64,000 nucleotides of DNA, taken from Verrucomicrobiota bacterium. Its GTDB lineage: Bacteria > Verrucomicrobiota > Verrucomicrobiia > Verrucomicrobiales > DEV007. Shown here in pieces: positions 1-64,000 of this stretch. The stretch covers positions 62,001 through 126,000 of the forward strand of contig JAHDID010000009.1 in NCBI GenBank assembly GCA_020630975.1, given 5' to 3'. Made by a program: the position numbers and the translations under genes. A model generated the notes under the pieces. That model made no database searches. It was not told where the DNA came from and was given only the letters and a program-made list of their open reading frames with translations. Positions within the stretch are counted from its first letter, which is position 1, and every line of letters begins with the position of its first letter.

Positions 1-965
1 GATAGATCGATAGGATCGAAGCTCGAGTCTTGATCGGCAAAGCGTGCCCGGATATAAAGCAGCCGCTTTGCCCCCTCGGTATGCGCTGATGGTGGTGCTA
101 CTGGGCCCTCGTTTTCAGCTAGATCGAAGCTGCTCTCCTCGCCTGGAGCCGCTGCGATCAGAGTGATCCCATCGACTTTCTCAGCACGCAGAGACCGGTA
201 GTTTTGGATAAAGTGAGGACCCAACGTCCGCTCATCGGCCGTCAAAAGCTGTCTCAGCTCTGCGATCGCATCGCCATCTCTAGCCTGATAGATACTGCCC
301 CCGACTTGGATCGCTCGCTCGGGATAGCCCTCGGCCAGTCGCTCATCATCAGGAACAATACGGACCGGGTCCGCAGCTAGAGCCATCACATCGTCTACCG
401 CGATACCATGCAGGGAGATGCCCCGCTTGGTGGTGATATCTGCACGCGCGCCGGCTGGATGAGCCTGGTATCGGGTGCCATCGCTACCATCCACAGCAAA
501 ATGATCGAGTCGGCTCGTCTGCCCGGCGGACAAGCCACAGGTGGCGACTACCTCCAGATCGCCACTCGTGCGGATAGGCTGCTCGAGTCGCTGCTGCACC
601 TCCTCCGGTAGATCTCTGCGATCTGTGTACGATAAAGCTCGATCCAGCGCCGCTTGGGGATCGAGAGGGATTAACTGCTTCATCGCCTCGCGACGCTGGC
701 TGGCGAGGCGGATGCCCTCTGCGAGGTCTGTGGCAGCTGCAGACTGCTGAAAGCTGGATTGCCACGCATCGAAAGCCTCAAATTCAGGTTCCAGCTCCAT
801 ACGCAGCCTAAGCGGCGATGGCACTGGCGGCGGCTCGTCGACAGTGGTCGCGGTGACTCGGTTAGGTTGAAAACCTGCGTCATCGTCCTTCCTAAGGAAG
901 AGGGAAAGGGAAAAAATAAACAGAAGGGCCAGGGCAGGAGCGACTATGGTGGTAGTACGTCTCAC
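1..965 (-). CDS. Secreted or membrane-anchored protein, N-terminal part only (cut by window edge)
   Basis: The minus strand is open from a GTG at 965 to the window edge, 321 codons without a stop. An AGGAGG lies about 15 bases upstream (981-987), a rather long spacing; no ATG competes. Residues 8-22 form a hydrophobic segment (signal peptide or anchor) followed by a charged, Pro-rich stretch and then a region of about 270 residues with no cysteine pairs or repeats. The layout (anchor, long pro-region with QLIPLDPQAALDRAL, then LLYIRARFADQ at the edge) recalls large verrucomicrobial secreted proteins whose pro-region precedes an M6-like metalloprotease domain. That domain is not in the window, so the assignment is a guess. 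Codon use and GC match the neighbours. Confidence 0.6.
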   Translation of the reverse strand, partial: MRRTTTIVAPALALLFIFSLSLFLRKDDDAGFQPNRVTATTVDEPPPVPSPLRLRMELEPEFEAFDAWQSSFQQSAAATDLAEGIRLASQRREAMKQLIPLDPQAALDRALSYTDRRDLPEEVQQRLEQPIRTSGDLEVVATCGLSAGQTSRLDHFAVDGSDGTRYQAHPAGARADITTKRGISLHGIAVDDVMALAADPVRIVPDDERLAEGYPERAIQVGGSIYQARDGDAIAELRQLLTADERTLGPHFIQNYRSLRAEKVDGITLIAAAPGEESSFDLAENEGPVAPPSAHTEGAKRLLYIRARFADQDSSFDPIDL

Positions 966-1030
966 AGTACCAACCTTGACCCTCCTTTCTAAAAAGCAAC
1001 AAGCTTAAGATTTCAGGAAGGTCACAGGGC

Positions 1031-1059
1031 TTTACAAATCTCTAGGATTTTCATACAAT
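1031..1059 (+). promoter_or_regulatory. Sigma70-like promoter for the 1069 gene
   Basis: TTTACA (1031-1036), a 17-bp spacer and TACAAT (1054-1059) match the housekeeping consensus closely. Transcription would begin near 1066-1069, right at the ATG at 1069, so the mRNA is probably leaderless. A three-codon ORF (ATG at 1061, TGA at 1070) overlaps the start codon. Confidence 0.55.
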
Positions 1060-1068
1060 CATGGGGCG

Positions 1069-1629
1069 ATGAGGCTCTATCATGATAACCCAAATTCCAA
1101 AGCTGAGCTGATCTGGCGATGGGCGCTTCGCCTCACGGGGATCGGGTTAATGGTCTGGGCGTTCATCGATCTGGCTGTCTTATTTGCAAAAGCACCTGGG
1201 ATGGCTACCGCTTTTGGCTTATGTCTGTTCGCATTCGCCAAGATGCTCCTAGGAGCGATCATCCTAGCTCCGACTCTAGCGAACTGGATATCGATACCCA
1301 TTTTCGCCTGGGTCGACTCTATTTACCGCCCAGGCGGGTATAACCGAAAGCCACCGCTATGCTACCGGCTCGGCGAGCAATACATCCGAGAAAAGAAGTA
1401 TGACCTCGCTCTCGTCGAGTATCGAGATATCACGCGCTACTACCCCAAAGAAATCCGCGCTGCGGCTACCCTCTATCTCTTGTACAAGCAGACCGACGAG
1501 ACACGGCGGGCTGAGCGGTGGTATGCACGCTCTATCTTTCGCTACAGTAAACCCCGCTTCGACAAGGCGATCAGTAAAAGTGTGGAGACGTTTTCTCTAG
1601 AAGTGCCGTCCTCCTCGTCGGCTGGATGA
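1069..1629 (+). CDS. Two-pass membrane protein with TPR-like tail
   Basis: 186 residues, family not recognised. Two hydrophobic segments lie at about residues 17-38 and 44-70. The rest is a helical tail (LGEQYIREKKYDLALVEYRD and following) with the spacing of one or two tetratricopeptide repeats, which would normally bind a partner protein. The N-terminus is charged and has no cleavage site, so the protein is probably an inner-membrane anchor with a TPR-like domain. The ATG at 1069 directly follows the promoter without a Shine-Dalgarno sequence; no other start fits. It is divergent from the partial gene at 1-965. Function unknown. Confidence 0.7.
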   Translation: MRLYHDNPNSKAELIWRWALRLTGIGLMVWAFIDLAVLFAKAPGMATAFGLCLFAFAKMLLGAIILAPTLANWISIPIFAWVDSIYRPGGYNRKPPLCYRLGEQYIREKKYDLALVEYRDITRYYPKEIRAAATLYLLYKQTDETRRAERWYARSIFRYSKPRFDKAISKSVETFSLEVPSSSSAG

Positions 1630-1652
1630 AATAATGAGCGAATGCCATGACA

Positions 1653-1670
1653 GCCGACGGGGGACGTCGG
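1653..1670. repeat. Short GC-rich hairpin
   Basis: GCCGACG-GGGGA-CGTCGGA can form a 6-7 bp stem just after the 1069-1629 gene. A related hairpin (GCCGACG-TCCT-CGTCGGC) lies at 25614-25631. It may be a transcription end signal without a U tract or a dispersed palindrome. Confidence 0.35.
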
Positions 1671-1725
1671 ACTCCCAGATCTAGGCTTGCCATATCTGCC
1701 CCATCCTCCATCATTCAGCCGAAAC

Positions 1726-2882
1726 ATGAGTGATAGGGACCAATCAATCGACCAACTGCATCGTGCTTATCAGGAGCGAGGACTGAGCCTGCATCTAGGG
1801 GCAGGGGTATCGGTAGGCAGTGGACTGCCGACTTGGGAAAAACTGGTCCTGATGATGTATTTTATGCTCACCGCTGAGCAAAAGATGTCGGGCTGGCGAA
1901 TTACCTCTACTCGATCGCGGAGTGGTTTCTCGAGCACCAGGCCGAGCCTCTGGAGGTGACTGCTCGAAAGCTGAGGAAATACTTTTTCGATGGCGATGAC
2001 TTTCTCAATGAAGACTTCATCGATCGCCTGCACACCACTCTGTATCTGCCATGCTTTAAAGATCGGGAAGAGATCGATCCATCGATGATGACCGGCCTGA
2101 CGCGCCAGAATGCCACCCTGATGGCGGTGACTGATCTGATCCGCGCGGCCCTGCCCGGCCAGCCTCAGGGAGTCGAGTCAGTCATCACCTACAACTACGA
2201 CAACCTGCTCGAAGGCGCTCTGTGCGACTACCCACACCAGTCGATCTACCAGCAGACCCATCTTGATAGGCAGCGTCTACCGATCTACCACGTGCACGGG
2301 TATGTACCATTCGAGGAGCCGACTATCGCTTACGAGCAGGATCTGGTTTTCACCGAAGACCAGTACCACCGCATTGCTCGCGATCCCTACCACTGGTCGA
2401 ATCTGGTGCAGGTGCAGTCACTCACTGGCTCTGCCACACTCATGGTAGGTCTTTCACTATCCGATAGAAACATGCGCCGCATCCTAGATGCGATCGCCGC
2501 CGCCCCGATCGCTACCGATACCTACGCGATCCTGCAGCGCCCTAAGTTTCATAATCCCACCACTGACGATCTCGATCTGATCCACGAAAATGCGATCGAC
2601 TACCTGGAGAAATTTGAGCACAGCCACGGGCAGTCACGAGCTGGTGTGAAGAGCGCCCGCCCACCCATGCGCCACGGCGTGAAGGGTGGCGGTGCCCCAC
2701 GAGCTGGAGTGAAAGGCCAGCCCCGCTATCAAAGAGAGATCGCCGCTATCCTCGACCATGTGCAGGCACTAGATGGTGAACTGCAGGAAGATAGCCTGCG
2801 CAGGCTGGGAGTGACACCGATATGGATCGATGATTATACAGAGATCCCGCTACTGCTCAGCCAGATTGCTTATGGGCGGTGA
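1726..2882 (+). pseudogene. SIR2-like (SIR2_2 type) protein, frameshifted
   Basis: One SIR2-like gene is split by a frameshift. The ATG at 1726 opens a frame with the nucleotide-binding start LGAGVSVGSGLPTWEKL; that frame leaves the family after about residue 52. The continuation lies in the -1 frame from about 1884 to 2882. Adding one A to the run at 1880-1883 joins them as LTAEQKDVGLANYLYSIAEW. The second part has the expected SIR2_2 features: ITYNYDNLLE, IYHVHGYVP and LMVGLSLSDRNM. Such proteins bind or degrade NAD and often act in anti-phage defence. At 2635-2720 a basic insertion (RAGVK, HGVK, RAGVK) made of short imperfect repeats interrupts the C-terminal third. The shift could be a real mutation or a homopolymer sequencing error. 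Confidence 0.7.
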
Positions 2883-2896
2883 TGTGGCTAGCAAGA

Positions 2897-3211
2897 GTCA
2901 AGGGGCGTAGGTCGCATCGCCCGGTAGTGAGCCAAAGAATCGAGCACAGTGCATAGGCCCGATGTTGCGTGCCAGCACGACGGCTCGGGTTGCCCAGCGA
3001 CGAGACGTCGCCGCTCCTTGGTGCGCTTCGCTATTGGACGGAGACTCTCGCTCAAGGAGGGGCGCACGTCTCGTCGCCCGGCAGGCTGAGCCAAAGAATC
3101 GAGCACAGTGCATAGGCCCGATGTTGCGTGCCAGCACGACAGCTCGGGTTGCCTAGCGACGAGACGTCCCCGCTCCTTGGTTCGCTGCCCTATTTGACGG
3201 AGCCCCTCCTT
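2897..3211. repeat. REP-like palindromic repeats, class A, tandem pair (159-bp period)
   Basis: Two composite elements in a row. Each has a left arm (CAAGGAGGGGCG..., hairpin around CGTCTCG), an internal segment, and an inverted right arm ending in CTCCTTGG. Arms lie at 2897-2933 (degenerate), about 2983-3020, 3053-3092 and 3142-3179. The internal segment beginning AAAGAATCGAGCACAGTGC recurs with a 159-bp period (2934 and 3093), so this is a recent tandem duplication. A fragment of a further right arm is at 3202-3211. The whole gap between the SIR2-like gene and the sulfatase consists of this material; no gene is visible in it. Confidence 0.8.
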
Positions 3212-3289
3212 GACTCCTAATACTCTGAAACCACCTGCGTAGCCGGAGAGTCCTGCCTCCTCTTTGAGATCGAATCTCTACAGTATTCT

Positions 3290-4879
3290 CTACTTCTGTC
3301 CCGGTGCCATTCCGGCTACCTCGCCGGCTTTGCGGGCATCGCGGCTCATTTCTTCCTGAAACATCACCACCATGCCGCGTAGTTTGCGGCTTAGCTCGCG
3401 GTTGCGGATGGGTTTGGACTCTTTGGGATCCTTGACTAGATCGTAGACAGTTAGTCTGGGGTTGAGCATGGCTTTGTGTCGGCCTGATCGGACTGCGGCT
3501 AGAGCGCCGTGGCTACCGTGGTAGAAAAAGGCATTCACGAACTCGTCGCGATCGAAATAGCTGCTCCACTCTAGCCCCTGCTCCCAGCGGCGGCGTAGGG
3601 GGACGCCTGCGTTTAGCGAAAGGCCTGCGGAGGGCGAGGGTATTCCCTCGGTCTGGCCTATCATCATCGGCCAGAGATCGCGTCCATCGATGATCGGGTG
3701 CTCCTCGGGCACTTTTATGCCCGCAGCAGTCGCTAGTGTCGGTAGCCAGTCCATGGCGTGGATGATCTCGCTGCACACGGCTCCCTGCTGCACCTGCCTA
3801 CCGGGTGCGTGGAGGATAGCAGGCACGCGGATACCGGCCTCGTAGGTAGTGATTTTGCCCCCTACCAGCGGCTGCTGTTTATTTCGGCCAGGGCCCCGGC
3901 CATTATCAGAGGTGTAGACGACGATGGTGTCATCGGCTAAACCCAATTCAGATAGCGAATCCATCAATCGCCCGACCCCATGATCCAGCTCTTGGATGGC
4001 GTCGCCATATTCACCCCACTCTGAGCTACCTCGAAACTCTGGGCTGACTCCCAAAGGCACATGGAGCATGGTGTGCGGTAGGAACAGGAAAAATGGATCT
4101 TGCTGATTGCGCTCGATAAAGGAGATCGCCTCTTCGGTATACAGATTGGTTAATTCAGCAGGATCGGCAGGTTGTTTGACGACTTCGCCATTGCGTAGGA
4201 TCGGTACCCCTTCGTCGCCGAAGTAAACCGTCTCGACAGGATCGAGATTGGAATACATACCAAAGTGATAATCAAAGCCCTGCGCCATCGGTGTGAATGG
4301 CTCTAGATCACCGATATGCCATTTGCCGATACAGCCTGTGGCATAGCCATTGGCCTGGAATAATTCGGCAATGGTCACTTCATCGGGGTGGATGCCTCGG
4401 TTCGAGTCGGCACGCTGCACCCAGGTCTCCATACCGATCCGTCGAGGGTAGGCGCCCGTGAGTAGTCCGGCTCGCGATGGGCTACAGATCGGTGCAGCCG
4501 CATAGTAGTCGGTAAAGCGTATGCCCTCTGTGGCGAGCTGGTCAATACGCGGCGTCTTCACCTCGGTAGCGCCGTAACAGCCGAGGTCGTAATAGCCCTG
4601 ATCATCGATTAGGATGATGATGACGTTAGGCTTTCTCTCGGCGAGTGCAGAGGTCGAAAAAATACAGATGATAAAAAGGCATAGAATTCCCAAGGAGGGG
4701 CTGCCTTTAGCTGCTCGGCAGGCTGAGCCGGATGCTTCGGCCGAGGTAGCCGGGCAGCTGAAGGCAGCCCCTCCTTGAATCTCAATACTCTGAAACCACC
4801 TACACCGCCGAAGACTCCCGACCAAGGAGGGGCGCACGTCTCGTCGCCCGGCAGGCTGAGCCAAAGATATTCCAAACAT
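3290..4879 (-). CDS. Arylsulfatase-type sulfatase with REP-encoded N-terminus
   Basis: Secreted sulfatase of the alkaline-phosphatase fold. The metal site IILIDDQGYYDLGCYG is followed by the CSPSR signature (ICSPSRAGLLTG), whose Cys is matured to formylglycine, then GKWHIGDL and YTSDNGRGPG. Substrate is probably a sulfated polysaccharide fragment. The ATG at 4879 (or GTG at 4882) follows a GGAG; it lies 5 bases past the stop of the 77-residue ORF upstream, so translation is probably coupled. Unusually, about 55 residues lie between the start and the hydrophobic core ILCLFIICIFSTSALA, and most of them are encoded by a class A repeat arm and a complete 87-bp class B repeat, both read in frame. 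A TTG at the repeat end is the only downstream alternative start. Confidence 0.9.
   Translation of the reverse strand: MFGISLAQPAGRRDVRPSLVGSLRRCRWFQSIEIQGGAAFSCPATSAEASGSACRAAKGSPSLGILCLFIICIFSTSALAERKPNVIIILIDDQGYYDLGCYGATEVKTPRIDQLATEGIRFTDYYAAAPICSPSRAGLLTGAYPRRIGMETWVQRADSNRGIHPDEVTIAELFQANGYATGCIGKWHIGDLEPFTPMAQGFDYHFGMYSNLDPVETVYFGDEGVPILRNGEVVKQPADPAELTNLYTEEAISFIERNQQDPFFLFLPHTMLHVPLGVSPEFRGSSEWGEYGDAIQELDHGVGRLMDSLSELGLADDTIVVYTSDNGRGPGRNKQQPLVGGKITTYEAGIRVPAILHAPGRQVQQGAVCSEIIHAMDWLPTLATAAGIKVPEEHPIIDGRDLWPMMIGQTEGIPSPSAGLSLNAGVPLRRRWEQGLEWSSYFDRDEFVNAFFYHGSHGALAAVRSGRHKAMLNPRLTVYDLVKDPKESKPIRNRELSRKLRGMVVMFQEEMSRDARKAGEVAGMAPGQK
4691..4777. repeat. REP-like palindromic repeat, class B (87 bp)
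   Basis: An inverted pair of arms, CAAGGAGGGGCTGCCTTTAG at the left and its near-complement ending CCCCTCCTTG at the right. It shares the outer CAAGGAGGGG and inner GGCAGGCTGAGCC with class A but has a different stem (CTGCC/GGCAG instead of CGACG/CGTCG). It lies inside the sulfatase reading frame and is a multiple of three long. A second copy is at 20776-20863. Confidence 0.8.
4823..4862. repeat. Single class A REP-like arm
   Basis: One 40-bp arm (CAAGGAGGGGCGCACGTCTC to GGCTGAGCC) without its inverted partner. It lies within the first 20 codons of the sulfatase. The linker between it and the class B element (TACTCTGAAACCACCT) also occurs at about 3221 beside the tandem repeats, so the two loci share ancestry. 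Confidence 0.75.
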
Positions 4880-4883
4880 CACT

Positions 4884-5117
4884 CTATTTCTCCTGAGTCA
4901 AAGTTTCCAAGTAAGCCACTAGATCTCGCACCTCCCTACGCTGTAGGATCGCACCCATCGGTGGCATGATCGAGACCGCATCGGTGTGACTGGCGATTTC
5001 ACTCCGAGGTATAGTGGTGATAGCTCCAGATGTCGCATCCTTTACTTTGATCTCCTTTTCACTCAAATCCTGGGCATAGGTCTGGATCTGTAGAGCGGTA
5101 GGGAAAAGGTATCTCAT
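4884..5117 (-). CDS. Fragment resembling the C-terminus of a PVC-type heme-binding protein
   Basis: 77 residues. The stretch PRSEIASHTDAVSIMPP followed by LQRREVRDLVAYLETL matches the last part of the large 'putative heme-binding domain' proteins of Planctomycetes and Verrucomicrobia, a c-type cytochrome tail. The CxxCH heme site and everything before it are missing, and there is no signal peptide. The ATG lies 6 bases after the TAG of the DUF1501 gene and the stop is 5 bases before the sulfatase start, so it sits as a linker ORF in that operon. It is probably the remnant of a deleted cytochrome gene. Whether it is still translated as a protein or only couples translation to the sulfatase is unclear. 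Confidence 0.55.
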   Translation of the reverse strand: MRYLFPTALQIQTYAQDLSEKEIKVKDATSGAITTIPRSEIASHTDAVSIMPPMGAILQRREVRDLVAYLETLTQEK

Positions 5118-5123
5118 AGTGAA

Positions 5124-6524
5124 CTAAGCGATCAGGTCGTGAATAACCTGACCTCCAAACTGCGAAAGCTGTTTGTGACGGCCGGCATGGTAATAGGTCA
5201 GCTTGTTGTCGTCTAGTCCTAGCAGATGCAGTATCGTGCAATGCACGTCTCGGATGTGGTGCACACACTCCACCGCCTCGGCGCCGATCTCATCTGTCGC
5301 GCCTACTGTGTGCCCCGCCTTTGTCCCGCCACCCGCAAACCACATGGTCATCGCTTTGGCATTGTGATCGCGACCGTAGGATTGCGCGCCGCTACGCATC
5401 CCATTGTCCGGTGTGCGACCAAACTCGCCACACCACACGACTAATGTATCGTCGAGCATCCCGCGCTCTTTCAGGTCGCGTAGGAGAGCGGCTATTGGTT
5501 TGTCCACAGATCGGATCAGCGAGCCGTGAGCTTTGGCGATGTAGTCGTGGCTATCCCAATTGCCCGCATAGGCCTGGACAAAGCGCACGCCTTTCTCGAC
5601 TAAGCGACGAGCGAGCAGACATTTGCGGCCAAAGGCATCGGTAGTGGAATCGCCGATACCGTAGGACTCCAGTGTTTCTTGCTTCTCGCCATCCAGATCG
5701 AGTATACCTGGCACCTCGGTCTGCATGCGGTACGCAAGCTCATAGGATGCCATACGCGCGCTCAGATCGCCGCGACCCTCGCGTGTATCTAGGTGCTTTT
5801 GATTGAGCTTGGATAGTAGATCGAGATTCGCTCGCTGCTGACCTCTCGATACTCCAGCAGGCGGATTGAGATCGAGTATCGGGCTGCCCTGAGGTCGCAG
5901 CGGCGTGCCTTGAAAATCGGCAGGTAGAAAGCCATTCGACCAATTGCCCGCACCGCCCTGTGGGTACGCCGTGCGCGGTAGCACGACGAAGCCGGGTAGA
6001 TTTTCGTTCTCAGTTCCCAGCCCGTAGTTGACCCACGAGCCGATCGCAGGATCGCCGCCAAATCGATTGCCGGTATTGACGTGGTAGCAGGCAGTCGGGT
6101 GATTCACCGACTCCACCTGGCAGCCACGGTAGAAACACATATCATCTACCATCTCCTTTAGGTGCTGCCATTCGGTAGAGATATCGGCACCGCTTTCACC
6201 CGCTTTGATGAAATCGAAGGGGCTTTTCACGAAGTAGCGATTTCCCGATGACATCGCGCTCTCCCGCTCGCCAGAGCGTTTGAATTTCTCTAGGTGACGT
6301 TTCGCGAGTTCTGGTTTCGGGTCGAAGGTGTCGATGTGGGAAGGGCCGCCCTCCATCATCAGGAAGATACAGCGTTTGGCTTTCGCTGGGTGATGAACGA
6401 CTCTGGATGTGGGAGATGCGCCTTGCAGGAGGGAAGAAAAAGCGACGGAGCCAAGGCCCGCGCCGAGACCGTAGAGAGCTTCGCGGCGCGATGGTGTGGC
6501 GTATTGGTTGGGTGGTGTTTTCAT
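5124..6524 (-). CDS. DUF1501 family protein, twin-arginine exported
   Basis: Member of the DUF1501 family, which has an alkaline-phosphatase/sulfatase-like fold and usually accompanies PSD1-type cytochromes in Planctomycetes and Verrucomicrobia; its reaction is unknown. The N-terminus carries a twin-arginine signal (SRREALYGLGAGLGSVAFSS). Family hallmarks visible: FLMMEGGPSHIDTFDPKPEL, NYGLGTENENLPGFVVL, GRKCLLARRLVEKGVRFVQ, VWCGEFGRTPDN and the C-terminal HLLGLDDNKLTYYHAGR. Length is normal. The start is set at MKTPPNQY; an ATG five codons upstream is possible. It follows the PSD1 gene at 7434-10226 in the same direction, but the transposase gene with its flanking repeats now lies between the two. 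Confidence 0.92.
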   Translation of the reverse strand: MKTPPNQYATPSRREALYGLGAGLGSVAFSSLLQGASPTSRVVHHPAKAKRCIFLMMEGGPSHIDTFDPKPELAKRHLEKFKRSGERESAMSSGNRYFVKSPFDFIKAGESGADISTEWQHLKEMVDDMCFYRGCQVESVNHPTACYHVNTGNRFGGDPAIGSWVNYGLGTENENLPGFVVLPRTAYPQGGAGNWSNGFLPADFQGTPLRPQGSPILDLNPPAGVSRGQQRANLDLLSKLNQKHLDTREGRGDLSARMASYELAYRMQTEVPGILDLDGEKQETLESYGIGDSTTDAFGRKCLLARRLVEKGVRFVQAYAGNWDSHDYIAKAHGSLIRSVDKPIAALLRDLKERGMLDDTLVVWCGEFGRTPDNGMRSGAQSYGRDHNAKAMTMWFAGGGTKAGHTVGATDEIGAEAVECVHHIRDVHCTILHLLGLDDNKLTYYHAGRHKQLSQFGGQVIHDLIA

Positions 6525-6549
6525 GATAAGAATAAGCACGAAGTGCGCC

Positions 6550-6668
6550 CAAGGAGGGGCGACGTCTCGTCGCCCGGCAGGCTGAGAGCAGTGGTTTCGG
6601 GTCTCAGAGATAGTTGATTCATAGGCTTCGGCTCAGGTTGCCGGGCGACGAGACGTCGCCCCTCCTTG
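6550..6668. repeat. REP-like composite element, class A, at the 3' side of the RAYT gene
   Basis: Two inverted arms: CAAGGAGGGGCGACGTCTCG onwards (from 6550) and its complement ending CCCCTCCTTG at 6668. Each arm contains its own 8-bp hairpin GGGCGACG-TCT-CGTCGCCC. The linker includes TTCATAGGCTTCGGCTCAG, which is shared with the element at 7305-7414. The RAYT stop codon (6670-6672) abuts the repeat. Confidence 0.85.
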
Positions 6669-6669
6669 A

Positions 6670-7368
6670 TTACATTACGTTCTTGGCGAGTTCACTTTCC
6701 CAGAGAAAGTATTCGTCTTCTGGGATATTCGATTTCGAGGGATTGTTACGAATGTATTTCACACAGTTATGCAGATGTTTTTGATCACGGATCATTCGAT
6801 CGAAATAGTCTTTCTGCCATACGGAACCATCGCGCTTAAGCGCAGTATTGATACGTTTTGCGGTATAGCTCTTCCAAGCTTGAACAATCTGTCCTAAATC
6901 ATACGTGGGATTTACAACAAACGTGAGATGCACGTGATTTGGCATGATCACGAAACTAACCATAGCAGTCCGTTCGCTTTCAAAGTGGAGAAAAGCATCT
7001 CTCACAATTTCGGCGCAATTACGATCTCTCAAAACGCAGGCTCCATGCCCAGCATCCATCCACTTATCGATCCTAGCTGAAAACTGCTTGTGATACTCCA
7101 GCTCCGTTTTCTCATCCCACGGCTCGGGGTGCCATTGCTTCCAAGCTTTTAGTTCCCGGTAATGGTGATCTAGCTTCTCTTTAGGGATGGAATCAACTAG
7201 TCGAAACGTAACGAAGTATAGAGCACCAGTCTGCTGCCAATGAGGCACTCGATTTTGAGTAATAGCAGTTTCCCTCCACGGATTGAAAAACCGCAGGTTT
7301 TTCTCAAGGAGGGGCGACGTCTCGTCGCCCGGCAACCTCGGTGAACTGTTCTCGGTTAGATCTTTCAT
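6670..7368 (-). CDS. REP-associated tyrosine transposase (RAYT, Y1_Tnp/IS200-like)
   Basis: A Y1-type single-strand transposase domain. The HUH metal motif is MPNHVHL (about residue 142), preceded by strand ALYFVTFRLVDS; the catalytic tyrosine is in WQKDYFDRMIRDQ (about 186), followed by the typical YIRNNPSK. RAYTs are domesticated relatives of IS200/IS605 transposases that act on short hairpins of REP type. The gene is bracketed by two class A palindromic elements: the stop abuts one and the start codon lies inside the other. As a result the first 25 or so residues (with PRLPGDETSPLLE) are read from repeat DNA; homologues would be expected to start near NPWRE, but no ATG is available there. 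All key residues are intact. Confidence 0.9.
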   Translation of the reverse strand: MKDLTENSSPRLPGDETSPLLEKNLRFFNPWRETAITQNRVPHWQQTGALYFVTFRLVDSIPKEKLDHHYRELKAWKQWHPEPWDEKTELEYHKQFSARIDKWMDAGHGACVLRDRNCAEIVRDAFLHFESERTAMVSFVIMPNHVHLTFVVNPTYDLGQIVQAWKSYTAKRINTALKRDGSVWQKDYFDRMIRDQKHLHNCVKYIRNNPSKSNIPEDEYFLWESELAKNVM

Positions 7369-7414
7369 AGGCTTCGGCTCAGCCTGCCGGGCGACGAGAC
7401 GTCGCCCCTCCTTG
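7305..7414. repeat. REP-like composite element, class A, at the 5' side of the RAYT gene
   Basis: A 110-bp element with inverted arms from CAAGGAGGGGCGACG at 7305 to CCCCTCCTTG at 7414. It overlaps the start of the RAYT coding region, supplying the ATG (7366-7368) and the first codons. The PSD1 gene ends 20 bases away at 7434. Confidence 0.85.
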
Positions 7415-7433
7415 AGCGCTTCGCTTTCCTTTC

Positions 7434-10226
7434 CTAATCCAAATAGGCAAACTCGTTAAGGTTAAAGATCACCACGCAGACATGGCTCAGGCCGCGGATC
7501 CTGGCATCGACATCGCATTTCTGTAGATCCGGCACGTAGTTCTCATAGGCTGGCATGTGCTCGGTAAAGGTATAGTATTCGCCTGTCTTTTCGGCTCTCA
7601 CTGTCCTATTTATCTTAGTAGGCAAGTCCACCGGCTTATGGCTCAGGCTATGCTCTTCTTTCTCTGCTGCTCTCCAGTGATCCACACATGTCGCCACCTC
7701 TTCCTCATTAGCCGACCTACCCAGTGCGATCTCAAAGGCTCTGGCCACCGTCGCCTGATCCGACAACTCCATACCGACCAATCGATCGGCAAATGCCAGC
7801 GCCCGATCCTGCACCTCCTGCGCATTCATCATCGTCAGCGCCTGTGGGGCTACGGTGGAGGTCTCGCGGAGTTCGCAGGAGTTGTCTGGGCCGGGTTGGT
7901 TGAATGTCTCTAAAAACGGATCGCGCAGGCCACGGAGACGCTCGGCGTAGAGGCTGCGGCGGTTGCGCTGCTGGGGTGTGGGATCTGGCTCGTAGACCGA
8001 GGCTGTGCCACCCATGATCTGCCTCGGCTGCACCGCTACCTCGGCATTGATCTCTGGTCGACAGGGGATACCGCCGATTGCGGGATTCATCTCGCCGCTC
8101 GATACCAGCATGGCATCGCGCAGCTGCTCGGCTGTGAGTCGACGTGGCAGAAAGGTGGCGTAGTGCTTGCGCTTGGGATCTATCTCCTCGACTCGCTCTG
8201 GCTGCGGATGCGTACTACTGCGCTGGTAGGCGGCCGAGCTCATGATGAGTCGGTTCAGCTTTTTCACTGACCAGACGCTATCGATGAACCAATCTGCTAG
8301 GTAATCGAGCAGCTCAGGATGCGTTGGCAACTCGCCCGTACCGCCGAAGTTATTCGGATTACCCGCCAGCCCTTGTCCAAAGTGCCACGACCAGACTCGA
8401 TTGACCATGACCCTAGCGGCGAGTGGATTTTGTGGGTCCGTGATCCAATCCGCCAATGCCAAGCGCCGCTGCCCCATGCCCTTAGGGAAAGGCTTCGCCT
8501 GCATACCGCCTAGCGCCTCGGCCGCGCTTAGAGCACCCGGCACCACCGCATCGCCATGAGTGTAGACATCGCCTCCTGTGAAGATCACATCAGGATCGAA
8601 GCTGCCAGCATTCCATGGCTTTTTCGGTAGCTTCTGTCGCCCCTGGACATTGCGCTTGGTCACGGTCTTTCCGGTATATACTGACTGGGCGATAGGCCTC
8701 GTGCTATCTTGCTCGATCTGGTGCCTGATGATGTTTTTCGCCAAGCGCGCTTGCGATGCCTCATCGCCGGGACCTAGGCCATTCTCTCCAAGATTTACCT
8801 CGCCATCTTCTTTCTTCTTATTCTGCTGTACCTTGGCGTTGATCGCTGCTTTCTGTTGATTGAAGACGGCTATCTTTTCTTTAGTCCAAGCGTTGCGACG
8901 ATCAAAATCCAGCAATGATTCACTAGCTAAAAAATCCGCATCGCGATCGGCAAACTGAGTCGTCGAGAATACCGCCATCATGCGGTAGTAATCCCGCGTC
9001 GGTACGGGGTCGAATTTGTGGTCGTGGCATTTGGCGCACTGCATCGCGTGGGCGAGAAAGGTCTGCCCGACAGAATCGGTGACATCATCTAGCCACATCT
9101 GCCGAGTCTCTTTGAATACGGACATACCCGTCTGCTCCCATGGGCCCATGCGCAGAAAACCGGTAGCGATTAATTTCTCAGGATCAGTCGCATCCAGCTC
9201 GTCGCCCGCGATCTGTTCGCGAACGAAATCGCTGTAGGGTTTATCCTCATTAAAGGCGCGTACCACATAGTCGCGGTAGCGCCAGGCATTAGGTCGAGCG
9301 TAGTCATTGGCAAAGCCCCCTGAATCGGCGTAGCGGGCGACATCTAGCCAGTGCTGGGCAAACTGCTCACCATAGTGTGGCGAATCCATCAGGCTGGCGA
9401 TGAGACTGGCCACATCTGGATCAGCCATAAATTCGGTTACCAAATCGGGACTAGGTGGCAGCCCTGTCAGCCCAAAGTGGATCCTACGGATGAGCTGACG
9501 AGGCGATGCAGGCGGAGCTGCCTCTAGCCCGACTGACGATAGTCGAGCATCTATGAAATGATCGACTGGGTGAACGCCCTCAGGCACAGCAGCGACACTC
9601 AAAGGCCGATATGACCATAGCTTTTCAGATTCGTAGCGCCGATTTTGCCAATCCTCTGACAACGCCTTCGATGTCTGCACCATCTCGCCCTCGGCATACT
9701 CTGCCTGTATCGCTGCGACGGCTGCATCATCGGGCCAGGGCGCACCGGCATCGATCCAGTCGCGGATGTGCCACTGCTCCTCCTCGGTTAGTTTATCCGC
9801 CTCCTTCGGCGGCATCTCGTAGTCCTGCTCCTTTCGAGTGGTGGTCAGGTATAGAAAGCTCTGCTCCCCTTTACCCAGTATCGCCACCTCCTCGCCGAAG
9901 GTATCGCCACCGAGCAGTAGTGCCTCGCGAGTCCGCATATCGAAGCCGCCCTTGATCTTATCCGGATCGTCACCGTGGCAGGCATTGCATTTCTCAGCGA
10001 AAAGCGGCCGGATGTGCAGGGCGAATAGCTTGTCACCAGGTGTAGGTTCGGCGGCACTAGCAAAAGAGAGCAGTAGCAAAGCGACCAAGGAGGGGCGACG
10101 TCTCGTCGCCCAGCAACCCGAGCCAAAGCCGATCAGCCGCTGCCGAATTCTCCGCCCCAAGCCTGCTGGGCGACGAGACGTCGCCCCTCCTTGAGCCTGT
10201 GAATCTAGACTAATCCTATTCCTCAT
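7434..10226 (-). CDS. PSD1-type cytochrome protein (PSCyt1-DUF1549-DUF1553)
   Basis: Secreted protein of about 930 residues. Order: signal region, cytochrome-like PSCyt1 domain with heme motif CNACH, a DUF1549 region (VARYADSGGFANDY, AFNEDKPYSDFVREQIAGDE, CAKCHDHKFDP, a second CxxCH), and DUF1553 (MVNRVWSWHFGQGL, PTHPELLDYLADWF) to the end NLNEFAYLD. The role is unknown; family members pair with DUF1501 proteins and sulfatases. The start at 10226 (ATGAGGAATAGG, with GGAGGGG upstream; ATG at 10229 also possible) overlaps the stop of the hydrolase gene. A 108-bp class A repeat lies in frame between codon 11 and the hydrophobic core ALLLLSFASA, and supplies the residues CWATRRRPSLV just before it. 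Without the repeat the protein would have an ordinary signal peptide. Confidence 0.92.
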   Translation of the reverse strand: MRNRISLDSQAQGGATSRRPAGLGRRIRQRLIGFGSGCWATRRRPSLVALLLLSFASAAEPTPGDKLFALHIRPLFAEKCNACHGDDPDKIKGGFDMRTREALLLGGDTFGEEVAILGKGEQSFLYLTTTRKEQDYEMPPKEADKLTEEEQWHIRDWIDAGAPWPDDAAVAAIQAEYAEGEMVQTSKALSEDWQNRRYESEKLWSYRPLSVAAVPEGVHPVDHFIDARLSSVGLEAAPPASPRQLIRRIHFGLTGLPPSPDLVTEFMADPDVASLIASLMDSPHYGEQFAQHWLDVARYADSGGFANDYARPNAWRYRDYVVRAFNEDKPYSDFVREQIAGDELDATDPEKLIATGFLRMGPWEQTGMSVFKETRQMWLDDVTDSVGQTFLAHAMQCAKCHDHKFDPVPTRDYYRMMAVFSTTQFADRDADFLASESLLDFDRRNAWTKEKIAVFNQQKAAINAKVQQNKKKEDGEVNLGENGLGPGDEASQARLAKNIIRHQIEQDSTRPIAQSVYTGKTVTKRNVQGRQKLPKKPWNAGSFDPDVIFTGGDVYTHGDAVVPGALSAAEALGGMQAKPFPKGMGQRRLALADWITDPQNPLAARVMVNRVWSWHFGQGLAGNPNNFGGTGELPTHPELLDYLADWFIDSVWSVKKLNRLIMSSAAYQRSSTHPQPERVEEIDPKRKHYATFLPRRLTAEQLRDAMLVSSGEMNPAIGGIPCRPEINAEVAVQPRQIMGGTASVYEPDPTPQQRNRRSLYAERLRGLRDPFLETFNQPGPDNSCELRETSTVAPQALTMMNAQEVQDRALAFADRLVGMELSDQATVARAFEIALGRSANEEEVATCVDHWRAAEKEEHSLSHKPVDLPTKINRTVRAEKTGEYYTFTEHMPAYENYVPDLQKCDVDARIRGLSHVCVVIFNLNEFAYLD
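10086..10193. repeat. REP-like composite element, class A, inside the PSD1 reading frame (108 bp)
   Basis: Inverted arms from CAAGGAGGGGCGACG at 10086 to CCCCTCCTTG at 10193. The length, 108 bp, is exactly 36 codons, so the frame is kept. The element encodes an Arg-rich stretch immediately before the hydrophobic part of the signal peptide. Confidence 0.85.
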
Positions 10227-11064
10227 CATCCCCTCCCAAATGCTCATCAAAAAACTCTACCAGTGCATCCACAGCCTGCCTGCGATGCTCTGGCGCTCGC
10301 AGTAGCCCGTGTGGAGCCCCAGGAATAACCGTCAGCCCAGTCGGAATACCCAACTCTTCTGCCTTAGCACGAAACGCCACCGCACGGGTTGCGGCCTTGT
10401 CATGCTCGCCAGTGACGATCGCCACTGGCGGATCATCATCGGTCAGGTGCCGTATCGGCGACTGGTCCTTGTAGTTCTGCGGATTCTCATGGTGAAAGCC
10501 GCTCATAAATTTCGACCAGTTCTCCACCGTGGTATTGACGATATGTGGCTCGGAGAGATCGGTCTGAGCCCCCATACCGACGGCTGCATCGGGCCTGCAC
10601 GCCGGATCGCTCTCATCGACTACCGCTACCATCACCGCCAGATAGCCGCCTGCCGACGAGCCGGTCACTGCTATCCGCTCAGGGTCGATACCAAACTCCT
10701 CAGCATGCTCCCGCACATGCCGGATCGCTGCCTGCACATCGTGGAGCTGCGCTGGCGCGGGCGCCACATCGGTAAGCCTATAGCCTGAGCAGATCGCCAC
10801 ATAGCCACGCGCGGCTAGATCCTTGGCGAGAGGGTGCATATTGATCTTGGAGCCTTTGGCCCAAAATCCCCCATGTAGACAGAGGACAGCTGGGCGCACT
10901 GACTCATCGTCCGGACGAAATACATCGAGTCTCAGCGCTCCAGTCTCATGCTCGACAAAGATAATGTCCTGCCAGTTCTTTAAGCCCAGCTCCTCTGCCC
11001 CGCAGCAGACAGAAAACAACGCCATGATGAACCAAGTGCGCAAAAGCTGCTGAGTCGCCTTCAT
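10216..11064 (-). CDS. Secreted alpha/beta hydrolase (esterase/lipase type)
   Basis: Alpha/beta hydrolase of the hormone-sensitive-lipase/BD-FAE-like group. The oxyanion motif HGGFWAKGS is followed by the nucleophile elbow GSSAGGYLA; the acid is probably in VTGEHDKAA and the catalytic His in GAPHGLLRAPEH. A signal peptide precedes the domain (FIMALFSVCCGAEE). Start chosen at MKATQQLLRT; an upstream ATG at 11112 would add 16 residues before the signal region. The substrate is probably an ester on a polysaccharide or small molecule. The stop overlaps the start of the PSD1 gene, so the two are probably co-translated. Confidence 0.85.
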   Translation of the reverse strand: MKATQQLLRTWFIMALFSVCCGAEELGLKNWQDIIFVEHETGALRLDVFRPDDESVRPAVLCLHGGFWAKGSKINMHPLAKDLAARGYVAICSGYRLTDVAPAPAQLHDVQAAIRHVREHAEEFGIDPERIAVTGSSAGGYLAVMVAVVDESDPACRPDAAVGMGAQTDLSEPHIVNTTVENWSKFMSGFHHENPQNYKDQSPIRHLTDDDPPVAIVTGEHDKAATRAVAFRAKAEELGIPTGLTVIPGAPHGLLRAPEHRRQAVDALVEFFDEHLGGDDEE

Positions 11065-11143
11065 ACCTAGACCATCCCCTGACAGCCGCGAAAGCTCAAA
11101 ACAATAATCCACCGGATCACGCCCAAACAGAACGGCAGATCAC

Positions 11144-11284
11144 CTATTTCAACAATTTTGCCAAGCCCTCGAGATTGGCTCGCAAAGCCGCCTCAGCATC
11201 CAGATCGTGCTGATGGTCGGCTCCTTCGAAACAGCTCATAAGCCCTCTCGTGACCGCCCCAGAAAGCAAATAACTTGATGCCAT
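11144..11284 (-). CDS. Small ORF or decayed gene remnant (46 aa)
   Basis: ATG at 11284 to TAG at 11144. The reading frame stays open upstream to about 11375, through the 21-bp repeats, but has no other start. The product (ends EGADHQHDLDAEAALRANLE then GLAKLLK) has the amphipathic, charged look of the C-terminal helix of a cytoplasmic enzyme. This suggests the 3' end of a gene whose front was lost. No family recognised; it could also be non-coding. Confidence 0.25.
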   Translation of the reverse strand: MASSYLLSGAVTRGLMSCFEGADHQHDLDAEAALRANLEGLAKLLK

Positions 11285-11318
11285 GTCCCCAGGAGCTTGG
11301 TAGGCATCATCGGCGGCA

Positions 11319-11353
11319 TTGTACCCTATTGACTGAAAATTGTACCCTATTGA
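11319..11353 (+). repeat. 21-bp-phased tandem repeat, two copies of TTGTACCCTATTGA
   Basis: Copies at 11319-11332 and 11340-11353, start to start 21 bp, with an unrelated 7-bp spacer (CTGAAAA). It lies between the DUF3472-like gene's stop and the small remnant. The same 14-mer with the same 21-bp period occurs at 46896-46951 and 56262-56296. Confidence 0.8.
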
Positions 11354-11370
11354 ATCGAGCCAATAAAACC

Positions 11371-13419
11371 TTACTCACGCACTCTCAAAGTCTCGATATA
11401 GGCTCGGTCCTCGCTAGAAAACAGATCCAGCTGCATCGTGCCTTGTTTTCCGTCAGACTTTCGCTCTATCTGTATCCGACCGTTCGATACTCCTAAAAGC
11501 CTGCCCTCGAGAGTCCGAGCCTGCCCACCGACTCGATAAGTCCAGATCCGAAAGGGCTGGTCACCTAGAGATACGGCTGCTGCTCTGCTAGTTTTTGTAG
11601 AGGCCTCCAGAGGTGCTACTTTGACTACTGGGGCACCTGATTGTGGAGTCTGAAAGGAGTAGGTTTTCTCGGTCCATATTTGACTGACCTCATCGGTACA
11701 CAAGATGCGGAAGTAATAGGGCGTATTGGGCTCTAGGTCCGTCAGACGGACACGGTTCACACCTAGAGCGAGTGATGTGATCTCGGAGCTCTTTTGCCAA
11801 CTTTGCTCGTTGATTGCTTGGCTTAGCTCAGATTTACGCTCTGTCCCATGCAAATCTCGAGCGGCAAATGTGAGAGCATCCTTCTTACCGTAGTATAGGA
11901 CTCCTCCCTTAAAACCACTGCCTTTAGACACAATGAATTCTACCAAAGCTCCGGTAGCAGAAACCTCGGTCGCCTGTGCTTTTCCGTAGGTAATCGGTGT
12001 CGAGAAAACTCTCTCGATGGTCACATTAGTCAAAAACGCTGGCAATGTGTTGTCCGCCGGTACTTTTACCAAAGCAGCCTTGTGGTGATAAAGCCGAATA
12101 CCACCGCAGCCCATCGCATACTCTCCCTCTGCAGTGGTATACCAGCTCTTATTCACTGGTATATCACCCTTGCTACCGCTTCCGCCGGGCAAATATGTCT
12201 CCATACGCTGCCACGAGTCACCATCCCAGGCCCAACAAGCTCGCCGAACCTCGCGGTAGACATCACCTGTCCTCTCGCTCTGAGGCGGCCCCGGCACCTC
12301 GCAAAACGATCCCAGTTTCAGATGGGTTTGCGGTCTCCCACCATGCCACTTTTTGCCAGATGCGTAGTATTTCCACTGATTCGATGGATGATCGAAATAG
12401 TACCCATAATAGGTATCATACTCCTCATCGCTTTCGACGCGTAGCGCCTGGACCACTAGCTCGGGTCGGTCGGGCATTGGCTCCCACCCCCTTGGTTTTA
12501 CACCGGAACCCTCATGCCCAAATCCACTAAACTCACCCTCCGGAGAACCCACGCCCAATAAATGGGGCATTTGTTTGATATCATGCTCGGCACCTTTCTT
12601 GCCCCACATCGAAAAATTAAAGCCACCGCCGCTTTTTCTATCATTGTCAAAAGTGGTTCCATAGTACCCAAAGGGTGTGGTTATTGGAGAATAGTTCGAA
12701 ATAGGCACCATACTCCGCGTCGTAAACACCAAGAGTTTGGCATCCGATACCTTGGTGGTATCATAGCTACCATGCGCTGCGGCAGGGCGCCATCTCACCC
12801 TTAGCAAATGAGCATCGGCGATAGCAGGACCATATAGATCGATACGATGCAGATTTCCTATGCTACCTCTCCGCGTATCTGTCGCACTGATCGTTACTCG
12901 GTACTCTCCCGGCTTCTTCACATCGAAAGCCACATCCCATGGCTGGGCTTTGTCGGCAGTTGATTTAGCCGTAGTAACCTTCTGGACCTGATCTCCGAAT
13001 GAAATCTCTACTTTTGATCCAGGGTCGGTCGCCTCCATAAATACCTGCAGAGCAACCTTGCCCGGCCTCGCCACCAAGACATGCCAGCGCATGGAGTGAT
13101 TGGGCTCTCTCCATTCCAAATACCCGAAATTAGTAGCGATCAGATCCTCATCCCCAGCTTTGGGCAGTTTCGATTGGCCCTTCGCCACGATGCCTTTTTT
13201 GTCGAAAAATCCATTACTAGCAGTGAGGATCAGTTTATTATTTGATTCTCTCTGCCCTCGATAGGAAAATTTTCGCCCCAGCTGATCGACGCCACCTTCG
13301 ATGAGTTCCAGGTTCATACCCAGCTGTCCATTGCCATCCGGTGCCTCAGCCGCCACAAACCTAGGGTGGCCACTCAGCGCAAAAACCAATGCAAATAATA
13401 GACTGAGCAAAACTTTCAT
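11371..13419 (-). CDS. Secreted DUF5077/DUF3472-like protein with FnIII-like and SHD1-like tail
   Basis: 682 residues with a signal peptide (MKVLLSLLFALVFALSG, cleavage near VAAEA). The front third has a DUF5077-like beta-sandwich (YLEWREPNHSMRWHVLVARP and KKPGEYRVTISATD). The middle matches DUF3472 (FGYYGTTFDNDRKS, GGFNFSMWGK, WHGGRPQTHLKLGSFCEVPG), a module of secreted carbohydrate-associated proteins. It is followed by a fibronectin-III-like segment (VRLTDLEPNTPYYFRILCTD) and, at the C-terminus, an SHD1-like module (ARTLEGRLLGVSNGRIQI), common in planctomycete and verrucomicrobial exported proteins. Probably an extracellular carbohydrate-binding or -acting protein; no catalytic residues can be named. 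It is separate from the next gene upstream (13500). Confidence 0.75.
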   Translation of the reverse strand: MKVLLSLLFALVFALSGHPRFVAAEAPDGNGQLGMNLELIEGGVDQLGRKFSYRGQRESNNKLILTASNGFFDKKGIVAKGQSKLPKAGDEDLIATNFGYLEWREPNHSMRWHVLVARPGKVALQVFMEATDPGSKVEISFGDQVQKVTTAKSTADKAQPWDVAFDVKKPGEYRVTISATDTRRGSIGNLHRIDLYGPAIADAHLLRVRWRPAAAHGSYDTTKVSDAKLLVFTTRSMVPISNYSPITTPFGYYGTTFDNDRKSGGGFNFSMWGKKGAEHDIKQMPHLLGVGSPEGEFSGFGHEGSGVKPRGWEPMPDRPELVVQALRVESDEEYDTYYGYYFDHPSNQWKYYASGKKWHGGRPQTHLKLGSFCEVPGPPQSERTGDVYREVRRACWAWDGDSWQRMETYLPGGSGSKGDIPVNKSWYTTAEGEYAMGCGGIRLYHHKAALVKVPADNTLPAFLTNVTIERVFSTPITYGKAQATEVSATGALVEFIVSKGSGFKGGVLYYGKKDALTFAARDLHGTERKSELSQAINEQSWQKSSEITSLALGVNRVRLTDLEPNTPYYFRILCTDEVSQIWTEKTYSFQTPQSGAPVVKVAPLEASTKTSRAAAVSLGDQPFRIWTYRVGGQARTLEGRLLGVSNGRIQIERKSDGKQGTMQLDLFSSEDRAYIETLRVRE

Positions 13420-13499
13420 GGCTACCAGCCTGCCCTAATTTTAGCTGAAAAGCCAGACCATACTCGAGCGACCAGCCAGAGCACACCTACAGAGGGAGA

Positions 13500-15578
13500 T
13501 TATTCATCCCCGACACGCTCAAGCACGAGATTGAACATCTCTATATTGGGAAAACGCAGATTGAGCTCGCCATCTGTGACCACCACCTCAAACCGCCCCT
13601 CATGTTCGACCCACTCGCTTACCCCTTCGTGAGTGTAGCTTGGAGTCATCTGCAGGCCCTCTGCGAAAATATTATTGAGATCGCTGGGCCAGATCCGCCC
13701 CTGAAAACTCACCTTCCATCTGCCGTTTTTCACACGATGAGCCAGACCTCCAGAAAAAATAACAAAACTCGAATCCTCGGACATCGACCGAGTCTCGCCA
13801 GCTATCACATATTGCAGTTGGTACTTGGAGTCTTGGTAAAAGAATGATCCCGCTACCTGATGCTCCACATCTCGATCCGGTAGAAAGAAGCCCTCTCTGG
13901 TGCGCTCTGAAAACAAGGAGTACTCCGGCAATATGTCATCGTCTGCAATACCATGCGGTGCAAAATCCCAACGATACACGTCGCGTACATTTGCCTCAAA
14001 GTTACCTGTAGATAGTCCACGATCACTATCGTAATCATAGATAAAGGGCATGTGATGATCCTCCCAGAGTTTCTTTACCTCCTCTTGACCGAGTGCATCG
14101 GCGAAACTGCGAGTCAATGCATGGACAGCCTCCTCCGGAGACCCAGCGACTTTTTGCTGGCTCAGGTTGATCAGAGTCTCGATGAATTTCTCTTTACCAT
14201 ACTCCAGATAGATGTGGAATAAAAAGCTGCTCGCCAAGCCTGATCCATAAAAAATACTACCGCGAAGCTCTTTGGATTTCGGGCTTTCGAATGATGCGAA
14301 TGCATCGAGGTAGTTGGTCCTCGCCCGCCTCCAGTTTTTCAATCCATCCACCAGGATCTCTTTTGAGTTCCAGACATTGCCATACTGCCCATTGATATCG
14401 GTGATCGCATCTTCGCCACCTACTTCATACATCGTGACCGCCGTCAATAGATGCGGTCCCATGATCGATATATCCCCGACTCCGATATGGCTAAAACAAC
14501 CATTCGGCGGCCAGAACCCTCTGTGCTCAAACAATGGATTGGCCCCGCGTATGCCCTCGTAAAACAAAATGCGGTGCAGTGAGACATTCTCGGGCTCACG
14601 ATGAATATCTTCTGAGGGGACCTGCGCTGATGAGGTGGGGCCAGATCCTAGATTATTGTTCCCCATGAAGCCCTCAAAGTGCTTTTTCCCCCTCAGCCAT
14701 TCCTCGTAATGATTGTCGGGGAATCGCTCTTCCGACAGAAAATTATCTTTCACCAGCGCTTCTTGAAATACAGTTTCCGCCTGTTTGTACCACTTTAGCC
14801 ATCTCGTCGCATTCAGGTGTGCCCGCTCATCCACCTCACCACCCAGATGCTCGATACTCAGGGCGATATCTTTGTATACCCAGCGCTGGACCTCCGCCTT
14901 CACCGGGCCAGCCTCGGCAGTGTGCAGGCCGAGAAACTGGGCCTTTGGATCGGTCTCTAGCAGCCCCACATCGACACCGGCTAAATCGGTTTCGATAGCA
15001 AGCACTCGAGTTCGCAGAGTGTCAGGGCTGAAATCATTGCCTACCGGATCTGCCTCTGCCGCTAGGCGACTGATCTGGTACACCTCCTCTGGTGCTGTCA
15101 GCAGATCGATACCGACTTGATAATGACCTGCGACAGAAATCGAAAAGGTGTAACCACCCTCGGCATCGGTCCTAGTCGTGCCGATACAGCGCTCGGGGAT
15201 GCCATCCCGATTGTGGTCGAGGTACAGCTTCATCACCATGTCTACTACTGGGCGTTCAGAAGTATCTCTTTTGCTATCGGCATTAGTATCTATCCATGCC
15301 TGTCCTCGGAGTGCCTTGTTGATCACCTTCTTGATCATGGCACCAGACAGCTTGCTCAGCCGCTCGACGCTCTCAGCCGTGAGCTGATCCAACCCCACCT
15401 GATAGGTCGGTCCATCCTTTTTGGTGCTAAATGTCACACTCGTCTCACTGAGCTCGAGCACGATCACATCTAGAGCTCGCCCAGTAGATTTCTGGGTGAT
15501 CTCTACCGCCTCTACCGCCCACCCCAGGCAGAACAGTATCAGAGATAAGCATGTCGTGGTTTTCTGCGATCTGTTCAT
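13500..15578 (-). CDS. Large secreted protein with SHD1-like and SdrD_B-like domains
   Basis: 692 residues. A signal peptide (CLSLILFCLGWAVEA) is followed by an SHD1-like module (ALDVIVLELSETSVTF) and a SdrD_B/Cna_B-type beta-sandwich: GQAWIDTNADSKRDTSERPV and LYLDHNRDGIPERCIGTTRT, DAEGGYTFSI. The DxNxDxxxD-like pattern would bind calcium. From about residue 220 a long alpha-helical region follows, with motifs GFWPPNGCFSHIGVGDISIM and GSIFYGSGLASSFLFHIYLE, in which no HExxH or other metal site is seen; I do not recognise this domain. The C-terminal 150 residues look beta-rich (FYQDSKYQLQYVIAGETRS). Likely cell-surface or secreted. Start chosen at the ATG before the signal peptide. Confidence 0.65.
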   Translation of the reverse strand: MNRSQKTTTCLSLILFCLGWAVEAVEITQKSTGRALDVIVLELSETSVTFSTKKDGPTYQVGLDQLTAESVERLSKLSGAMIKKVINKALRGQAWIDTNADSKRDTSERPVVDMVMKLYLDHNRDGIPERCIGTTRTDAEGGYTFSISVAGHYQVGIDLLTAPEEVYQISRLAAEADPVGNDFSPDTLRTRVLAIETDLAGVDVGLLETDPKAQFLGLHTAEAGPVKAEVQRWVYKDIALSIEHLGGEVDERAHLNATRWLKWYKQAETVFQEALVKDNFLSEERFPDNHYEEWLRGKKHFEGFMGNNNLGSGPTSSAQVPSEDIHREPENVSLHRILFYEGIRGANPLFEHRGFWPPNGCFSHIGVGDISIMGPHLLTAVTMYEVGGEDAITDINGQYGNVWNSKEILVDGLKNWRRARTNYLDAFASFESPKSKELRGSIFYGSGLASSFLFHIYLEYGKEKFIETLINLSQQKVAGSPEEAVHALTRSFADALGQEEVKKLWEDHHMPFIYDYDSDRGLSTGNFEANVRDVYRWDFAPHGIADDDILPEYSLFSERTREGFFLPDRDVEHQVAGSFFYQDSKYQLQYVIAGETRSMSEDSSFVIFSGGLAHRVKNGRWKVSFQGRIWPSDLNNIFAEGLQMTPSYTHEGVSEWVEHEGRFEVVVTDGELNLRFPNIEMFNLVLERVGDE

Positions 15579-15748
15579 TGCTTGTGTCAGTCAGTTGCGA
15601 CCTTTCAGATGAGCTATCAGCCCTCTGTAGATGACCCAAAGTGAGCAAATCTTAGCTACCGCTGGCAATCGGCTCACACATATACGGGACCACGGGGGAC
15701 GCAATAAGGGCAGCTACGATTCCTCATCTTGTGGGACATTAGCTTCCG

Positions 15749-18700
15749 ATGCCTAACACTGCTCTAAACCGAAGCATCCGACACCTGTGCGCCATAGCCT
15801 CTGTAGCTCTGGCAGGTGCCGTCGCACCCGCTGTAGCCGGTCCAGAGGTGTCGTCACCCAGCGGACACGTGGGACACGGCCCGCAGACGGTGCTGATGGC
15901 TGCCGACGCATCTACCAACTCCAAATGGTGCGGACTGCACGAAGGCCACGCCGTGCAGTGGCAGGTGGAGCTACCGCAAGCGACCGCGATCTCGGGTTAT
16001 TCTCTCACCTCTGGGAATGATGTGCCATCGCGCGACCCAGACCACTGGGTGCTAGAGGGCTCGATGAAAGGCCGGCAGTGGACAAAACTCGACAGCCGAG
16101 ATAACCAACCCGAATGGGAAAAGCGGCGCGAAGCTAGGCATTTCTCCATGGCAGAGACCACTCCGTGGCGCTACTACCGGTTTACCTTCCAGTTCGATGA
16201 TGCGACGCACTACCAGCTATCGGAGATCGCTCTAGATGGCGTGTCGCTAAAGGGCGCGCAGCTGGCCGTGCCGCCTACCATCGAAGAACTGCGCAGCGAG
16301 GGGCGAAAGCTCTCGAAATACCTAGATACCAAAGCCCTAGCCGTGCCCGATGGCCCACCCGAGGCGGACCTTGCGACCTTTCACAGCGAGATCCAGCCGC
16401 TGCTGAAGGCATCGTGTGTGAAGTGCCATGGCCCGGATAAGCAGAAGGGAGACTTCCGAGTCGACACGCTCGATCCCGATATGGTCAATGGCGCCGATGG
16501 TGCCTGGTGGGTGGAGGTGACCGATACCATCAGCCAGGGCGAGATGCCGCCGCCCGATGAGGAGGATGTCGAGCTAGCCGATGATGATCGAGCCAAGGTA
16601 GTCGACTGGATCAGCCAGGAGCTGCTCGTGGCCTCGCAGTCGCAGCGTAGCGAGCAGGGGCATACCTCCTTTCGCCGGCTGACACGCTACGAGACCAGCT
16701 ACGCCCTGCAGGATCTGCTCGGTCTGCCGTATGACTTCGCCAAAGATCTGCCGCCAGAGACGGAGTCGGAGGATGGCTTTCAAAATAGCTCCGAGATGCT
16801 GCAGATGACGGCGGCGCAGTTCGAGACCTATCGAGAGATCGCCCACACCGCTCTGACCAAAGCGACCGTACGCGGCGAGCAACCCACTCCGGTGCGCTAC
16901 GTGATCACTGGTGAAACGACGGAAGACAACTTTCAGTCTGGAAAGATCCGCTCTCTGAAAAACCTCAAGAGCAGTAAAGAGGCTGACTCGCCAAAGACAC
17001 AGGAAAAGATCGCCAAGCTGGAGCAAGACCTGTGGAAGTACAATCCTCAATCGGCCCACTTCATCGACCTGAGATCTGGACAGGGATTCACCGCACGCAG
17101 CGGCTATGGCAAAAATAGCTTTCGCCCAGTAGCCGCTGAGCAGTCTGCAGCTGTGCCTGCTGTCTCCGACTATGTCCTGTCGCTACCGAGAGGGCAGTCC
17201 CAGCTCATCGATCTAGGCGATTCTCTCCCAGCTAGTGGTACCCTGCGGCTACGTATCAGAGCCTGGCGTAGCTCTACAGCCTCCCCGTCGGCACCCGATC
17301 TGCGAGTCGACTTTGGCTATCAGCCGAGTAACAACTCCAAGACCTCTTTTCCAGTCGGCGAGATGACCATCGCCGCTACAGCTGATAGCCCAGAGATCTA
17401 CGACCTAGATATCCCTCTCGGAGAGATCTCGCGCAATGCCTTTCGCGGTAAATTCCCGCTCGGCAAGCGGCCCAACCCCTCGGAGTATCTCGTCTTTCTA
17501 AATCGATACAGTGGCCGCGAGGACGGCGGTATCCACATCGACTACATCGAGGTGACCGCACCCTACTACGAGACATGGCCGCCAGCCTCCCATCGCCGGA
17601 TCTTTGCCGAGGGCTCCGATCTCGACGCTCGGCCCCGAGATATCCTGCGTGATTTTATCCACCGTGCCTGGCGGCGACCTGCTACCGATGCCGAGCTGGA
17701 TAAAAAACTCGCCCTATACCATGCCATACGCCCCTCCTGCGACGATGCCCAGGCCGCGATGATCGAGACACTCGCCACGGTCATCTCATCGCCACACTTT
17801 CTATACATCGTACAGACTCCACAGCCTACCGACTATGACCTAGCGACACGCTTGGCTATGTTTCTCTGGAGCAGTGTGCCAGATCAGCCGCTGCTGCAGC
17901 TGGCTGCCAGTGGCAGTCTGAGCGATCCCGCCATCCTCACCCAGCAGATCGAGCGCATGCTGACCGATGAGCGGGCAGAGCGCCTGGCGCATCACTTTGT
18001 GAGACAGTGGCTAGGCATGACCCTACTCGACTACCAGGAGATCGACAAAGACCTGCGCTCAGCCATGGGCAGGGAGCCGATCGAGATGTTTGCCGAGATG
18101 CTGCGCGAGGACTCCGACATCCTCGACTTTCTACACGCTGACTACACTGTGATCAATGAGCGGCTCGCCAACCACTACGGCATCAAAGAAGTCTATGGCA
18201 GTGAATTCCGCCGAGTCAGCCTGCAGCCAGATAGCAAGCGCGGCGGCATCCTCACTCAGGCGGGGCTGCTGGCGATGAATGCCGATGGCAAGCACTCGCA
18301 CCCGCTCAAACGCGGCATCTGGCTGCTGGAGAATATCCTCCACGACCCACCGCCACCACCGCCGCCCGCCGTGCCGGAGATCGACCTAGCCGATCCGCGC
18401 ATACTGGAGATGACGCTAAAAGAACGCATGGCTGACCATCGCAATGATGCCGCCTGTGCCTCCTGCCACGAGAAGATCGACCCCTGGGGTATCGCTTTTG
18501 AAAACTACGACGCCCTCGGACGCTGGCGCACGGAGGACTCCCTAGGCATCCTCTTCAATGGCGACAAACTGCAGGGCATGGATGGTCTGAAGCGCTACCT
18601 GCTAGAGCTGCGTCAGGATCAGTTCGCCAGCGCCATGACTCACAAGCTCGCCTCCTACGCCCTCGGCCGCCCGATGAGCTTTGGCGATAGGACGAGTCTG

Positions 18701-18796
18701 GAGCAGATCACCGCACAGACTCGGCGCGATGGCGACGGGCTGAAGACTCTCATCAGAAATATCATCCTCAGCGATCTATTCGTAAACCAATCATGA
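15749..18796 (+). CDS. DUF1592-type cytochrome (DUF1587-1592-1588-1585) with discoidin-like N-domain
   Basis: 1015 residues. A signal peptide (IASVALAGAVAPAVAG) precedes an F5/8-type (discoidin-like) domain at about 45-170, then a PSCyt1-type heme site (CVKCHGPDKQKGDFRVDTLD). DUF1587 (FRRLTRYETSYALQDLLGLP), a beta-rich insert, DUF1595 (FIHRAWRRPATDAELDKKL), DUF1592 (LATRLAMFLWSSVPDQPLL), DUF1588 (RGGILTQAGLLAMNADG, CASCHEKIDPWGIAFENYDA; a second CxxCH) and DUF1585 at the end follow in the usual order. A run of six prolines lies in DUF1588. Family function is unproven; a secreted electron-transfer role is assumed. The stop overlaps the DUF1552 start by 4 bases (ATGA), a translationally coupled pair that is standard for this family. 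Confidence 0.92.
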   Translation: MPNTALNRSIRHLCAIASVALAGAVAPAVAGPEVSSPSGHVGHGPQTVLMAADASTNSKWCGLHEGHAVQWQVELPQATAISGYSLTSGNDVPSRDPDHWVLEGSMKGRQWTKLDSRDNQPEWEKRREARHFSMAETTPWRYYRFTFQFDDATHYQLSEIALDGVSLKGAQLAVPPTIEELRSEGRKLSKYLDTKALAVPDGPPEADLATFHSEIQPLLKASCVKCHGPDKQKGDFRVDTLDPDMVNGADGAWWVEVTDTISQGEMPPPDEEDVELADDDRAKVVDWISQELLVASQSQRSEQGHTSFRRLTRYETSYALQDLLGLPYDFAKDLPPETESEDGFQNSSEMLQMTAAQFETYREIAHTALTKATVRGEQPTPVRYVITGETTEDNFQSGKIRSLKNLKSSKEADSPKTQEKIAKLEQDLWKYNPQSAHFIDLRSGQGFTARSGYGKNSFRPVAAEQSAAVPAVSDYVLSLPRGQSQLIDLGDSLPASGTLRLRIRAWRSSTASPSAPDLRVDFGYQPSNNSKTSFPVGEMTIAATADSPEIYDLDIPLGEISRNAFRGKFPLGKRPNPSEYLVFLNRYSGREDGGIHIDYIEVTAPYYETWPPASHRRIFAEGSDLDARPRDILRDFIHRAWRRPATDAELDKKLALYHAIRPSCDDAQAAMIETLATVISSPHFLYIVQTPQPTDYDLATRLAMFLWSSVPDQPLLQLAASGSLSDPAILTQQIERMLTDERAERLAHHFVRQWLGMTLLDYQEIDKDLRSAMGREPIEMFAEMLREDSDILDFLHADYTVINERLANHYGIKEVYGSEFRRVSLQPDSKRGGILTQAGLLAMNADGKHSHPLKRGIWLLENILHDPPPPPPPAVPEIDLADPRILEMTLKERMADHRNDAACASCHEKIDPWGIAFENYDALGRWRTEDSLGILFNGDKLQGMDGLKRYLLELRQDQFASAMTHKLASYALGRPMSFGDRTSLEQITAQTRRDGDGLKTLIRNIILSDLFVNQS

Positions 18797-20196
18797 GCAC
18801 CCACCTCTCTACTCTAGACCGGCGAAAATTCCTGCGTGGTGTCAGCGGATTCGCACTGGCGCTGCCGGGCTTTGAGACCTTTGCCAAGTCGGCATCATCG
18901 TCATCGGCTGTAGCCCAGCCCAAGCGGCTCGCCTGTTTCTACCAGCCGGATGGCGTGCCCATGCCGCGTGTCGACGATCCTGCTTTTGGCGAGTACAGCT
19001 GGTTTCCACACGATCCAGGGCGCGACTTTCGGCTGACCAATAGTCTGCGCCCTCTGGAGCCGCTGCGCGAGCAGATCACGGTGGTCGGCGGCATGTCGCA
19101 CCCCTATGTACGTCGCGTGCACGGCCACTCAAATGCCGACCAATTCCTAACCGGCGCGAATACCGGTGCCAGTGGCGACTATCAAAACTCTATCTCACTA
19201 GACCAGGTCTACGCGCATGCCGTAGGTGATGAGACACGCGTCTCATCGCTGGTGCTCTCGACCGATGGCGGCACCGGCTCGCCCCGTGGCGCGCAGACCA
19301 TGTCTTTCAATCAATCCGGCCGACCGATCCCCGCCGAAAATCGCCCCAAGCGTATCTTCGACCGCCTATTCGTAGCCAACGGCAAAGATGCCGAGCGGCG
19401 GCTAGCCATCAGCCAGTCGGCTCTAGATGATCTGATGGGCGATGCTCGATCGCTCCGCAAAAAACTATCCAACCACGACCAAGGCACTCTGGATGAGTAC
19501 CTGCAGTCCGTGCGCGACACCGAGATCCGTGTGGAAAAGGCCCGTCGCTGGCTCGACATACCACTACCACAGGTAGATGTGAGTCACCTCGATCTCGACG
19601 TCACCCCAGACGATCCGCGCAACTACATCCAGACCATGTATGAGCTGATCTATCTGGCCTTTCGCACCGACTCCACCCGAGTCGCCACCTGGCAGCTCGG
19701 TAGGGAAAATGGCGTCGGCGCCAGCGACTACCTCGCCCGTGCTATCGGCTACAATCTCACTCACCAACTGTCGCACAATACCAAGAAGCCAGATGGCTGG
19801 GCGCAATTTTCCAACTACTGCAACTTCCTGATGGAGGAGTACGCTCGCTTTCTGCAGCGTCTGCAGGACACCCCAGAAGTGGCGGGCAATGGCACCATGC
19901 TAGACAACACGGTTACCCTATTTGGCTCCGCCTCTAGCGCCTTTCACCTATCGCGCAACTACCCCATCGTCCTCAGCGGTGGCGGCGCCCTCGGCTTTCA
20001 GCACGGTCAGTATCTCAAATACGGCACCGACGAAGACAACTCCGCCTCCTCAGGCTTCTCCACCGACAAAGGCTGGAAAAGCGAGATCGCAGGCGACGAG
20101 CGAGATCTGGCCGACCTGTATCTGACCATGCTCCAGCGCCTAGGAGTCGAGACCAAGAGCTTTGCGGGCAGTGAGACGACGGTGAGTGAAGTGTAG
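18793..20196 (+). CDS. DUF1552 family protein, twin-arginine exported
   Basis: 467 residues. The N-terminus LDRRKFLRGVSGFALALPGF is a twin-arginine-type signal. The body matches DUF1552, the obligate partner of DUF1592 cytochromes: PKRLACFYQPDGVPMPRVDD, GMSHPYVRRVHGHSNADQFL, SISLDQVYAHAVGDETR, LDEYLQSVRDTEIRVEKARR and SHNTKKPDGWAQFSNYCNFL. Like DUF1501 it belongs to the alkaline-phosphatase superfamily by fold, but its reaction is unknown. The start overlaps the DUF1592 stop (ATGA). The stop is followed closely by a hairpin array at 20216-20324. Confidence 0.92.
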   Translation: MSTHLSTLDRRKFLRGVSGFALALPGFETFAKSASSSSAVAQPKRLACFYQPDGVPMPRVDDPAFGEYSWFPHDPGRDFRLTNSLRPLEPLREQITVVGGMSHPYVRRVHGHSNADQFLTGANTGASGDYQNSISLDQVYAHAVGDETRVSSLVLSTDGGTGSPRGAQTMSFNQSGRPIPAENRPKRIFDRLFVANGKDAERRLAISQSALDDLMGDARSLRKKLSNHDQGTLDEYLQSVRDTEIRVEKARRWLDIPLPQVDVSHLDLDVTPDDPRNYIQTMYELIYLAFRTDSTRVATWQLGRENGVGASDYLARAIGYNLTHQLSHNTKKPDGWAQFSNYCNFLMEEYARFLQRLQDTPEVAGNGTMLDNTVTLFGSASSAFHLSRNYPIVLSGGGALGFQHGQYLKYGTDEDNSASSGFSTDKGWKSEIAGDERDLADLYLTMLQRLGVETKSFAGSETTVSEV

Positions 20197-20215
20197 GTGG
20201 TAATCGACCACGTAG

Positions 20216-20324
20216 CTGAACTTGCGAAAGTTCAGACCTTCATCGTTTTTGCTCCAACAGGTAGCTCAGCGTGTCGGTCAGCTGAAGGCTGACCCTGCGA
20301 ACGTAGATCAACTTTTAGTTGATC
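20216..20324. repeat. Array of three perfect hairpins between the DUF1552 gene and a small gene
   Basis: Hairpin 1 is CTGAACTT-GCGA-AAGTTCAG (20216-20235) with a GNRA tetraloop. Hairpin 2 is GGTCAGC-TGAAG-GCTGACC (20276-20294). Hairpin 3 is GATCAACT-TTT-AGTTGATC (20306-20324). There is no U tract, so it is not a standard terminator. It could be a structured RNA leader of the 20414 gene, an RNA 3' end, or a mobile palindromic unit. Confidence 0.55.
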
Positions 20325-20413
20325 GACTTCCCTCCTACCGCTGCCTTGGTAAACCCGTTCAGCAGTGGAAAGAAAAGTTGTCACAAAGGCAAATTCGCCA
20401 ACGAACAAGCCAT

Positions 20414-20740
20414 ATGACACGCGACACATTGATACTTTCGCTCCTACTGGTAATTCCTCTATCTATCGGTCCCACACTCGCTTCAGCAGAGGAAACGAAT
20501 GCAGAGCGGAAACAGGCAAAGAAACAACAGCGCCAAGCTCGCCAACAGCAGCGAGCAGCCCGCAAAGCTCCCGCCAGTGTCGAAATTGACTGGTTACAGC
20601 GATGGATCGCCCGCAATGCTGAGCAGCCGATGGCACATAGCATGCCTGTGATTTCTGACTCGGGGCGTTACTCTGGTTTCATCGTCACACCCGATGCCCG
20701 GCACCACTACACTGGTATCGTATCGCTCAGCTGGGAGTAG
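20414..20740 (+). CDS. Small secreted basic protein
   Basis: 108 residues from the ATG at 20414. A signal peptide (LILSLLLVIPLSIGPTLASA) is followed by a highly charged Lys/Arg/Gln stretch (about 28-48: KQAKKQQRQARQQQRAARKA) likely to form a helix, then a short conserved-looking tail ending HHYTGIVSLSWE. An upstream in-frame ATG at 20222 would run through the hairpin array and is unlikely. Family unknown; probably periplasmic. Confidence 0.55.
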   Translation: MTRDTLILSLLLVIPLSIGPTLASAEETNAERKQAKKQQRQARQQQRAARKAPASVEIDWLQRWIARNAEQPMAHSMPVISDSGRYSGFIVTPDARHHYTGIVSLSWE

Positions 20741-20775
20741 CGCGCAAAGAGGCTGGAAAATATCAGGCTGAGTAC

Positions 20776-20863
20776 CAAGGAGGGGCTGCCTTTAGCTGCC
20801 CGGCAGGCTGAGCCATAGTCTTCGGCCGATTGTAGCCGGGCAGCTAAAAGCAGCCCCTCCTTG
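20776..20863. repeat. REP-like palindromic repeat, class B (88 bp)
   Basis: Inverted arms from CAAGGAGGGGCTGCCTTTAG to CAGCCCCTCCTTG, nearly identical to the element at 4691-4777. It separates two convergent genes, where it could act as a bidirectional end signal. Confidence 0.8.
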
Positions 20864-20879
20864 AGCCAATGCTCTACCC

Positions 20880-21990
20880 TTAAGGCAATACCCCTCGAAA
20901 GATATCCTTCGGTGAATCGAGTGTGAAATCAGGAAACTGCTCGAAAAACCGCTGGGTATCCAAATTCCCAGGAACGGGTAAATCGGTATCGACTGTGGTT
21001 CCGGTGGTTGGCTGGCAATGCCGCTCGTCGGCGAGTTCTTTCAGTAGCTCTGCAAACCCATCCAGTTGCATAACATGCCCAGGAGGGTGATAGATGCCCT
21101 CGACCCCATTTGTGATCGTCAGGGACAGTATCGATCTGGCCAAATCGGAGAGCGAATGAATATAGAAATACTTGGGCCAAAGAAATGAGTGACACTCATC
21201 ATTGAGGATCCGTTTGGCAAAATCAGCCAAAGCAGACCGGACCGAGTGCACCACAAATCCCGGGCGAATGGTGACTAGCTCGAAGCTGCCAGACGCAGCA
21301 TGATGAGCAGCCGCCATCTCAGCACTTGCTTTAGTGATGGCATAGTTAGTTGGCGGATGGATAGCAGCCGACTCCACCACGGGAGACGAATTCTGCACTT
21401 TGCCATACACAGCCGCCGTGCTAATGAGGACCACTTTCTCTACTGACTCAGATTCAGCAATCGCCCTAAAAACCATCTCTGTGCCCAAGACATTGCTCTC
21501 ATAAGCAAGCGCGGGGTCAGCAGCGCAGGCACTGGTCCTAGCTCCTGCAGCGTGAATGACATGAGTGATCTCATAGGTATTGAGGATTCGGCTCATGCAT
21601 TCCGCATCTAGGGGACTGTTGAAATATCAGGTGATGAAAAATTGGGAGCACTTTTGGTGGCTAGCAAGGCGCGACGAGGAAGTAGGGTAGCCCCTACGTC
21701 CGAGGAGCAACGAAGCTAGACGGCAAAAGGGCCCCAACCCGAAGGGTCGACCTCAACCAGCATCCGGCGAAGCCGCTAATTCCAAGCTGAAAAATCTAGG
21801 AGATTTTTCGTCGCATGATATTTCAACAGTTCCCTAGGATCGAGCCGACTTCCTGCCGGAAACGATCGTCGTCTGTCGCCGCCGCCGCTCGGCCTAGTGT
21901 GACGATCTCGCCGAACACGCCTTCGGTACTAGCCAACTCAGCGATTTGATTACCTACATTGCCTCGACCACCGGTGATCAATAGATTCAT
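20880..21990 (-). pseudogene. NAD-dependent epimerase/dehydratase gene split by a MITE
   Basis: A Rossmann-fold epimerase of the extended SDR type. The 5' part (ATG at 21990) reads MNLLITGGRGNVGNQIAELA, with the GGxGxxG nucleotide site, to about 21838. A 222-bp element then interrupts it and adds a stop. The 3' part continues as SRILNTYEITHVIHAAGA with the catalytic YAITK and IRPGFVV. Removing 21612-21833 plus one CTAG (226 bp) joins the parts in frame (GSI-LDAECMSRIL), giving about 312 residues. The ATG lies 2 bases past the stop of the sulfatase gene, so the two formed an operon. The 3' fragment (ATG at 21596) alone lacks the NAD site. Probably inactive in this strain unless the element is lost. 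Confidence 0.88.
21612..21833. mobile_element. 222-bp MITE with inverted repeats and CTAG target duplication
   Basis: Terminal inverted repeats: GGGACTGTTGAAATATCA at the left (21612-21629) and GGAACTGTTGAAATATCA complementary at the right, one mismatch in 18. It is flanked by direct CTAG (21608-21611 and 21834-21837). No open reading frame of useful size lies inside, so it must be mobilised in trans. Short CTAG-type duplications are known for some IS5-family members; assignment to that family is an inference. The interior holds an inverted GTAGGG/CCCTAC. Confidence 0.85.
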
Positions 21991-21992
21991 GA

Positions 21993-23420
21993 TTACTTAC
22001 TTTTACAATTCACCTCACCCAATAGCCGCTCACATCCTACTCCCTGCTCGCGCATGCTCTGGCTAAGCCTAGCGATCACCTCAGCATACTCAGGGTCAGC
22101 GGCCCGGTTCGTGGTTTCCAGCGGGTCTATCTGGTAGTCAAACAGATCAGTCGCTACTGTTTTACCAAACTTGTTCAACCATTCATTGTACCGATACCGC
22201 TCGGTGCGAAATGAGTAGCCCATCGAACCCTTTTTCTTAAACACCGTCAGAGCTCCCTCTCGTATGGCGGTCTGATCACCGTCGAAAAACGGCACAAAAC
22301 TACGCCCCGCTATTCCCTCGGGCACTTCGATACCTGCCCACTCGCACAGGGTAGGGTAGATATCGACCAGCTCGATCGGCGTCGGGCTTGTTTTGCCCTT
22401 AACATCAGCGCCACCCGGCGGCACCATGATCAGAGGTACACGAGCTGCCTGCTCTAGGGCACTATGCTTGCCCCACATCGAGTGATCGCCTAGATGGAAG
22501 CCATGGTCACCCCACAGGACGATCGCGGTATCATCCGCTAGCCCAAGTCGATCCAGCTCTCCGATCAGGAGACCGACCTGAGCATCGATGAAGGAGGTGC
22601 AGGCATAGTACCCGTGTAGCGCCTCTCGCTGATAAGCTTCTGAGATTGGCCCTGTTTTGGGAGAACCATCATAGCCACGATATTCTGGGCTATCATGTAG
22701 CAGGTAGCCGCTGTCGTTTTCTATACCTCCAGCGTGAGCTGCCAGAGGCAATTCCGCTCGCTGGTAGAGGTCCCAGTATTTCTTTGGAGCGATAAACGGT
22801 AAGTGAGGCTTTTTGAACCCAACGGCGAGAAAGAAAGGCTGCTCGCCGTCCGCAGCGGCTAGCTCCTGCAGTAGCCTCACTCCCTTTCTAGCGATCTGCC
22901 CATCCATCAGGTCGGCGTCCTTCACATCGGGTGCGAGCACGACTTTCTTCACGTCGTTGTATTTCACCTCGCGCAGATTTTGGTGATGAAAAGGCTGGGA
23001 CCACGATGGCCGGTCCATGGCCGTCTTGCTATCGACACAGCGTGGATCGTAGATCTTGCCCGTGCCTAGCGTCAGGTAGCCATTATCTTTAAAGTGCTGA
23101 GTCAGAGAGACCACATCGGGATTCTTATTCCTCATGTCGGTCTTTAGATCCATCACCCCGACCGCCTCGGGGTAGAGAGACGTCATCAGCGAGGCCCGGC
23201 TGGGACCGCAGACTGGCCACTGGCACTGCGCATTGGTAAACACCGTGCCTCGGCTAGCGAGTCGATCGATCTCAGGCGTCTGAGCTGTGGTATCGCCGTA
23301 GCATCCCAGTGTGGGTTTTAGATCATCCACTGCTATGAAAAGGATGTTCGGCTGACGACTTTCAGCAGCTGATATCGCGAACAATAAAAGACACCACAGC
23401 AGGACATTTGAGACTCTCAT
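21993..23420 (-). CDS. Iduronate-2-sulfatase-like sulfatase
   Basis: Secreted sulfatase. After a signal peptide (NVLLWCLLLFAISAAES) comes NILFIAVDDLKPTLGCYG, with metal-binding DD, and the formylglycine motif VCGPSRASLMTS. The IDS-like traits are the DDLKP start, FKDNGYLTLGTGKIYDP, FLAVGFKKPHLPFIAPKKYW and VLWGDHGFHLGDHSMWGKHS. Family members remove 2-O-sulfate from uronic acids; in this bacterium a marine or mucin-like sulfated glycan is a plausible substrate. Start chosen at MRVSNVLL; an ATG nine codons upstream is possible. Length is normal. It directly precedes the MITE-disrupted epimerase gene and is divergent from the phosphoesterase fusion. Confidence 0.92.
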   Translation of the reverse strand: MRVSNVLLWCLLLFAISAAESRQPNILFIAVDDLKPTLGCYGDTTAQTPEIDRLASRGTVFTNAQCQWPVCGPSRASLMTSLYPEAVGVMDLKTDMRNKNPDVVSLTQHFKDNGYLTLGTGKIYDPRCVDSKTAMDRPSWSQPFHHQNLREVKYNDVKKVVLAPDVKDADLMDGQIARKGVRLLQELAAADGEQPFFLAVGFKKPHLPFIAPKKYWDLYQRAELPLAAHAGGIENDSGYLLHDSPEYRGYDGSPKTGPISEAYQREALHGYYACTSFIDAQVGLLIGELDRLGLADDTAIVLWGDHGFHLGDHSMWGKHSALEQAARVPLIMVPPGGADVKGKTSPTPIELVDIYPTLCEWAGIEVPEGIAGRSFVPFFDGDQTAIREGALTVFKKKGSMGYSFRTERYRYNEWLNKFGKTVATDLFDYQIDPLETTNRAADPEYAEVIARLSQSMREQGVGCERLLGEVNCKSK

Positions 23421-23531
23421 ACGACTGTAGAAGTAGGATAGAAACAACTGACACCATAGTCAAAAATGTCAGAGATATGCGGGACTGATGAGCCATTGCA
23501 AACGAGCCGATCTTCCGTTTCGGTATTGACG

Positions 23532-25568
23532 ATGCTCGTAAAAGTCAGACTTCACATAGTTACCCTAGCGATCTTAGCCTGGAGTAGCAGTTTTCTCACC
23601 GCGCAAGACAGCAGCGGTCCCAATGAAATCCGCTTCACTAGCGTGCCAGATATCTTCAACTGGAACATCAGCAATCCTCAGCCCGGCTGGGAGGATACCT
23701 TGGATTGGTTCTTCGACCGGCTGCAGGCGGAGGGGCCAGACTTCACGCTGAATGCGGGCGACATCATGGACGCGCGCTGGTGGGACAATGCCGAGCAAGT
23801 GCAGCGCAAGACCGAAGAATACTGGGGTGGCTTTATGAAACGCTTCAACGATCGGAATATGACTGTCTACGTCGCTCCCGGTGACCACGAGTATGGTGAC
23901 GACGCTGGGCTGCGAAAGGGCAACATCGCCAGAGTCTTTGGCGAGCAGTTCACCAAGATCATGGGCATGCCAAAGAACGGCCCTGACAACCACATAGGCC
24001 GCACCTTCTACGTCCGAGAGGGCAATCTGCTAGTCATCACACTCGACACCTTTGAGGACCAAGGCAAACATTTTGGCTACACGGTGGGTGACAAGCAGCT
24101 TGCTTGGCTAGAGCAGACCTTTCAAGAGCATGCGGATGCCGAGTTCATCATCGTGCAGGGTCACTTGCCGATCGCAGGCCCGGTGAAGAGCAAGAACTCT
24201 AGCGCCAGTATGCTGAAAGGCGGCACCAAGTCGAAACTCTGGCAGCTGATGGTCAAACACGGCGTCGATGTCTACTTGTGTGGCGAGCATCACCGGATCA
24301 CCGTCAAGAAACAGGACGGTATCTGGCAGATCGTCCACGGCGCTCTATGGGGGACGCAGACCGATCTCAACTACCTACGCGGCGTCGCTCGCCCACAGGA
24401 GCTCAGTCTCGAGTTAGTCGAATTCGACGTGGAATACAGCGGCGGCTATATCGGCGATCACCCACATCGCCCCGCTAAAAATAAGCCTAGGGAAAACGTA
24501 GCTCTCACCACGCAAACCAAAACCGACGGCACTCGCACCACCGGCAAGCTAGTGCTATCCCTAGGCCCCGACAAAGCAGTGACAACTACCACTGCGGAAG
24601 GCTGGTTTGCCAATATCGAGAAAGACGCCAAGCCCACCCCTCAGACCGAAAAGAACAAACAAGCCAATAACAGTAAGGCTGGCTTTGATCCCCTCGCTTG
24701 GAAACGACCAGTCGACAATCCGGTATTCACTACCGAGTTTGGCAACAATCACGACTCCGTGCTATTCGTCGAAGAAGGCCAAGAGTATCCCTACCACCTG
24801 ATCATCAGCCACGAAAAAGAATACGCTCAACTGTGGCGTGCTAAGAAATTCTCATGGAGCAGCAAAGACTGGGAACTGGTGGAGAAAGCGTACAAAATCG
24901 CTCCCTTCTACGAATTCGACGATGGGGTAAAAGTCGGCGATACCTACTACATCTATGAGGAAGGTCTCGTTTACACCTACACAGGTCCTCTGGAAAACTC
25001 GAGTGGCAACTGGAAGAAGGCAGGAACATTTCCCAAATCCCAGTGCGACGATATAGGTGTCTACTACGAGGGCGGCACCTTCCATATCTTTGGCGAGCAC
25101 GGCCACTTCCCTCACGGTCCCGATGGCACCAGCCTAGCGCACTTCACCTCAAAGACTGGTCTAGGCGACTGGACCCTGGTCAATGCCAAAGCCGTCGACC
25201 CCAATCCCGACGGCGGTCACAAATATGGAGTCGGCGATGCCACCATCGCTAAGATCGACGGCGAGTACTATATCTTCTGCGACCGCGAAGCACAAGGCAG
25301 CCCCTACAAAGTCACTACCTGGAAATCCAGCAGCCTCGATCAGCCTTTTACCTACATCGGTAAAGCCATCACCCCTCGCTCCGACGAACAAGACGACTGG
25401 GACAACCACCGCATCCAAGACCCCGACATCGCTTACATTCCCGAACTAGGCCACCACGTGATCACCTGCAACATGATGGACACTGATGGCAACCCTGGCG
25501 GAAACTTCCCAACGCTAAGGAAGAATCAAAGCCGAGTGATTGGGGTGTTTTATCATGGAGGAAAGTGA
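23532..25568 (+). CDS. Secreted metallophosphoesterase fused to a beta-propeller (GH43-like) domain
   Basis: About 678 residues from the ATG at 23532 (ATG at 23466 would add a leader before the signal peptide LHIVTLAILAWSSSFLTA). Residues about 30-300 form a calcineurin-like phosphoesterase: NAGDIMDARWWDN, GDHEYGDDAG (usual GNHE), IIVQGHLPIAG and LCGEHHRITV give a nearly complete metal site. After a Thr/Lys-rich linker the C-terminal half (about 390-670) has the repeated blades of a five-bladed beta-propeller of the GH43/GH117-like type (FYEFDDGVKVGDTYYIYEEG, DATIAKIDGEYYIFCDREAQ, NHRIQDPDIAYIPELGHHVI). The two are normally separate proteins. Likely substrate: a phosphorylated or sulfated sugar polymer; inferred only. 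Confidence 0.85.
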   Translation: MLVKVRLHIVTLAILAWSSSFLTAQDSSGPNEIRFTSVPDIFNWNISNPQPGWEDTLDWFFDRLQAEGPDFTLNAGDIMDARWWDNAEQVQRKTEEYWGGFMKRFNDRNMTVYVAPGDHEYGDDAGLRKGNIARVFGEQFTKIMGMPKNGPDNHIGRTFYVREGNLLVITLDTFEDQGKHFGYTVGDKQLAWLEQTFQEHADAEFIIVQGHLPIAGPVKSKNSSASMLKGGTKSKLWQLMVKHGVDVYLCGEHHRITVKKQDGIWQIVHGALWGTQTDLNYLRGVARPQELSLELVEFDVEYSGGYIGDHPHRPAKNKPRENVALTTQTKTDGTRTTGKLVLSLGPDKAVTTTTAEGWFANIEKDAKPTPQTEKNKQANNSKAGFDPLAWKRPVDNPVFTTEFGNNHDSVLFVEEGQEYPYHLIISHEKEYAQLWRAKKFSWSSKDWELVEKAYKIAPFYEFDDGVKVGDTYYIYEEGLVYTYTGPLENSSGNWKKAGTFPKSQCDDIGVYYEGGTFHIFGEHGHFPHGPDGTSLAHFTSKTGLGDWTLVNAKAVDPNPDGGHKYGVGDATIAKIDGEYYIFCDREAQGSPYKVTTWKSSSLDQPFTYIGKAITPRSDEQDDWDNHRIQDPDIAYIPELGHHVITCNMMDTDGNPGGNFPTLRKNQSRVIGVFYHGGK

Positions 25569-25946
25569 AAATAGGATTGAAATCAGACGATCATTTTAAC
25601 ACGCCCCGGGAGCGCCGACGTCCTCGTCGGCATCCAGAGCATTGAGCCCATTTCAAAGCTTGCTACCCCTTATTGGTAAATGTTGAGTAGCCCGAGGGTA
25701 TATGAGTGAATGGGGTAAAAGAGGATAGACGACTTGTGGTGAAAATATGACCACTAAAGTAAAATGCTGTTATAAAGTTTGAGTGATTTAAAGATTTTTG
25801 ATTTCTGAAGAAGCAAAGCTTTTTTACTTTTCGCATGTCACCGTTTGCACCACGGCGCAGTAGCCAAGACGACGCACCCCGTCGAAGCCGGCAAAACCGA
25901 AACTCGACAGAGTGGTCTGGCTATGCTTTATCTTTATGCTACGAGA
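25569..25946. other. Intergenic, AT-rich, one hairpin
   Basis: No gene is apparent. A perfect hairpin GCCGACG-TCCT-CGTCGGC lies at 25614-25631. The text AAAAGAGGATAGACGACTTGTGGT near 25712-25735 is imperfectly repeated at about 26978-27000. Composition becomes AT-rich here, the left edge of the accessory block. Confidence 0.5.
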
Positions 25947-26348
25947 ATGAGCCTGACCCTCACAGCTAAAATCGAATACCTTGATGATATTCGCGATTCA
26001 GATAATCCACGGTTCATGATTTTTCTAACTCCGAGCACACCCGACTCCACGCCAGTTACACTCCCTAAGACAAGCAGCTACCAACTCTCGATGCAGGGTG
26101 ATGTGTTGAGAATCTGCTGTGATCAGGCATCACCAGACCTAAATGAGTTCCGTTTTGATCAGAACAGTGATGACGTGATGTATCGATTTGAGGCAGACGG
26201 TTTCTTACCTCATTCACATCTCTCATTCGTATTTCCGACGGAATGGGGAAAGCCTTCAACAATTGACTTCTCTGTTTTGGAAACTTCGCTGGAACATTGG
26301 TCTGGCCAGATATCTGTTCCCAAAATTGAGGAAGGTGAGTTTACGTGA
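25947..26348 (+). CDS. Unrecognised small cytoplasmic protein
   Basis: 133 residues from the ATG at 25947 (MSLTLTAKIEYLDDIRDSDN). An upstream ATG at 25845 opens the same frame, but its first 34 residues look like translated intergenic DNA. No signal peptide, membrane segment or cysteine motif. The sequence is rich in Ser/Asp and alternates hydrophobic residues, so a beta-rich fold is likely. First of a run of small, AT-rich, same-strand genes. It could be an immunity protein or a cassette-borne gene; no family recognised. Confidence 0.55.
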   Translation: MSLTLTAKIEYLDDIRDSDNPRFMIFLTPSTPDSTPVTLPKTSSYQLSMQGDVLRICCDQASPDLNEFRFDQNSDDVMYRFEADGFLPHSHLSFVFPTEWGKPSTIDFSVLETSLEHWSGQISVPKIEEGEFT

Positions 26349-26511
26349 TCCGGATCGCATGGGACAGACCAGCATATGGGCATAGAATCGCGGAGTACTA
26401 GGCGGTATCCACCGATTGGTTTTCAGCTTGCTTTGTTATCGTGGGATTCTATTCTGTTGGTGAGATCGCTCTCCCCAATTCCGTTGGGTACGTTCAAACA
26501 TTAGACTCTAG

Positions 26512-26838
26512 ATGATCAGACTGTTTGCCACCCTAGTGATATTATTTTTCCTGATCTCATGCTCAGATCAGAGCAAGACAGATCTAAACACCTTTTTAGA
26601 TCACCATCGAAAGATGGAGGAAATAATGAAAAAGCATGGCATGGGTTCTTCATCGAGTTCATCAGAGAGAGCCGCAGCCATTAAGGATTTCGAGAGTCAT
26701 CTTACATCAGCTAGAACGCTAGAAGCTAGGCTTGCGCCCCGATTGACGACTTCTCAAAAGAAATCAATGTCGGATGTAAACGCGGTTATGAGCAGCGGGC
26801 TTACCTCATTAAAGCAATTGCAATCAAAAACGCAATAA
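26512..26838 (+). CDS. Small lipoprotein, unknown function
   Basis: 108 residues. The start MIRLFATLVILFFLISCSDQ is a lipoprotein signal with lipobox FLISC (Cys17). The mature part is charged and helical, with a polyserine stretch (about 43-49) and a C-terminal coil ending SLKQLQSKTQ. It would be anchored to the outer or inner membrane. Asp in position +3 (CSD) gives no firm sorting information. Located in the orphan-gene block; downstream DNA is related to that after the 28440-29078 gene. Confidence 0.6.
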   Translation: MIRLFATLVILFFLISCSDQSKTDLNTFLDHHRKMEEIMKKHGMGSSSSSSERAAAIKDFESHLTSARTLEARLAPRLTTSQKKSMSDVNAVMSSGLTSLKQLQSKTQ

Positions 26839-27193
26839 GGTTAACAACTAGCCCCGCCAAAACTCGCCGATACGCCTCGTGTTGTCGTTAGTTGATTTGG
26901 TGGCAAGAGTGTCTTTGATGCAATCTAGCAACTCTCCCGAGTCGGTGTGCTATGACATTTCCTCACGGAGGATAAGGTCAAAGGGGATGAGACTTGTGGT
27001 ACTTGAGGCGTACTGGGGCTAATGTGCAGTACTTGATATCACCACCCAAAAAACCTTGCTTGATAAGACTTCCAGCTTAATAGAATCAGGGATCTGCTCT
27101 GGCTGATAACACGCTCCGGGGTGAACTATTAGGCCGAAAATTATGCGAAAACAGGTTGCAGACATACTCACCTCACGAGGTTTGGTTTCGGTA
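26839..27193. other. Intergenic with sequence related to that after the DMP19-like gene
   Basis: No convincing gene. TTAGTTGATTTGGTGGC at 26888-26904 closely matches GTAGTTGATTTGCTGGC at 29125-29141, and the flanks on both sides (CTAGCC..., then GCAACTC.CTCCCG) are also similar. The GACTTGTGGT near 26989 recurs at 25726. Confidence 0.5.
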
Positions 27194-27631
27194 ATGAACA
27201 ACACAAGATGGATCGAACTGCGTAAAGCGATCGCCACCGAGTTACCATGGCCTCCTGCATATCAGTTGAAGAGCCTTTTAAACGATAAGCCTGACCCTCA
27301 ACAGTTTGATCTAACACCACCCTACTTTGGGGATTGGTCGGATTCCTTGATTTGGCAGAACACCTTAGATATCGAATGGATCAGAGTCACGCACTACTAC
27401 TCAAAATACAGGGGGGCGCTGATTGCGCCTGAAGTGATTTCAATCGAGGCGGAGTTACGTGACTTACTTCGCCGTCTCGATACCCCTCGGATATATCACG
27501 AAGATTCGACGTTGATATTTGGCTACCTTAACTCTACTTCGCGGCTCGAACCTAACAAGGCGCATCACGATAGACACTATGGATTCAAAGAGCCAAAGAA
27601 AAAGGCAGCGCCAAATAGCCGCTCAAATTGA
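27194..27631 (+). CDS. DUF6678-like small protein
   Basis: 145 residues from the ATG at 27194 (MNNTRWIELRKAIATELPWP). An upstream ATG at 27143 adds 17 residues and is less likely. The start MNNTRW.EL, the WPPAYQLKSLL stretch and the aromatic-rich YFGDWSDSLIWQNTLDIEWI recall DUF6678, a small cytoplasmic family; many relatives sit in immunity-like or cassette contexts. The last 20 residues are charged and overlap the next gene, so the natural end may have been extended by a recombination. The overlap with the gene at 27579 is 53 bases. Confidence 0.55.
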   Translation: MNNTRWIELRKAIATELPWPPAYQLKSLLNDKPDPQQFDLTPPYFGDWSDSLIWQNTLDIEWIRVTHYYSKYRGALIAPEVISIEAELRDLLRRLDTPRIYHEDSTLIFGYLNSTSRLEPNKAHHDRHYGFKEPKKKAAPNSRSN

Positions 27632-28127
27632 GCGAGAAAGGCGCCGCCAAAAGGCTGAGGAAACTTGCCCATTAAATCGTGAAGAATACACGCGATTTAT
27701 CGATGCTGTTACCACAGAATGGATCGAATCCCCATCACAACAGCATCCGTTTCAACACACTCATTCCTATCTTGAAACACACGACCTTTCACCCGAACCG
27801 TTTTTGAATTTCCTCAGCACACAGAGAATTCAGAGCGATTTCGATGTTATCATTCACGGTGATGAGCATTTTATTTTCGGCTCTACACCCGCGAGGTTAA
27901 GGCGCATGCCAATCGATGAACCTCAGCTCCATGAGCTCATGGATTACATTGATATCAGAATTCGGAAAGATGGATGCGATAATACGCTGCGATGGACTGA
28001 GGAATGGTTATCAGAAAACAGCTTACCCGTCTCACTTACTGTAGGATCATTAATTGCCCTCGGAGGTGGTTGCGATTGCGAAGTGATTCTCAATGTTGAA
28101 CCCAACATGATTTACCCAAATAGCTAA
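27579..28127 (+). CDS. Small protein with DUF2695-like C-terminus
   Basis: 182 residues from the ATG at 27579. The N-terminus is a highly charged helix (MDSKSQRKRQRQIAAQIERE). The middle (TRFIDAVTTEWIESPSQQHP, then FDVIIHGDEHFIFG) is not recognised. The C-terminus ALGGGCDCEVILNVEPNMIY carries the GGxCDCE(V/I)xxNVE signature of DUF2695, a small family of unknown role. The longer frame from 27519 begins in the preceding gene and looks spurious. Overlap with the DUF6678-like gene suggests either a coupled pair or a fusion junction. Confidence 0.6.
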   Translation: MDSKSQRKRQRQIAAQIERERRRQKAEETCPLNREEYTRFIDAVTTEWIESPSQQHPFQHTHSYLETHDLSPEPFLNFLSTQRIQSDFDVIIHGDEHFIFGSTPARLRRMPIDEPQLHELMDYIDIRIRKDGCDNTLRWTEEWLSENSLPVSLTVGSLIALGGGCDCEVILNVEPNMIYPNS

Positions 28128-28369
28128 CAATAAAGAGCAGGTAGCCTCGCTACGCTACCTGTGTCGCCATCGCTAGGATTAGTGGTAAATGGCGGCAGGC
28201 GACTTGTGTAACCACTCTGTCCTGATAGTAAACGACAAAGGCTCTATCGCCTCTAAAACCGAAGAAAATCCTGCGCTTAGCCCACCTCACACCGCTTCCC
28301 TAAGAGGAAAGATCAACCTCACCGAAGCGACTTTCCGCTGTTGACACCGGCTCCGTTCATCATAAAGCT

Positions 28370-28430
28370 TATATCGAGAAGCGGGGAGCGCCCAACGACA
28401 GTGGGGAGTCCGCACCCGCTTCTCAATATA
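28370..28430 (+). promoter_or_regulatory. Long hairpin upstream of the DMP19-like gene
   Basis: TATATCGAGAAGCGGG (28370-28385) pairs with CCCGCTTCTCAATATA (28415-28430), 15 of 16 positions. It lies 10 bases before the ATG at 28440. It may be a leader structure or a recombination-site palindrome; the loop contains GCGCCCAACGACAG, which resembles an attC inverse core. Confidence 0.4.
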
Positions 28431-28439
28431 AACTCCTTA

Positions 28440-29078
28440 ATGTTCTGCCCAAAAATGCCCTACGAATTTACTAATTGTGAAAAATGTGGCGGGAGGACAT
28501 ACCTTCCAGTTTACGAGCGGAATGGAGGTCTTTGCTCTAATTGTGAACGGAATCGACGACTAGCTGATGAATGGCAAGATAGACCGCTGAAACCGCACCT
28601 TTCGCCTCAACAACTTTCAAGCCTAATAGCCTCCGCGACTTCACATAAGGTAATTGAGGCGCTATTCGACCCAGCATGGGATAGGGTTAACTTTAGGCCT
28701 AAAGCGATGACTCAAGGTGACATCGTTGTTTACACAGTCTGGACTTTCCTGGGTGAGACTTTGAATGGAGGGATTTATCAATACTTAACCAATCAATCAG
28801 GAGGCTGGGCTCATCACTGTTCACCATCGCTTCGTAGGATTGGTGCATCGAAATACGCAGATGTGATCGACGCTTGTATTGCAGATTTTACTTCTACTAA
28901 AACACCCGATGATTGGGACGATGATCTTGATCGATATGCGGAGATGTACGAAGACCCGTTTTCAGAACTTGAACATCCATTTTTTGACTATTACAATCAC
29001 AATGAAGAGGAGCTACCCGACCTTCTTTATAAATATATTTTCGCTAATCGGGATTTGTTCACGACAGAATCCGAGTAG
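28440..29078 (+). CDS. DMP19-like (DUF4375) protein with N-terminal zinc ribbon
   Basis: 212 residues from the ATG at 28440 (the ATG at 28455 is also possible; the frame from 28341 runs through a hairpin). A zinc ribbon CEKCGG...CSNCER occupies about residues 11-34. The rest matches DUF4375/DMP19: TFLGETLNGGIYQYLTNQSG, LRRIGASKYADVIDACIADF, EHPFFDYYNHNEEELPDLLY. DMP19 from Neisseria is a DNA mimic; most bacterial members are uncharacterised and often sit near immunity-type genes. The protein is acidic at its C-terminal half. Part of the AT-rich orphan block. Confidence 0.7.
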   Translation: MFCPKMPYEFTNCEKCGGRTYLPVYERNGGLCSNCERNRRLADEWQDRPLKPHLSPQQLSSLIASATSHKVIEALFDPAWDRVNFRPKAMTQGDIVVYTVWTFLGETLNGGIYQYLTNQSGGWAHHCSPSLRRIGASKYADVIDACIADFTSTKTPDDWDDDLDRYAEMYEDPFSELEHPFFDYYNHNEEELPDLLYKYIFANRDLFTTESE

Positions 29079-29222
29079 GCAGAACATTACGCGGTTGGAT
29101 AACCTGCTAGCCCGCTTCTTGTTTGTAGTTGATTTGCTGGCTAGGTCGTCTATCATGTGAGCAACTCGCTCCCGGACTAGTAGGTCCCAGCGCTTTTACG
29201 ATATGGCAGAAAATTCCCAAGC

Positions 29223-29531
29223 ATGAGTAAAGAGAAAGTCGAAATCTGGGATTGCACAGAGTGCGGAGAAGAGGACGAAATTACATTTGGAGAGTGTTGG
29301 AAATGTTCAACTCCTCATCCAAACTTTCGCAATGTACTCACTGAAGAAGATGAAGAAAGGAAGCGTCACTATGAGATATCGAAGCTTACGTTACGCCTTA
29401 GCAAAGAACAGATAGAACTCAACCAATTGAGTAAAGAGCAATACCTCCTAGAAATTGAAAGTGCTAGAAAGATATCTGCTTTACTCGATAAAGCAGATCG
29501 CTTTCTCGACAACATAGACAAATCTGGGTAA
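29223..29531 (+). CDS. Small zinc-ribbon/coiled-coil protein
   Basis: 102 residues. The N-terminal CTECGEEDEITFGECWKCST has two CxxC pairs of a RanBP2-like or rubredoxin-type zinc ribbon. Residues about 40-100 are a charged helix with heptad spacing (LTLRLSKEQIELNQLSKEQY), probably a coiled coil that dimerises. No signal peptide. Starts right after the sequence that follows the DMP19-like gene. Function unknown; such small proteins are common in accessory blocks. Confidence 0.6.
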   Translation: MSKEKVEIWDCTECGEEDEITFGECWKCSTPHPNFRNVLTEEDEERKRHYEISKLTLRLSKEQIELNQLSKEQYLLEIESARKISALLDKADRFLDNIDKSG

Positions 29532-30022
29532 ACGGGGATAGGCAAAAAGTAAGAAAGTTTCGGCTCCCGAGATTTTGTCGATCAAGTGTTTAATGATCAT
29601 TGAAGCGGGCTGACTGCACCCAACTCGCAGCGGGAAACAGGCGCTCGACCGATGCGCTGGGCCAACTGGTCAGGTCTGTACAGTCTACGAGACCCCCGCT
29701 AAGAGGTCATCAGTCAATTGCATTGAGCATTGCCCAGTAACGGCTGCTGATCAGCGAATCACTAGCGAGTAAACGCGAGAAGCCCCCTACCTACCCAGGT
29801 AATACTCTCAGTCACCAGTAGAATCATTGCGTCTTCGCGCATAGGTTAGAGCCCTATCCGTCTGTAGTAACAGGTAGGTCCACCTAATCTGGTGCCAATG
29901 TTGCCGGAAAACTGGTCTCAATCGATCAGTTCGCAACCACTCTAGTTGAGCATATTTACTTTCTACGTCGCAAGGAAGCTCACCTCCACAGGTCACTTGT
30001 CCTCATTTATTCCACTATCGAT
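29532..30022. other. Intergenic, no gene seen
   Basis: About 490 bases. A 62-codon minus-strand ORF at 29808-29996 has no plausible start context and an unnatural composition (Arg/Trp-rich). No terminator or promoter stands out. It forms the right end of the accessory block. Confidence 0.4.
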
Positions 30023-30655
30023 CTACCCATTGCCGTGATGAACTCGACCTAATCGAGCATCCAAGACCTCTTTAACAGATCCGATTTTCTTTAATGCCGA
30101 GAGAGGGAAAATTTGAGATCCGGGTGATTCACTCATATCTCGATAAATATCATAGAAGCCGAGACGGTACCGTGGAACTTTCTGGTCTTTGTATGCTTTA
30201 GCAGCGTCTGCCCAGGCAAACTTCGACTTTGCCCCCAGCGTTATGACATCTGCACTCTTCTGCCTTAAATTTCTTCTTTTCAAAAACTCTTCTTTGGAAA
30301 GCGGTTTTTCGAACCGCAATTTAACTGTGTATTTTTCAGCAACGGCCTCTTTCCTTACCGACCCTAAAGACGCATCCAGCCGAGGAGGAGGCGTAGCTCT
30401 GGAAATCATTCCAACTCTATAAATATCAAAAGTTGAACGGAAGGTAATAACATTATTATTTGCTGAAACGATCCAATCTTTACCTAAGAGGGACCCGAAT
30501 TCAGCAGCAAGTCGATTCGCCTCATCAGCGAGATGTTGAGCTGTAGGATAATCATCCTGAGCATGCAGGCTGCTCAATAACAAACCCCCAACCATCAGAA
30601 TCATGAGTATGTAAATATTGCAGAAAATATTATTTATTACCATCCAAGTTCCCAA
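30023..30655 (-). CDS. Secreted protein of unknown function
   Basis: 210 residues. A hydrophobic signal segment (NIYILMILMVGGLLLSSLHA) is cleaved before QDDYPTAQHLADEANRLAAE. The rest has a mixed fold, with a strand-rich core NVITFRSTFDIYRVGMISRA and KYTVKLRFEKPLSKEEFLKR. No cysteines or metal motif. The exact start is uncertain (ATGs at 30655 and 30643). The AT-rich composition matches the block to its left rather than menB to its right. No family recognised. Confidence 0.55.
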   Translation of the reverse strand: MGTWMVINNIFCNIYILMILMVGGLLLSSLHAQDDYPTAQHLADEANRLAAEFGSLLGKDWIVSANNNVITFRSTFDIYRVGMISRATPPPRLDASLGSVRKEAVAEKYTVKLRFEKPLSKEEFLKRRNLRQKSADVITLGAKSKFAWADAAKAYKDQKVPRYRLGFYDIYRDMSESPGSQIFPLSALKKIGSVKEVLDARLGRVHHGNG

Positions 30656-30694
30656 CTATCTTTTGATACGGTAACACAGCCCCGAGCCCTGCAC

Positions 30695-31636
<942 letters not shown>

Positions 31637-31733
31637 GATGCCGTGCAGGCTAGTCACTGGAATCTTTTGGTTCCCCCTCGCACAGTTATTTGATAAAACG
31701 TCCTAGATTCAGCTCACCACTTCGTTTCTTTTT

Positions 31734-33566
31734 ATGACCAGATCCATTCCATACCTGTTGTTTCTCGCCTGCGTCACGATGGGCATCGCTCAGGCAGATC
31801 GAGACCCCACTCGCCTGACTCACGGGCCTATGCTGGGCCAACCTACCGCCCACACCATGAAAGTCTGGGCTAGGACCTCGGATCCAGCTGAGTTTACTGT
31901 GCGCTACGGTACGACAGAATCCCATCTCGACCAAGTCTCCGCCCCAGCGACGACTCAGATCGAAGATGACAATACCGGCTCTGCCCTGCTCACCGATCTA
32001 CAGGCTGACCAGCGCTACTTTTACCAGGTCTACATCAACGACCGGCCACACGGTCTGCCGGGCACATTTCTGACTCTGCCATCCGCCGATGAGGTGAGAA
32101 ATGCGGAGCATAATCCCGACGGTCTTTTCAATTTTCGCTTTCAGATCGGCTCATGCGCCAACCAAAACCCCATCCATGGCAATGGCCACCGCGCCCGCAC
32201 CTACGAAAACCTCAACCGCGACTGGACGGAGAATACTCACTTTCACATCATGAATGGCGACTGGCTCTACGAGGAGCTACGCGCCTACCCAGTAGAGGCC
32301 TGGCGCCTGCGCTCGGGTATCGATGCCGTGCCGCAAAATGTCGACCTGATGCCGACCATGGTCGGTGTGTGGGAAAACTACAAACTCTACCTGAGCCGAG
32401 GTATCAGCCTATCCGAGTGGCATCGCAATATGCCCAGCTACTTCACATTCGACGATCACGAGCTGGTCAACGATATCTGGGGAGCCGCTACAGCTGGCCG
32501 TCGCGATCGCCGCGCGGTGTTTCGCGATATCGGCACCTCCGCCTTTTACGACTATCTAGGCTGGGCCAATCCCACGGAATACTCCCACCAGGTACACGTC
32601 TCGCGCGGCGAGATGACCGAGGGCAGCGATCTACTAGTCGATAAGACGGCCAACTTCAAAGCCATGCCGCTAGACGAGATGCTGAATCTCCACGTCCACT
32701 GGGGAACACCCACTGCTGGGGTGAATGATCTGAAGTACGACGTGCTCAGCGAGGGCAGCCCCAACTCGTACGTCTACGACATCGCCGAAGTGATCGACGA
32801 GCACACTCTGCGCCTGCACATGCCGGCAAAGGCCACCGATACCGTCACCTACTCCATCGGTCGCCGTAGTTACGGCAAATTCACCGTGAGCAATTGCGAC
32901 TTTTACCTACTCGACACCCGTGGCGCTCGCGATATGCACGACACCACCGATCGGGGAAAAGAAGGCCTGTCTATGCTCGGCACCGTGCAGCGCGACTGGC
33001 TGATCGAGTCGATGCAAAACAGCGATGCTCAGTTCTCCTTTGTCATCTCATCTGTGCCATTCATGATCCCACACAGTGGTGCCGGTGGCTTCGAGGCTGC
33101 TGAGAATAAGGAGGAAGCTTGGACCGCATTTTTCGACGAGCGCGAGATCTTGATCGATGCCTGGGAGGAGATCGGTAAGCCGGTCTTCGTGATGACAGGC
33201 GATCTGCACAATAGCTTCGCAATCAAAGTCACCGATCAGATCTGGGAGTTCTGCTGTGGCCCGCACAATAGCGTCAACCACGTGCCGAAAAACGACGAGA
33301 TGGATCGCCCAGCTACCGGCAAATTCAAGTTTGGCCCACGCGAGTGCGACATCCGCTGGAGCAGCTACATCCTGCCCGACCTAGAGCGCATGGATCGACT
33401 GTATCCCTACTTTGCAGTAGTAAAGATCAATAACGTTTTCAACATGCCAAAGAAGCTCGGCGACCAGCGCTACGTGGCCTACCCACATCCGCAGGTGGTA
33501 TTCCAGTACTACAATGGCAATACCGGCGAGCTCGAGTATGCCGAATCGATCTCGACTCAGCGATAG
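31734..33566 (+). CDS. PhoD-like metallophosphatase, secreted
   Basis: 610 residues. A signal peptide (YLLFLACVTMGIAQA) is followed by a fibronectin-like N-domain (TMKVWARTSDPAEFTVRYGT) and a PhoD catalytic domain: FRFQIGSCANQNP, HIMNGDWLY, YFTFDDHELVND, FYLLDTRGARD and FVMTGDLHNSF. These correspond to the metal ligands of the PhoD phosphatase/phosphodiesterase family. A roughly 80-residue insert (GWANPTEYSHQVHVSRGEMT to IGRRSYGK) splits the domain, as in several verrucomicrobial homologues. Likely releases phosphate from extracellular esters. Transcribed in the same direction as the sulfatase 31 bases downstream. Confidence 0.88.
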   Translation: MTRSIPYLLFLACVTMGIAQADRDPTRLTHGPMLGQPTAHTMKVWARTSDPAEFTVRYGTTESHLDQVSAPATTQIEDDNTGSALLTDLQADQRYFYQVYINDRPHGLPGTFLTLPSADEVRNAEHNPDGLFNFRFQIGSCANQNPIHGNGHRARTYENLNRDWTENTHFHIMNGDWLYEELRAYPVEAWRLRSGIDAVPQNVDLMPTMVGVWENYKLYLSRGISLSEWHRNMPSYFTFDDHELVNDIWGAATAGRRDRRAVFRDIGTSAFYDYLGWANPTEYSHQVHVSRGEMTEGSDLLVDKTANFKAMPLDEMLNLHVHWGTPTAGVNDLKYDVLSEGSPNSYVYDIAEVIDEHTLRLHMPAKATDTVTYSIGRRSYGKFTVSNCDFYLLDTRGARDMHDTTDRGKEGLSMLGTVQRDWLIESMQNSDAQFSFVISSVPFMIPHSGAGGFEAAENKEEAWTAFFDEREILIDAWEEIGKPVFVMTGDLHNSFAIKVTDQIWEFCCGPHNSVNHVPKNDEMDRPATGKFKFGPRECDIRWSSYILPDLERMDRLYPYFAVVKINNVFNMPKKLGDQRYVAYPHPQVVFQYYNGNTGELEYAESISTQR

Positions 33567-33597
33567 TCGCCAACTTGGATCCAACTAGCATTTCTCT

Positions 33598-35181
33598 ATG
33601 AAAGCTTTGACAGCCCTTTGCTCACTCCTGCTTGCGGCTTTGTTTATCAGCGCGACGAGTGCAGGTGACAAACCCAACGTCATCCTGATCTATGGCGATG
33701 ATGTGGGCTTTGCCGATATCGGGGCAAATGGATCCAAGCTGATCCCTACCCCACATATCGATCGGCTCGCCGCCGAGGGGCTCAACTTCATCGATGGCCA
33801 TTGCCCTGCTGCGACGTGCTCGGCCTCGCGCTACACCATGCTCACCGGCGAGCTCGCCTGGCGCAAAGGCATTGCCATACTCGGGCCTACATCGGCCATG
33901 CCGATCCTACGCGAGACCTACACGCTGCCCCGCGTCTTCAAAGACGCCGGCTATGCGACTGCTGTGATCGGCAAGTGGCACCTCGGTCTAGGTACCGAGG
34001 GCATACCTGTAGACTGGAATGGCGAGGTAAAGCCCGGACCATTGGAGATCGGATTCGACTACAGCTTTCTGCTACCCAATACCAACGACCGCGTCCCATG
34101 CGTCTACCTGGAAAACTACCGTGTGCCTAATCTCGACCCCGACGATCCTATCACGATAGGTGAGCGCATCGATCCGCGCCAGACCGCTTATCCGGATGGC
34201 CGTGAGACACCCGAGGCGATGACCTACTACATGAACTCCCATGGCCACAACCACTCCGTGATCAACGGTATCGGCCGCATCGGCACCATGTTTGGCGGCA
34301 AGTCCGCCCTGTGGAACGACGAGACGATGGGCGATGTCTTTCTCGAAAAGACCGAGGCCTGGATGGATCAACACTTGGAGAAAAACGCCGAGCAGCCCTT
34401 CTTTATGTTTCTGCCTTCGCAGATGATCCACGTCCCCAGGACTCCACACCCTCGCTACCATGGCAAGACAGGGCTCGGCTACCGCGGCGATGCTATGGTG
34501 GAGCTAGATGACAGCGTCGGCACCATCATGAAGATGCTGGAGAAACACGGCATCTCCGATGATACCATGGTGATCTTTTCCAGCGACAATGGCCCCGTCT
34601 ACGACGACGGCTATCAGGATGGCACAGTGGTAAAGACCTCTTCTCAGGAAGTCGACCAAGGCCACGATGGCTCCGGCCCCTACCGTGGCGGCAAATACCA
34701 GATCTACGAAGGCGGCACCCGGGTTCCCTTCATCATTCGCTGGCCAGCCAAGATCAAGCCCGGCACATCCGAGGCTCTAGTATCTCATACCGATTTCATG
34801 GCTAGCTTTGCCCAGCTATTCGGGCAATCTATCCCAGACGGCGCCGCTCCAGATAGCCAGGACACGATGTCTGCGCTCATCGGCGAAGACACCGTCGGCA
34901 ATGAATACATGATCGAAGAAACCCGCAACAATCTCGCCCTGCGAAATGGTGATTGGAAGCTGATCATGACCAAGCCTCGGCCGAAAAAGAAAAAGGCCAA
35001 AAAAGGTAACAACGCACCAGTAGCAGCAACGCCAAAATTCGAGCTTTATCACCTAGGCGACGACATCGCAGAAACCACGAATGTAGCCGAGAAACACCCC
35101 AAGCGATTCGAGGCAATGCAAAAGATGATCCTGTCGATCAGCGAAGGGGAAAGTGTGCGCAGCGTAGTAGGTGCCAAATAA
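33598..35181 (+). CDS. Arylsulfatase A-like sulfatase
   Basis: 527 residues. A signal peptide (ALCSLLLAALFISATSA) is followed by NVILIYGDDVGFADIGANGS (metal site) and the formylglycine motif CSASRYTMLTGELAWRKGI, which has Ala in place of the usual Pro. Later VIGKWHLGLG, MFLPSQMIHVPRTPHPRYHG, FSSDNGPVYDD and GPYRGGKYQIYEGGTRVPFI are typical of the family. A Lys-rich patch (KPRPKKKKAKKGN) near the C-terminus is unusual. Secreted; substrate unknown. Close behind the PhoD-like gene and probably co-transcribed; followed by the class C repeats. Confidence 0.93.
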   Translation: MKALTALCSLLLAALFISATSAGDKPNVILIYGDDVGFADIGANGSKLIPTPHIDRLAAEGLNFIDGHCPAATCSASRYTMLTGELAWRKGIAILGPTSAMPILRETYTLPRVFKDAGYATAVIGKWHLGLGTEGIPVDWNGEVKPGPLEIGFDYSFLLPNTNDRVPCVYLENYRVPNLDPDDPITIGERIDPRQTAYPDGRETPEAMTYYMNSHGHNHSVINGIGRIGTMFGGKSALWNDETMGDVFLEKTEAWMDQHLEKNAEQPFFMFLPSQMIHVPRTPHPRYHGKTGLGYRGDAMVELDDSVGTIMKMLEKHGISDDTMVIFSSDNGPVYDDGYQDGTVVKTSSQEVDQGHDGSGPYRGGKYQIYEGGTRVPFIIRWPAKIKPGTSEALVSHTDFMASFAQLFGQSIPDGAAPDSQDTMSALIGEDTVGNEYMIEETRNNLALRNGDWKLIMTKPRPKKKKAKKGNNAPVAATPKFELYHLGDDIAETTNVAEKHPKRFEAMQKMILSISEGESVRSVVGAK

Positions 35182-35208
35182 CGTGCACACGGAAAAGCTA
35201 AGCTAAAA

Positions 35209-35605
35209 GTGGTGGCGAGTGTCAACGAGTGGGCTGCACAGCCCACGGCCAATGCACCGGCCGCCTCTTCCCTATACCTGACGAAACTCCACTCGCTGAC
35301 GCTCGCTACCACATGCTAGTGCTGTCCGTCAGCTAGTAGGTGAAACGCTAGAAATAGTGGCAGCGAGTGTAAACGAGTGGATAGCGCTGCCCACGGCCAA
35401 TGCGCCGGCCATCTCTTCCCTCTACCTGACGAAACTCCACTCGCTGACGCTCGCTGCCACATGCTAGTGCTGTCCGTCAGCTAGTAGGAGAAACGCTAAA
35501 AGTGGCGGCGAGTGTCAACGAGTGGACAGCACTGCCCACGGCCAATGCACCGTCCACCTCTTCCCTCTACCCGATGAACCCCAACTTGCTAACGCTCGCT
35601 GCCAC
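35209..35605. repeat. Three tandem BIME-like palindromic units, class C (104 bp each)
   Basis: Units at 35209-35312, 35357-35460 and 35502-35605, each 104 bp, with periods of 148 and 145 bp. Every unit begins GTGG(C/T)(A/G)GCGAGTGT and ends with a near inverted copy (GACGCTCGCT(A/G)CCAC), so each can fold into a long stem. The links between units share TGCTAGTGCTGTCCGTCAGC. They lie between two convergent genes and are unrelated to classes A and B. The third unit's right arm is degenerate. Confidence 0.8.
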
Positions 35606-35616
35606 ACTGAGGCAGA

Positions 35617-37011
35617 CTAGGCAATCACATCTTTCATCACCTCTCCGTACACATCGGTGAGGCGGAAGTCGCGGCCGGCGTAGTTGTAGGTGAGGCGGGT
35701 GTGGTCGAGGCCCATGAGATGTAGCATGGTGGCATGCAGATCGTGGATGTGGGTTTTGTTTTCTACGGCCTGGTAGCCATGCTCATCGGTGGCGCCATAG
35801 CGCATACCGCCGCGCACTCCACCACCGGCCATCCAGGCTGAGAAACCTTTGTTGTTGTGATCTCGGCCGTCTTCACCCTGGGCATAAGGAGTGCGACCAA
35901 ACTCTCCACTCCAGATGATCAGAGTGTCCTTGAGCATGTCGCGCTGCTTCAGATCGGCGAGGAGACCTGCGATCGGTTTGTCAGTAGCACCGGTATTGTC
36001 GCGCAGCGCCTGCTCGAGATTGCGGTGCTGATCCCAGCTACCATGTGTGATCTCGATAAATCGAACCCCTGCCTCGGCAAATCGCCGCGCGAGTAGGCAC
36101 TGCCGGCCAAACTTAGCAGTGGCTTCGCTATCGATACCATACAGATTTTTCGTGGCTTGCGACTCCGACTCGATGTCGAGTAGATCAGGTATCTCGGACT
36201 GCATCCGAAAGGCCAACTCAAACGACTCGATGACTCCCTCCACTTGTGGGTTGTGCACCTCCTTATCGATCTTGCCCTGATTGAGAGAGCGAATGAAATC
36301 CAACTGCAATCGCTGCTGCTCCTGACTCAATTTCGAGTTTTGGATATTGGGCATGCTGGCTGCCGAGGTATCGTAGCGCCGCTGTCGCAGGCTACTACCG
36401 ATCGGCGTGCCTTGGTAGATGGCAGGCAGAAATGCTGCACCATAGTTATTGGCACCAGTCGGTGGATTGATGGTGATGAATCCCGGGAGGTTCTGATTTT
36501 CCGTACCGAGACCATATAGTGACCACGCCCCCAACGATGGGCGAACGAATTGAAAATTTCCCGTGTGCAACTGAGCAAAAGCCTGCGGATGACTCGGCAG
36601 ATCGGTATGCATACCATTTACCAAACACAGATCATCTGCATGCTGAGCTAGGTGAGGATACAGCTCGGATATCGGTAGTCCGCTTTGGCCATGTTGTTGG
36701 AACTCAAATGGCGAGCCCAGCCACTTCGCCTCGCCACTGAGCCCAGCGACGCTCCCCGAGTCTTTGTTGAGGCGGGGCTTGTAGTCAAACGTGTCCAAAT
36801 GCGATGGACCACCCTCCATGCAGAGAAAGATCACTCGCTTGGCCGTAGCGGGGAAGTGGGGCTCTTTGGGGGCTAACGGACTAATGGCCGCACTAGCTCG
36901 AGCCGACTGCGACTGCAGAGTGCTCAGACCTGCAAAAGCGGAATAGGCAAACCCGGTCGATAGACTTTTCAGCGCCTGTCGCCGCGATGGAGTGAAAGAG
37001 TGAGAATTCAT
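35617..37011 (-). CDS. DUF1501 family protein, twin-arginine exported (second)
   Basis: 464 residues. Twin-arginine signal TPSRRQALKSLSTGFAYSAF. Core motifs: FLCMEGGPSHLDTFDYKPRL, SLYGLGTENQNLPGFITINP, GRQCLLARRFAEAGVRFIEI, WSGEFGRTPYAQGEDGRDHN and LMGLDHTRLTYNYAGRDFRL. Complete and of normal length. It begins 9 bases after the PSD1 gene at 37021-39567 in the same direction, the standard pair. The family is assumed to act with the cytochrome on an extracellular substrate; enzymatic activity is unproven. Confidence 0.92.
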   Translation of the reverse strand: MNSHSFTPSRRQALKSLSTGFAYSAFAGLSTLQSQSARASAAISPLAPKEPHFPATAKRVIFLCMEGGPSHLDTFDYKPRLNKDSGSVAGLSGEAKWLGSPFEFQQHGQSGLPISELYPHLAQHADDLCLVNGMHTDLPSHPQAFAQLHTGNFQFVRPSLGAWSLYGLGTENQNLPGFITINPPTGANNYGAAFLPAIYQGTPIGSSLRQRRYDTSAASMPNIQNSKLSQEQQRLQLDFIRSLNQGKIDKEVHNPQVEGVIESFELAFRMQSEIPDLLDIESESQATKNLYGIDSEATAKFGRQCLLARRFAEAGVRFIEITHGSWDQHRNLEQALRDNTGATDKPIAGLLADLKQRDMLKDTLIIWSGEFGRTPYAQGEDGRDHNNKGFSAWMAGGGVRGGMRYGATDEHGYQAVENKTHIHDLHATMLHLMGLDHTRLTYNYAGRDFRLTDVYGEVMKDVIA

Positions 37012-37020
37012 ATCGATGAT

Positions 37021-39567
37021 TTAATTCACGTAAAGAAATTCGGCCGAAGCGAATAGTGCGTGGCAAAAATTGGTCAGCGCCTCATGGTAGGCAGCGGTCT
37101 CATCTGAGCTGCCGGTTAGTTTGGCTAGCTCTAGCGATTTGCGAAAGAAGGTACCGGCTTTGTGCATCTCATCCGCCGTGCCTGATCGACCGTAGATTAG
37201 CTGAAACGCAGCATCACCACGTTTGCCTCGCTCGATCTGGTCATCCTCGATCAGGCGAGTCGCCATAGCTTCTGCCTGAGCACGGACAAACTCGCTATTC
37301 ATCAAAAACAACGCCTGCGATGGCACTGTGGTGGTTTCGCGCTTGCCGACAGCCATACTCGGATCGGCGAAGTCGAACACATCTAGCGAATCGGGCACCT
37401 GCTTGCGGACGATAGGTAGATAGACGGAGCGGTGCGAACTGGTCGCCTCAAAGCCATAGATATCCGCCGAGCCTCCAGTAAACAAATTGCGGCTCTGCTC
37501 AGCGATGACGGAGCCATAGGGTGCCTCGATCTCTAGTTTGCCACTAAAGGCTAGTATTGAGTCGCGGATCGACTCCGCATCGAGCCGACGCTTGTCAGCA
37601 CGCCAGCGCAGTGCATTATCCGGGTCGGTGCTAAAAGCCGCACTCTCGAAGTCGGAACTCAGCTGATAGGTGCGCGATAGCACGATATCGCGGATCAGCC
37701 CTTTCACCGACCAGTCCTGATCGATAAACCGCAGCGCCAAATGGTCGAGCAGCTCTGGGTGACTCGGAGCTTTGCCGGTAGCACCAAAGTTATCCACACT
37801 AGCGACGATGCCATTGCCCATCAGATGCATCCACACACGATTCACCATGACGCGTGCTGTGAGCGGATTGTCCGGCGAGGCGATCCACTTGGCCAGATCG
37901 AGTCTCCCCGAGCGATCATCACCGAGAGTCTGACTGGCAGCATCCGTCTCCGATGATAGGACCTGTAGAAAGCCACGCGGCACCTCATCTCTAGCTAGTG
38001 CCACCTCGCCTCGCACGAGAAACTGGGCATCCGCTATGGTTTCGCTATCGGTCACGCCCATCGCTAGAGCGATCGGTTTGCCATCCTCATCGTAGGTATG
38101 GATTTCTTTCTCGAGCATAGTGATCACGTGGTTTAGCTGCAGCAGCTTGCGCCGCTGTTCGGCATTGGGCCCCTGGCCACCATCGCGACGGGCGCGGAAG
38201 AGCTCGCCTTTGATCTCCTCGATACGTTCCTGAGCGCGTCGCAGCTGGAGCTTCTTATCCGCCATGCCTTCCTCTGTCAGCGGCTCAAAGGCAAAGCGCG
38301 TCTCCTGGATCGGCAGCTCGATCAGCTCAGAGGCATGGCGATTTTGCACCGAGGAGTAGGTGCCGTACCAGGTATCGCTACTCAGAAAGATGCCCGCCAT
38401 CGCATAGTAATCCGACTGCGGGATAGGATCGAACTTGTGGTCATGGCAGCGTGCGCAGGAGATCGAGGTGCCTAGCATCGCCTTGCCCAGAGTCTGTAGC
38501 TGCTCGTCGACTAGGTCGTAGCGAAACTGCTTTTCACTCTTCAGATTCAGCTGCTTCGAGCCGAGCGCGAGAAACCCCGTGCCGATCACCTGCTGGGCGC
38601 GCACCTGCTTGTCCGGCGAGCTCATCTGATCGCCTGCGATCTGCTCGGTGAGAAAGGTGTCGTAAGGTTTGTCTTCGTTAAAGCTTTTGATCACATAGTC
38701 GCGGTAGCGCCATGCTTCGGGGTAAAAGACGACATTCACATCTTTGCCATTGGTCTCGGCATAGCGAGCCACATCTAGCCAGTGGCGCCCCCAGCGCTCG
38801 CCGAACTGTGGCGAAGCCAGTAGACCATCCACTACCTCGGCTATAGCTGCCGACCTGTCCGTGGCACAAGCCTCGACGAATGCGGCTACGGCATCCGGCT
38901 GAGGCGGCAGGCCGATCAAGTCGTAGTGCAGTCTGCGCAGCAGAGTCGCAGGATCGGCATCAGCCACTGGCTCGATACCTGCCTGCTGTAGAGATGTGTA
39001 GACATAGCGATCGATATCGGTAGCGGGCCACGAGCCTGCAGGAAACTGCGGTGCCACCCCAGCCTCAGGCGGGCGATACGCCCAAAACTCTCGCCCGGCC
39101 TCGATATCGATGACCGAGGTGATGATGCCTGCGCTGTCCGACTTCCGAGGATCGGGCGCACCCATCTCGATCCAACGGCGAAAGTCGGCGATCTCCGATG
39201 CCTCCAGCTTATACTTTGGGGGCATCTCCAGCGACGAGTCTGTATAACTGATCGCAGCCATCAGCAGGCTTTTTTCGGCATCGCCAGGGACAAGTGCTGG
39301 TCCACTATCCCCACCCAGTAGAGTCGCCTCGCGAGTGTCGAGCAGCAGCCCTCCTTTCGATTTCTCCGCCTCCTGAGAGTGGCACTCGTAACAGTGTTTG
39401 ATCAGAGCCGGACGTATCTTTGCTTCAAAAAAATCAATACCAGCCGAGTCGGCCTGGCTATACACCTGGCCGACACACACAGACATCAATATCAGCAGAA
39501 TTCCTGCACTAACCCCACTCTGCCATCTCACCTGCAGCCAGAGATCCTCGACCCTCGTCCTGATCAT
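37021..39567 (-). CDS. PSD1-type cytochrome protein (PSCyt1-DUF1549-DUF1553, second)
   Basis: About 848 residues; start chosen at MIRTRVEDL (an ATG nine codons upstream is possible). Signal segment SAGILLILMSVCVGQVYSQA. PSCyt1 heme site HCYECHSQEAEKSKGGLLLD, then DUF1549 (VARYAETNGKDVNVVFYPEA, SFNEDKPYDTFLTEQIAGDQ, CARCHDHKFDPIPQSDYYAM) and DUF1553 (MVNRVWMHLMGNGIV, PSHPELLDHLALRFIDQDW). It ends NFCHALFASAEFLYVN, normal for the family. Upstream partner of the DUF1501 gene. The signal peptide here is uninterrupted, unlike that of the PSD1 gene at 7434. Confidence 0.93.
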   Translation of the reverse strand: MIRTRVEDLWLQVRWQSGVSAGILLILMSVCVGQVYSQADSAGIDFFEAKIRPALIKHCYECHSQEAEKSKGGLLLDTREATLLGGDSGPALVPGDAEKSLLMAAISYTDSSLEMPPKYKLEASEIADFRRWIEMGAPDPRKSDSAGIITSVIDIEAGREFWAYRPPEAGVAPQFPAGSWPATDIDRYVYTSLQQAGIEPVADADPATLLRRLHYDLIGLPPQPDAVAAFVEACATDRSAAIAEVVDGLLASPQFGERWGRHWLDVARYAETNGKDVNVVFYPEAWRYRDYVIKSFNEDKPYDTFLTEQIAGDQMSSPDKQVRAQQVIGTGFLALGSKQLNLKSEKQFRYDLVDEQLQTLGKAMLGTSISCARCHDHKFDPIPQSDYYAMAGIFLSSDTWYGTYSSVQNRHASELIELPIQETRFAFEPLTEEGMADKKLQLRRAQERIEEIKGELFRARRDGGQGPNAEQRRKLLQLNHVITMLEKEIHTYDEDGKPIALAMGVTDSETIADAQFLVRGEVALARDEVPRGFLQVLSSETDAASQTLGDDRSGRLDLAKWIASPDNPLTARVMVNRVWMHLMGNGIVASVDNFGATGKAPSHPELLDHLALRFIDQDWSVKGLIRDIVLSRTYQLSSDFESAAFSTDPDNALRWRADKRRLDAESIRDSILAFSGKLEIEAPYGSVIAEQSRNLFTGGSADIYGFEATSSHRSVYLPIVRKQVPDSLDVFDFADPSMAVGKRETTTVPSQALFLMNSEFVRAQAEAMATRLIEDDQIERGKRGDAAFQLIYGRSGTADEMHKAGTFFRKSLELAKLTGSSDETAAYHEALTNFCHALFASAEFLYVN

Positions 39568-39680
39568 ACAAGTTTTACTAACTCCGCTACCCAATCAAAG
39601 TTCCGCGACAACCCTCCCTATTTTTAAATAGGCACGCAGAGCTATCCAAGAAGCCTAGCTGGCAGAAGAAAAGAGCACAC

Positions 39681-40091
39681 TCACACCGAATAAGCCGCCA
39701 CCACATCCTCTGGGATCTCGGTGGCTCGACCGCTCTTCAGGCTGACCATGGTGTAGGCGATCCAACCATCGGCGACTAGCTTGTTGTTTTCTTTACGCCG
39801 TATGGCGAACTCGATCTTGCAGCCTTTACCGCCGATCTCTGATATAGCGGTCTGAACGATGGCGGTATCGCCTAGTACTAACTGGCGCTTGTGCTCGATA
39901 TGAGTGGTCTTTACATACCAGCTGTAGCCTCGCTCGATAAAATCTGCCATCGGCATGCGGTAGCAGCGCTCCATCTGATCGTAGCGTGCTGTCAGTACAT
40001 AGTCGAGGTAGCGCGTGTTGTGCACGTGCTGATTCATATCGATATCGTCGGGACGGACGATGACCTCTGTCTCGAATGTGGAAAAACTCAT
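39681..40091 (-). CDS. Acyl-CoA thioesterase, hot-dog fold (4HBT/YbgC-FadM type)
   Basis: 136 residues. RPDDIDMNQHVHNTRYLDYV is the hot-dog active-site helix with the catalytic Asp (YbgC/FadM group). Strand GDTAIVQTAISEIGGKGCKI and AYTMVSLKSGRATEIPEDV complete the fold. Hydrolyses acyl-CoA; chain length cannot be told. It starts 12 bases after the hemB stop in the same direction, so the two are probably co-transcribed, though no metabolic link is obvious. Confidence 0.9.
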   Translation of the reverse strand: MSFSTFETEVIVRPDDIDMNQHVHNTRYLDYVLTARYDQMERCYRMPMADFIERGYSWYVKTTHIEHKRQLVLGDTAIVQTAISEIGGKGCKIEFAIRRKENNKLVADGWIAYTMVSLKSGRATEIPEDVVAAYSV

Positions 40092-40103
40092 AGCGGTGAG
40101 ACC

Positions 40104-41093
40104 CTAGCCGAATTTAGCCGCTAAAGATTTCGCGAAGTAGGTGAGAATCATATCTGCTCCAGCACGCTTGATGCCGAGCACCGATTCCATAGCGACCTTT
40201 TCTTCATCGATCCAGCCATCCTTAGCAGCAGACTTGATCATCAGATACTCGCCACTGACCTGATACGCCGCGATCGGCAGCTCGATGGCTTCGCGCATGC
40301 GATGAATGATATCTAAGTATGGCCCCGCCGGCTTGACCATCAGCATATCGGCACCCTCCTCTGCATCGATCAAAGCTTCGCGGATCGCTTCGCGGGCGTT
40401 GGCAGGATCCATCTGGTAGGTCTTCTTATCGCCAGCCTTGGGAGCGGAGTCGAGCGCACCACGGAAGGGGCCGTAATACCCAGAGGCGTACTTGGCAGTG
40501 TAGCTGAGTATCGACACCTCGCTAAAACCCGCCTCATCGAGAGCAGCCCGGATCGCCGCGACCCGGCCATCCATCATATCACTCGGCGATACGATGTCGG
40601 CCCCAGCTCTAGCATGGCAGAGCGCCTGCTGGCAGAGGATATCGACTGTCTCGTCGTTGAGGATTTTGATGTCGCCATCTGGACTGGTCTCGACGATACC
40701 ATCGTGCCCGGCAGAATTGTAAGGATCTAGAGCCACATCGGTGATCACGACCACCTCAGGGTGAGCCGCCTTGATCGCAGCGATAGCACGAGGCACCAGC
40801 CCTTCGGCATTGTGACACTCCTCCGCGAGAGGGGTCTTGAGACTTTCATCGATAGCCGGAAACAAAACGACCGATCGCACTCCTACCGCCACAGCTTCGC
40901 CCACTTCTTTCACCAGACCGTCCAGACTCCAGCGCGTGCAGCCAGGCATCGACTCGATAGGCTCGTCCACCGTGCCTTCCTGAAGAAAGAGCGGATAGAT
41001 CAGATCCTCGGGACGGAGCTGAGTCTCGCGCACCAGACCTCTCACGGCTGGGGACTTGCGATTGCGACGAGGGCGGATGGGTAAGCTAGGCAT
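40104..41093 (-). CDS. hemB: Delta-aminolevulinic acid dehydratase (porphobilinogen synthase)
   Basis: Condenses two 5-aminolevulinate molecules to porphobilinogen in heme biosynthesis. The Schiff-base lysines are Lys201 (SYTAKYASGYYGPFR) and Lys254 (MLMVKPAGPYLD). The three cysteines that bind zinc in the E. coli and human enzymes are replaced by Ala121, Asp123 and Asp131 (TDVALDPYNSAGHDG), the pattern of the Mg-dependent, zinc-free class. Length 329 is normal. It supplies heme for the many c-type cytochromes in the window. No Shine-Dalgarno sequence before the ATG. Confidence 0.97.
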   Translation of the reverse strand: MPSLPIRPRRNRKSPAVRGLVRETQLRPEDLIYPLFLQEGTVDEPIESMPGCTRWSLDGLVKEVGEAVAVGVRSVVLFPAIDESLKTPLAEECHNAEGLVPRAIAAIKAAHPEVVVITDVALDPYNSAGHDGIVETSPDGDIKILNDETVDILCQQALCHARAGADIVSPSDMMDGRVAAIRAALDEAGFSEVSILSYTAKYASGYYGPFRGALDSAPKAGDKKTYQMDPANAREAIREALIDAEEGADMLMVKPAGPYLDIIHRMREAIELPIAAYQVSGEYLMIKSAAKDGWIDEEKVAMESVLGIKRAGADMILTYFAKSLAAKFG

Positions 41094-41126
41094 GGCAGAT
41101 CATTCGAGTCGTTTTCGGAAAGAAAC

Positions 41127-41160
41127 AAAAAAAGCGCACTAACACAAGGCCAGTGCGCTT
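41127..41160 (-). terminator. Rho-independent terminator of the bactofilin gene
   Basis: On the minus strand AAGCGCACT-loop-AGTGCGCTT is followed by a T run (41125-41131 complement). It lies 24 bases past the bactofilin stop, and before hemB. Confidence 0.85.
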
Positions 41161-41183
41161 CTCTTTTAGAAAATCGGGTTTTG

Positions 41184-41576
41184 CTAGGATTTAGCAGGCT
41201 GCTGTGCGCCACTGCGAGCGGGGGCTGCAGATGATGCGGCTGGCTTGCCAGCAGCTGGCTGGGCGGCCTGCTTACCTACGCGGCACTGACCTGTCAGCGA
41301 TGCGCCTTCCTCCATCTGGAGGCTTACTGTAGCGACTGAACCTGAAATCTCGGAAGAAGGAGTGAGTCTGCAGGTTGCGAACTCGCCGCTACCATCGATT
41401 CTACCCTCTACGACCGCCGTCTCAGCTTTCACGTTTCCGACGCAGTTGGCGTTCTTGCCGATCACGACGCTACCTTTGGAGTTTATGTTGCCTTTGATGG
41501 CTCCATCAAAAATCAAATCGGTGGAGCAGTTGATGTCCCCTTCGATTTCTATATCACTAGCTAAATGGCTGCTCAC
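41184..41576 (-). CDS. Bactofilin (polymer-forming cytoskeletal protein)
   Basis: 130 residues. The start is GTG (41576). The repeated short beta pattern DIEIEGDINCSTDLIFDGAI...KGNINSKGSVVIGKN...GNVKAETAVVEGRIDGSG is the right-handed beta-helix of the bactofilin (DUF583) family, which polymerises and organises cell shape or surface machinery. The last 35 residues are Ala/Pro-rich and disordered (PAAGKPAASSAAPARSGAQ). Followed by a clear terminator. A 9-bp hairpin lies upstream at 41620-41645. Confidence 0.92.
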   Translation of the reverse strand: MSSHLASDIEIEGDINCSTDLIFDGAIKGNINSKGSVVIGKNANCVGNVKAETAVVEGRIDGSGEFATCRLTPSSEISGSVATVSLQMEEGASLTGQCRVGKQAAQPAAGKPAASSAAPARSGAQQPAKS

Positions 41577-41619
41577 GGTATTATATGGTTAGGTGTTATG
41601 TGTGTAAGTAAGGTCTCTG

Positions 41620-41645
41620 AGAGAATGAATCCCCCGTCATTCTCT
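41620..41645. promoter_or_regulatory. Perfect hairpin between divergent bactofilin and TPR-like genes
   Basis: AGAGAATGA (41620-41628) and TCATTCTCT (41637-41645) are perfect complements with an 8-base loop. About 45-70 bases upstream of the bactofilin GTG. Could be an operator or a leader structure. Confidence 0.4.
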
Positions 41646-41801
41646 AAAACGACCATAGTAAAACATCCCTCAGCGTCAAACGTTTAAAAATTTCAGATCT
41701 TCTGATATTCGAGCGCTGCTGGTCTGTTGCCTTTCGACGATCTGATGCCAAGGTTTCTTAGCCGAAGTTGATAAATTTCCGCCTTATTCCTCATCTGCCG
41801 C

Positions 41802-42968
41802 ATGGCTTCCAAGATATTAACCAAAAATTCAAGACTCAGCTCCGCATTCCTCAATGCGATGTCGATCGCTGGATTTTTGACGGCTGTCATGGTCTGCAGC
41901 CTGCTATACGCGATGATCACTCGGCATCCCCCGCTGGCCTCAGCCACCCCAGCAGCAGCACCTGCAGAGCTACCCACCATCGGCACTAGCACGACTCTAC
42001 CGCCTGTCATCGAGCCCCAGACACCTGCCACCGAGACACCACCCGCCAGCCCAGATCCGATCCCCACAGCGGCCCCAGATCCGACACCTGAGGTGAAACC
42101 CAAGCCAGTGCTGACTCCTATCTCGCGCATGATGATACCGGACCTGAGCCAGATAGCCGACGATCCCGCCACCAAGATCGACGACTGGCTAGTGGCCAAA
42201 TACGTCGAGGGCGGTGCCACAGAGCGCCAGCAGGGCAATTTACAGAAATCTCTCGAGACCCTGCTCAGCGCCGAGCAGAACCTGCCTCATCACCCCCGGA
42301 TACTCAGCGAGATCGCCACGACCTACATGCACATCGGCGATCAGACCAAGGCACAGAGCTATTGGCAGAGTGTCGTCGATGAAGGCGCGATCGTGTCTGG
42401 ACCCTACTATCAGGTGGCAGAGAAAGTCCTGCGCGGGGAGAACCCAAGCCTGCGCAACTACCGACGGGGACAAACCCTGCAACTGGGACAGATCTCCGAG
42501 CTGAAGACCCCAGCATCGGCAGATGGGGAGTGGGTCACTCTAAAAATTCCTATACATGCCAACCCCGATGTGAGACCCTCTGCCTCTCTGCTCAACCTGA
42601 AAGTCGACTTCTTCGATCTGATCAATGGCAAGACCCCAGGCCCTACCATAGCCAAGATCGACAAGGAGCTGACCAGTATGCCGTATGACTGGCGAGACAA
42701 TTTGGTTGAACAAATTGAGGTGATATATCACCTACCTATATTATCAGTAGCCCAAAGAAAGATTCAAGGAGACCGAGCCTACTACGGCTACAGCGTCAAA
42801 TTGTACTATGACAACCAGATCCAAGACAGCGTGGTATCCGACGATTCTCTCCGAGAGTTTCGCTTCCCCACGGCGCCAGTCAGCCCAGCTCCGGCCCCGG
42901 CAGCTGCGCCTGCTATGCAGCCCTCTGTGCGTGGACCAGACACCTCTCTCTTTCCGATAAACCGCTGA
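41802..42968 (+). CDS. Membrane-anchored Pro-rich protein with TPR-like domain
   Basis: 388 residues. A single membrane segment (AFLNAMSIAGFLTAVMVCSLLY, about 15-36) is followed by a long Pro/Ala/Thr-rich linker (45-105), a TPR-like helical domain (RQQGNLQKSLETLLSAEQNL, LSEIATTYMHIGDQTKAQSY) and a beta-rich C-terminal region (EWVTLKIPIHANPDVRPSAS, YYGYSVKLYYDNQIQDSV). The tail is again Pro/Ala-rich. It is probably periplasmic apart from the anchor. The next gene, the receiver-pseudokinase-FGE fusion, begins 51 bases downstream and has the same linker style, so the two may act together. Confidence 0.65.
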   Translation: MASKILTKNSRLSSAFLNAMSIAGFLTAVMVCSLLYAMITRHPPLASATPAAAPAELPTIGTSTTLPPVIEPQTPATETPPASPDPIPTAAPDPTPEVKPKPVLTPISRMMIPDLSQIADDPATKIDDWLVAKYVEGGATERQQGNLQKSLETLLSAEQNLPHHPRILSEIATTYMHIGDQTKAQSYWQSVVDEGAIVSGPYYQVAEKVLRGENPSLRNYRRGQTLQLGQISELKTPASADGEWVTLKIPIHANPDVRPSASLLNLKVDFFDLINGKTPGPTIAKIDKELTSMPYDWRDNLVEQIEVIYHLPILSVAQRKIQGDRAYYGYSVKLYYDNQIQDSVVSDDSLREFRFPTAPVSPAPAPAAAPAMQPSVRGPDTSLFPINR

Positions 42969-43019
42969 CCTTCAACACACTTCTTGCCAATCCACCTGCC
43001 ATTTTGCTAAACACTTTTT

Positions 43020-45410
43020 ATGAGTTCATCTTCTGTCCTGCTCATCGTCGATGATAATCCAGCCGATCTGGATGCGCTAAAAAGCGCTCTCGAAGGCACC
43101 GTCGACACCATCCTCACTGCTTCCGACCCTTCAGATGCGCTGTCTCAGCTCAGCGGAATCACCTCGCTGGCAGCCATGGTCGCCGCGATCCCTGCTGAAT
43201 CGGGAGAGTCGATCTTTGATTTTCGCGATCAGGCTTTCAATCTCGTCGGCTCATTCCCCAGCTCTTTCTGCAGCGCGACTGATATGTCTGCCTACTACGG
43301 TCGCACGCTGGAGTCCGACAAGCTTTTCTACAAGCCCGTCGAAGTCCCTGTATTGAAAGAGTGGCTAGGCGGATTCACCGGCCCTACGGCAGCCGCACCA
43401 CCAGCCGAGAGTGCACCCCCGCCCCCACCAGCTCCTCCGGCAGAAGAGCCAGCACCAGCACCTACTCCCGTAGAGCACCAGCCCGCAGCAGCCGCGCCGC
43501 CTGCGGAACCCACTCCCGCACCTGCACCGCCAGCGGAGCCTCAGCCTGCACCTGCGGAGCCCCAGCAGCAGCCAGCCGCTGGCGTATCGGGCGAAGCCAT
43601 CAAAGCCTACGAAGAGGACCTGCCTATCGGCACTCAGATCGGCGACTACCGCCTAGAGCGCATCATCCAGCGCGACACCGATTTCGCCCTCTACGAGGCC
43701 GAGCAGCTCTCCATCAGCCGAAAGGTGGCGATCAAGATGCTCTACCGCAAACACCGCAGAGATCCGGTCTGGGTACAAGCTTTCGTCAATGAAGCCAGTG
43801 CTCGCGCAAAAGTGAACCACCCCAATGTCTCGCTCGTGTATGAGTGTGTGCAGGAGCAAGGGGTGAACTTTTACACCCTAGAGATGGTCGATGCCCCCAG
43901 CCTGGCCGACCTCGCCAACCAGCGCGCACAGCTGAGCGATGCCACGCTCTGGAATATCCTAGAGTCGACCACCAATGCTCTCGAGTATTTCCAGGCCAAT
44001 CAGATGCACCACCGCATCATCACATCGCAGACCATACTGCTGCAGGGTGGCGACCAGCCGCGCCTAGCAAACCCTGTAAAGACTCTAGGCGTCGCTCTAT
44101 CGCCAGAAGAAGAGCTACAGCAGGTCCAGTACCTCGCCGCCGCGGTGAAGCCTTTCATCAACAAAGGCTCTACCGATCCCGCCCTCTACGCCCTAGTCGA
44201 GCGCATGGGAGTCGACCGTATCGATGGCATCAAGTCCATCAGCAGCTTGCGCAAAGGGCTGAGTGCCGATACCGCAGAAAAAACCAGCAGTCGCCCCGGC
44301 AACCGACGCGGAGCCATGTCTGCTGAGCGCCTAGCCAAGATCGAGCAGCAGGAAGCCAACAAGAAAGCCCTAGTCACAGGCGGCTTGATCGGCGGTCTAC
44401 TGATCATCGGCGGTGTCATCGCAGCCACCATCTTTCTAAAGAAACCACCTGAGATCCGCGCTCTCGATGGCTTCTCAAAGATCCCTGCCGGGCCTTTCCC
44501 CTATCAGGATGGCGATATGCTAGAGCAGCCAGAGTTCTACATGGCGCAGTATGAGGTGACCATCGCCCAGTACGCGGAATTCCTAGAGGAAATGGGAGAC
44601 AAGCCCACCACACTGGCCGCTCTCCAGCACCCCGATCAGCCCGCCGACAAAGAAAACCACAAGCCTGACAAGTGGAATCTGATGTACGACAGCGCCATGA
44701 ATGGCAAAAAATTCCTCGATGGCAAGCTCACACCCAACTGCCCAGTGATGGGCGTCGACTGGTGGGATGCCTATGCCTACGCCCGCTGGAAAAACGCTCG
44801 TCTGCCCACCGAGCAGGAGTGGGAGAAAGCCGCTCGCGGTCGCTCTGGCAATGTCTACCCCTGGGGCGACGAGCTAGATATGGCGAAATTCAACAGCGGT
44901 GTCGATCAGCGCTCGAAAGAAGACCAAAAAGCCGGCTCTGTCGATGGCTACCAGTTTTGGGCAGAGGTGGATGCGATCACCGATGGCGACAGCCGCTACG
45001 GCGTAGCCAGCATGGCCGGAAATGTCTCTGAGTGGACCAGCACTTGGGACTCTCACCCAGACAATCCTGACAAGATCGTACCGATCAAACGTGGAGCCAA
45101 TTTCGCCACCAAGAGCGACTTCGAGTCCACCACACGCCGTGCCGCTGAGATGGCCGAGGAGCGCACTTTTTACACCGGCTTCCGCATCGTCTCCGACATC
45201 GAGCCCGGCACCGATCCCGACTATCGTCCAGCCGATCCACAGCGTATCGCAGGTATCACCCCATCGCCACGCCCCAACAAGGGCGGCAAGAAAGGCGCCA
45301 AAGGCGGTGGCGGAGCCGCTCCAGCCAAGCCCGCACCTGCTGCTAGCCAGTGGGACCCAGCCGATGGCGAGGACCCATTCGAGACCATCTTTGCCACGCC
45401 TGCTGGCTAG
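43020..45410 (+). CDS. Receiver-like / pseudokinase / FGE-sulfatase-like fusion protein
   Basis: 796 residues. (1) 1-115: CheY-like fold (VLLIVDDNPADLDALKSALE) with acidic pocket but no clear phospho-Asp at the usual place. (2) 120-195: Pro/Ala/Glu-rich linker. (3) 205-400: protein-kinase fold with VAIKMLYRKH and NEASARAK (Lys and Glu present) but HRD is replaced by HHRIITSQTIL and no DFG is visible, so it is a pseudokinase. (4) about 455-480: membrane helix GGLIGGLLIIGGVIAATIFL. (5) 490-760: formylglycine-generating-enzyme-like domain (YEVTIAQYAEFLEEMG, PTEQEWEKAARG, GNVSEWTSTW, YTGFRIVSD), lacking the copper-binding cysteines. It therefore looks like a sensor or scaffold, not a sulfatase-maturing enzyme. 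Adjacent TPR-like gene upstream. Confidence 0.85.
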   Translation: MSSSSVLLIVDDNPADLDALKSALEGTVDTILTASDPSDALSQLSGITSLAAMVAAIPAESGESIFDFRDQAFNLVGSFPSSFCSATDMSAYYGRTLESDKLFYKPVEVPVLKEWLGGFTGPTAAAPPAESAPPPPPAPPAEEPAPAPTPVEHQPAAAAPPAEPTPAPAPPAEPQPAPAEPQQQPAAGVSGEAIKAYEEDLPIGTQIGDYRLERIIQRDTDFALYEAEQLSISRKVAIKMLYRKHRRDPVWVQAFVNEASARAKVNHPNVSLVYECVQEQGVNFYTLEMVDAPSLADLANQRAQLSDATLWNILESTTNALEYFQANQMHHRIITSQTILLQGGDQPRLANPVKTLGVALSPEEELQQVQYLAAAVKPFINKGSTDPALYALVERMGVDRIDGIKSISSLRKGLSADTAEKTSSRPGNRRGAMSAERLAKIEQQEANKKALVTGGLIGGLLIIGGVIAATIFLKKPPEIRALDGFSKIPAGPFPYQDGDMLEQPEFYMAQYEVTIAQYAEFLEEMGDKPTTLAALQHPDQPADKENHKPDKWNLMYDSAMNGKKFLDGKLTPNCPVMGVDWWDAYAYARWKNARLPTEQEWEKAARGRSGNVYPWGDELDMAKFNSGVDQRSKEDQKAGSVDGYQFWAEVDAITDGDSRYGVASMAGNVSEWTSTWDSHPDNPDKIVPIKRGANFATKSDFESTTRRAAEMAEERTFYTGFRIVSDIEPGTDPDYRPADPQRIAGITPSPRPNKGGKKGAKGGGGAAPAKPAPAASQWDPADGEDPFETIFATPAG

Positions 45411-45451
45411 ATCACGCTCGAGCCGAGTTCCTTACATTTGATTCATACGAG

Positions 45452-45481
45452 AAAAGGCAGCCTGTTTGGCTGCCTTTTTTC
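45452..45481 (+). terminator. Rho-independent terminator
   Basis: AAAAGGCAGCC-TGTTT-GGCTGCCTTTTTTC: an 11-bp stem and T run about 40 bases after the fusion gene's stop. Confidence 0.92.
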
Positions 45482-45520
45482 TTGAGGTATCTTTACTTTC
45501 CGACGTAATTCCATGGCAAT

Positions 45521-46447
45521 ATGGAAAACGTCATCATCATCGGTACCGGCTGCGCAGGCTGGACAGCTGCGATCTACACCGCTCGCGCCAATCTGGAGCC
45601 CCTCGTCCTAGCTGGAGAGCAGCCTGGTGGCCAGCTGACTACCACGACAGAGGTGGAAAACTTTCCCGGCTTTCCCGAGGGCGTCATGGGTCCCGACCTG
45701 ATGATGAATATGGAGAAACAAGCTGCCCGCTTTGGCACCCGCGTGCAATACGACCGCGTCGACGCTATCGAAAAGATCGAAGGCGGCTTTCGCCTAAAGG
45801 GCATGATGGGCAACGACTACGAGACCAAGACCGTGATCATCGCCACTGGAGCCAGCCCACGCCACCTCGGCCTCCCCAATGAAAAAGAACTCATCGGCCA
45901 CGGCCTGACATCCTGCGCGACCTGCGACGGCGCTTTCTACGCCGATGTCCCCGTAGCGGTGATCGGCGGAGGCGACTCGGCTGCCGAGGAGGCCACCTTC
46001 CTGACACGCTTCGCCAGCAAGGTCTACCTCATCCACCGTCGCGAAGAGCTGCGCGCCTCAAAGATCATGAGCGACCGAGTGCTCGCCCAGGAAAAAGTCG
46101 AGCCACTCTGGAATAGCCAAGTCGTCGAGTACATCACCGATGATGAGGGCAAAATGACCAAGATCCGCCTGCAGAACACTCAGGACGGCTCCGAGTACGA
46201 GAAAGATGTGAAGTGTGTCTTCGTCGCCATCGGCCACGTGCCAAATACCTCCTTCCTCGAGGGAGCAGGTGTCGAGTGCGATGAAAATGGCTACATCCTG
46301 CAGAAAAATGGCACCCAGACCTCTGTGGAAGGCATCTTCGCAGCGGGCGATGTGGCCGATCACGTCTATCGCCAGGCCATCACAGCCGCTGGAAATGGCT
46401 GTGCCGCGGCATTAGACGCCGAGCGCTATCTAGCTGAAAACGAGTAA
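45521..46447 (+). CDS. trxB: Thioredoxin reductase
   Basis: Flavoprotein that reduces thioredoxin with NADPH. FAD site [19 protein letters not shown] (note Cys-Ala for the usual Pro-Ala), [20 protein letters not shown], redox disulfide CATC (Cys132-Cys135), NADPH site [15 protein letters not shown] with HRRE, and the closing FAD site [20 protein letters not shown]. Length 308 is normal. It has its own transcription unit after the terminator at 45452. It could supply electrons to thioredoxin-like proteins such as the candidate selenoprotein at 50053, but no link is proven. Confidence 0.96.
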
Positions 46448-46494
46448 TTCACACATTTTTCGGCAGGGGAAGTAGCAGCTTTTTTTAAAAATAC

Positions 46495-46523
46495 TTGCGA
46501 GCCCTCCCCCTGCCGTCTATACT
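46495..46523 (+). promoter_or_regulatory. Sigma70-like promoter for rpmE
   Basis: TTGCGA (46495-46500), 17-bp spacer, TATACT (46518-46523). An inverted repeat, CGGCAGGGG (46461-46469) and CCCCTGCCG (46507-46515), spans it and could serve as operator or as the trxB transcript end. Confidence 0.65.
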
Positions 46524-46570
46524 CCCGCCCTTTCGCAAATACACCCAACCGAAGTTTTTTTGGCAGTCCG

Positions 46571-46837
46571 ATGAAGGTAGACATCCATCCAGATTATAAC
46601 GAGACAGTTATCCAGTGCACTTGTGGCAACGTCATTCAGACACGCTCCACAAAACCAAACATGCACATCGGTATCTGCTCGGCATGTCACCCATTTTTCA
46701 CAGGTGAGCAGCGCTTCGTCGATACTGCTGGTCGTGTTGATAAATTCTCTAAGCGCTATGGCGATGCTGGTGGCGCGAAGAAAGAGGGTGGCAAGCGCAA
46801 GAAGCGTAAGCTCTCTGATCTGATGGGCGAGGCGTAA
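46571..46837 (+). CDS. rpmE: 50S ribosomal protein L31
   Basis: 88 residues. The zinc-binding form: CTCGN near residue 16 and CSACHPFFTGEQRFVDTAGRV with the second cysteine pair. The C-terminal tail (KEGGKRKKRKLSDL) is longer and more basic than usual. It comes about 40 bases after the -10 box at 46518 and before prfA, the common rpmE-prfA order. No Shine-Dalgarno sequence is evident. Confidence 0.97.
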   Translation: MKVDIHPDYNETVIQCTCGNVIQTRSTKPNMHIGICSACHPFFTGEQRFVDTAGRVDKFSKRYGDAGGAKKEGGKRKKRKLSDLMGEA

Positions 46838-46895
46838 GCCCTGCCCTACTGCCTGCACAGAGGCAGAAATCATGATCCGTAGGGCGCTTTGGCGA

Positions 46896-46951
46896 TTGTA
46901 CCCTATTGAGTATTTTTTGTACCCTATTGAATTGGGATTGTACCCTATTGA
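46896..46951 (+). repeat. 21-bp-phased tandem repeat, three copies of TTGTACCCTATTGA
   Basis: Copies at 46896-46909, 46917-46930 and 46938-46951: two exact 21-bp steps with different 7-bp spacers (GTATTTT, ATTGGGA). It lies 47 bases upstream of prfA, on the same face of the helix twice per turn pair, as expected for protein binding. Confidence 0.85.
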
Positions 46952-46997
46952 ATTTTAGGGTTTACTATCGCCCAAGCCTTCACAATAGCGCGCACTT

Positions 46998-48071
46998 ATG
47001 GACTACGGATCACTCATCGAAAAGAAAAAAGCTCGAGTGCCAGAGATCGAAGAGATCATGGCAGAAGATGGTTTCTTCAACGATCCCAAGCGCTCGGCTG
47101 AGATCTCTCGAGAGTACAATCGTACCAAAAAGCTCCTCGAAGAGTGGGATGAGCTGACGCAGTGTCGCGAAAATCTCGCCGACAACGAGGAGCTAGCAAA
47201 AGGCGACGACGAGCTCGCAGAGATGGCTCAAGAGGAGATCCCCGAGCTGGAAAAGCGCATCGAGAAGCTCAGTGACCGCATCCAATACGCTCTCCTACCA
47301 CACGACGCCAACGAAGATCGCGATGCCATCGTGGAGATCCGCGCAGGCACCGGTGGCGACGAGGCATCACTTTTCGCCGGCGATCTCTATCGCATGTACC
47401 AGCGACAGGCCGAGATCCTCGGCTGGAAGACCGAATCCATCGATGCCAGCCCATCCGAGGTCGGCGGATTCAAAGAAGTGGTCTTCAAAGTCTCTGGCGA
47501 GGAAGTCTTTCGCTTTTTGAAATACGAAAGCGGCGTGCACCGTGTCCAGCGCGTGCCAGATACCGAGACCCAAGGCCGTATTCACACCTCCACAGCTACC
47601 GTGGCAGTCATGCCCGAGGCGGAAGAAGTCGACGTGCAGTTCGCTCCCGACGAACTCCACATCCAAGCGACCCGCTCCGGTGGTCCCGGTGGCCAGCACG
47701 TGAATACCACCGACTCCGCTGTGCAGATCACCCACCTACCTACGGGTATCCAGGTGAAGTGTCAGGATGGTCGTAGCCAGACCAAGAACAAGGAAAAAGC
47801 CCTGCAGATCCTGCGCTCCAAGCTCCTCGAAGCCAAGATCCAGGAAGAAGCAGCCAAGTACTCCGCCCAGCGCCGCAACCTGATCGGTTCCGGTGGTCGC
47901 GAGGAAAAGATCCGCACCTACAACTTTCCACAAAATCGCCTGACTGATCACCGGGTGAACCTGACCCTCTACAGCCTAGAAGCCGTGATGGCAGGCAATA
48001 TCGAAGAGATCACCGAGACGCTACAAAAAGCCGAGATGGAAGATAGGCTGAGCGAACTCGAAAATGCCTAG
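46998..48071 (+). CDS. prfA: Peptide chain release factor 1
   Basis: 357 residues. The peptidyl-tRNA hydrolysis motif RSGGPGGQHVNTTDSAVQIT carries GGQ; the codon-recognition domain has RVPDTETQGRIHTSTATVAV; GRSQTKNKEKALQILRSKL and IRTYNFPQNRLTDHRVNLTL complete the RF1 pattern. Terminates translation at UAA and UAG. The start (ATG at 46998) has no Shine-Dalgarno sequence. Directly downstream of the phased repeat; rpmE-prfA order is conserved in many bacteria. Confidence 0.97.
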   Translation: MDYGSLIEKKKARVPEIEEIMAEDGFFNDPKRSAEISREYNRTKKLLEEWDELTQCRENLADNEELAKGDDELAEMAQEEIPELEKRIEKLSDRIQYALLPHDANEDRDAIVEIRAGTGGDEASLFAGDLYRMYQRQAEILGWKTESIDASPSEVGGFKEVVFKVSGEEVFRFLKYESGVHRVQRVPDTETQGRIHTSTATVAVMPEAEEVDVQFAPDELHIQATRSGGPGGQHVNTTDSAVQITHLPTGIQVKCQDGRSQTKNKEKALQILRSKLLEAKIQEEAAKYSAQRRNLIGSGGREEKIRTYNFPQNRLTDHRVNLTLYSLEAVMAGNIEEITETLQKAEMEDRLSELENA

Positions 48072-48140
48072 GGCGATTTTTTTCTCCGAAAAATAGACAA
48101 ATCCAGTCTCGCCAGACGATGAGTTCATGAATCAGCATTC

Positions 48141-48650
48141 ATGGCTAACTGGGAGACATTATACGAAGAAAACGGCGCAGCGCTGGTGCTCTATGCTGCG
48201 CAGTTCGTATCCTCTCGAGCGCTCGCAGAGGACGTCGTGCACGACTCCTTTGTGAAGCTGATCAGTCAGCGGCGACTGAGGCAGCACCCCAATCCCCGCG
48301 CCCTAGTCTTTCAATCGGTGCGCTGGACTGCTCTCGACTACGTGCGCCAAGAGCAGCGCCGAAGAGACCGCGAAGATCAGGCAGAGTGGTTTGACCAAGG
48401 AGAGCCAGAAAGTGATAAGGAATTCATATCCCTAGTCACTGGTCTACTGGAGAAACTGCCCAGTGAACAACGCGAAGTGGTAGTGCTGCACATCTGGGGA
48501 AAGCTGAGCTTCAGGGAAATCGGCGAACAACTCGAGATCTCGAGCAATACAGCGGCGAGCCGATACCGCTACGCCATGAACAAACTCAAAGAGGAAGCCG
48601 GTCGACTAAAGGAAGTAGTCGCACACCCGATCAACCTAACGATGGAATGA
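48141..48650 (+). CDS. ECF-type RNA polymerase sigma factor
   Basis: 169 residues. Region 2 (AALVLYAAQFVSSRALAEDVVHDSFVKLI; RALVFQSVRWTALDYVRQ) and region 4 (KLPSEQREVVVLHIWGKLSF, REIGEQLEISSNTAASRYRY) are clear; no region 3. The gene overlaps the next by four bases (ATGA at 48647), suggesting a sigma/anti-sigma operon. Target promoters cannot be told from the window. Confidence 0.9.
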   Translation: MANWETLYEENGAALVLYAAQFVSSRALAEDVVHDSFVKLISQRRLRQHPNPRALVFQSVRWTALDYVRQEQRRRDREDQAEWFDQGEPESDKEFISLVTGLLEKLPSEQREVVVLHIWGKLSFREIGEQLEISSNTAASRYRYAMNKLKEEAGRLKEVVAHPINLTME

Positions 48651-49081
48651 TGGATAAAGACAATCAGTCAGAATTCGAAGCCCAACTGCACGCCCTGCAG
48701 CCCAGCCCTGCCGGCACCAATCTCCAGCAGCGCATCCGCAGATCGGTCATGCGCAGGCGCCTGATCACTACTGCTAGCCTGACGGGAGCCGCAGCCATCG
48801 TATGCCTGCTGCTTTTCTGGAGTCAGCAGCCAGTCAGCCTGCCTGCGGTGGAAGCCATCGAAACCGTCGACACCCAGCCATCGACTAGTCCGGCCGATCT
48901 GCAGCAGATCGTACTAGCAGCCTCGAAGCCGCGCCTCATCCAGCTACCCGACCAGTCTGCCGTCTGGGAGATCCGCCTAGAAATCGCCAACCACTCGACA
49001 TTCGAAAGCCAAACCGGCTCGGAACAGAACATTTTCACCAACGAAACTCGCTCGGTATTCGTGCCAGCAGTTTTCAGGTAA
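48647..49081 (+). CDS. Membrane protein, probable anti-sigma factor of the ECF sigma
   Basis: 144 residues. A cytoplasmic helix (FEAQLHALQPSPAGTNLQQR) precedes one membrane segment (LITTASLTGAAAIVCLLLFW, about 39-58) and a periplasmic tail. Size, topology and the four-base overlap with the sigma gene fit a small single-pass anti-sigma factor, but the N-terminal zinc motif (HxxxCxxC) of the ZAS family is absent. No family recognised. Confidence 0.55.
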   Translation: MMDKDNQSEFEAQLHALQPSPAGTNLQQRIRRSVMRRRLITTASLTGAAAIVCLLLFWSQQPVSLPAVEAIETVDTQPSTSPADLQQIVLAASKPRLIQLPDQSAVWEIRLEIANHSTFESQTGSEQNIFTNETRSVFVPAVFR

Positions 49082-49118
49082 CAACGACAACAACTACATT
49101 ACCGAACCCAACCTATCG

Positions 49119-49937
49119 ATGAATGCCAAAAACATTACCCTATCCCTACTCGCTCTGTGTCTGAGCTCAGCCATCTGTCTAGCTGAGACCGAGAAACACG
49201 CCTTTCTCGGAGTCGTCACCTACCCAGTAGATGAAGTCACGATGAGTCATTTGGGCATCAATCACGGCTTGGTGATCAAAGCCATCGATGCCAACAGTCC
49301 TGCTTCTACGGCTCTGCAGCAAAACGACATCCTGCTGAAGCTCAACGATCAGCTACTGATGAATCCCAGCCAACTCGCCAGCCTGATCAAAACTCACAAC
49401 ATAGGTGACACGGTGCAGGCCAGCTACCTACGAGCCGGCGAAGAGGGCTCTGCGGAAGTGAAACTAGCCGAAAAAAAGGCTCAGACCGCCAACAAAGCTC
49501 TACAGAAAAGCGCAAATGCAGCTCTGGCCAACTCTGAAATTTTACGTAACGAATTCCAAATACTAAATTCTTCTACACTAGATAGTATCAACGATCTACA
49601 GATCTCCGTCGACGGCCAAGAAATCAATATCGGCGAGGTCGTCGATCTCAGTTCCATCTTAGGCGGCCTAGCCGATGCAAATGGCAGCGTCATGACCAGC
49701 ATCAACACCGTCGCGTCATCCATCAGTGTCGATGGCGATACCACCTACCAGATCACTTCCCAAGAGGGCAAAACTTCGGTGAAGATCAAAGAAGGCGGAA
49801 AACTCGTCTTCGAGGGTCCCTACCATACAGACGAGGACAAAGCGACGGTTCCCAAAAAATACCGCAAACACCTGGATGATCTGAGTAGCAAAACCAGCAG
49901 TGTGGTGATCACTCATCCCTCAGAAGAGGCCAATTAA
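49119..49937 (+). CDS. Secreted PDZ-domain protein
   Basis: 272 residues. Signal peptide (LSLLALCLSSAICLAE), then a PDZ domain at about 25-115 (FLGVVTYPVDEVTMSHLGIN, GLVIKAIDANSPASTALQQN, DILLKLNDQLLMNPSQLASL). The rest has coiled-coil and beta segments of unknown fold. Lies 37 bases after the anti-sigma gene, so the three form an operon; a periplasmic sensor or effector of the sigma pathway is a reasonable guess. No protease domain. Confidence 0.75.
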   Translation: MNAKNITLSLLALCLSSAICLAETEKHAFLGVVTYPVDEVTMSHLGINHGLVIKAIDANSPASTALQQNDILLKLNDQLLMNPSQLASLIKTHNIGDTVQASYLRAGEEGSAEVKLAEKKAQTANKALQKSANAALANSEILRNEFQILNSSTLDSINDLQISVDGQEINIGEVVDLSSILGGLADANGSVMTSINTVASSISVDGDTTYQITSQEGKTSVKIKEGGKLVFEGPYHTDEDKATVPKKYRKHLDDLSSKTSSVVITHPSEEAN

Positions 49938-50052
49938 CCCCCAAGACGAGAAAAAACCCTCCATGGTCGAGGTCGGGCGAAGTGGAAGAAAAGAGTTTAT
50001 GTTATGATAATTATAAATTATTGTTACGAGCTTTTTCCTCCACTGCCTCACC

Positions 50053-51309
50053 ATGCTCAGACTCACCACAGCGATTTTCTTTGGCTTGCTCATGTCTCGC
50101 ACTGCTCAGTGCCAGACAGCGGAGGCGCCCGCCTTTGAGTTTCCCGCACCGGTCATCGCCGAGGAGAATTTCGACCAATGGATGGCCTTCGTCGAGCCGA
50201 CGGAGGAGGAGCTGGCGTGGCGAGATCTCCGCTGGTACTCCAAGCTATCCGTAGCCGTGGCAGAGGCAGAGCGACAGGGCAAACCTATCCTACTCTGGAC
50301 CATGAATGGCCACCCCTGTGGCGAGACGTGAAACAACGGCGTCATCGGCCGCAAGGAGATCTGGTCAGATCCCGAGATACGAAAGAAGGCTAGCGAGAAA
50401 TTCATCTGCGTCATGGCAGACTGCTTCTACCTAGATCCACCACGCACCGTCCGCCGCGTGCCCGATCCGGATGGCACTCGGATCTTTCGCAAATTCCTCC
50501 GTACCACGCCAAAGATCCTGCCACTACGCACCAAACAAGGGCTCTACACCATGACACCCGACGGCCAGTGCATGTCTGGCCGATTCGCCGCGCACTCGAA
50601 TACCGCCGCCTGGGAAGTCATCGATCAGGGCCTAGAAGTCTGGGAAAAAATCGCCTCCAGCTACCCGGCCAAATCTACCGAAGAAAAGACCGCTGCCGAC
50701 GAGCCACTATCTCTCGCGGGAGGAAAATTCTACAAAGGCTACCTGAAGCTCCGTGTCAGCTACCGCGACCTACCGCGTGGCGATACCGAGCGCCCCGGCT
50801 TCAGCCAGCACTCCAATCCCTACAACCTCGGCTGGTATCGACTGCCACAGAGAGACGCCGTAGCCCTACTACAGAAAGAAGACGCCACCGTGTGGAAGAA
50901 ACTGGTGAAAAACACCCTCAAAGACTCGGTGCGCGGCCAGATGCCAGACTGGAAAGACTCCGACTGGCGCGACTCGAGCCTACGCGTCACCCATGTCGGC
51001 ACACAGGGCGGGATCGCCTCCTACCGGATCCAGTCACGGATCCGCATAGGCAACACTCGAGCTGCCTATGCCCCCACCGTCTACGGCAAAGCCGACGTGG
51101 TCATCGAGACCGGAGAATTTCTCGACTTTCAGCTCCTAGCCAGCGGGCAGCGGGCTGGCAAAGGCGCGGCCAATGGCAGGACGAAAGATCACGGCCCTGC
51201 GCCATTAGGCGTCGCGCTACGGCTCATCCACGAGCCTAAAAAGGACAGTGCTGCGGCTAACGAAGCGTTCCAAAAATCCAGCGATCTCGCCCTAGCCAGC
51301 GACGAGTGA
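50053..51309 (+). CDS. Candidate selenoprotein, thioredoxin-like with CxxxU motif
   Basis: A single reading frame runs from the ATG at 50053 to the stop at 51309 except for one in-frame TGA at 50329-50331. Read as selenocysteine it gives 418 residues: a signal peptide (LTTAIFFGLLMSRTAQC), then a thioredoxin-like start (SVAVAEAERQGKPILLWTMN), C89-G-E-T-U93, NNGVIGRKEIWSDPEIRKKA, and 300 further residues without a stop. The downstream part keeps the family-like order FYLDPPRT, GLYTMTPDGQCMSGRFA and LKLRVSYRDLPRGDTERP. A SECIS-like hairpin follows the TGA (50355-50373). Secreted redox role is likely. Alternatives are a nonsense mutation or an error; the intact frame and codon use on both sides argue against long decay. 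Sec-insertion genes are not in the window. Confidence 0.72.
50355..50373 (+). promoter_or_regulatory. Candidate bacterial SECIS hairpin
   Basis: GG-A-GATCT-GGTC-AGATC-CC: a 5-bp apical stem with a GGUC loop, a bulged A and a two-pair base. The loop begins 32 bases after the TGA, within the 16-37 base range reported for bacterial SECIS elements, and has G at its start as they require. Confidence 0.6.
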
Positions 51310-51371
51310 TACACACCTCGAAAAGTAAAGGAGGCATGATAGCCGGTTGAACTGCCGTCTGAGTATGGCAG

Positions 51372-51938
51372 CTACTTGGCCACTCGTAGCAGCACTTCAT
51401 TTCGGCGCAGCGCCTCTGGAGTGCCCGGCCCATTGTAGTAGGCAAAAACTGGCGATCCTACCACTCGATACCCAGCGCTCTGGACTGCGGCCCGCAGCTC
51501 CGCCAGAGCCGCCTTTTGTTTCGCCGTATCGCGGTAGCCTTTGAAGCGTAGTGCCGCGTAGGTCCCTGCTGTCATATTCTTCAGTCTCACCGCGCCGTCT
51601 TTCGGACTTGGAGCCCCCTTGGCAGCCACCTTTTTGGGCAGGACAAATTGCATCTCTCTCGGGGCCGCCGACGAGCTAGATGGCATGAAGACAGGCGTGG
51701 TCATCGCTATCTTCTGGCCACCTGAATTATTCCCCTGGATGTAGCGAAACAACTTCCCAAAACTATCGCCTCGACCACTGCTAGTCGATGTCGCCACTAC
51801 GGGCAGACTGGAGTAGTACCGCAGCTCTGCTTTGCCTATTTTAGACTTCACCGAGTAGCTGGCACTCTCGTAGGCCAGCCCCGTAGCCAGTGGCAGAGCG
51901 AAAATCAGTAGCAAAGAGATAGAGAAATATGTTTTCAT
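51372..51938 (-). CDS. SOUL-family heme-binding protein, secreted
   Basis: 188 residues from the ATG at 51938; an ATG at 52046 would add 36 residues before the signal peptide (FSISLLLIFALPLATGLA). SOUL traits: YSVKSKIGKAELRYYSSLPV, GDSFGKLFRYIQGNN, IAMTTPVFM, MQFVLPKKV, and YAALRFKGYRDTAKQKAALA. SOUL proteins bind heme or related tetrapyrroles. Complete and of usual length. Convergent with the selenoprotein gene and divergent from the gene at 52049. Confidence 0.88.
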   Translation of the reverse strand: MKTYFSISLLLIFALPLATGLAYESASYSVKSKIGKAELRYYSSLPVVATSTSSGRGDSFGKLFRYIQGNNSGGQKIAMTTPVFMPSSSSAAPREMQFVLPKKVAAKGAPSPKDGAVRLKNMTAGTYAALRFKGYRDTAKQKAALAELRAAVQSAGYRVVGSPVFAYYNGPGTPEALRRNEVLLRVAK

Positions 51939-52048
51939 AGGATCGGAGAGGTTACGCATCTCGATACCAAAATAGGATAATAAACCCACATAGGAGCCAC
52001 AGATGCAGAGTCTCACATCTAGGAGTAACCTAACCCAGGAGCCCAATT

Positions 52049-52993
52049 ATGAACCGTAGTCTGATCACACCCTATCTCGCCGCACTGGCAGTCGCCGTGA
52101 CTGTCGCCGCCACATCGGCATCCCACGCTGGAGGATCCACCAGCTGGAATCAAGTCGCTGCTATCTTACCCAAACCGACCTTGGACTTTATCCAAAAGAC
52201 ACTGGAGGTATCTGCCGTCGGCGATGGCCTGCGCATGGGGAAACACCATGGAGCGCTAGCCGGCTCGCGGATCGGCCCCTATACCTTTCAGGCCACATCG
52301 AGGCTAAACGAGGCAGAATTCAGCCTGACGATCGAGACCGTAGCTGATTTCATCGATCCTACCGGTCACGGTATCGCCTCAGAGGGAGCGCCCGCAGGCA
52401 CCCGTATCGTCGAGCATTTTGTCGCCATGCGCCTGGAGCTGGTCGAGGAGCACTGCGCCGAGGACACTCCGGTAGAAGCTGTGCGCGGCGTCTACCAAGA
52501 GGTGACGGAGCTCAGCCTCAACCACGCCGACTACTCCTTCGACGGGCCGGAATCTCTCAATGTGAAGCTAGGCTGGGCAGGCTCTCAGATCCGTAAAGCG
52601 ACCGTAGCGACGGGGTCCGATCATGGTGGCTCGACTACCGAGGTCTACTACGATGATCAGGGGCGCCCTCGGTTTGTCCTAGTCATGGAATCCTACTGGA
52701 GATTCGTCGGCGACAATCAGACTCTCGATACCGTCCGAGAGAATCGCATCTACCTCGACCCGGGCGGCCAAGTCGTCGAATCGCTGGTCAAGACATTCGA
52801 CGGAGCCGACCAAGCCGCTCTCGATGCCGCGCGCTCTCAGGCTGCTAATCGCGGTCTCAGTATCCCCACATCCGTCAGCACTCCTATCGTCGCCGGTGCG
52901 AAAAGCCTCCTGCAGATACAGAATCCCCCAGCCGCCGAAAACACTGGCTGGTCTTTTGCCGAGCAGATCGGAGCATTACGAGATCTTAAGTAA
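52049..52993 (+). CDS. Secreted protein of unknown function
   Basis: 314 residues. One of the few genes here with a good ribosome binding site (AGGAG, 9-10 bases before the ATG). A signal peptide (LAVAVTVAATSASHA) precedes a mixed fold; recurring features are TFQATSRLNEAEFSLTIETV and TTEVYYDDQGRPRFVLVMES. Only one Cys; no metal motif. No family recognised. It is followed by a 32-bp palindrome before the next PSD1 gene. Confidence 0.65.
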   Translation: MNRSLITPYLAALAVAVTVAATSASHAGGSTSWNQVAAILPKPTLDFIQKTLEVSAVGDGLRMGKHHGALAGSRIGPYTFQATSRLNEAEFSLTIETVADFIDPTGHGIASEGAPAGTRIVEHFVAMRLELVEEHCAEDTPVEAVRGVYQEVTELSLNHADYSFDGPESLNVKLGWAGSQIRKATVATGSDHGGSTTEVYYDDQGRPRFVLVMESYWRFVGDNQTLDTVRENRIYLDPGGQVVESLVKTFDGADQAALDAARSQAANRGLSIPTSVSTPIVAGAKSLLQIQNPPAAENTGWSFAEQIGALRDLK

Positions 52994-53018
52994 TAGTCAT
53001 TACGCTCAAAATTTCTGC

Positions 53019-53050
53019 TCAAATGCGCCATATCAATATGTCGCATTTGA
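53019..53050. promoter_or_regulatory. 32-bp imperfect palindrome upstream of the third PSD1 gene
   Basis: TCAAATGCG (53019-53027) and CGCATTTGA (53042-53050) are perfect inverted copies with a partly symmetric centre (CATAT...ATATG). Overall 13 of 16 half-sites match. It could be an operator or a transcript hairpin. Confidence 0.45.
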
Positions 53051-53112
53051 CCAAAAAACTCCCAGTTCAAGCCAAGAACATCCCAAAGGATGGGCTATGA
53101 TTCGTATAGCTT

Positions 53113-56082
53113 ATGATGAAGCCGTGGACACTTTCCTTATTCTTGGTCTTGGCCCAGGCCTTTTCCTACGCCGCAGACGAGGCTGGCATCGCCTTCTACC
53201 GCGACGAGGTCTATCCGATCCTAGAGGCAGAATGTTTTCGCTGCCACGGTGGCGAGGACAAGCTGAAGGGGGAATTCCGCGTGACCAGCCGAGAGGGGCT
53301 GCTACGAGGCGCTGAGTATGGCCCCGGCTACAATGAGGCCGATCCGAAGCAGAGTATCTTTCTAAAAATGGTGCACTACGAGAGCGATGAGTACCAGATG
53401 CCACCCAAGAGCAAGCTGCCCGCAGAGGACCTAGCCATCCTCGACAAGTGGTTTGAGATGGGCGTGCCCTACGATCCCGAGCTAGAGATCAAGGGCGATG
53501 CTAGCGAGGCACACCGCGGCTTCGCCGTGACCGAGGCAGACCGCCAGTGGTGGGCCTACAAGCCAATTTCCGATGCCGCCGCACCCGAGCCAGCACGCAG
53601 CGACTGGGCGATCAATCCGATCGATAAGTTTGTGCTTTCTAAACTCGAAGCCGCCAACCTAGCGCCCAATGACAACGCCGAGCCCGCAGCCCTGATCCGC
53701 CGCGTGAGCTACGATGTGACTGGGCTGCCACCCACACCTGAGGAAGTCGAGGCATTCGTAGCGGCTAGCGAGACCGATGCCGATGCCGCCTACCGCGAGC
53801 TAGTCGATCGCCTACTGGCCAGCCCGCGCTATGGCGAGAAATGGGCGCGCCACTGGCTAGACCTGGTGCGCTATGCCGAGTCGAATGGATTCGAGCGTGA
53901 CAACTCCAAACCACAAATCTGGAAATACCGCGACTGGGTGATCAATGCATTCAACAGCGACATGCCCTACGATACTTTTGTCACCCACCAGTTAGCGGGC
54001 GACGAGATCGCCGAGCCCACCCGCGACTCGCTAGTCGCCACCGGCTACCATCGCCTGATGCAGTGGGACGACGAGCCTGCCGACCGCAAACAACACGTCT
54101 ACGATCTACTCGCCGACAATGTGCAGGTGACCACCGAGACCTTTCTCGCCTCCACCGTAGGCTGTGCCCGCTGCCACGATCACAAAGCTGACCCTTTCTC
54201 GGCAAAGGATTACTACGCCTTTATGGCCTACTTCCACGGCGTGACTCACTACCAGACACCCGGCACCATCTACAACTGGTCCAGCGAGGAGGAGCGAGCT
54301 GCCTTTGCGACCAAAAAAGAGGCTGCCGTGGCTAAGCTACAGAAAGAAGCCCAAGCGATAGGCGACAAAATCCGCGCTTACCTAGCTGACGAAAATCTAA
54401 TCCGCCGCGATGGCCAGATCAAAGCGATGACGCTGATCCGCGATGCTCGCAAAGATAATCCCACCCGCTGGGACTACGTGACAGCTCCACCCACCCCCGA
54501 CTGGAAAGATGTCGGCTTTCGCGACAAATCCTGGCACAAAGGCTACGGCGGCTTTGGCAATGGCAATCCGCCCAACCACGTCACCCAGACCAAGTGGACG
54601 ACCAAAGAGATCTGGCTACGCACCACTTTTGGACTAAAGGAAATCCCCGCCGCTCTGACGCTAGATCTCTACCACGATGAGGATGTCGAGGTGTATCTAA
54701 ATGGCGTCGAGATCCTGCGCAGGACAGGCTATATCCAAAACTACCAATCTTTCCCACTGGATGAGGCCGCCATGGCCGCTCTACAGACAGGGCGCAACAC
54801 TCTGGCCATCCACTGCAAACAAACTGGTGGCGGCCAATACATCGATGCCGGTCTACGCACACCTGGCGCTACCTCCGATAAGCTGGAGGATATCATCCGC
54901 ACCAATGGTAACCAAAAGCTGATCACCCAGATCAAAGACCACTTCAAAGCCGACCTATACAATGAATATATCGGCAAGAGAAAGCAGATCACCGAATGGG
55001 ATAAAAACCTAGCTGGCGAGGCGCTCAATATCGTGAAAGAACACAACGACTCACCCGCTCCGCTACATGTACACCTACGTGGCAGCGCCCACGCACTGGG
55101 CGAGCAAGTCGAGCCCGGCACACCCGCAGTGCTAGGCCCCGAGGGCAATGAGCCAATCCCATCCCAAGTAGAGAAAGTCTCCTGGAGCGGCGGCAAGAGC
55201 TCTGGCCGCCGCCTGGCACTAGCCCAGTGGATCACTGACGATAGCAATCCGCTGACCGCCCGCGTCATGGTCAACCGCATCTGGCAGCATCACTTCGGTC
55301 GCGGTATCGTGCCGAGTAGCTCCGACTTTGGCGAGCTGGGCGAGAGGCCCACCCACCCTGAGCTACTCGATTGGCTGGCACACCAGTTCATCCAGTCCGG
55401 TTGGAAGATCAAGGATATGCACCGCCTCATCCTAAACAGCCGCACCTACCGCATGTCCAGCGCGCCCAACTCGCAGAACTACGAGACAGACCCGACCAAT
55501 AATCTTTTCTGGCGAAACAACATGCGCCGCCTCACCGCCGAGGAGCTGCGCGACACCATCCTCACCATGTCTGGCAAGCTAGAGGAAAAGGTCGGCGGCC
55601 CCTGGGTCTACCCACCCCTACCGCAGGAGGTGCTAGCCACCGCCTCGCAGCCCGGCAAAGGCTGGCCCATCTCGAAGAACGAACCCGACCACTACCGCCG
55701 CTCCGTATATATCCACGTGAAGCGCAGTCTACGCCACCCGATGATGGCCGACTTTGACCAGGCCGATACCGACACCGCCTGTGCCGTGCGCTTTGCCACC
55801 ACTGTGCCCAATCAGGCGCTGATGATGCTGAATAGCAAATTTGTAAACGACCACGCCAAGCTACTAGGCCAAAGGCTCCGCGAGATGGATGGCGAGATAG
55901 GCGATAAGGTGACCAGAGCGCTACAGCTAGTCACCCAGCGCGAGCCAGATGCGCAAGATGTGCAGCAGTGCGTGGAGCTATATGAAAAGCTACAGAGTGA
56001 TGCTGGCGTGAGCGAAAGCGATGCGCTGGACCGAGTGGCGCTACTGGCGCTGAATTTGAATGAGTTTATTTACTTGGACTAA
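53113..56082 (+). CDS. PSD1-type cytochrome protein with internal beta-sandwich (third)
   Basis: 989 residues. Signal peptide (LFLVLAQAFSYAAD), PSCyt1 heme motif CFRCHGGEDKLKGEFRVTSR, DUF1549 (VRYAESNGFERDNSKPQIWK, AFNSDMPYDTFVTHQLAGDE, CARCHDHKADPFSAKDYYAF), then an extra jelly-roll-like insert (about 460-570: FGLKEIPAALTLDLYHDEDV and YLNGVEILRRTGYIQNYQSF) and DUF1553 (MVNRIWQHHFGRGIV, PTHPELLDWLAHQFIQSGWK). Ends LNLNEFIYLD. The insert resembles the carbohydrate-binding or sandwich module seen in some larger PSD1 proteins and is absent in the copies at 7434 and 37021. Partner DUF1501 lies at 56375. Confidence 0.93.
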   Translation: MMKPWTLSLFLVLAQAFSYAADEAGIAFYRDEVYPILEAECFRCHGGEDKLKGEFRVTSREGLLRGAEYGPGYNEADPKQSIFLKMVHYESDEYQMPPKSKLPAEDLAILDKWFEMGVPYDPELEIKGDASEAHRGFAVTEADRQWWAYKPISDAAAPEPARSDWAINPIDKFVLSKLEAANLAPNDNAEPAALIRRVSYDVTGLPPTPEEVEAFVAASETDADAAYRELVDRLLASPRYGEKWARHWLDLVRYAESNGFERDNSKPQIWKYRDWVINAFNSDMPYDTFVTHQLAGDEIAEPTRDSLVATGYHRLMQWDDEPADRKQHVYDLLADNVQVTTETFLASTVGCARCHDHKADPFSAKDYYAFMAYFHGVTHYQTPGTIYNWSSEEERAAFATKKEAAVAKLQKEAQAIGDKIRAYLADENLIRRDGQIKAMTLIRDARKDNPTRWDYVTAPPTPDWKDVGFRDKSWHKGYGGFGNGNPPNHVTQTKWTTKEIWLRTTFGLKEIPAALTLDLYHDEDVEVYLNGVEILRRTGYIQNYQSFPLDEAAMAALQTGRNTLAIHCKQTGGGQYIDAGLRTPGATSDKLEDIIRTNGNQKLITQIKDHFKADLYNEYIGKRKQITEWDKNLAGEALNIVKEHNDSPAPLHVHLRGSAHALGEQVEPGTPAVLGPEGNEPIPSQVEKVSWSGGKSSGRRLALAQWITDDSNPLTARVMVNRIWQHHFGRGIVPSSSDFGELGERPTHPELLDWLAHQFIQSGWKIKDMHRLILNSRTYRMSSAPNSQNYETDPTNNLFWRNNMRRLTAEELRDTILTMSGKLEEKVGGPWVYPPLPQEVLATASQPGKGWPISKNEPDHYRRSVYIHVKRSLRHPMMADFDQADTDTACAVRFATTVPNQALMMLNSKFVNDHAKLLGQRLREMDGEIGDKVTRALQLVTQREPDAQDVQQCVELYEKLQSDAGVSESDALDRVALLALNLNEFIYLD

Positions 56083-56115
56083 ATAATAGAAACAAACCCG
56101 AAAGCCTGAACAACC

Positions 56116-56236
56116 AATCTGTGAAATCTGTGAATCATCTGAGTAAATCTGTGAAAAAAGCAAAGCAATTGCTGCGTAGGCATTGCGGTCTATTCACAGA
56201 TTTTAGGGGGATTAGGCACAGATTACACAGATTTTT
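56116..56236. repeat. Helically phased AATCTGTG repeats, inverted arms
   Basis: Left arm: four ATCTG(T/A)G units at 9-11 base spacing between 56117 and 56158 (ATCTGTGAA, ATCTGTGAATC, ATCTGAGTAA, ATCTGTGAA). Right arm: the inverted text CACAGATTTT / CACAGATTACACAG at about 56195-56236. The arms could pair as one long hairpin. Confidence 0.65.
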
Positions 56237-56261
56237 CTCGAAGGTTGAGACTCAGTACAAA

Positions 56262-56296
56262 TTGTACCCTATTCACTCCAGACTGTACCCTATTGA
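56262..56296 (+). repeat. 21-bp-phased tandem repeat, two copies of (T/C)TGTACCCTATT(G/C)A
   Basis: Copies at 56262-56275 (TTGTACCCTATTCA) and 56283-56296 (CTGTACCCTATTGA), start to start 21 bp, spacer CTCCAGA. Third site of this motif in the window. Confidence 0.75.
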
Positions 56297-56330
56297 ATTT
56301 CGATCCGCCTCACGCACCCCAAAGCAAAAT

Positions 56331-56360
56331 CCTACAAATCTTGTTAATCCTGTCTAAAAA
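56331..56360. repeat. CTACAAATCTTGTTAATCCTGTCTAAAA-like short repeat (9-11 base units)
   Basis: The stretch from CCTACAAATC to TGTCTAAAAA has the same one-helical-turn spacing of (A)ATC(C/T)TG units as a widely seen intergenic repeat; relatedness to it is an impression from memory. It ends 15 bases before the DUF1501 start. Confidence 0.4.
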
Positions 56361-56374
56361 ACGAAAAGCCAACT

Positions 56375-57841
56375 ATGAAACCAAAACCTAACTTCTGTGG
56401 CAACGTCCAGCGACGCGAATTCATGCACACCGTAGGCGGTGGCTTCCCGGCACTAGCCCTGAGCGGCATGCTGGCAAAGGATGGCTTTTTCAATTCCGCA
56501 CAGGCAGCCTCGACCAGCAGCGTCGGCTTCGAGAATCCACTCGCCGAGCGCCCGGCCATGCTACCCGCCAAGGCGAAGAATGTGATCTTCCTATTCATGT
56601 ATGGCGGGCCGAGCCACATCGACACCTTTGACTACAAGCCGAGCATGTACGGCATGGATGGCAAGACTATCGATGTGAAGACCTTTGGCCGAGGTGGCAA
56701 AAAGAATCAGGGCCGCATCGTCGAGCCAAAGTGGAAATTCAAACAATACGGCGAGTGCGGCAAATATGTATCCGACCTATTCCCACACGTCGGCACCTGT
56801 GTCGACGACATCTCTTTCATCCACTCCATGCAGGCCGACTCGCCGATCCACGGCTCCGCGCTACTCATGATGAATAGTGGCAGCCTGATCAGCGGCAAGC
56901 CATCGCTCGGCTCTTGGCTCAACTACGGCCTCGGCTCGGGCAATGAAAACCTACCCGGCTACGTGGTGATGCTCGACCAGAGCGGCGGACCCATCTCCGG
57001 TGCAAAAAACTGGACCAGCGGCTTCATGCCCGCCAGCTATCAGGGCACGGTATTCCGCTCAAAGGGCGACCCGATCCTGAATCTCAAGCACACCGATGGC
57101 ATGGCCGAGACCGAGCAGCGCATGCTAATCGACTCGCTCAACCACCTAAACGCTGGCCACATGAGCCCGCGCTACGACAACACCAATCTCGCCGCTCGCA
57201 TCGCCAGCTATGAGCTAGCCTACAAGATGCAGAGCACCGCTCCCGAGGCCATCGATCTCGATGCCGAGGACGAGGGCACCAAATCGCTCTACGGCCTAGA
57301 CGATAGCAAGACCGAGGACTTCGGCCGCAAATGCCTGATGGCTCGCCGCCTCGCCGAGCGGGGAGTACGCTACATCCAGGTCTACTCTGGTGGCGCTCAC
57401 AACGACCACAACTGGGACGCCCACGGCGACCTCGAGCACAATCACAACCTGCACGCCGGAGCCACTGACAAGCCCATCGCAGGACTGCTAAAAGACCTCA
57501 AGCGTCGCGGTATGCTCGATGAGACCCTCGTAGTCTGGGGCGGCGAGTTCGGTCGCCAGCCCACCGCCGAGTACGCCAAAGGCACCGGCCGCGATCACAA
57601 CAGCTACGGCTTCACCATGTGGATGGCAGGCGGCGGCGTAAAAGGCGGCACCTCCATCGGCCAGACCGACGAACTAGGCGCAGCAGCGGTAGAGAATCGC
57701 TACCACGTGAAAAACCTACACGCCACCATCCTCCAGCTCATGGGCCTAGCCCCCAATCACCTATCATTCTTCTACGGCGGCCTAGATCACAGGCTAGTCG
57801 GCGTGGAGGGGGCAGATCCGATATCCGAGGTGATGGCTTAG
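56375..57841 (+). CDS. DUF1501 family protein, exported (third)
   Basis: 488 residues. The start NVQRREFMHTVGGGFPALAL is a twin-arginine-type signal. Family motifs: FLFMYGGPSHIDTFDYKPSM, SWLNYGLGSGNENLPGYVVM, GRKCLMARRLAERGVRYIQV, VWGGEFGRQPTAEYAKGTGR, and LQLMGLAPNHLSFFYGGLDH. Complete. It follows the PSD1 gene at 53113 by 292 bases of repeat-rich DNA, longer than the 9 bases between the pair at 35617/37021, so it may have its own promoter. Confidence 0.93.
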   Translation: MKPKPNFCGNVQRREFMHTVGGGFPALALSGMLAKDGFFNSAQAASTSSVGFENPLAERPAMLPAKAKNVIFLFMYGGPSHIDTFDYKPSMYGMDGKTIDVKTFGRGGKKNQGRIVEPKWKFKQYGECGKYVSDLFPHVGTCVDDISFIHSMQADSPIHGSALLMMNSGSLISGKPSLGSWLNYGLGSGNENLPGYVVMLDQSGGPISGAKNWTSGFMPASYQGTVFRSKGDPILNLKHTDGMAETEQRMLIDSLNHLNAGHMSPRYDNTNLAARIASYELAYKMQSTAPEAIDLDAEDEGTKSLYGLDDSKTEDFGRKCLMARRLAERGVRYIQVYSGGAHNDHNWDAHGDLEHNHNLHAGATDKPIAGLLKDLKRRGMLDETLVVWGGEFGRQPTAEYAKGTGRDHNSYGFTMWMAGGGVKGGTSIGQTDELGAAAVENRYHVKNLHATILQLMGLAPNHLSFFYGGLDHRLVGVEGADPISEVMA

Positions 57842-57861
57842 AGGTAGCTAAACATTCTGTA

Positions 57862-57882
57862 GCGGCGGCTTTCCAGCCGCCG
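57862..57882. terminator. GC-rich hairpin between convergent genes
   Basis: CGGCGGCT-TTCC-AGCCGCCG, an 8-bp stem with a 4-base loop, between the DUF1501 and vapC 3' ends. No T run; either a terminator for both directions or a REP-type palindrome. Confidence 0.45.
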
Positions 57883-57969
57883 TTATCTAGATGAGCCATA
57901 TCCCCCTTTGGCAAAGGTAGCCGGGCGACAGGAATGACGTCCCTACACCGTAAATCAAATGTTCTACAA

Positions 57970-58380
57970 TCAAAATGGGTTGATCACCTTGGCTGCTGTG
58001 AACTGAAAATCCTTTTCGTTCCGAGTCACTAGCTGGAGATTATACCGTATAGCTGTCGCCGCTATGATCCCATCGAACTGGGGCACCAGAATCCCCTGTT
58101 TATCCAGTCGACCTTGCATCTGTCCCCAAACATGGGCCACTGAGCGATTAAAGCTTAGGATAGAGCCTTTCATCTGATGGCTAAAATCGTGCAACCAATT
58201 ACCAAATTCGGTTTTACGCTTTCCATCTGGCAGCTTCTCGATACCTCTTCGAATCTCGGCAATGGTCACAGTCGATACATAGATCTGAGACTCATGGTCG
58301 ACTAGCCATTGCACCACCTTCGGACTAGGAGCTTTCTTGACCTTCTCACAAAAGACATTGGTATCGACTAGATAGTCCAT
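57970..58380 (-). CDS. vapC: VapC-type PIN-domain ribonuclease toxin
   Basis: 136 residues. PIN-domain acidic residues: MDYLVDTNVFCEKV (Asp5), VTIAEIRRGIEKL (Glu), and FDGIIAATAIRYNL (Asp), with the final LVTRNEKDFQFTAA. VapC toxins cut tRNA or rRNA when freed from VapB. The ATG overlaps the stop of vapB, so the two are co-translated. Complete and of typical length. Confidence 0.92.
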   Translation of the reverse strand: MDYLVDTNVFCEKVKKAPSPKVVQWLVDHESQIYVSTVTIAEIRRGIEKLPDGKRKTEFGNWLHDFSHQMKGSILSFNRSVAHVWGQMQGRLDKQGILVPQFDGIIAATAIRYNLQLVTRNEKDFQFTAAKVINPF

Positions 58381-58619
58381 TAGGAAAGATCGATAGGTTC
58401 TTGGGGTAAAGATATCTCCCTTTGTGGCAGCTCCAGTTCGCCAGGTGGGTTGAGGAGGATCGACATCAGACCATGATTTCTCTTTTTGGAGAGCGGTCGA
58501 AAGATAATCTCGCCATCCTGAACATAGATTTCAAAATCGTCTCCAGCTTCCAGATCCAACTCGTCACGAATCGCCTTTGGTATGACGATTTGCCCTTTTT
58601 GAGCCATCACCGATGTCAT
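58380..58619 (-). CDS. vapB: VapB-type antitoxin (AbrB/SpoVT fold)
   Basis: 79 residues. MAQKGQIVIPKAIRDELDLEAGDDFEI is the swapped-hairpin AbrB DNA-binding domain; the C-terminal part (LNPPGELELPQREISLPQEP) would wrap around VapC. Start ATG at 58619, inside a perfect 23-bp palindrome and, by promoter geometry, at the start of transcription; a leaderless and autorepressed gene is likely. Confidence 0.92.
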   Translation of the reverse strand: MTSVMAQKGQIVIPKAIRDELDLEAGDDFEIYVQDGEIIFRPLSKKRNHGLMSILLNPPGELELPQREISLPQEPIDLS

Positions 58620-58654
58620 GGTAGGAAATTCCTACCATGCAATTGCTTTGTCAA
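58617..58654 (-). promoter_or_regulatory. vapBC promoter with overlapping palindromic operator
   Basis: On the minus strand TTGACA (58649-58654), 17-bp spacer, GAATTT (58626-58631) and a start of transcription near 58619. The palindrome CATGGTAGGAA-A-TTCCTACCATG (58617-58639, 11-bp perfect arms) covers the -10 box and start codon. Confidence 0.75.
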
Positions 58655-58921
58655 GATTGGATTGATCAATCACAAACGAGAAGGCTAACAACGTCGTTAG
58701 ATTGTTGAGGCGAGTCGCGCGATACCTAGAGGCTTGAATCTCAGGCTTTCACACCATGGAATAATAACCATAATTTATTGTAACCAGTGTATGAGCGAGG
58801 TAGATTCTACAAGTCGTTGGTTTTGCTAGTATTTCCGGTGAATCTCGACGGCTTGCAGGGCTTGGTTTTACGGAGATGCGACGCCTGTCCGATCCAAGCC
58901 CTACCTCTACCGCCCCATCCC

Positions 58922-60160
58922 ATGCGTTTCCCGCTCAAAAATGCTTTTCAGCCCAAACGAGAGAGCTACCAGGTCTGGTTTCCTGGTACGGCTTGCTGGG
59001 AGCTGTGGTACATCACCCACTCGGACGAGCCGAAGCTGCTGACCACCGAAACGGAGGAAAGGAAACTGAAATTCCTCAACCGGCCAGGCAAACGAGTCCT
59101 AGCCCTGCCGAGCAAACAGCTGACCTGCGAGATCCGCCAGCTGGATGCCAAGAACGAAACCGAACTACTAACCCAGGCCCGCACCCTATCCGATAGCGAC
59201 CGCCACGATGTAGACGGCAAAGTCGGCGTGCAGCCGATCGCGGGCAAACCGCCAGAGACGACAGTGCGGATCGATCAGCTCAATAAGCAAAACCAAGACC
59301 ACGCTCTAGCACGACGCATCTTTCCCGACGAGGTCGTGCCTGCCGCCTCGCTACTGCCGATCCCAGCAGGAAGTGCAGCCGTATGGACCGAACTGGGCGA
59401 CCTGATAGCAGGCGTCGAAAGAAATGGTCTGACTCTGACCTACCTCTCCATACCCGGAAATGATGAGAACGTGCTGCCGGTGAAACTATCGGTCCTGATC
59501 ACTGACATGAAGACCGAGGCACTCAATCCATCGATCCATCATGTGAAAATCTGGAACAAAGGCGACACCAAATCGATACGCGCACTGACCAAACTGAAAG
59601 TGAGCAAAGAGGAACGCCCAGCCCCCATCAATCGCCACTACCAGTCTGGACTGAAACCTGCCACCGATAGCCCTGACTCAAAGACTCTGCTACTCGACCA
59701 CCTGCGCAAGCGCTTGAGCTTTCAGGAGTGGATAGCCGTCTGCATAGCCGCCGCTCTACTGCTCACTACTATCGGTAGTCAGCTGTTTAGCAGTATCCAG
59801 CTAGCTCAGCAAAAGACCGAGATCGAGCTACTGGAGCAAGAGACAGCGCCTGTGGCTGAGAAGAAAGCCCAATACCTAGAGCTATCCCCTGCGATCGATG
59901 GCAGCACCTCGGTACTGGAGGCATGGCGAACGATCGTGACTCTGCCGGGGGCCGACCAGATCCAGCTCGACCACATGGCCTTTGCCAGAAACGGCCTAGC
60001 CATCACCGGCTACGCTAGCAGCCACTCCGAAGCGCGATACTTCATCCAGGAGCTGCTCGACTGCCAGTTTTTCGCCGCTCTGGATTGGTCTGTGATGCGC
60101 CCGGTATCGACTAGCGATGGCAATGTGTATTTCGAAGTGAAAGGAAATAGCGAGGAATGA
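58922..60160 (+). CDS. PilN/GspL-like membrane protein
   Basis: 412 residues from the ATG at 58922; an upstream ATG at 58787 adds 45 residues of poor composition. Large cytoplasmic N-part, one membrane segment (WIAVCIAAALLLTTIGSQLF) at about 280, a coiled coil (LAQQKTEIELLEQETAPVAE), then a periplasmic ferredoxin-like domain (ITGYASSHSEARYFIQELLD). This matches a GspL/PilM-PilN fusion layout in type II secretion or type IV pilus platforms. Overlaps the next gene by four bases. An inverted repeat AGGGCTTGG/CCAAGCCCT (about 58857-58902) sits in the leader. Confidence 0.65.
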   Translation: MRFPLKNAFQPKRESYQVWFPGTACWELWYITHSDEPKLLTTETEERKLKFLNRPGKRVLALPSKQLTCEIRQLDAKNETELLTQARTLSDSDRHDVDGKVGVQPIAGKPPETTVRIDQLNKQNQDHALARRIFPDEVVPAASLLPIPAGSAAVWTELGDLIAGVERNGLTLTYLSIPGNDENVLPVKLSVLITDMKTEALNPSIHHVKIWNKGDTKSIRALTKLKVSKEERPAPINRHYQSGLKPATDSPDSKTLLLDHLRKRLSFQEWIAVCIAAALLLTTIGSQLFSSIQLAQQKTEIELLEQETAPVAEKKAQYLELSPAIDGSTSVLEAWRTIVTLPGADQIQLDHMAFARNGLAITGYASSHSEARYFIQELLDCQFFAALDWSVMRPVSTSDGNVYFEVKGNSEE

Positions 60161-60732
60161 AGATCATCGCCATAGCCAAGAGAATCTATCAGTGGATCTA
60201 CAGCCACCAGCTGATCTCGCTGTGTGGTGTGGTGAGCATCTTCTTTCTGATCTGCACGCTGAACACACTACTCAACTTTAACCAACATAGCTCCAGCCTA
60301 GCCGGACAGATCTATGAGCTGAAACAGCTCAAACTCAATGGCCCCAACTGGCAACGCAAAGCCAACCAACTCGATGGCCGCCTGCCAGTATTTCTCGACT
60401 CGAAGGAGGCCGAGGAATCGGTGACACAGCTCATCCTAGAGTCGAGCCGCCTGCACGGCCTGACTCTCGACTACCACCAGAAACAACCCCGCTCCGCTGT
60501 GGAGATCTATCGAGCCGAGCAAGCCGCTGCCTTTGAGTCGTCTGCGATCGAGGTGCGTGTCGACGGTCGGGAAGAGCAAGTGGTGCGCTGGCTGCACAGC
60601 CTACAGAGCCCGGAAAACTTCACTGGAGTCGACTTCATCGCCCTCGAAAAAGCGGGCATGAACATCACCTGCGAAGCCACCGTGGTGCAGTGGTACAAAA
60701 GCGCACCAAAGCCTGAAAAAGCGCCGTTCTAG
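60157..60732 (+). CDS. PilO/GspM-like membrane protein
   Basis: 191 residues. A short cytoplasmic N-terminus, one membrane segment (LISLCGVVSIFFLICTLNTL), a coiled coil (HSSSLAGQIYELKQLKLNGP), and a periplasmic ferredoxin-like fold (ESSAIEVRVDGREEQVVRWL, FTGVDFIALEKAGMNITCEA). This is the layout of PilO/GspM, the partner of PilN/GspL. It overlaps the PilN-like gene by 4 bases. No other pilus or secretion gene is in the window, so the complex is incomplete here. Confidence 0.65.
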   Translation: MKIIAIAKRIYQWIYSHQLISLCGVVSIFFLICTLNTLLNFNQHSSSLAGQIYELKQLKLNGPNWQRKANQLDGRLPVFLDSKEAEESVTQLILESSRLHGLTLDYHQKQPRSAVEIYRAEQAAAFESSAIEVRVDGREEQVVRWLHSLQSPENFTGVDFIALEKAGMNITCEATVVQWYKSAPKPEKAPF

Positions 60733-60763
60733 AGTAGCTTCGCGGCTTCTCAGTATTTTCTCT

Positions 60764-62101
60764 ATGAACGGCCGCTGGTTTCATCCTGACTTTCCCGTAT
60801 CGCCACGCAAGCTCCCATTCTTCTACGGGTGGTTGGTCGCTTTTGGCTCGACTCTGGGCATGCTCTTTACCATACCGGGCCAGACCATGGGCTTTTCGGT
60901 CTTTACCGAGATCCTGATGGAGGAGTTTGGCCTGTCTCGCGTCAGCCTATCGAGCGCCTACTTCGTCGGCACCGTCGCCAGTGGGATGACTCTACCCTAT
61001 GCGGGTCGCCTCTTCGATCGGTGGGGCGCACGCCAGATGATCGTCCTATCCTCGGTGGCGACAGGACTGGTACTACTGTTTCTGAGCGTCGCGGCACCTC
61101 TAGCAAGATCTCTCGCGCAGCTCTGCCCAGCATCCTGGGCGATGGGCATCGGCTGCGCCGTGATAGGGCTGGGCTTTTACCTGATCCGTCTGTCCGCTCA
61201 GGGCGTGCTGACCATGACTACGCGCAATGTCATCGGCAAGTGGTTCGATATCCGTCGCGGCTTGGCCATGTCGATCAGCGGTATCTTTGTGTCATTTGGC
61301 TTCGCAGCGGCGCCGAAACTGCTCGATGCCTTGATCAATCAGTTTGGCTACGATGGCACTTGGCGACTACTGGGCATCGTCACTCTGCTGGTCATGGCAC
61401 CACTCGGGTGGCTCATCTTTCGCGACAATCCTGAGGAGTGCGGTATGCAGATGGATGGCGATGGCGTCTCTCGCGCCACCAAAGAGAATCCCGACATGGT
61501 GATCCATAGGGACTACACTCGGGCAGAAGCCGCTCGGACGTTCTCATTTCACGCCTTCAATCTTTCATTCGCCTTCTTCGCGATGTTTTCGACGGCTTTC
61601 ACCTTTCACATCGAGTCGATCGGTCAGGAGTTTGGTTTTCTGAAATCGAAGATCATCGATTTTTTCCTACCGATGGCTGCGATCTCAGTGGCGACCAATC
61701 TCTTCTTTGGCTGGGCCAACTCGAAGACTAAACTCAAATACCTGCTCCTACTGATGAACCTAGGAGCGGTGACAGGTGCCCTCGGGCTGTATCAACTGGA
61801 TAGCTCCTGGGGTGTGCCTGCCTACATCATCGGCAATGGCATCACCGGCGGCATCTTCACTGGTCTAGGAGGCGTCTGCTTGCCACGGTTCTACGGCCGC
61901 AAGCATCTCGGCGCCATCTCAGGCATCAATATGAGCACCATGGTGATCGCCTCCGGCCTTGGCCCTTGGGCATTTGCCCTCGCCCATCGATTTACCGGCA
62001 GCTACGAGTGGGTGCTACTCGGCTGCCTGGCGATCCCTGCCAGCCTATGTGTAGCGAGCCTATTCGCCGACAATCCGCAGCGAAAACTGGCTGACAAGTA
62101 G
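60764..62101 (+). CDS. Major facilitator superfamily transporter
   Basis: 445 residues with about 12 hydrophobic segments. The typical loop 2-3 motif is YAGRLFDRWGARQM (G...D..GRR-type). The first half starts FYGWLVAFGSTLGMLFTIPG; the second begins near HAFNLSFAFFAMFSTAFTFH. Weak resemblance to the OFA/oxalate-formate group (NPEECGMQMDGDGV after the first half). Substrate unknown; sugar or organic acid uptake is plausible. Convergent with the trypsin-fold gene at 62125. Confidence 0.85.
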   Translation: MNGRWFHPDFPVSPRKLPFFYGWLVAFGSTLGMLFTIPGQTMGFSVFTEILMEEFGLSRVSLSSAYFVGTVASGMTLPYAGRLFDRWGARQMIVLSSVATGLVLLFLSVAAPLARSLAQLCPASWAMGIGCAVIGLGFYLIRLSAQGVLTMTTRNVIGKWFDIRRGLAMSISGIFVSFGFAAAPKLLDALINQFGYDGTWRLLGIVTLLVMAPLGWLIFRDNPEECGMQMDGDGVSRATKENPDMVIHRDYTRAEAARTFSFHAFNLSFAFFAMFSTAFTFHIESIGQEFGFLKSKIIDFFLPMAAISVATNLFFGWANSKTKLKYLLLLMNLGAVTGALGLYQLDSSWGVPAYIIGNGITGGIFTGLGGVCLPRFYGRKHLGAISGINMSTMVIASGLGPWAFALAHRFTGSYEWVLLGCLAIPASLCVASLFADNPQRKLADK

Positions 62102-62124
62102 ACGCTCCCGTATGCAGAGAAAGA

Positions 62125-62904
62125 CTATCGACCGACCATGCTCGACATGATCTGAATCGAGCCGGCAGACAGAGTCGCTAGGATGCCTGTGGGACGGCCA
62201 TCGACCACTCTGACGACGGTGATGCCGATAGGGCGACCATCGAGCGTAAAAATAGGCATGCCCTGAGAATTACCGGCGGTGTTCACGTAGTAGGTGCGAT
62301 CCTTTTTGTAAACGCCTGTGATGCGACCCATCACGAGAGTCGGCATGTAGCCAAAGACTGAGGAAGAACGCGACAGCCCCACCACCTGGTCGGCTGGCTC
62401 AGCTGGGATGAACTGCTTCAGATCGACCATGTCGAACTTTTTGTTCAGCACTCGAGCACTGGCTTGGTCTGGCAGGATAAAGGCGATGTCGGCATCGCGA
62501 TCCTGGTGGACGACTTTGCCTTTGAGTACGGACTGATCGCCATAGCTCAGCTCGATATCGGTAAACTCAGTCTTGGCCGCTTGAATGGTAACCACAGTGG
62601 TGTCGATCTGCGCTTTTTGCCCCTCTAGGCCCACAGCAGCATCGATAGCGGTATTCGATACACAGATGAGGCCATCGTCCCTCATGGTGATACCCAGAGT
62701 GCGTCGCTGCTGCTCCTTGGCGGGTAGCGGGTTCCCCGATGTCTTGGTGATGATCTTACCCTTCACCGTCACCACGACCAGGGTCGGCTTAAATTTCTCC
62801 ATCAAATCGCGAGCCTTTTGCTCGGGAGTCTGAGCCGAAGCAATGGAGGTGACGAGTGAAAGTGCCATTGCGAGGGTCAATACTAGTGGAGATGCGAATT
62901 TCAT
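62125..62904 (-). CDS. Secreted trypsin-fold protein, probably non-catalytic (copy 1)
   Basis: 259 residues; signal peptide (LVLTLAMALSLVTSIASAQ). The order of strands is that of a HtrA/S1C protease: a start ARDLMEKFKPTLVVVTVKGK, ITMRDDGLICVSNTAIDAAV where HtrA has G-LTNNHV (His absent), RDADIAFILPD, and NTAGNSQGMPIFTLDGRPIG where the serine loop GNSGGP would be. The Ser is kept but Gly is changed and the His is not seen, so proteolysis is unlikely. Paralogue of the next gene; start region TTCATAGTTAAATG is shared between them. Confidence 0.75.
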   Translation of the reverse strand: MKFASPLVLTLAMALSLVTSIASAQTPEQKARDLMEKFKPTLVVVTVKGKIITKTSGNPLPAKEQQRRTLGITMRDDGLICVSNTAIDAAVGLEGQKAQIDTTVVTIQAAKTEFTDIELSYGDQSVLKGKVVHQDRDADIAFILPDQASARVLNKKFDMVDLKQFIPAEPADQVVGLSRSSSVFGYMPTLVMGRITGVYKKDRTYYVNTAGNSQGMPIFTLDGRPIGITVVRVVDGRPTGILATLSAGSIQIMSSMVGR

Positions 62905-62981
62905 AGTTAAATGGATTTGGGATGGGTGCGATTATCACCCTTCGGCATACAGTCTGCCAGTGTGTTCTTTTCAAGAAAAGC

Positions 62982-63017
62982 AAAAACGTGACATCCAGTA
63001 GCTGGTGTCACGTTTTT
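62982..63017 (-). terminator. Rho-independent terminator of trypsin-fold copy 2
   Basis: AAAAACGTGACA (62982-62993) and TGTCACGTTTTT (63006-63017) form a 12-bp stem with inner CCAG/CTGG pairs; T runs on both strands, so it may work in both directions. The CGTGACATCC part recurs in the terminator at 63941-63981. Confidence 0.88.
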
Positions 63018-63083
63018 CAAAAAGGATGGCCAGCCACCCTAACTCTTAGACGACTGGCAGGCCCTAGGCCTTAGAGGATAGCT

Positions 63084-63872
63084 TTACTTGGCTTTATCCA
63101 TCGCCAAATCTGCCAGTACTTTGATCGAGCTAGCACCCAACGTCGTGAGAATACCTGTAGGCTCCGAATCAATCATACGGACGACAGTGATACCGAGAGT
63201 CTTGCCCTCTGGCGTGAGAATGGGCATACCTGCCGTATTGTTGGCAGTGGTCACGTAAAAAGTGCGATCGCCGCGGAATACTCCCTGAATCTTGCCCAGA
63301 GCCGTGAGCGGCATAAACCCATAAACCGATGAAGAACGAAAGAAACCCACCACAGAGTCCGGCTCAGCTGCATCTGCAGCATTAGCCAAATCGACGAAAG
63401 CAAAAGTCTTGCCAGCCTTCTTAGCTGAGACCGCATCTGGCAGGATGAAAGCGATATCGGCATCCAAGTCCTGACTGATCACTTTGCCCGGCAGCACGGT
63501 GGTGTCGCCATAGCTGATCGTCACCTTGTCGTAGGTCGTCTTGGCCGCTGTGATCAGCACGGTGTCTTCGCCGTAGCGCGCCTCATTGCCAGCCAACCCG
63601 ATCGAAGGATCGATCGCCGAATTCGAAACCGCGATCAGACCGTTCTCCATAACCGTAACCCCGAGAGTCTGAGCAATATCTGAGCGCGATGGCGGCTCGC
63701 CCCCCGTGCTCGTCTCCACCGATACGGTGAGATCCATATTCACCACGACCAATGCAGGGACGACTTTTTCCTTAAGGGAGCGGACTTGCTCCTCCACTGT
63801 CTGCGCCAATGAAAGGCTAGGACTGATGACGATGGCGATGGTAGCGACTAGGAAACAAAATGTACGGTTCAT
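63084..63872 (-). CDS. Secreted trypsin-fold protein, probably non-catalytic (copy 2)
   Basis: 262 residues from the ATG at 63872 (an upstream in-frame ATG at 63959 lies in the terminator of the previous gene). Signal peptide (FCFLVATIAIVISPSLSLAQ). Parallel to copy 1 over its full length: ALVVVNMDLTVSVETSTGGE, IAVSNSAIDPSIGLAGNEAR, LDADIAFILPDAVSAKKAGK, and TTANNTAGMPILTPEGKTLG in which the catalytic Ser is Thr. No His at the usual position, so it is a pseudoprotease. Regulation and job unknown; possibly a periplasmic binding or chaperone role. Confidence 0.75.
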   Translation of the reverse strand: MNRTFCFLVATIAIVISPSLSLAQTVEEQVRSLKEKVVPALVVVNMDLTVSVETSTGGEPPSRSDIAQTLGVTVMENGLIAVSNSAIDPSIGLAGNEARYGEDTVLITAAKTTYDKVTISYGDTTVLPGKVISQDLDADIAFILPDAVSAKKAGKTFAFVDLANAADAAEPDSVVGFFRSSSVYGFMPLTALGKIQGVFRGDRTFYVTTANNTAGMPILTPEGKTLGITVVRMIDSEPTGILTTLGASSIKVLADLAMDKAK

Positions 63873-63940
63873 AGTTAAATGATAGGTTATAAACGGTTCA
63901 TAAAGATCCTTCGCAGAACGGATTTTGTAAATCCCTGTAT

Positions 63941-63981
63941 AAAAACAAAAACGTGACATCCGGAAGACCCGAATGCCACGT
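63941..63981 (-). terminator. Terminator of an off-window minus-strand gene
   Basis: On the minus strand ACGTGGCATTCGG and CCGGATGTCACGT pair over 13 positions (two G-U), followed by TTTTGTTTTT. The arm text matches the terminator at 62982-63017, suggesting a tandem duplicate of the trypsin-fold unit continues beyond the window. Confidence 0.7.
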
Positions 63982-64000
63982 CTGAAAGTCTTGAAGATTG

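Follow-up and report, generated by a model that had tools for sequence, protein, structure and literature searches.

A probable exported thioredoxin-fold selenoprotein of Verrucomicrobiota with TGA at the proposed selenocysteine position in all sampled close relatives

Analysis of a 64,000-nucleotide stretch of Verrucomicrobiota DNA (hereafter the window) revealed a gene at 50053..51309 on the + strand that, with a probability of roughly 0.9, encodes an exported thioredoxin-fold selenoprotein of 418 residues, in which selenocysteine 93 (Sec93) is inserted by SelB and Sec-tRNA(UCA) and serves a redox enzyme; no close form with cysteine at this position was found. The selenoprotein assignment is strongly supported by sequence comparison and has no experimental proof. 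In the mechanism that we propose, UGA 50329-50331 would be decoded as selenocysteine by SelB and Sec-tRNA(UCA), the insertion itself being inferred, and a hairpin with a GGUC loop 31 nt downstream would direct this decoding, as suggested by conservation and covariation and not by experiment. Sec93 would sit at the thioredoxin active site, with the upstream cysteine (C89 here; at -2, -1 or -3 in others) as its likely partner, and the two are inferred to close a selenenylsulfide during turnover. The protein would most likely be an extracytoplasmic selenol/thiol redox enzyme, namely a disulfide reductase, isomerase or peroxidase, although this is inferred and the substrate is unknown; the C-terminal beta-rich domain may recognise the substrate or a partner.

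The reading frame runs from ATG 50053 to a terminal TGA at 51307-51309, and TGA 50329-50331 is its sole internal stop. A preliminary description of this DNA had counted 92 codons before the internal TGA and 325 after it and had numbered the motif C89-x3-U93; our reading of the frame agreed on both points, and with the TGA read as U the motif is HPC(89)GETU(93)NNG. Homology to proteins with the same TGA spans most of the length of the protein. The N-terminus resembles a signal peptide (50053..50115, about residues 1-21, with a low-confidence model helix at 9-19), and the protein is probably exported, as judged from its residues without a signal-peptide prediction.

Relatives were sought with searches that read through stops and accepted any codon in the Sec column. 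Of 74 genomes of the window's taxonomic family, 30 contained a match to the read-through protein at E <= 0.001. Profile A1, built from 23 sequences, matched in at least 75 of 386 genomes of the order, in at least 16 of 384 genomes of a class set (8 of those outside the order) and in at least 2 of 387 genomes of a phylum sample (the window's own genome and G313). These genome counts are lower bounds because the alignment searches scored at most four candidates per genome. Three family members, all with TGA, were found in the window's own genome.

The preliminary description had proposed that homologues with Cys or TGA at residue 93 would support selenocysteine. In the profile alignment of fetched loci, the codon in the Sec column was TGA in 109 of 109 distinct relatives that cover the position, and TGG, TGC or TGT occurred there in none; before the class sequences were added, the alignment had given TGA in 100 of 100. 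Sequences were regarded as distinct when they differed in the 66-base stretch from the TGA, and only profile hits at E <= 1e-3 within fetched loci were counted. One counted row (L139) contains N letters. The second pieces of L032 and L127, as well as L141, do not reach the Sec column and were left out of the 100. Further places stand outside the count. In the order search these were G033:C342, G672:C141, G463:C26 and G679:C81, all short of the Sec column, and G036:C721, G035:C34 and G065:C438; in the family search, G046:C29, G044:C1, G036:C811, G043:C8, G050:C143 and G035:C16 (E 8e-6 to 2e-4); and in the class search, G811:C22 and G530:C61. Each of the uncounted places that reach the Sec column has one TGA inside. 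No Cys in place of Sec was found among the 109 profile-level relatives, a sample of one class plus the phylum sample. Cys at the active site was seen only in distant relatives, namely the VPGC forms of VPGUxxT proteins and L036 (G037:C79), which has no internal stop, carries CHWC, is not a profile hit and lies outside the 109.

Several further subfamilies were observed among the relatives: NCUQNG (L131, L133, L135-L138, L140, L143, L151), RCUVFA (L037, L144, L146-L149, L190) and LCNTUGNG (L126, L193). All have TGA, with a Cys one or three residues upstream, and a palindromic stretch 3' of the TGA was judged by eye to be present in several. No NCBIfam model fitted nine members of these three and other outlying types. 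In the contig C16 paralogue and in some relatives (L157:5448-6215; upstream frames in L158-L160), the thioredoxin part is preceded by an added N-terminal stretch that is absent from the window protein; the single such stretch scanned had no Pfam match.

The AlphaFold2 model of the whole protein had a mean pLDDT of 79.1 and a pTM of 0.78, and in it residues ~53-201 (50209..50655) form a predicted thioredoxin fold. VIA-align matched model residues 55-201 to 3f9u_A with Z 12.9 and rmsd 1.9 over 108 aligned positions, and to 1sen with Z 11.9, while the Pfam model PF13899 (Thioredoxin_7) scored 23.8 bits, under its gathering cut-off of 27. The model is weak at residues 91-100 (pLDDT 59), and Sec93 stands in this low-confidence stretch, just ahead of a short helix. 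Where Sec93 would fall relative to a CxxC motif is not settled: blastp aligned it with the first Cys of L036, which is DUF255-like by reading of its sequence, and hhalign aligned it with the second Cys in VPGUxxT proteins. The C-terminal beta-rich domain (50668..51243, about residues 206-397; model pLDDT 80.3) reached at best a VIA-align Z of 6.7, in a range that the tool deems uninformative. With Foldseek, neither the whole model nor this domain had a match at E <= 0.001, and a sequence search of solved structures returned nothing or chance matches.

A CxxxU redox motif had been claimed for the window protein. The model of the window protein has the thioredoxin fold, C89 and U93 stand as described, and in the family a Cys lies within four residues upstream of Sec in 105 of 109 sequences; as to spacing, CxxxU is a minority form in the family and CxU the commonest. 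The Cys lies at -2 in 68 of the 109, at -1 in 20, at -4 in 14, at -3 in 2 and at both -4 and -1 in 1. At the codon for C89 (50317..50319), the presumed partner thiol, 14 of 15 sequences of the window's own subfamily encode C and L049 encodes A. It is uncertain that C89 acts as the partner, because four of the 109 sequences lack a Cys anywhere from -1 to -4, and one of these (L049) belongs to the same subfamily. The most economical interpretation is a Sec-Cys redox pair whose spacing varies.

A selenoprotein in which Sec and the upstream Cys bind a metal, a metalloid or selenium, and carry out no disulfide or peroxide chemistry, is the alternative that survives best, though we hold it to be unlikely. 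Q162 (93 of 100) and G163 (95 of 100) are nearly invariant and stand where the cis-Pro loop of thioredoxins would presumably be expected, a position inferred and not mapped, and this gives the binding role some support. On the other side, the fold is that of a thioredoxin, a Cys lies close to Sec in nearly all relatives and no conserved neighbour hints at metals. In a recent review, atom or moiety binding is predicted for about 20% of known selenoprotein families, about 70% of that being metals or metal-derived molecules (PMC13188914), which also speaks for a binding role.

It is also conceivable, and in our view improbable, that the gene belongs, as a divergent member, to a family already described, either VPGUxxT (NF041382/NF041383) or Trx7/PDZ (NF041199). 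Profile comparison with six VPGUxxT-type proteins gave a probability of 94.8 and E 5.3e-8 over residues 47-200, and sub-threshold NCBIfam matches confined to the thioredoxin part were obtained. All of these matches fell far below the curated cut-offs, which are 350 and 275 bits for the two VPGUxxT models: the window protein (P0001) scored 11.2 bits to NF041382, and the best relative (L129) reached 23.4 bits against the 275 of NF041383. No NCBIfam model accepted P0001 or any of the 15 relatives scanned. The window protein has no VPGU motif at Sec (HPCGETU in its place; the distant row L038 has VPGVFU), no Cys at +3 and no PDZ domain in the Pfam scan. Moreover, VPGUxxT has Cys forms in the sampled genomes, and none was seen in the window's family. 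Among eight VPGUxxT loci in the same taxonomic family, three have TGA (L195, L198 and L200, the last a broken copy under the cut-off), four have TGC or TGT (L194, L197, L199, L201) and one (L196) had neither VPGU nor VPGC by script; this served as a check that Cys forms can be detected in genomes of that taxonomic family. The examined part of Table 1 of a 2026 review (PMC13188914; 119 families and subfamilies) held no matchable entry, and among the papers listed by full-text searches on selenoproteins of Verrucomicrobia/Verrucomicrobiota, new families, Trx7 and families without Cys homologues, none on the family was seen.

The selenocysteine machinery, whose presence the preliminary description had left to be checked, was complete in the window's own genome: selA scored 522.4 bits (cut-off 267.9), selB 272.6 (242.25), selD 301.1 (125) and selC, the gene for tRNA-Sec, 58.6 (47). 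The four genes lie on four separate contigs. The selB match covers only model positions 2-350 of 581, in a frame of 668 residues, and ARAGORN also called a tRNA-SeC with anticodon tca. In 14 control genomes, selB, selD and tRNA-Sec matched at E <= 0.001 in all and selA in 4, and for this reason only scores over the cut-offs were counted; at that level the controls gave selB in 2, selD in 2, tRNA-Sec in 5 and selA in 1. By hand tally, selB was over its cut-off in 20 of 27 genomes that carry the family (E <= 1e-13) compared to 16 of 45 others. Of the seven carriers without such a selB, G021 (165 bits) and G019 (164 bits) contain selB-like fragments, and the other five genomes are 70-85% complete. 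By reading, the SelD of the own genome (L045, G000:C77) is part of a 754-residue frame whose N-terminal portion is oxidoreductase-like, and the active loop of SelD has Cys and not Sec.

The bSECIS-type hairpin (50355..50373, + strand) consists of a lower stem of GG 50355-50356 with CC 50372-50373, a bulged A at 50357, and an upper stem of 5 bp (GAUCU 50358-50362 with AGAUC 50367-50371) closed by a GGUC loop at 50363-50366. Folding reproduced the 5-bp stem, loop and bulge described before, as well as the distances given: counted from the TGA, the lower stem begins at base 24 and the loop at base 32. The GGUC loop and bulged base presumably resemble the E. coli fdhF SECIS. The published bSECIS model requires 3-9 nt in the loop, 4-16 bp in the upper stem, a G within the first two loop positions, a UGA-loop spacing of 16-37 nt and a minimum free energy of at most -7.5 kcal/mol (PMC13188914). 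The window's hairpin fits in loop (4 nt, G first), stem (5 bp) and spacing (31 nt between UGA and loop). Folding the 57 nt that follow the TGA gave -13.5 kcal/mol, and the bare 19-nt hairpin gave -5.5 kcal/mol; the limit is passed only with the flanks included, and agreement with the model in energy depends on the length that is folded. Taken alone, the window's hairpin is weak evidence. A 60-nt fold gave z = -0.26, and the same five pairs arise in 6% of synonymously recoded versions of the stretch. Of the 2078 TGA triplets present on either strand of the window in any frame, 5 precede a GGUC-loop hairpin of at least 5 bp. An Rfam scan gave no meaningful SECIS match.

As a conserved feature, the hairpin goes far beyond chance. 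In the window's subfamily (ETUNNG, n = 15 including the window), the GGUC loop is present in 15 of 15 members, and all five upper pairs form in 13, compared to 0.70 expected under synonymous recoding; the mismatches are in L083, at the varying upper pair, and L092, at the outermost upper pair. The second upper-stem pair is G-C in 7, A-U in 6, G-U in 1 and unpaired in 1, and changes in the Ile/Val codon are often accompanied by changes in the Asp codon. The Ser codon is TCA in all 15, compared to 6% of Ser codons in nine window genes. In shuffles of the 15 members, the covariation score was reached in 5 of 500, the share of paired cells in 27 of 500 and the number of double-change pairs in 387 of 500; most of the covariation comes from a single upper pair, and 9 of the 15 lack pairing at the outermost lower position. 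A sister subfamily (GHP..C[TV]UNNG, n = 59) has a different hairpin, 13 bases nearer the UGA, with 18 nt between UGA and loop. Here 99.3% of cells are paired and 46 cells are changed on both sides, the covariation score was 0.508 versus 0.261 (0 of 500 shuffles as high), and 57 of 59 members are fully paired compared to 5.2 expected under synonymous recoding. The sister hairpin appears in the minimum-free-energy structure of 57 nt in only 36 of 59 members. By script, every bSECIS condition, including presence in that structure, was met by 13 of 15 in the window's subfamily and 35 of 59 in the sister. With loops at 31 and 18 nt, one protein family has two hairpin positions, 13 nt apart.

Both the machinery and the hairpins bear on whether the UGA, instead of encoding Sec, is translated as one of the standard amino acids (Trp, Cys or by near-cognate read-through), an explanation that we consider very improbable. 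Nothing beyond the open frame speaks for it, and there are no mass spectrometry data. Against it, the genome has Sec machinery with tRNA-Sec(UCA), the co-varying hairpins stand at SECIS distance, none of the 109 relatives has TGG, TGC or TGT at the site, and UGA also ends the same gene.

The coding constraint downstream of the TGA was estimated as dN/dS (NG86) in 11 pairs of relatives and ranged from 0.05 to 0.22 (at most 250 codons per pair, 85 and 187 in two pairs; one pair was saturated in dS). Ahead of the next ATG (50413), the 27 codons that follow the TGA include R100, kept in 99 of 100 sequences, and N95 and G96, kept in 87 of 100; these are among the best conserved residues of the alignment. 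These low dN/dS values and the residues conserved before ATG 50413 mean that neither a second gene after a stop nor a pseudogene explains the data. The remark that random decay would not give such a combination was upheld by the TGA in 109 of 109 and the low dN/dS, and the comparison supports the view that the UGA is a sense codon under strong constraint. A decayed or misassembled gene, or a pair of genes, in which the TGA would be a true stop or erroneous and the second frame would begin at ATG 50413, can practically be dismissed on the same evidence, even though an ATG-started ORF of 298 aa does exist there and is what mechanical annotation would give.

The surroundings of the gene were compared in 19 stretches around relatives plus the window, and no conserved neighbourhood was found. 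Besides the gene's own halves, the commonest neighbour cluster was sulfatase-like by reading and was seen in 5 of the 20 stretches. G511 and G532 have their surroundings in common, and a few further pairs have some genes in common. In G313 (L161:8206-11754) and G580 (L162:7960-9453), a frame that also reads as sulfatase-like follows the family gene a short way downstream. Directly upstream of the window's gene and on the same strand, 48141-49937 holds an ECF-type sigma factor, a small ORF without a Pfam match and a PDZ protein. ECF sigma factor, PDZ, SOUL and PSCyt genes were considered as partners and rejected, because no neighbour is widely kept beside the relatives; the upstream ECF-type sigma factor remains a possible regulator, although it too is not kept. 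A promoter scan gave no promoter and one terminator-like site, on the opposite strand.

The window's gene appears to belong to a broader clade in which only Sec has been seen and in which the places of the Cys and the SECIS differ, within a sample of one class plus the phylum sample and with distant Cys relatives in existence. We lean towards the wider proposal that the window's class holds an entire superfamily of exported thioredoxin-like proteins whose Sec is obligate and cannot be exchanged for Cys, and that Sec has kept its place as the partner Cys moved within the range from -1 to -4, with the SECIS loop at 18 or 31 nt in sister subfamilies. According to reviews, almost all selenoproteins have Cys homologues and the main search methods rely on them (PMC13188914, PMC9312934, PMC12013277), and the deep-Sep authors state that their method may misidentify selenoproteins without Cys homologues. 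Since TGA stands at the same place in all sampled close relatives, a search based on Cys relatives probably misses this family, which would be a blind spot of such methods; if so, Sec-only families would be invisible to searches for Cys/TGA pairs. The family would also offer a natural test of Sec retention, with no exchange here and both forms of the related VPGUxxT in genomes of the same taxonomic family, and its two SECIS positions would offer a direct test of the range over which the element can move.

Among known systems, VPGUxxT shares with the window protein a thioredoxin-like part that is homologous by profile, and a Sec at the active site. A TGA-bearing member over its cut-off is present in the same genome (L195, G000:C93:14143-14997); it differs in having VPGU followed by AGC (UxxC), and VPGUxxT has Sec or Cys among the sampled genomes. 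Trx7/PDZ (NF041199, with CxxU in Table 1 of PMC13188914) is similar in its Trx7-type domain and in a Sec that follows a Cys, with a sub-threshold match at residues 60-120, but it scored 13.9 bits against a cut-off of 300, and P0001 has no PDZ and the family has CxxxU or CxU, not CxxU. The thioredoxin-like selenoprotein Sec.1 (PF13192; same table) has CxU, the commonest spacing in the window's family; the Pfam scan gave no PF13192 match at E <= 1 in P0001 or seven relatives. TsoC (NF045708, NEPxGxxU; same table) resembles the family only in the motif PxGxxU, and its model of 87 positions matched neither in the own genome nor in any of the 14 control genomes. In modelled structure, residues 53-201 share the fold of 3f9u, an exported protein related to cytochrome c biogenesis, and of 1sen, the ER protein Rp19; from both, the window protein would be set apart by its active-site Sec, its other Cys spacing and its extra C-terminal domain.
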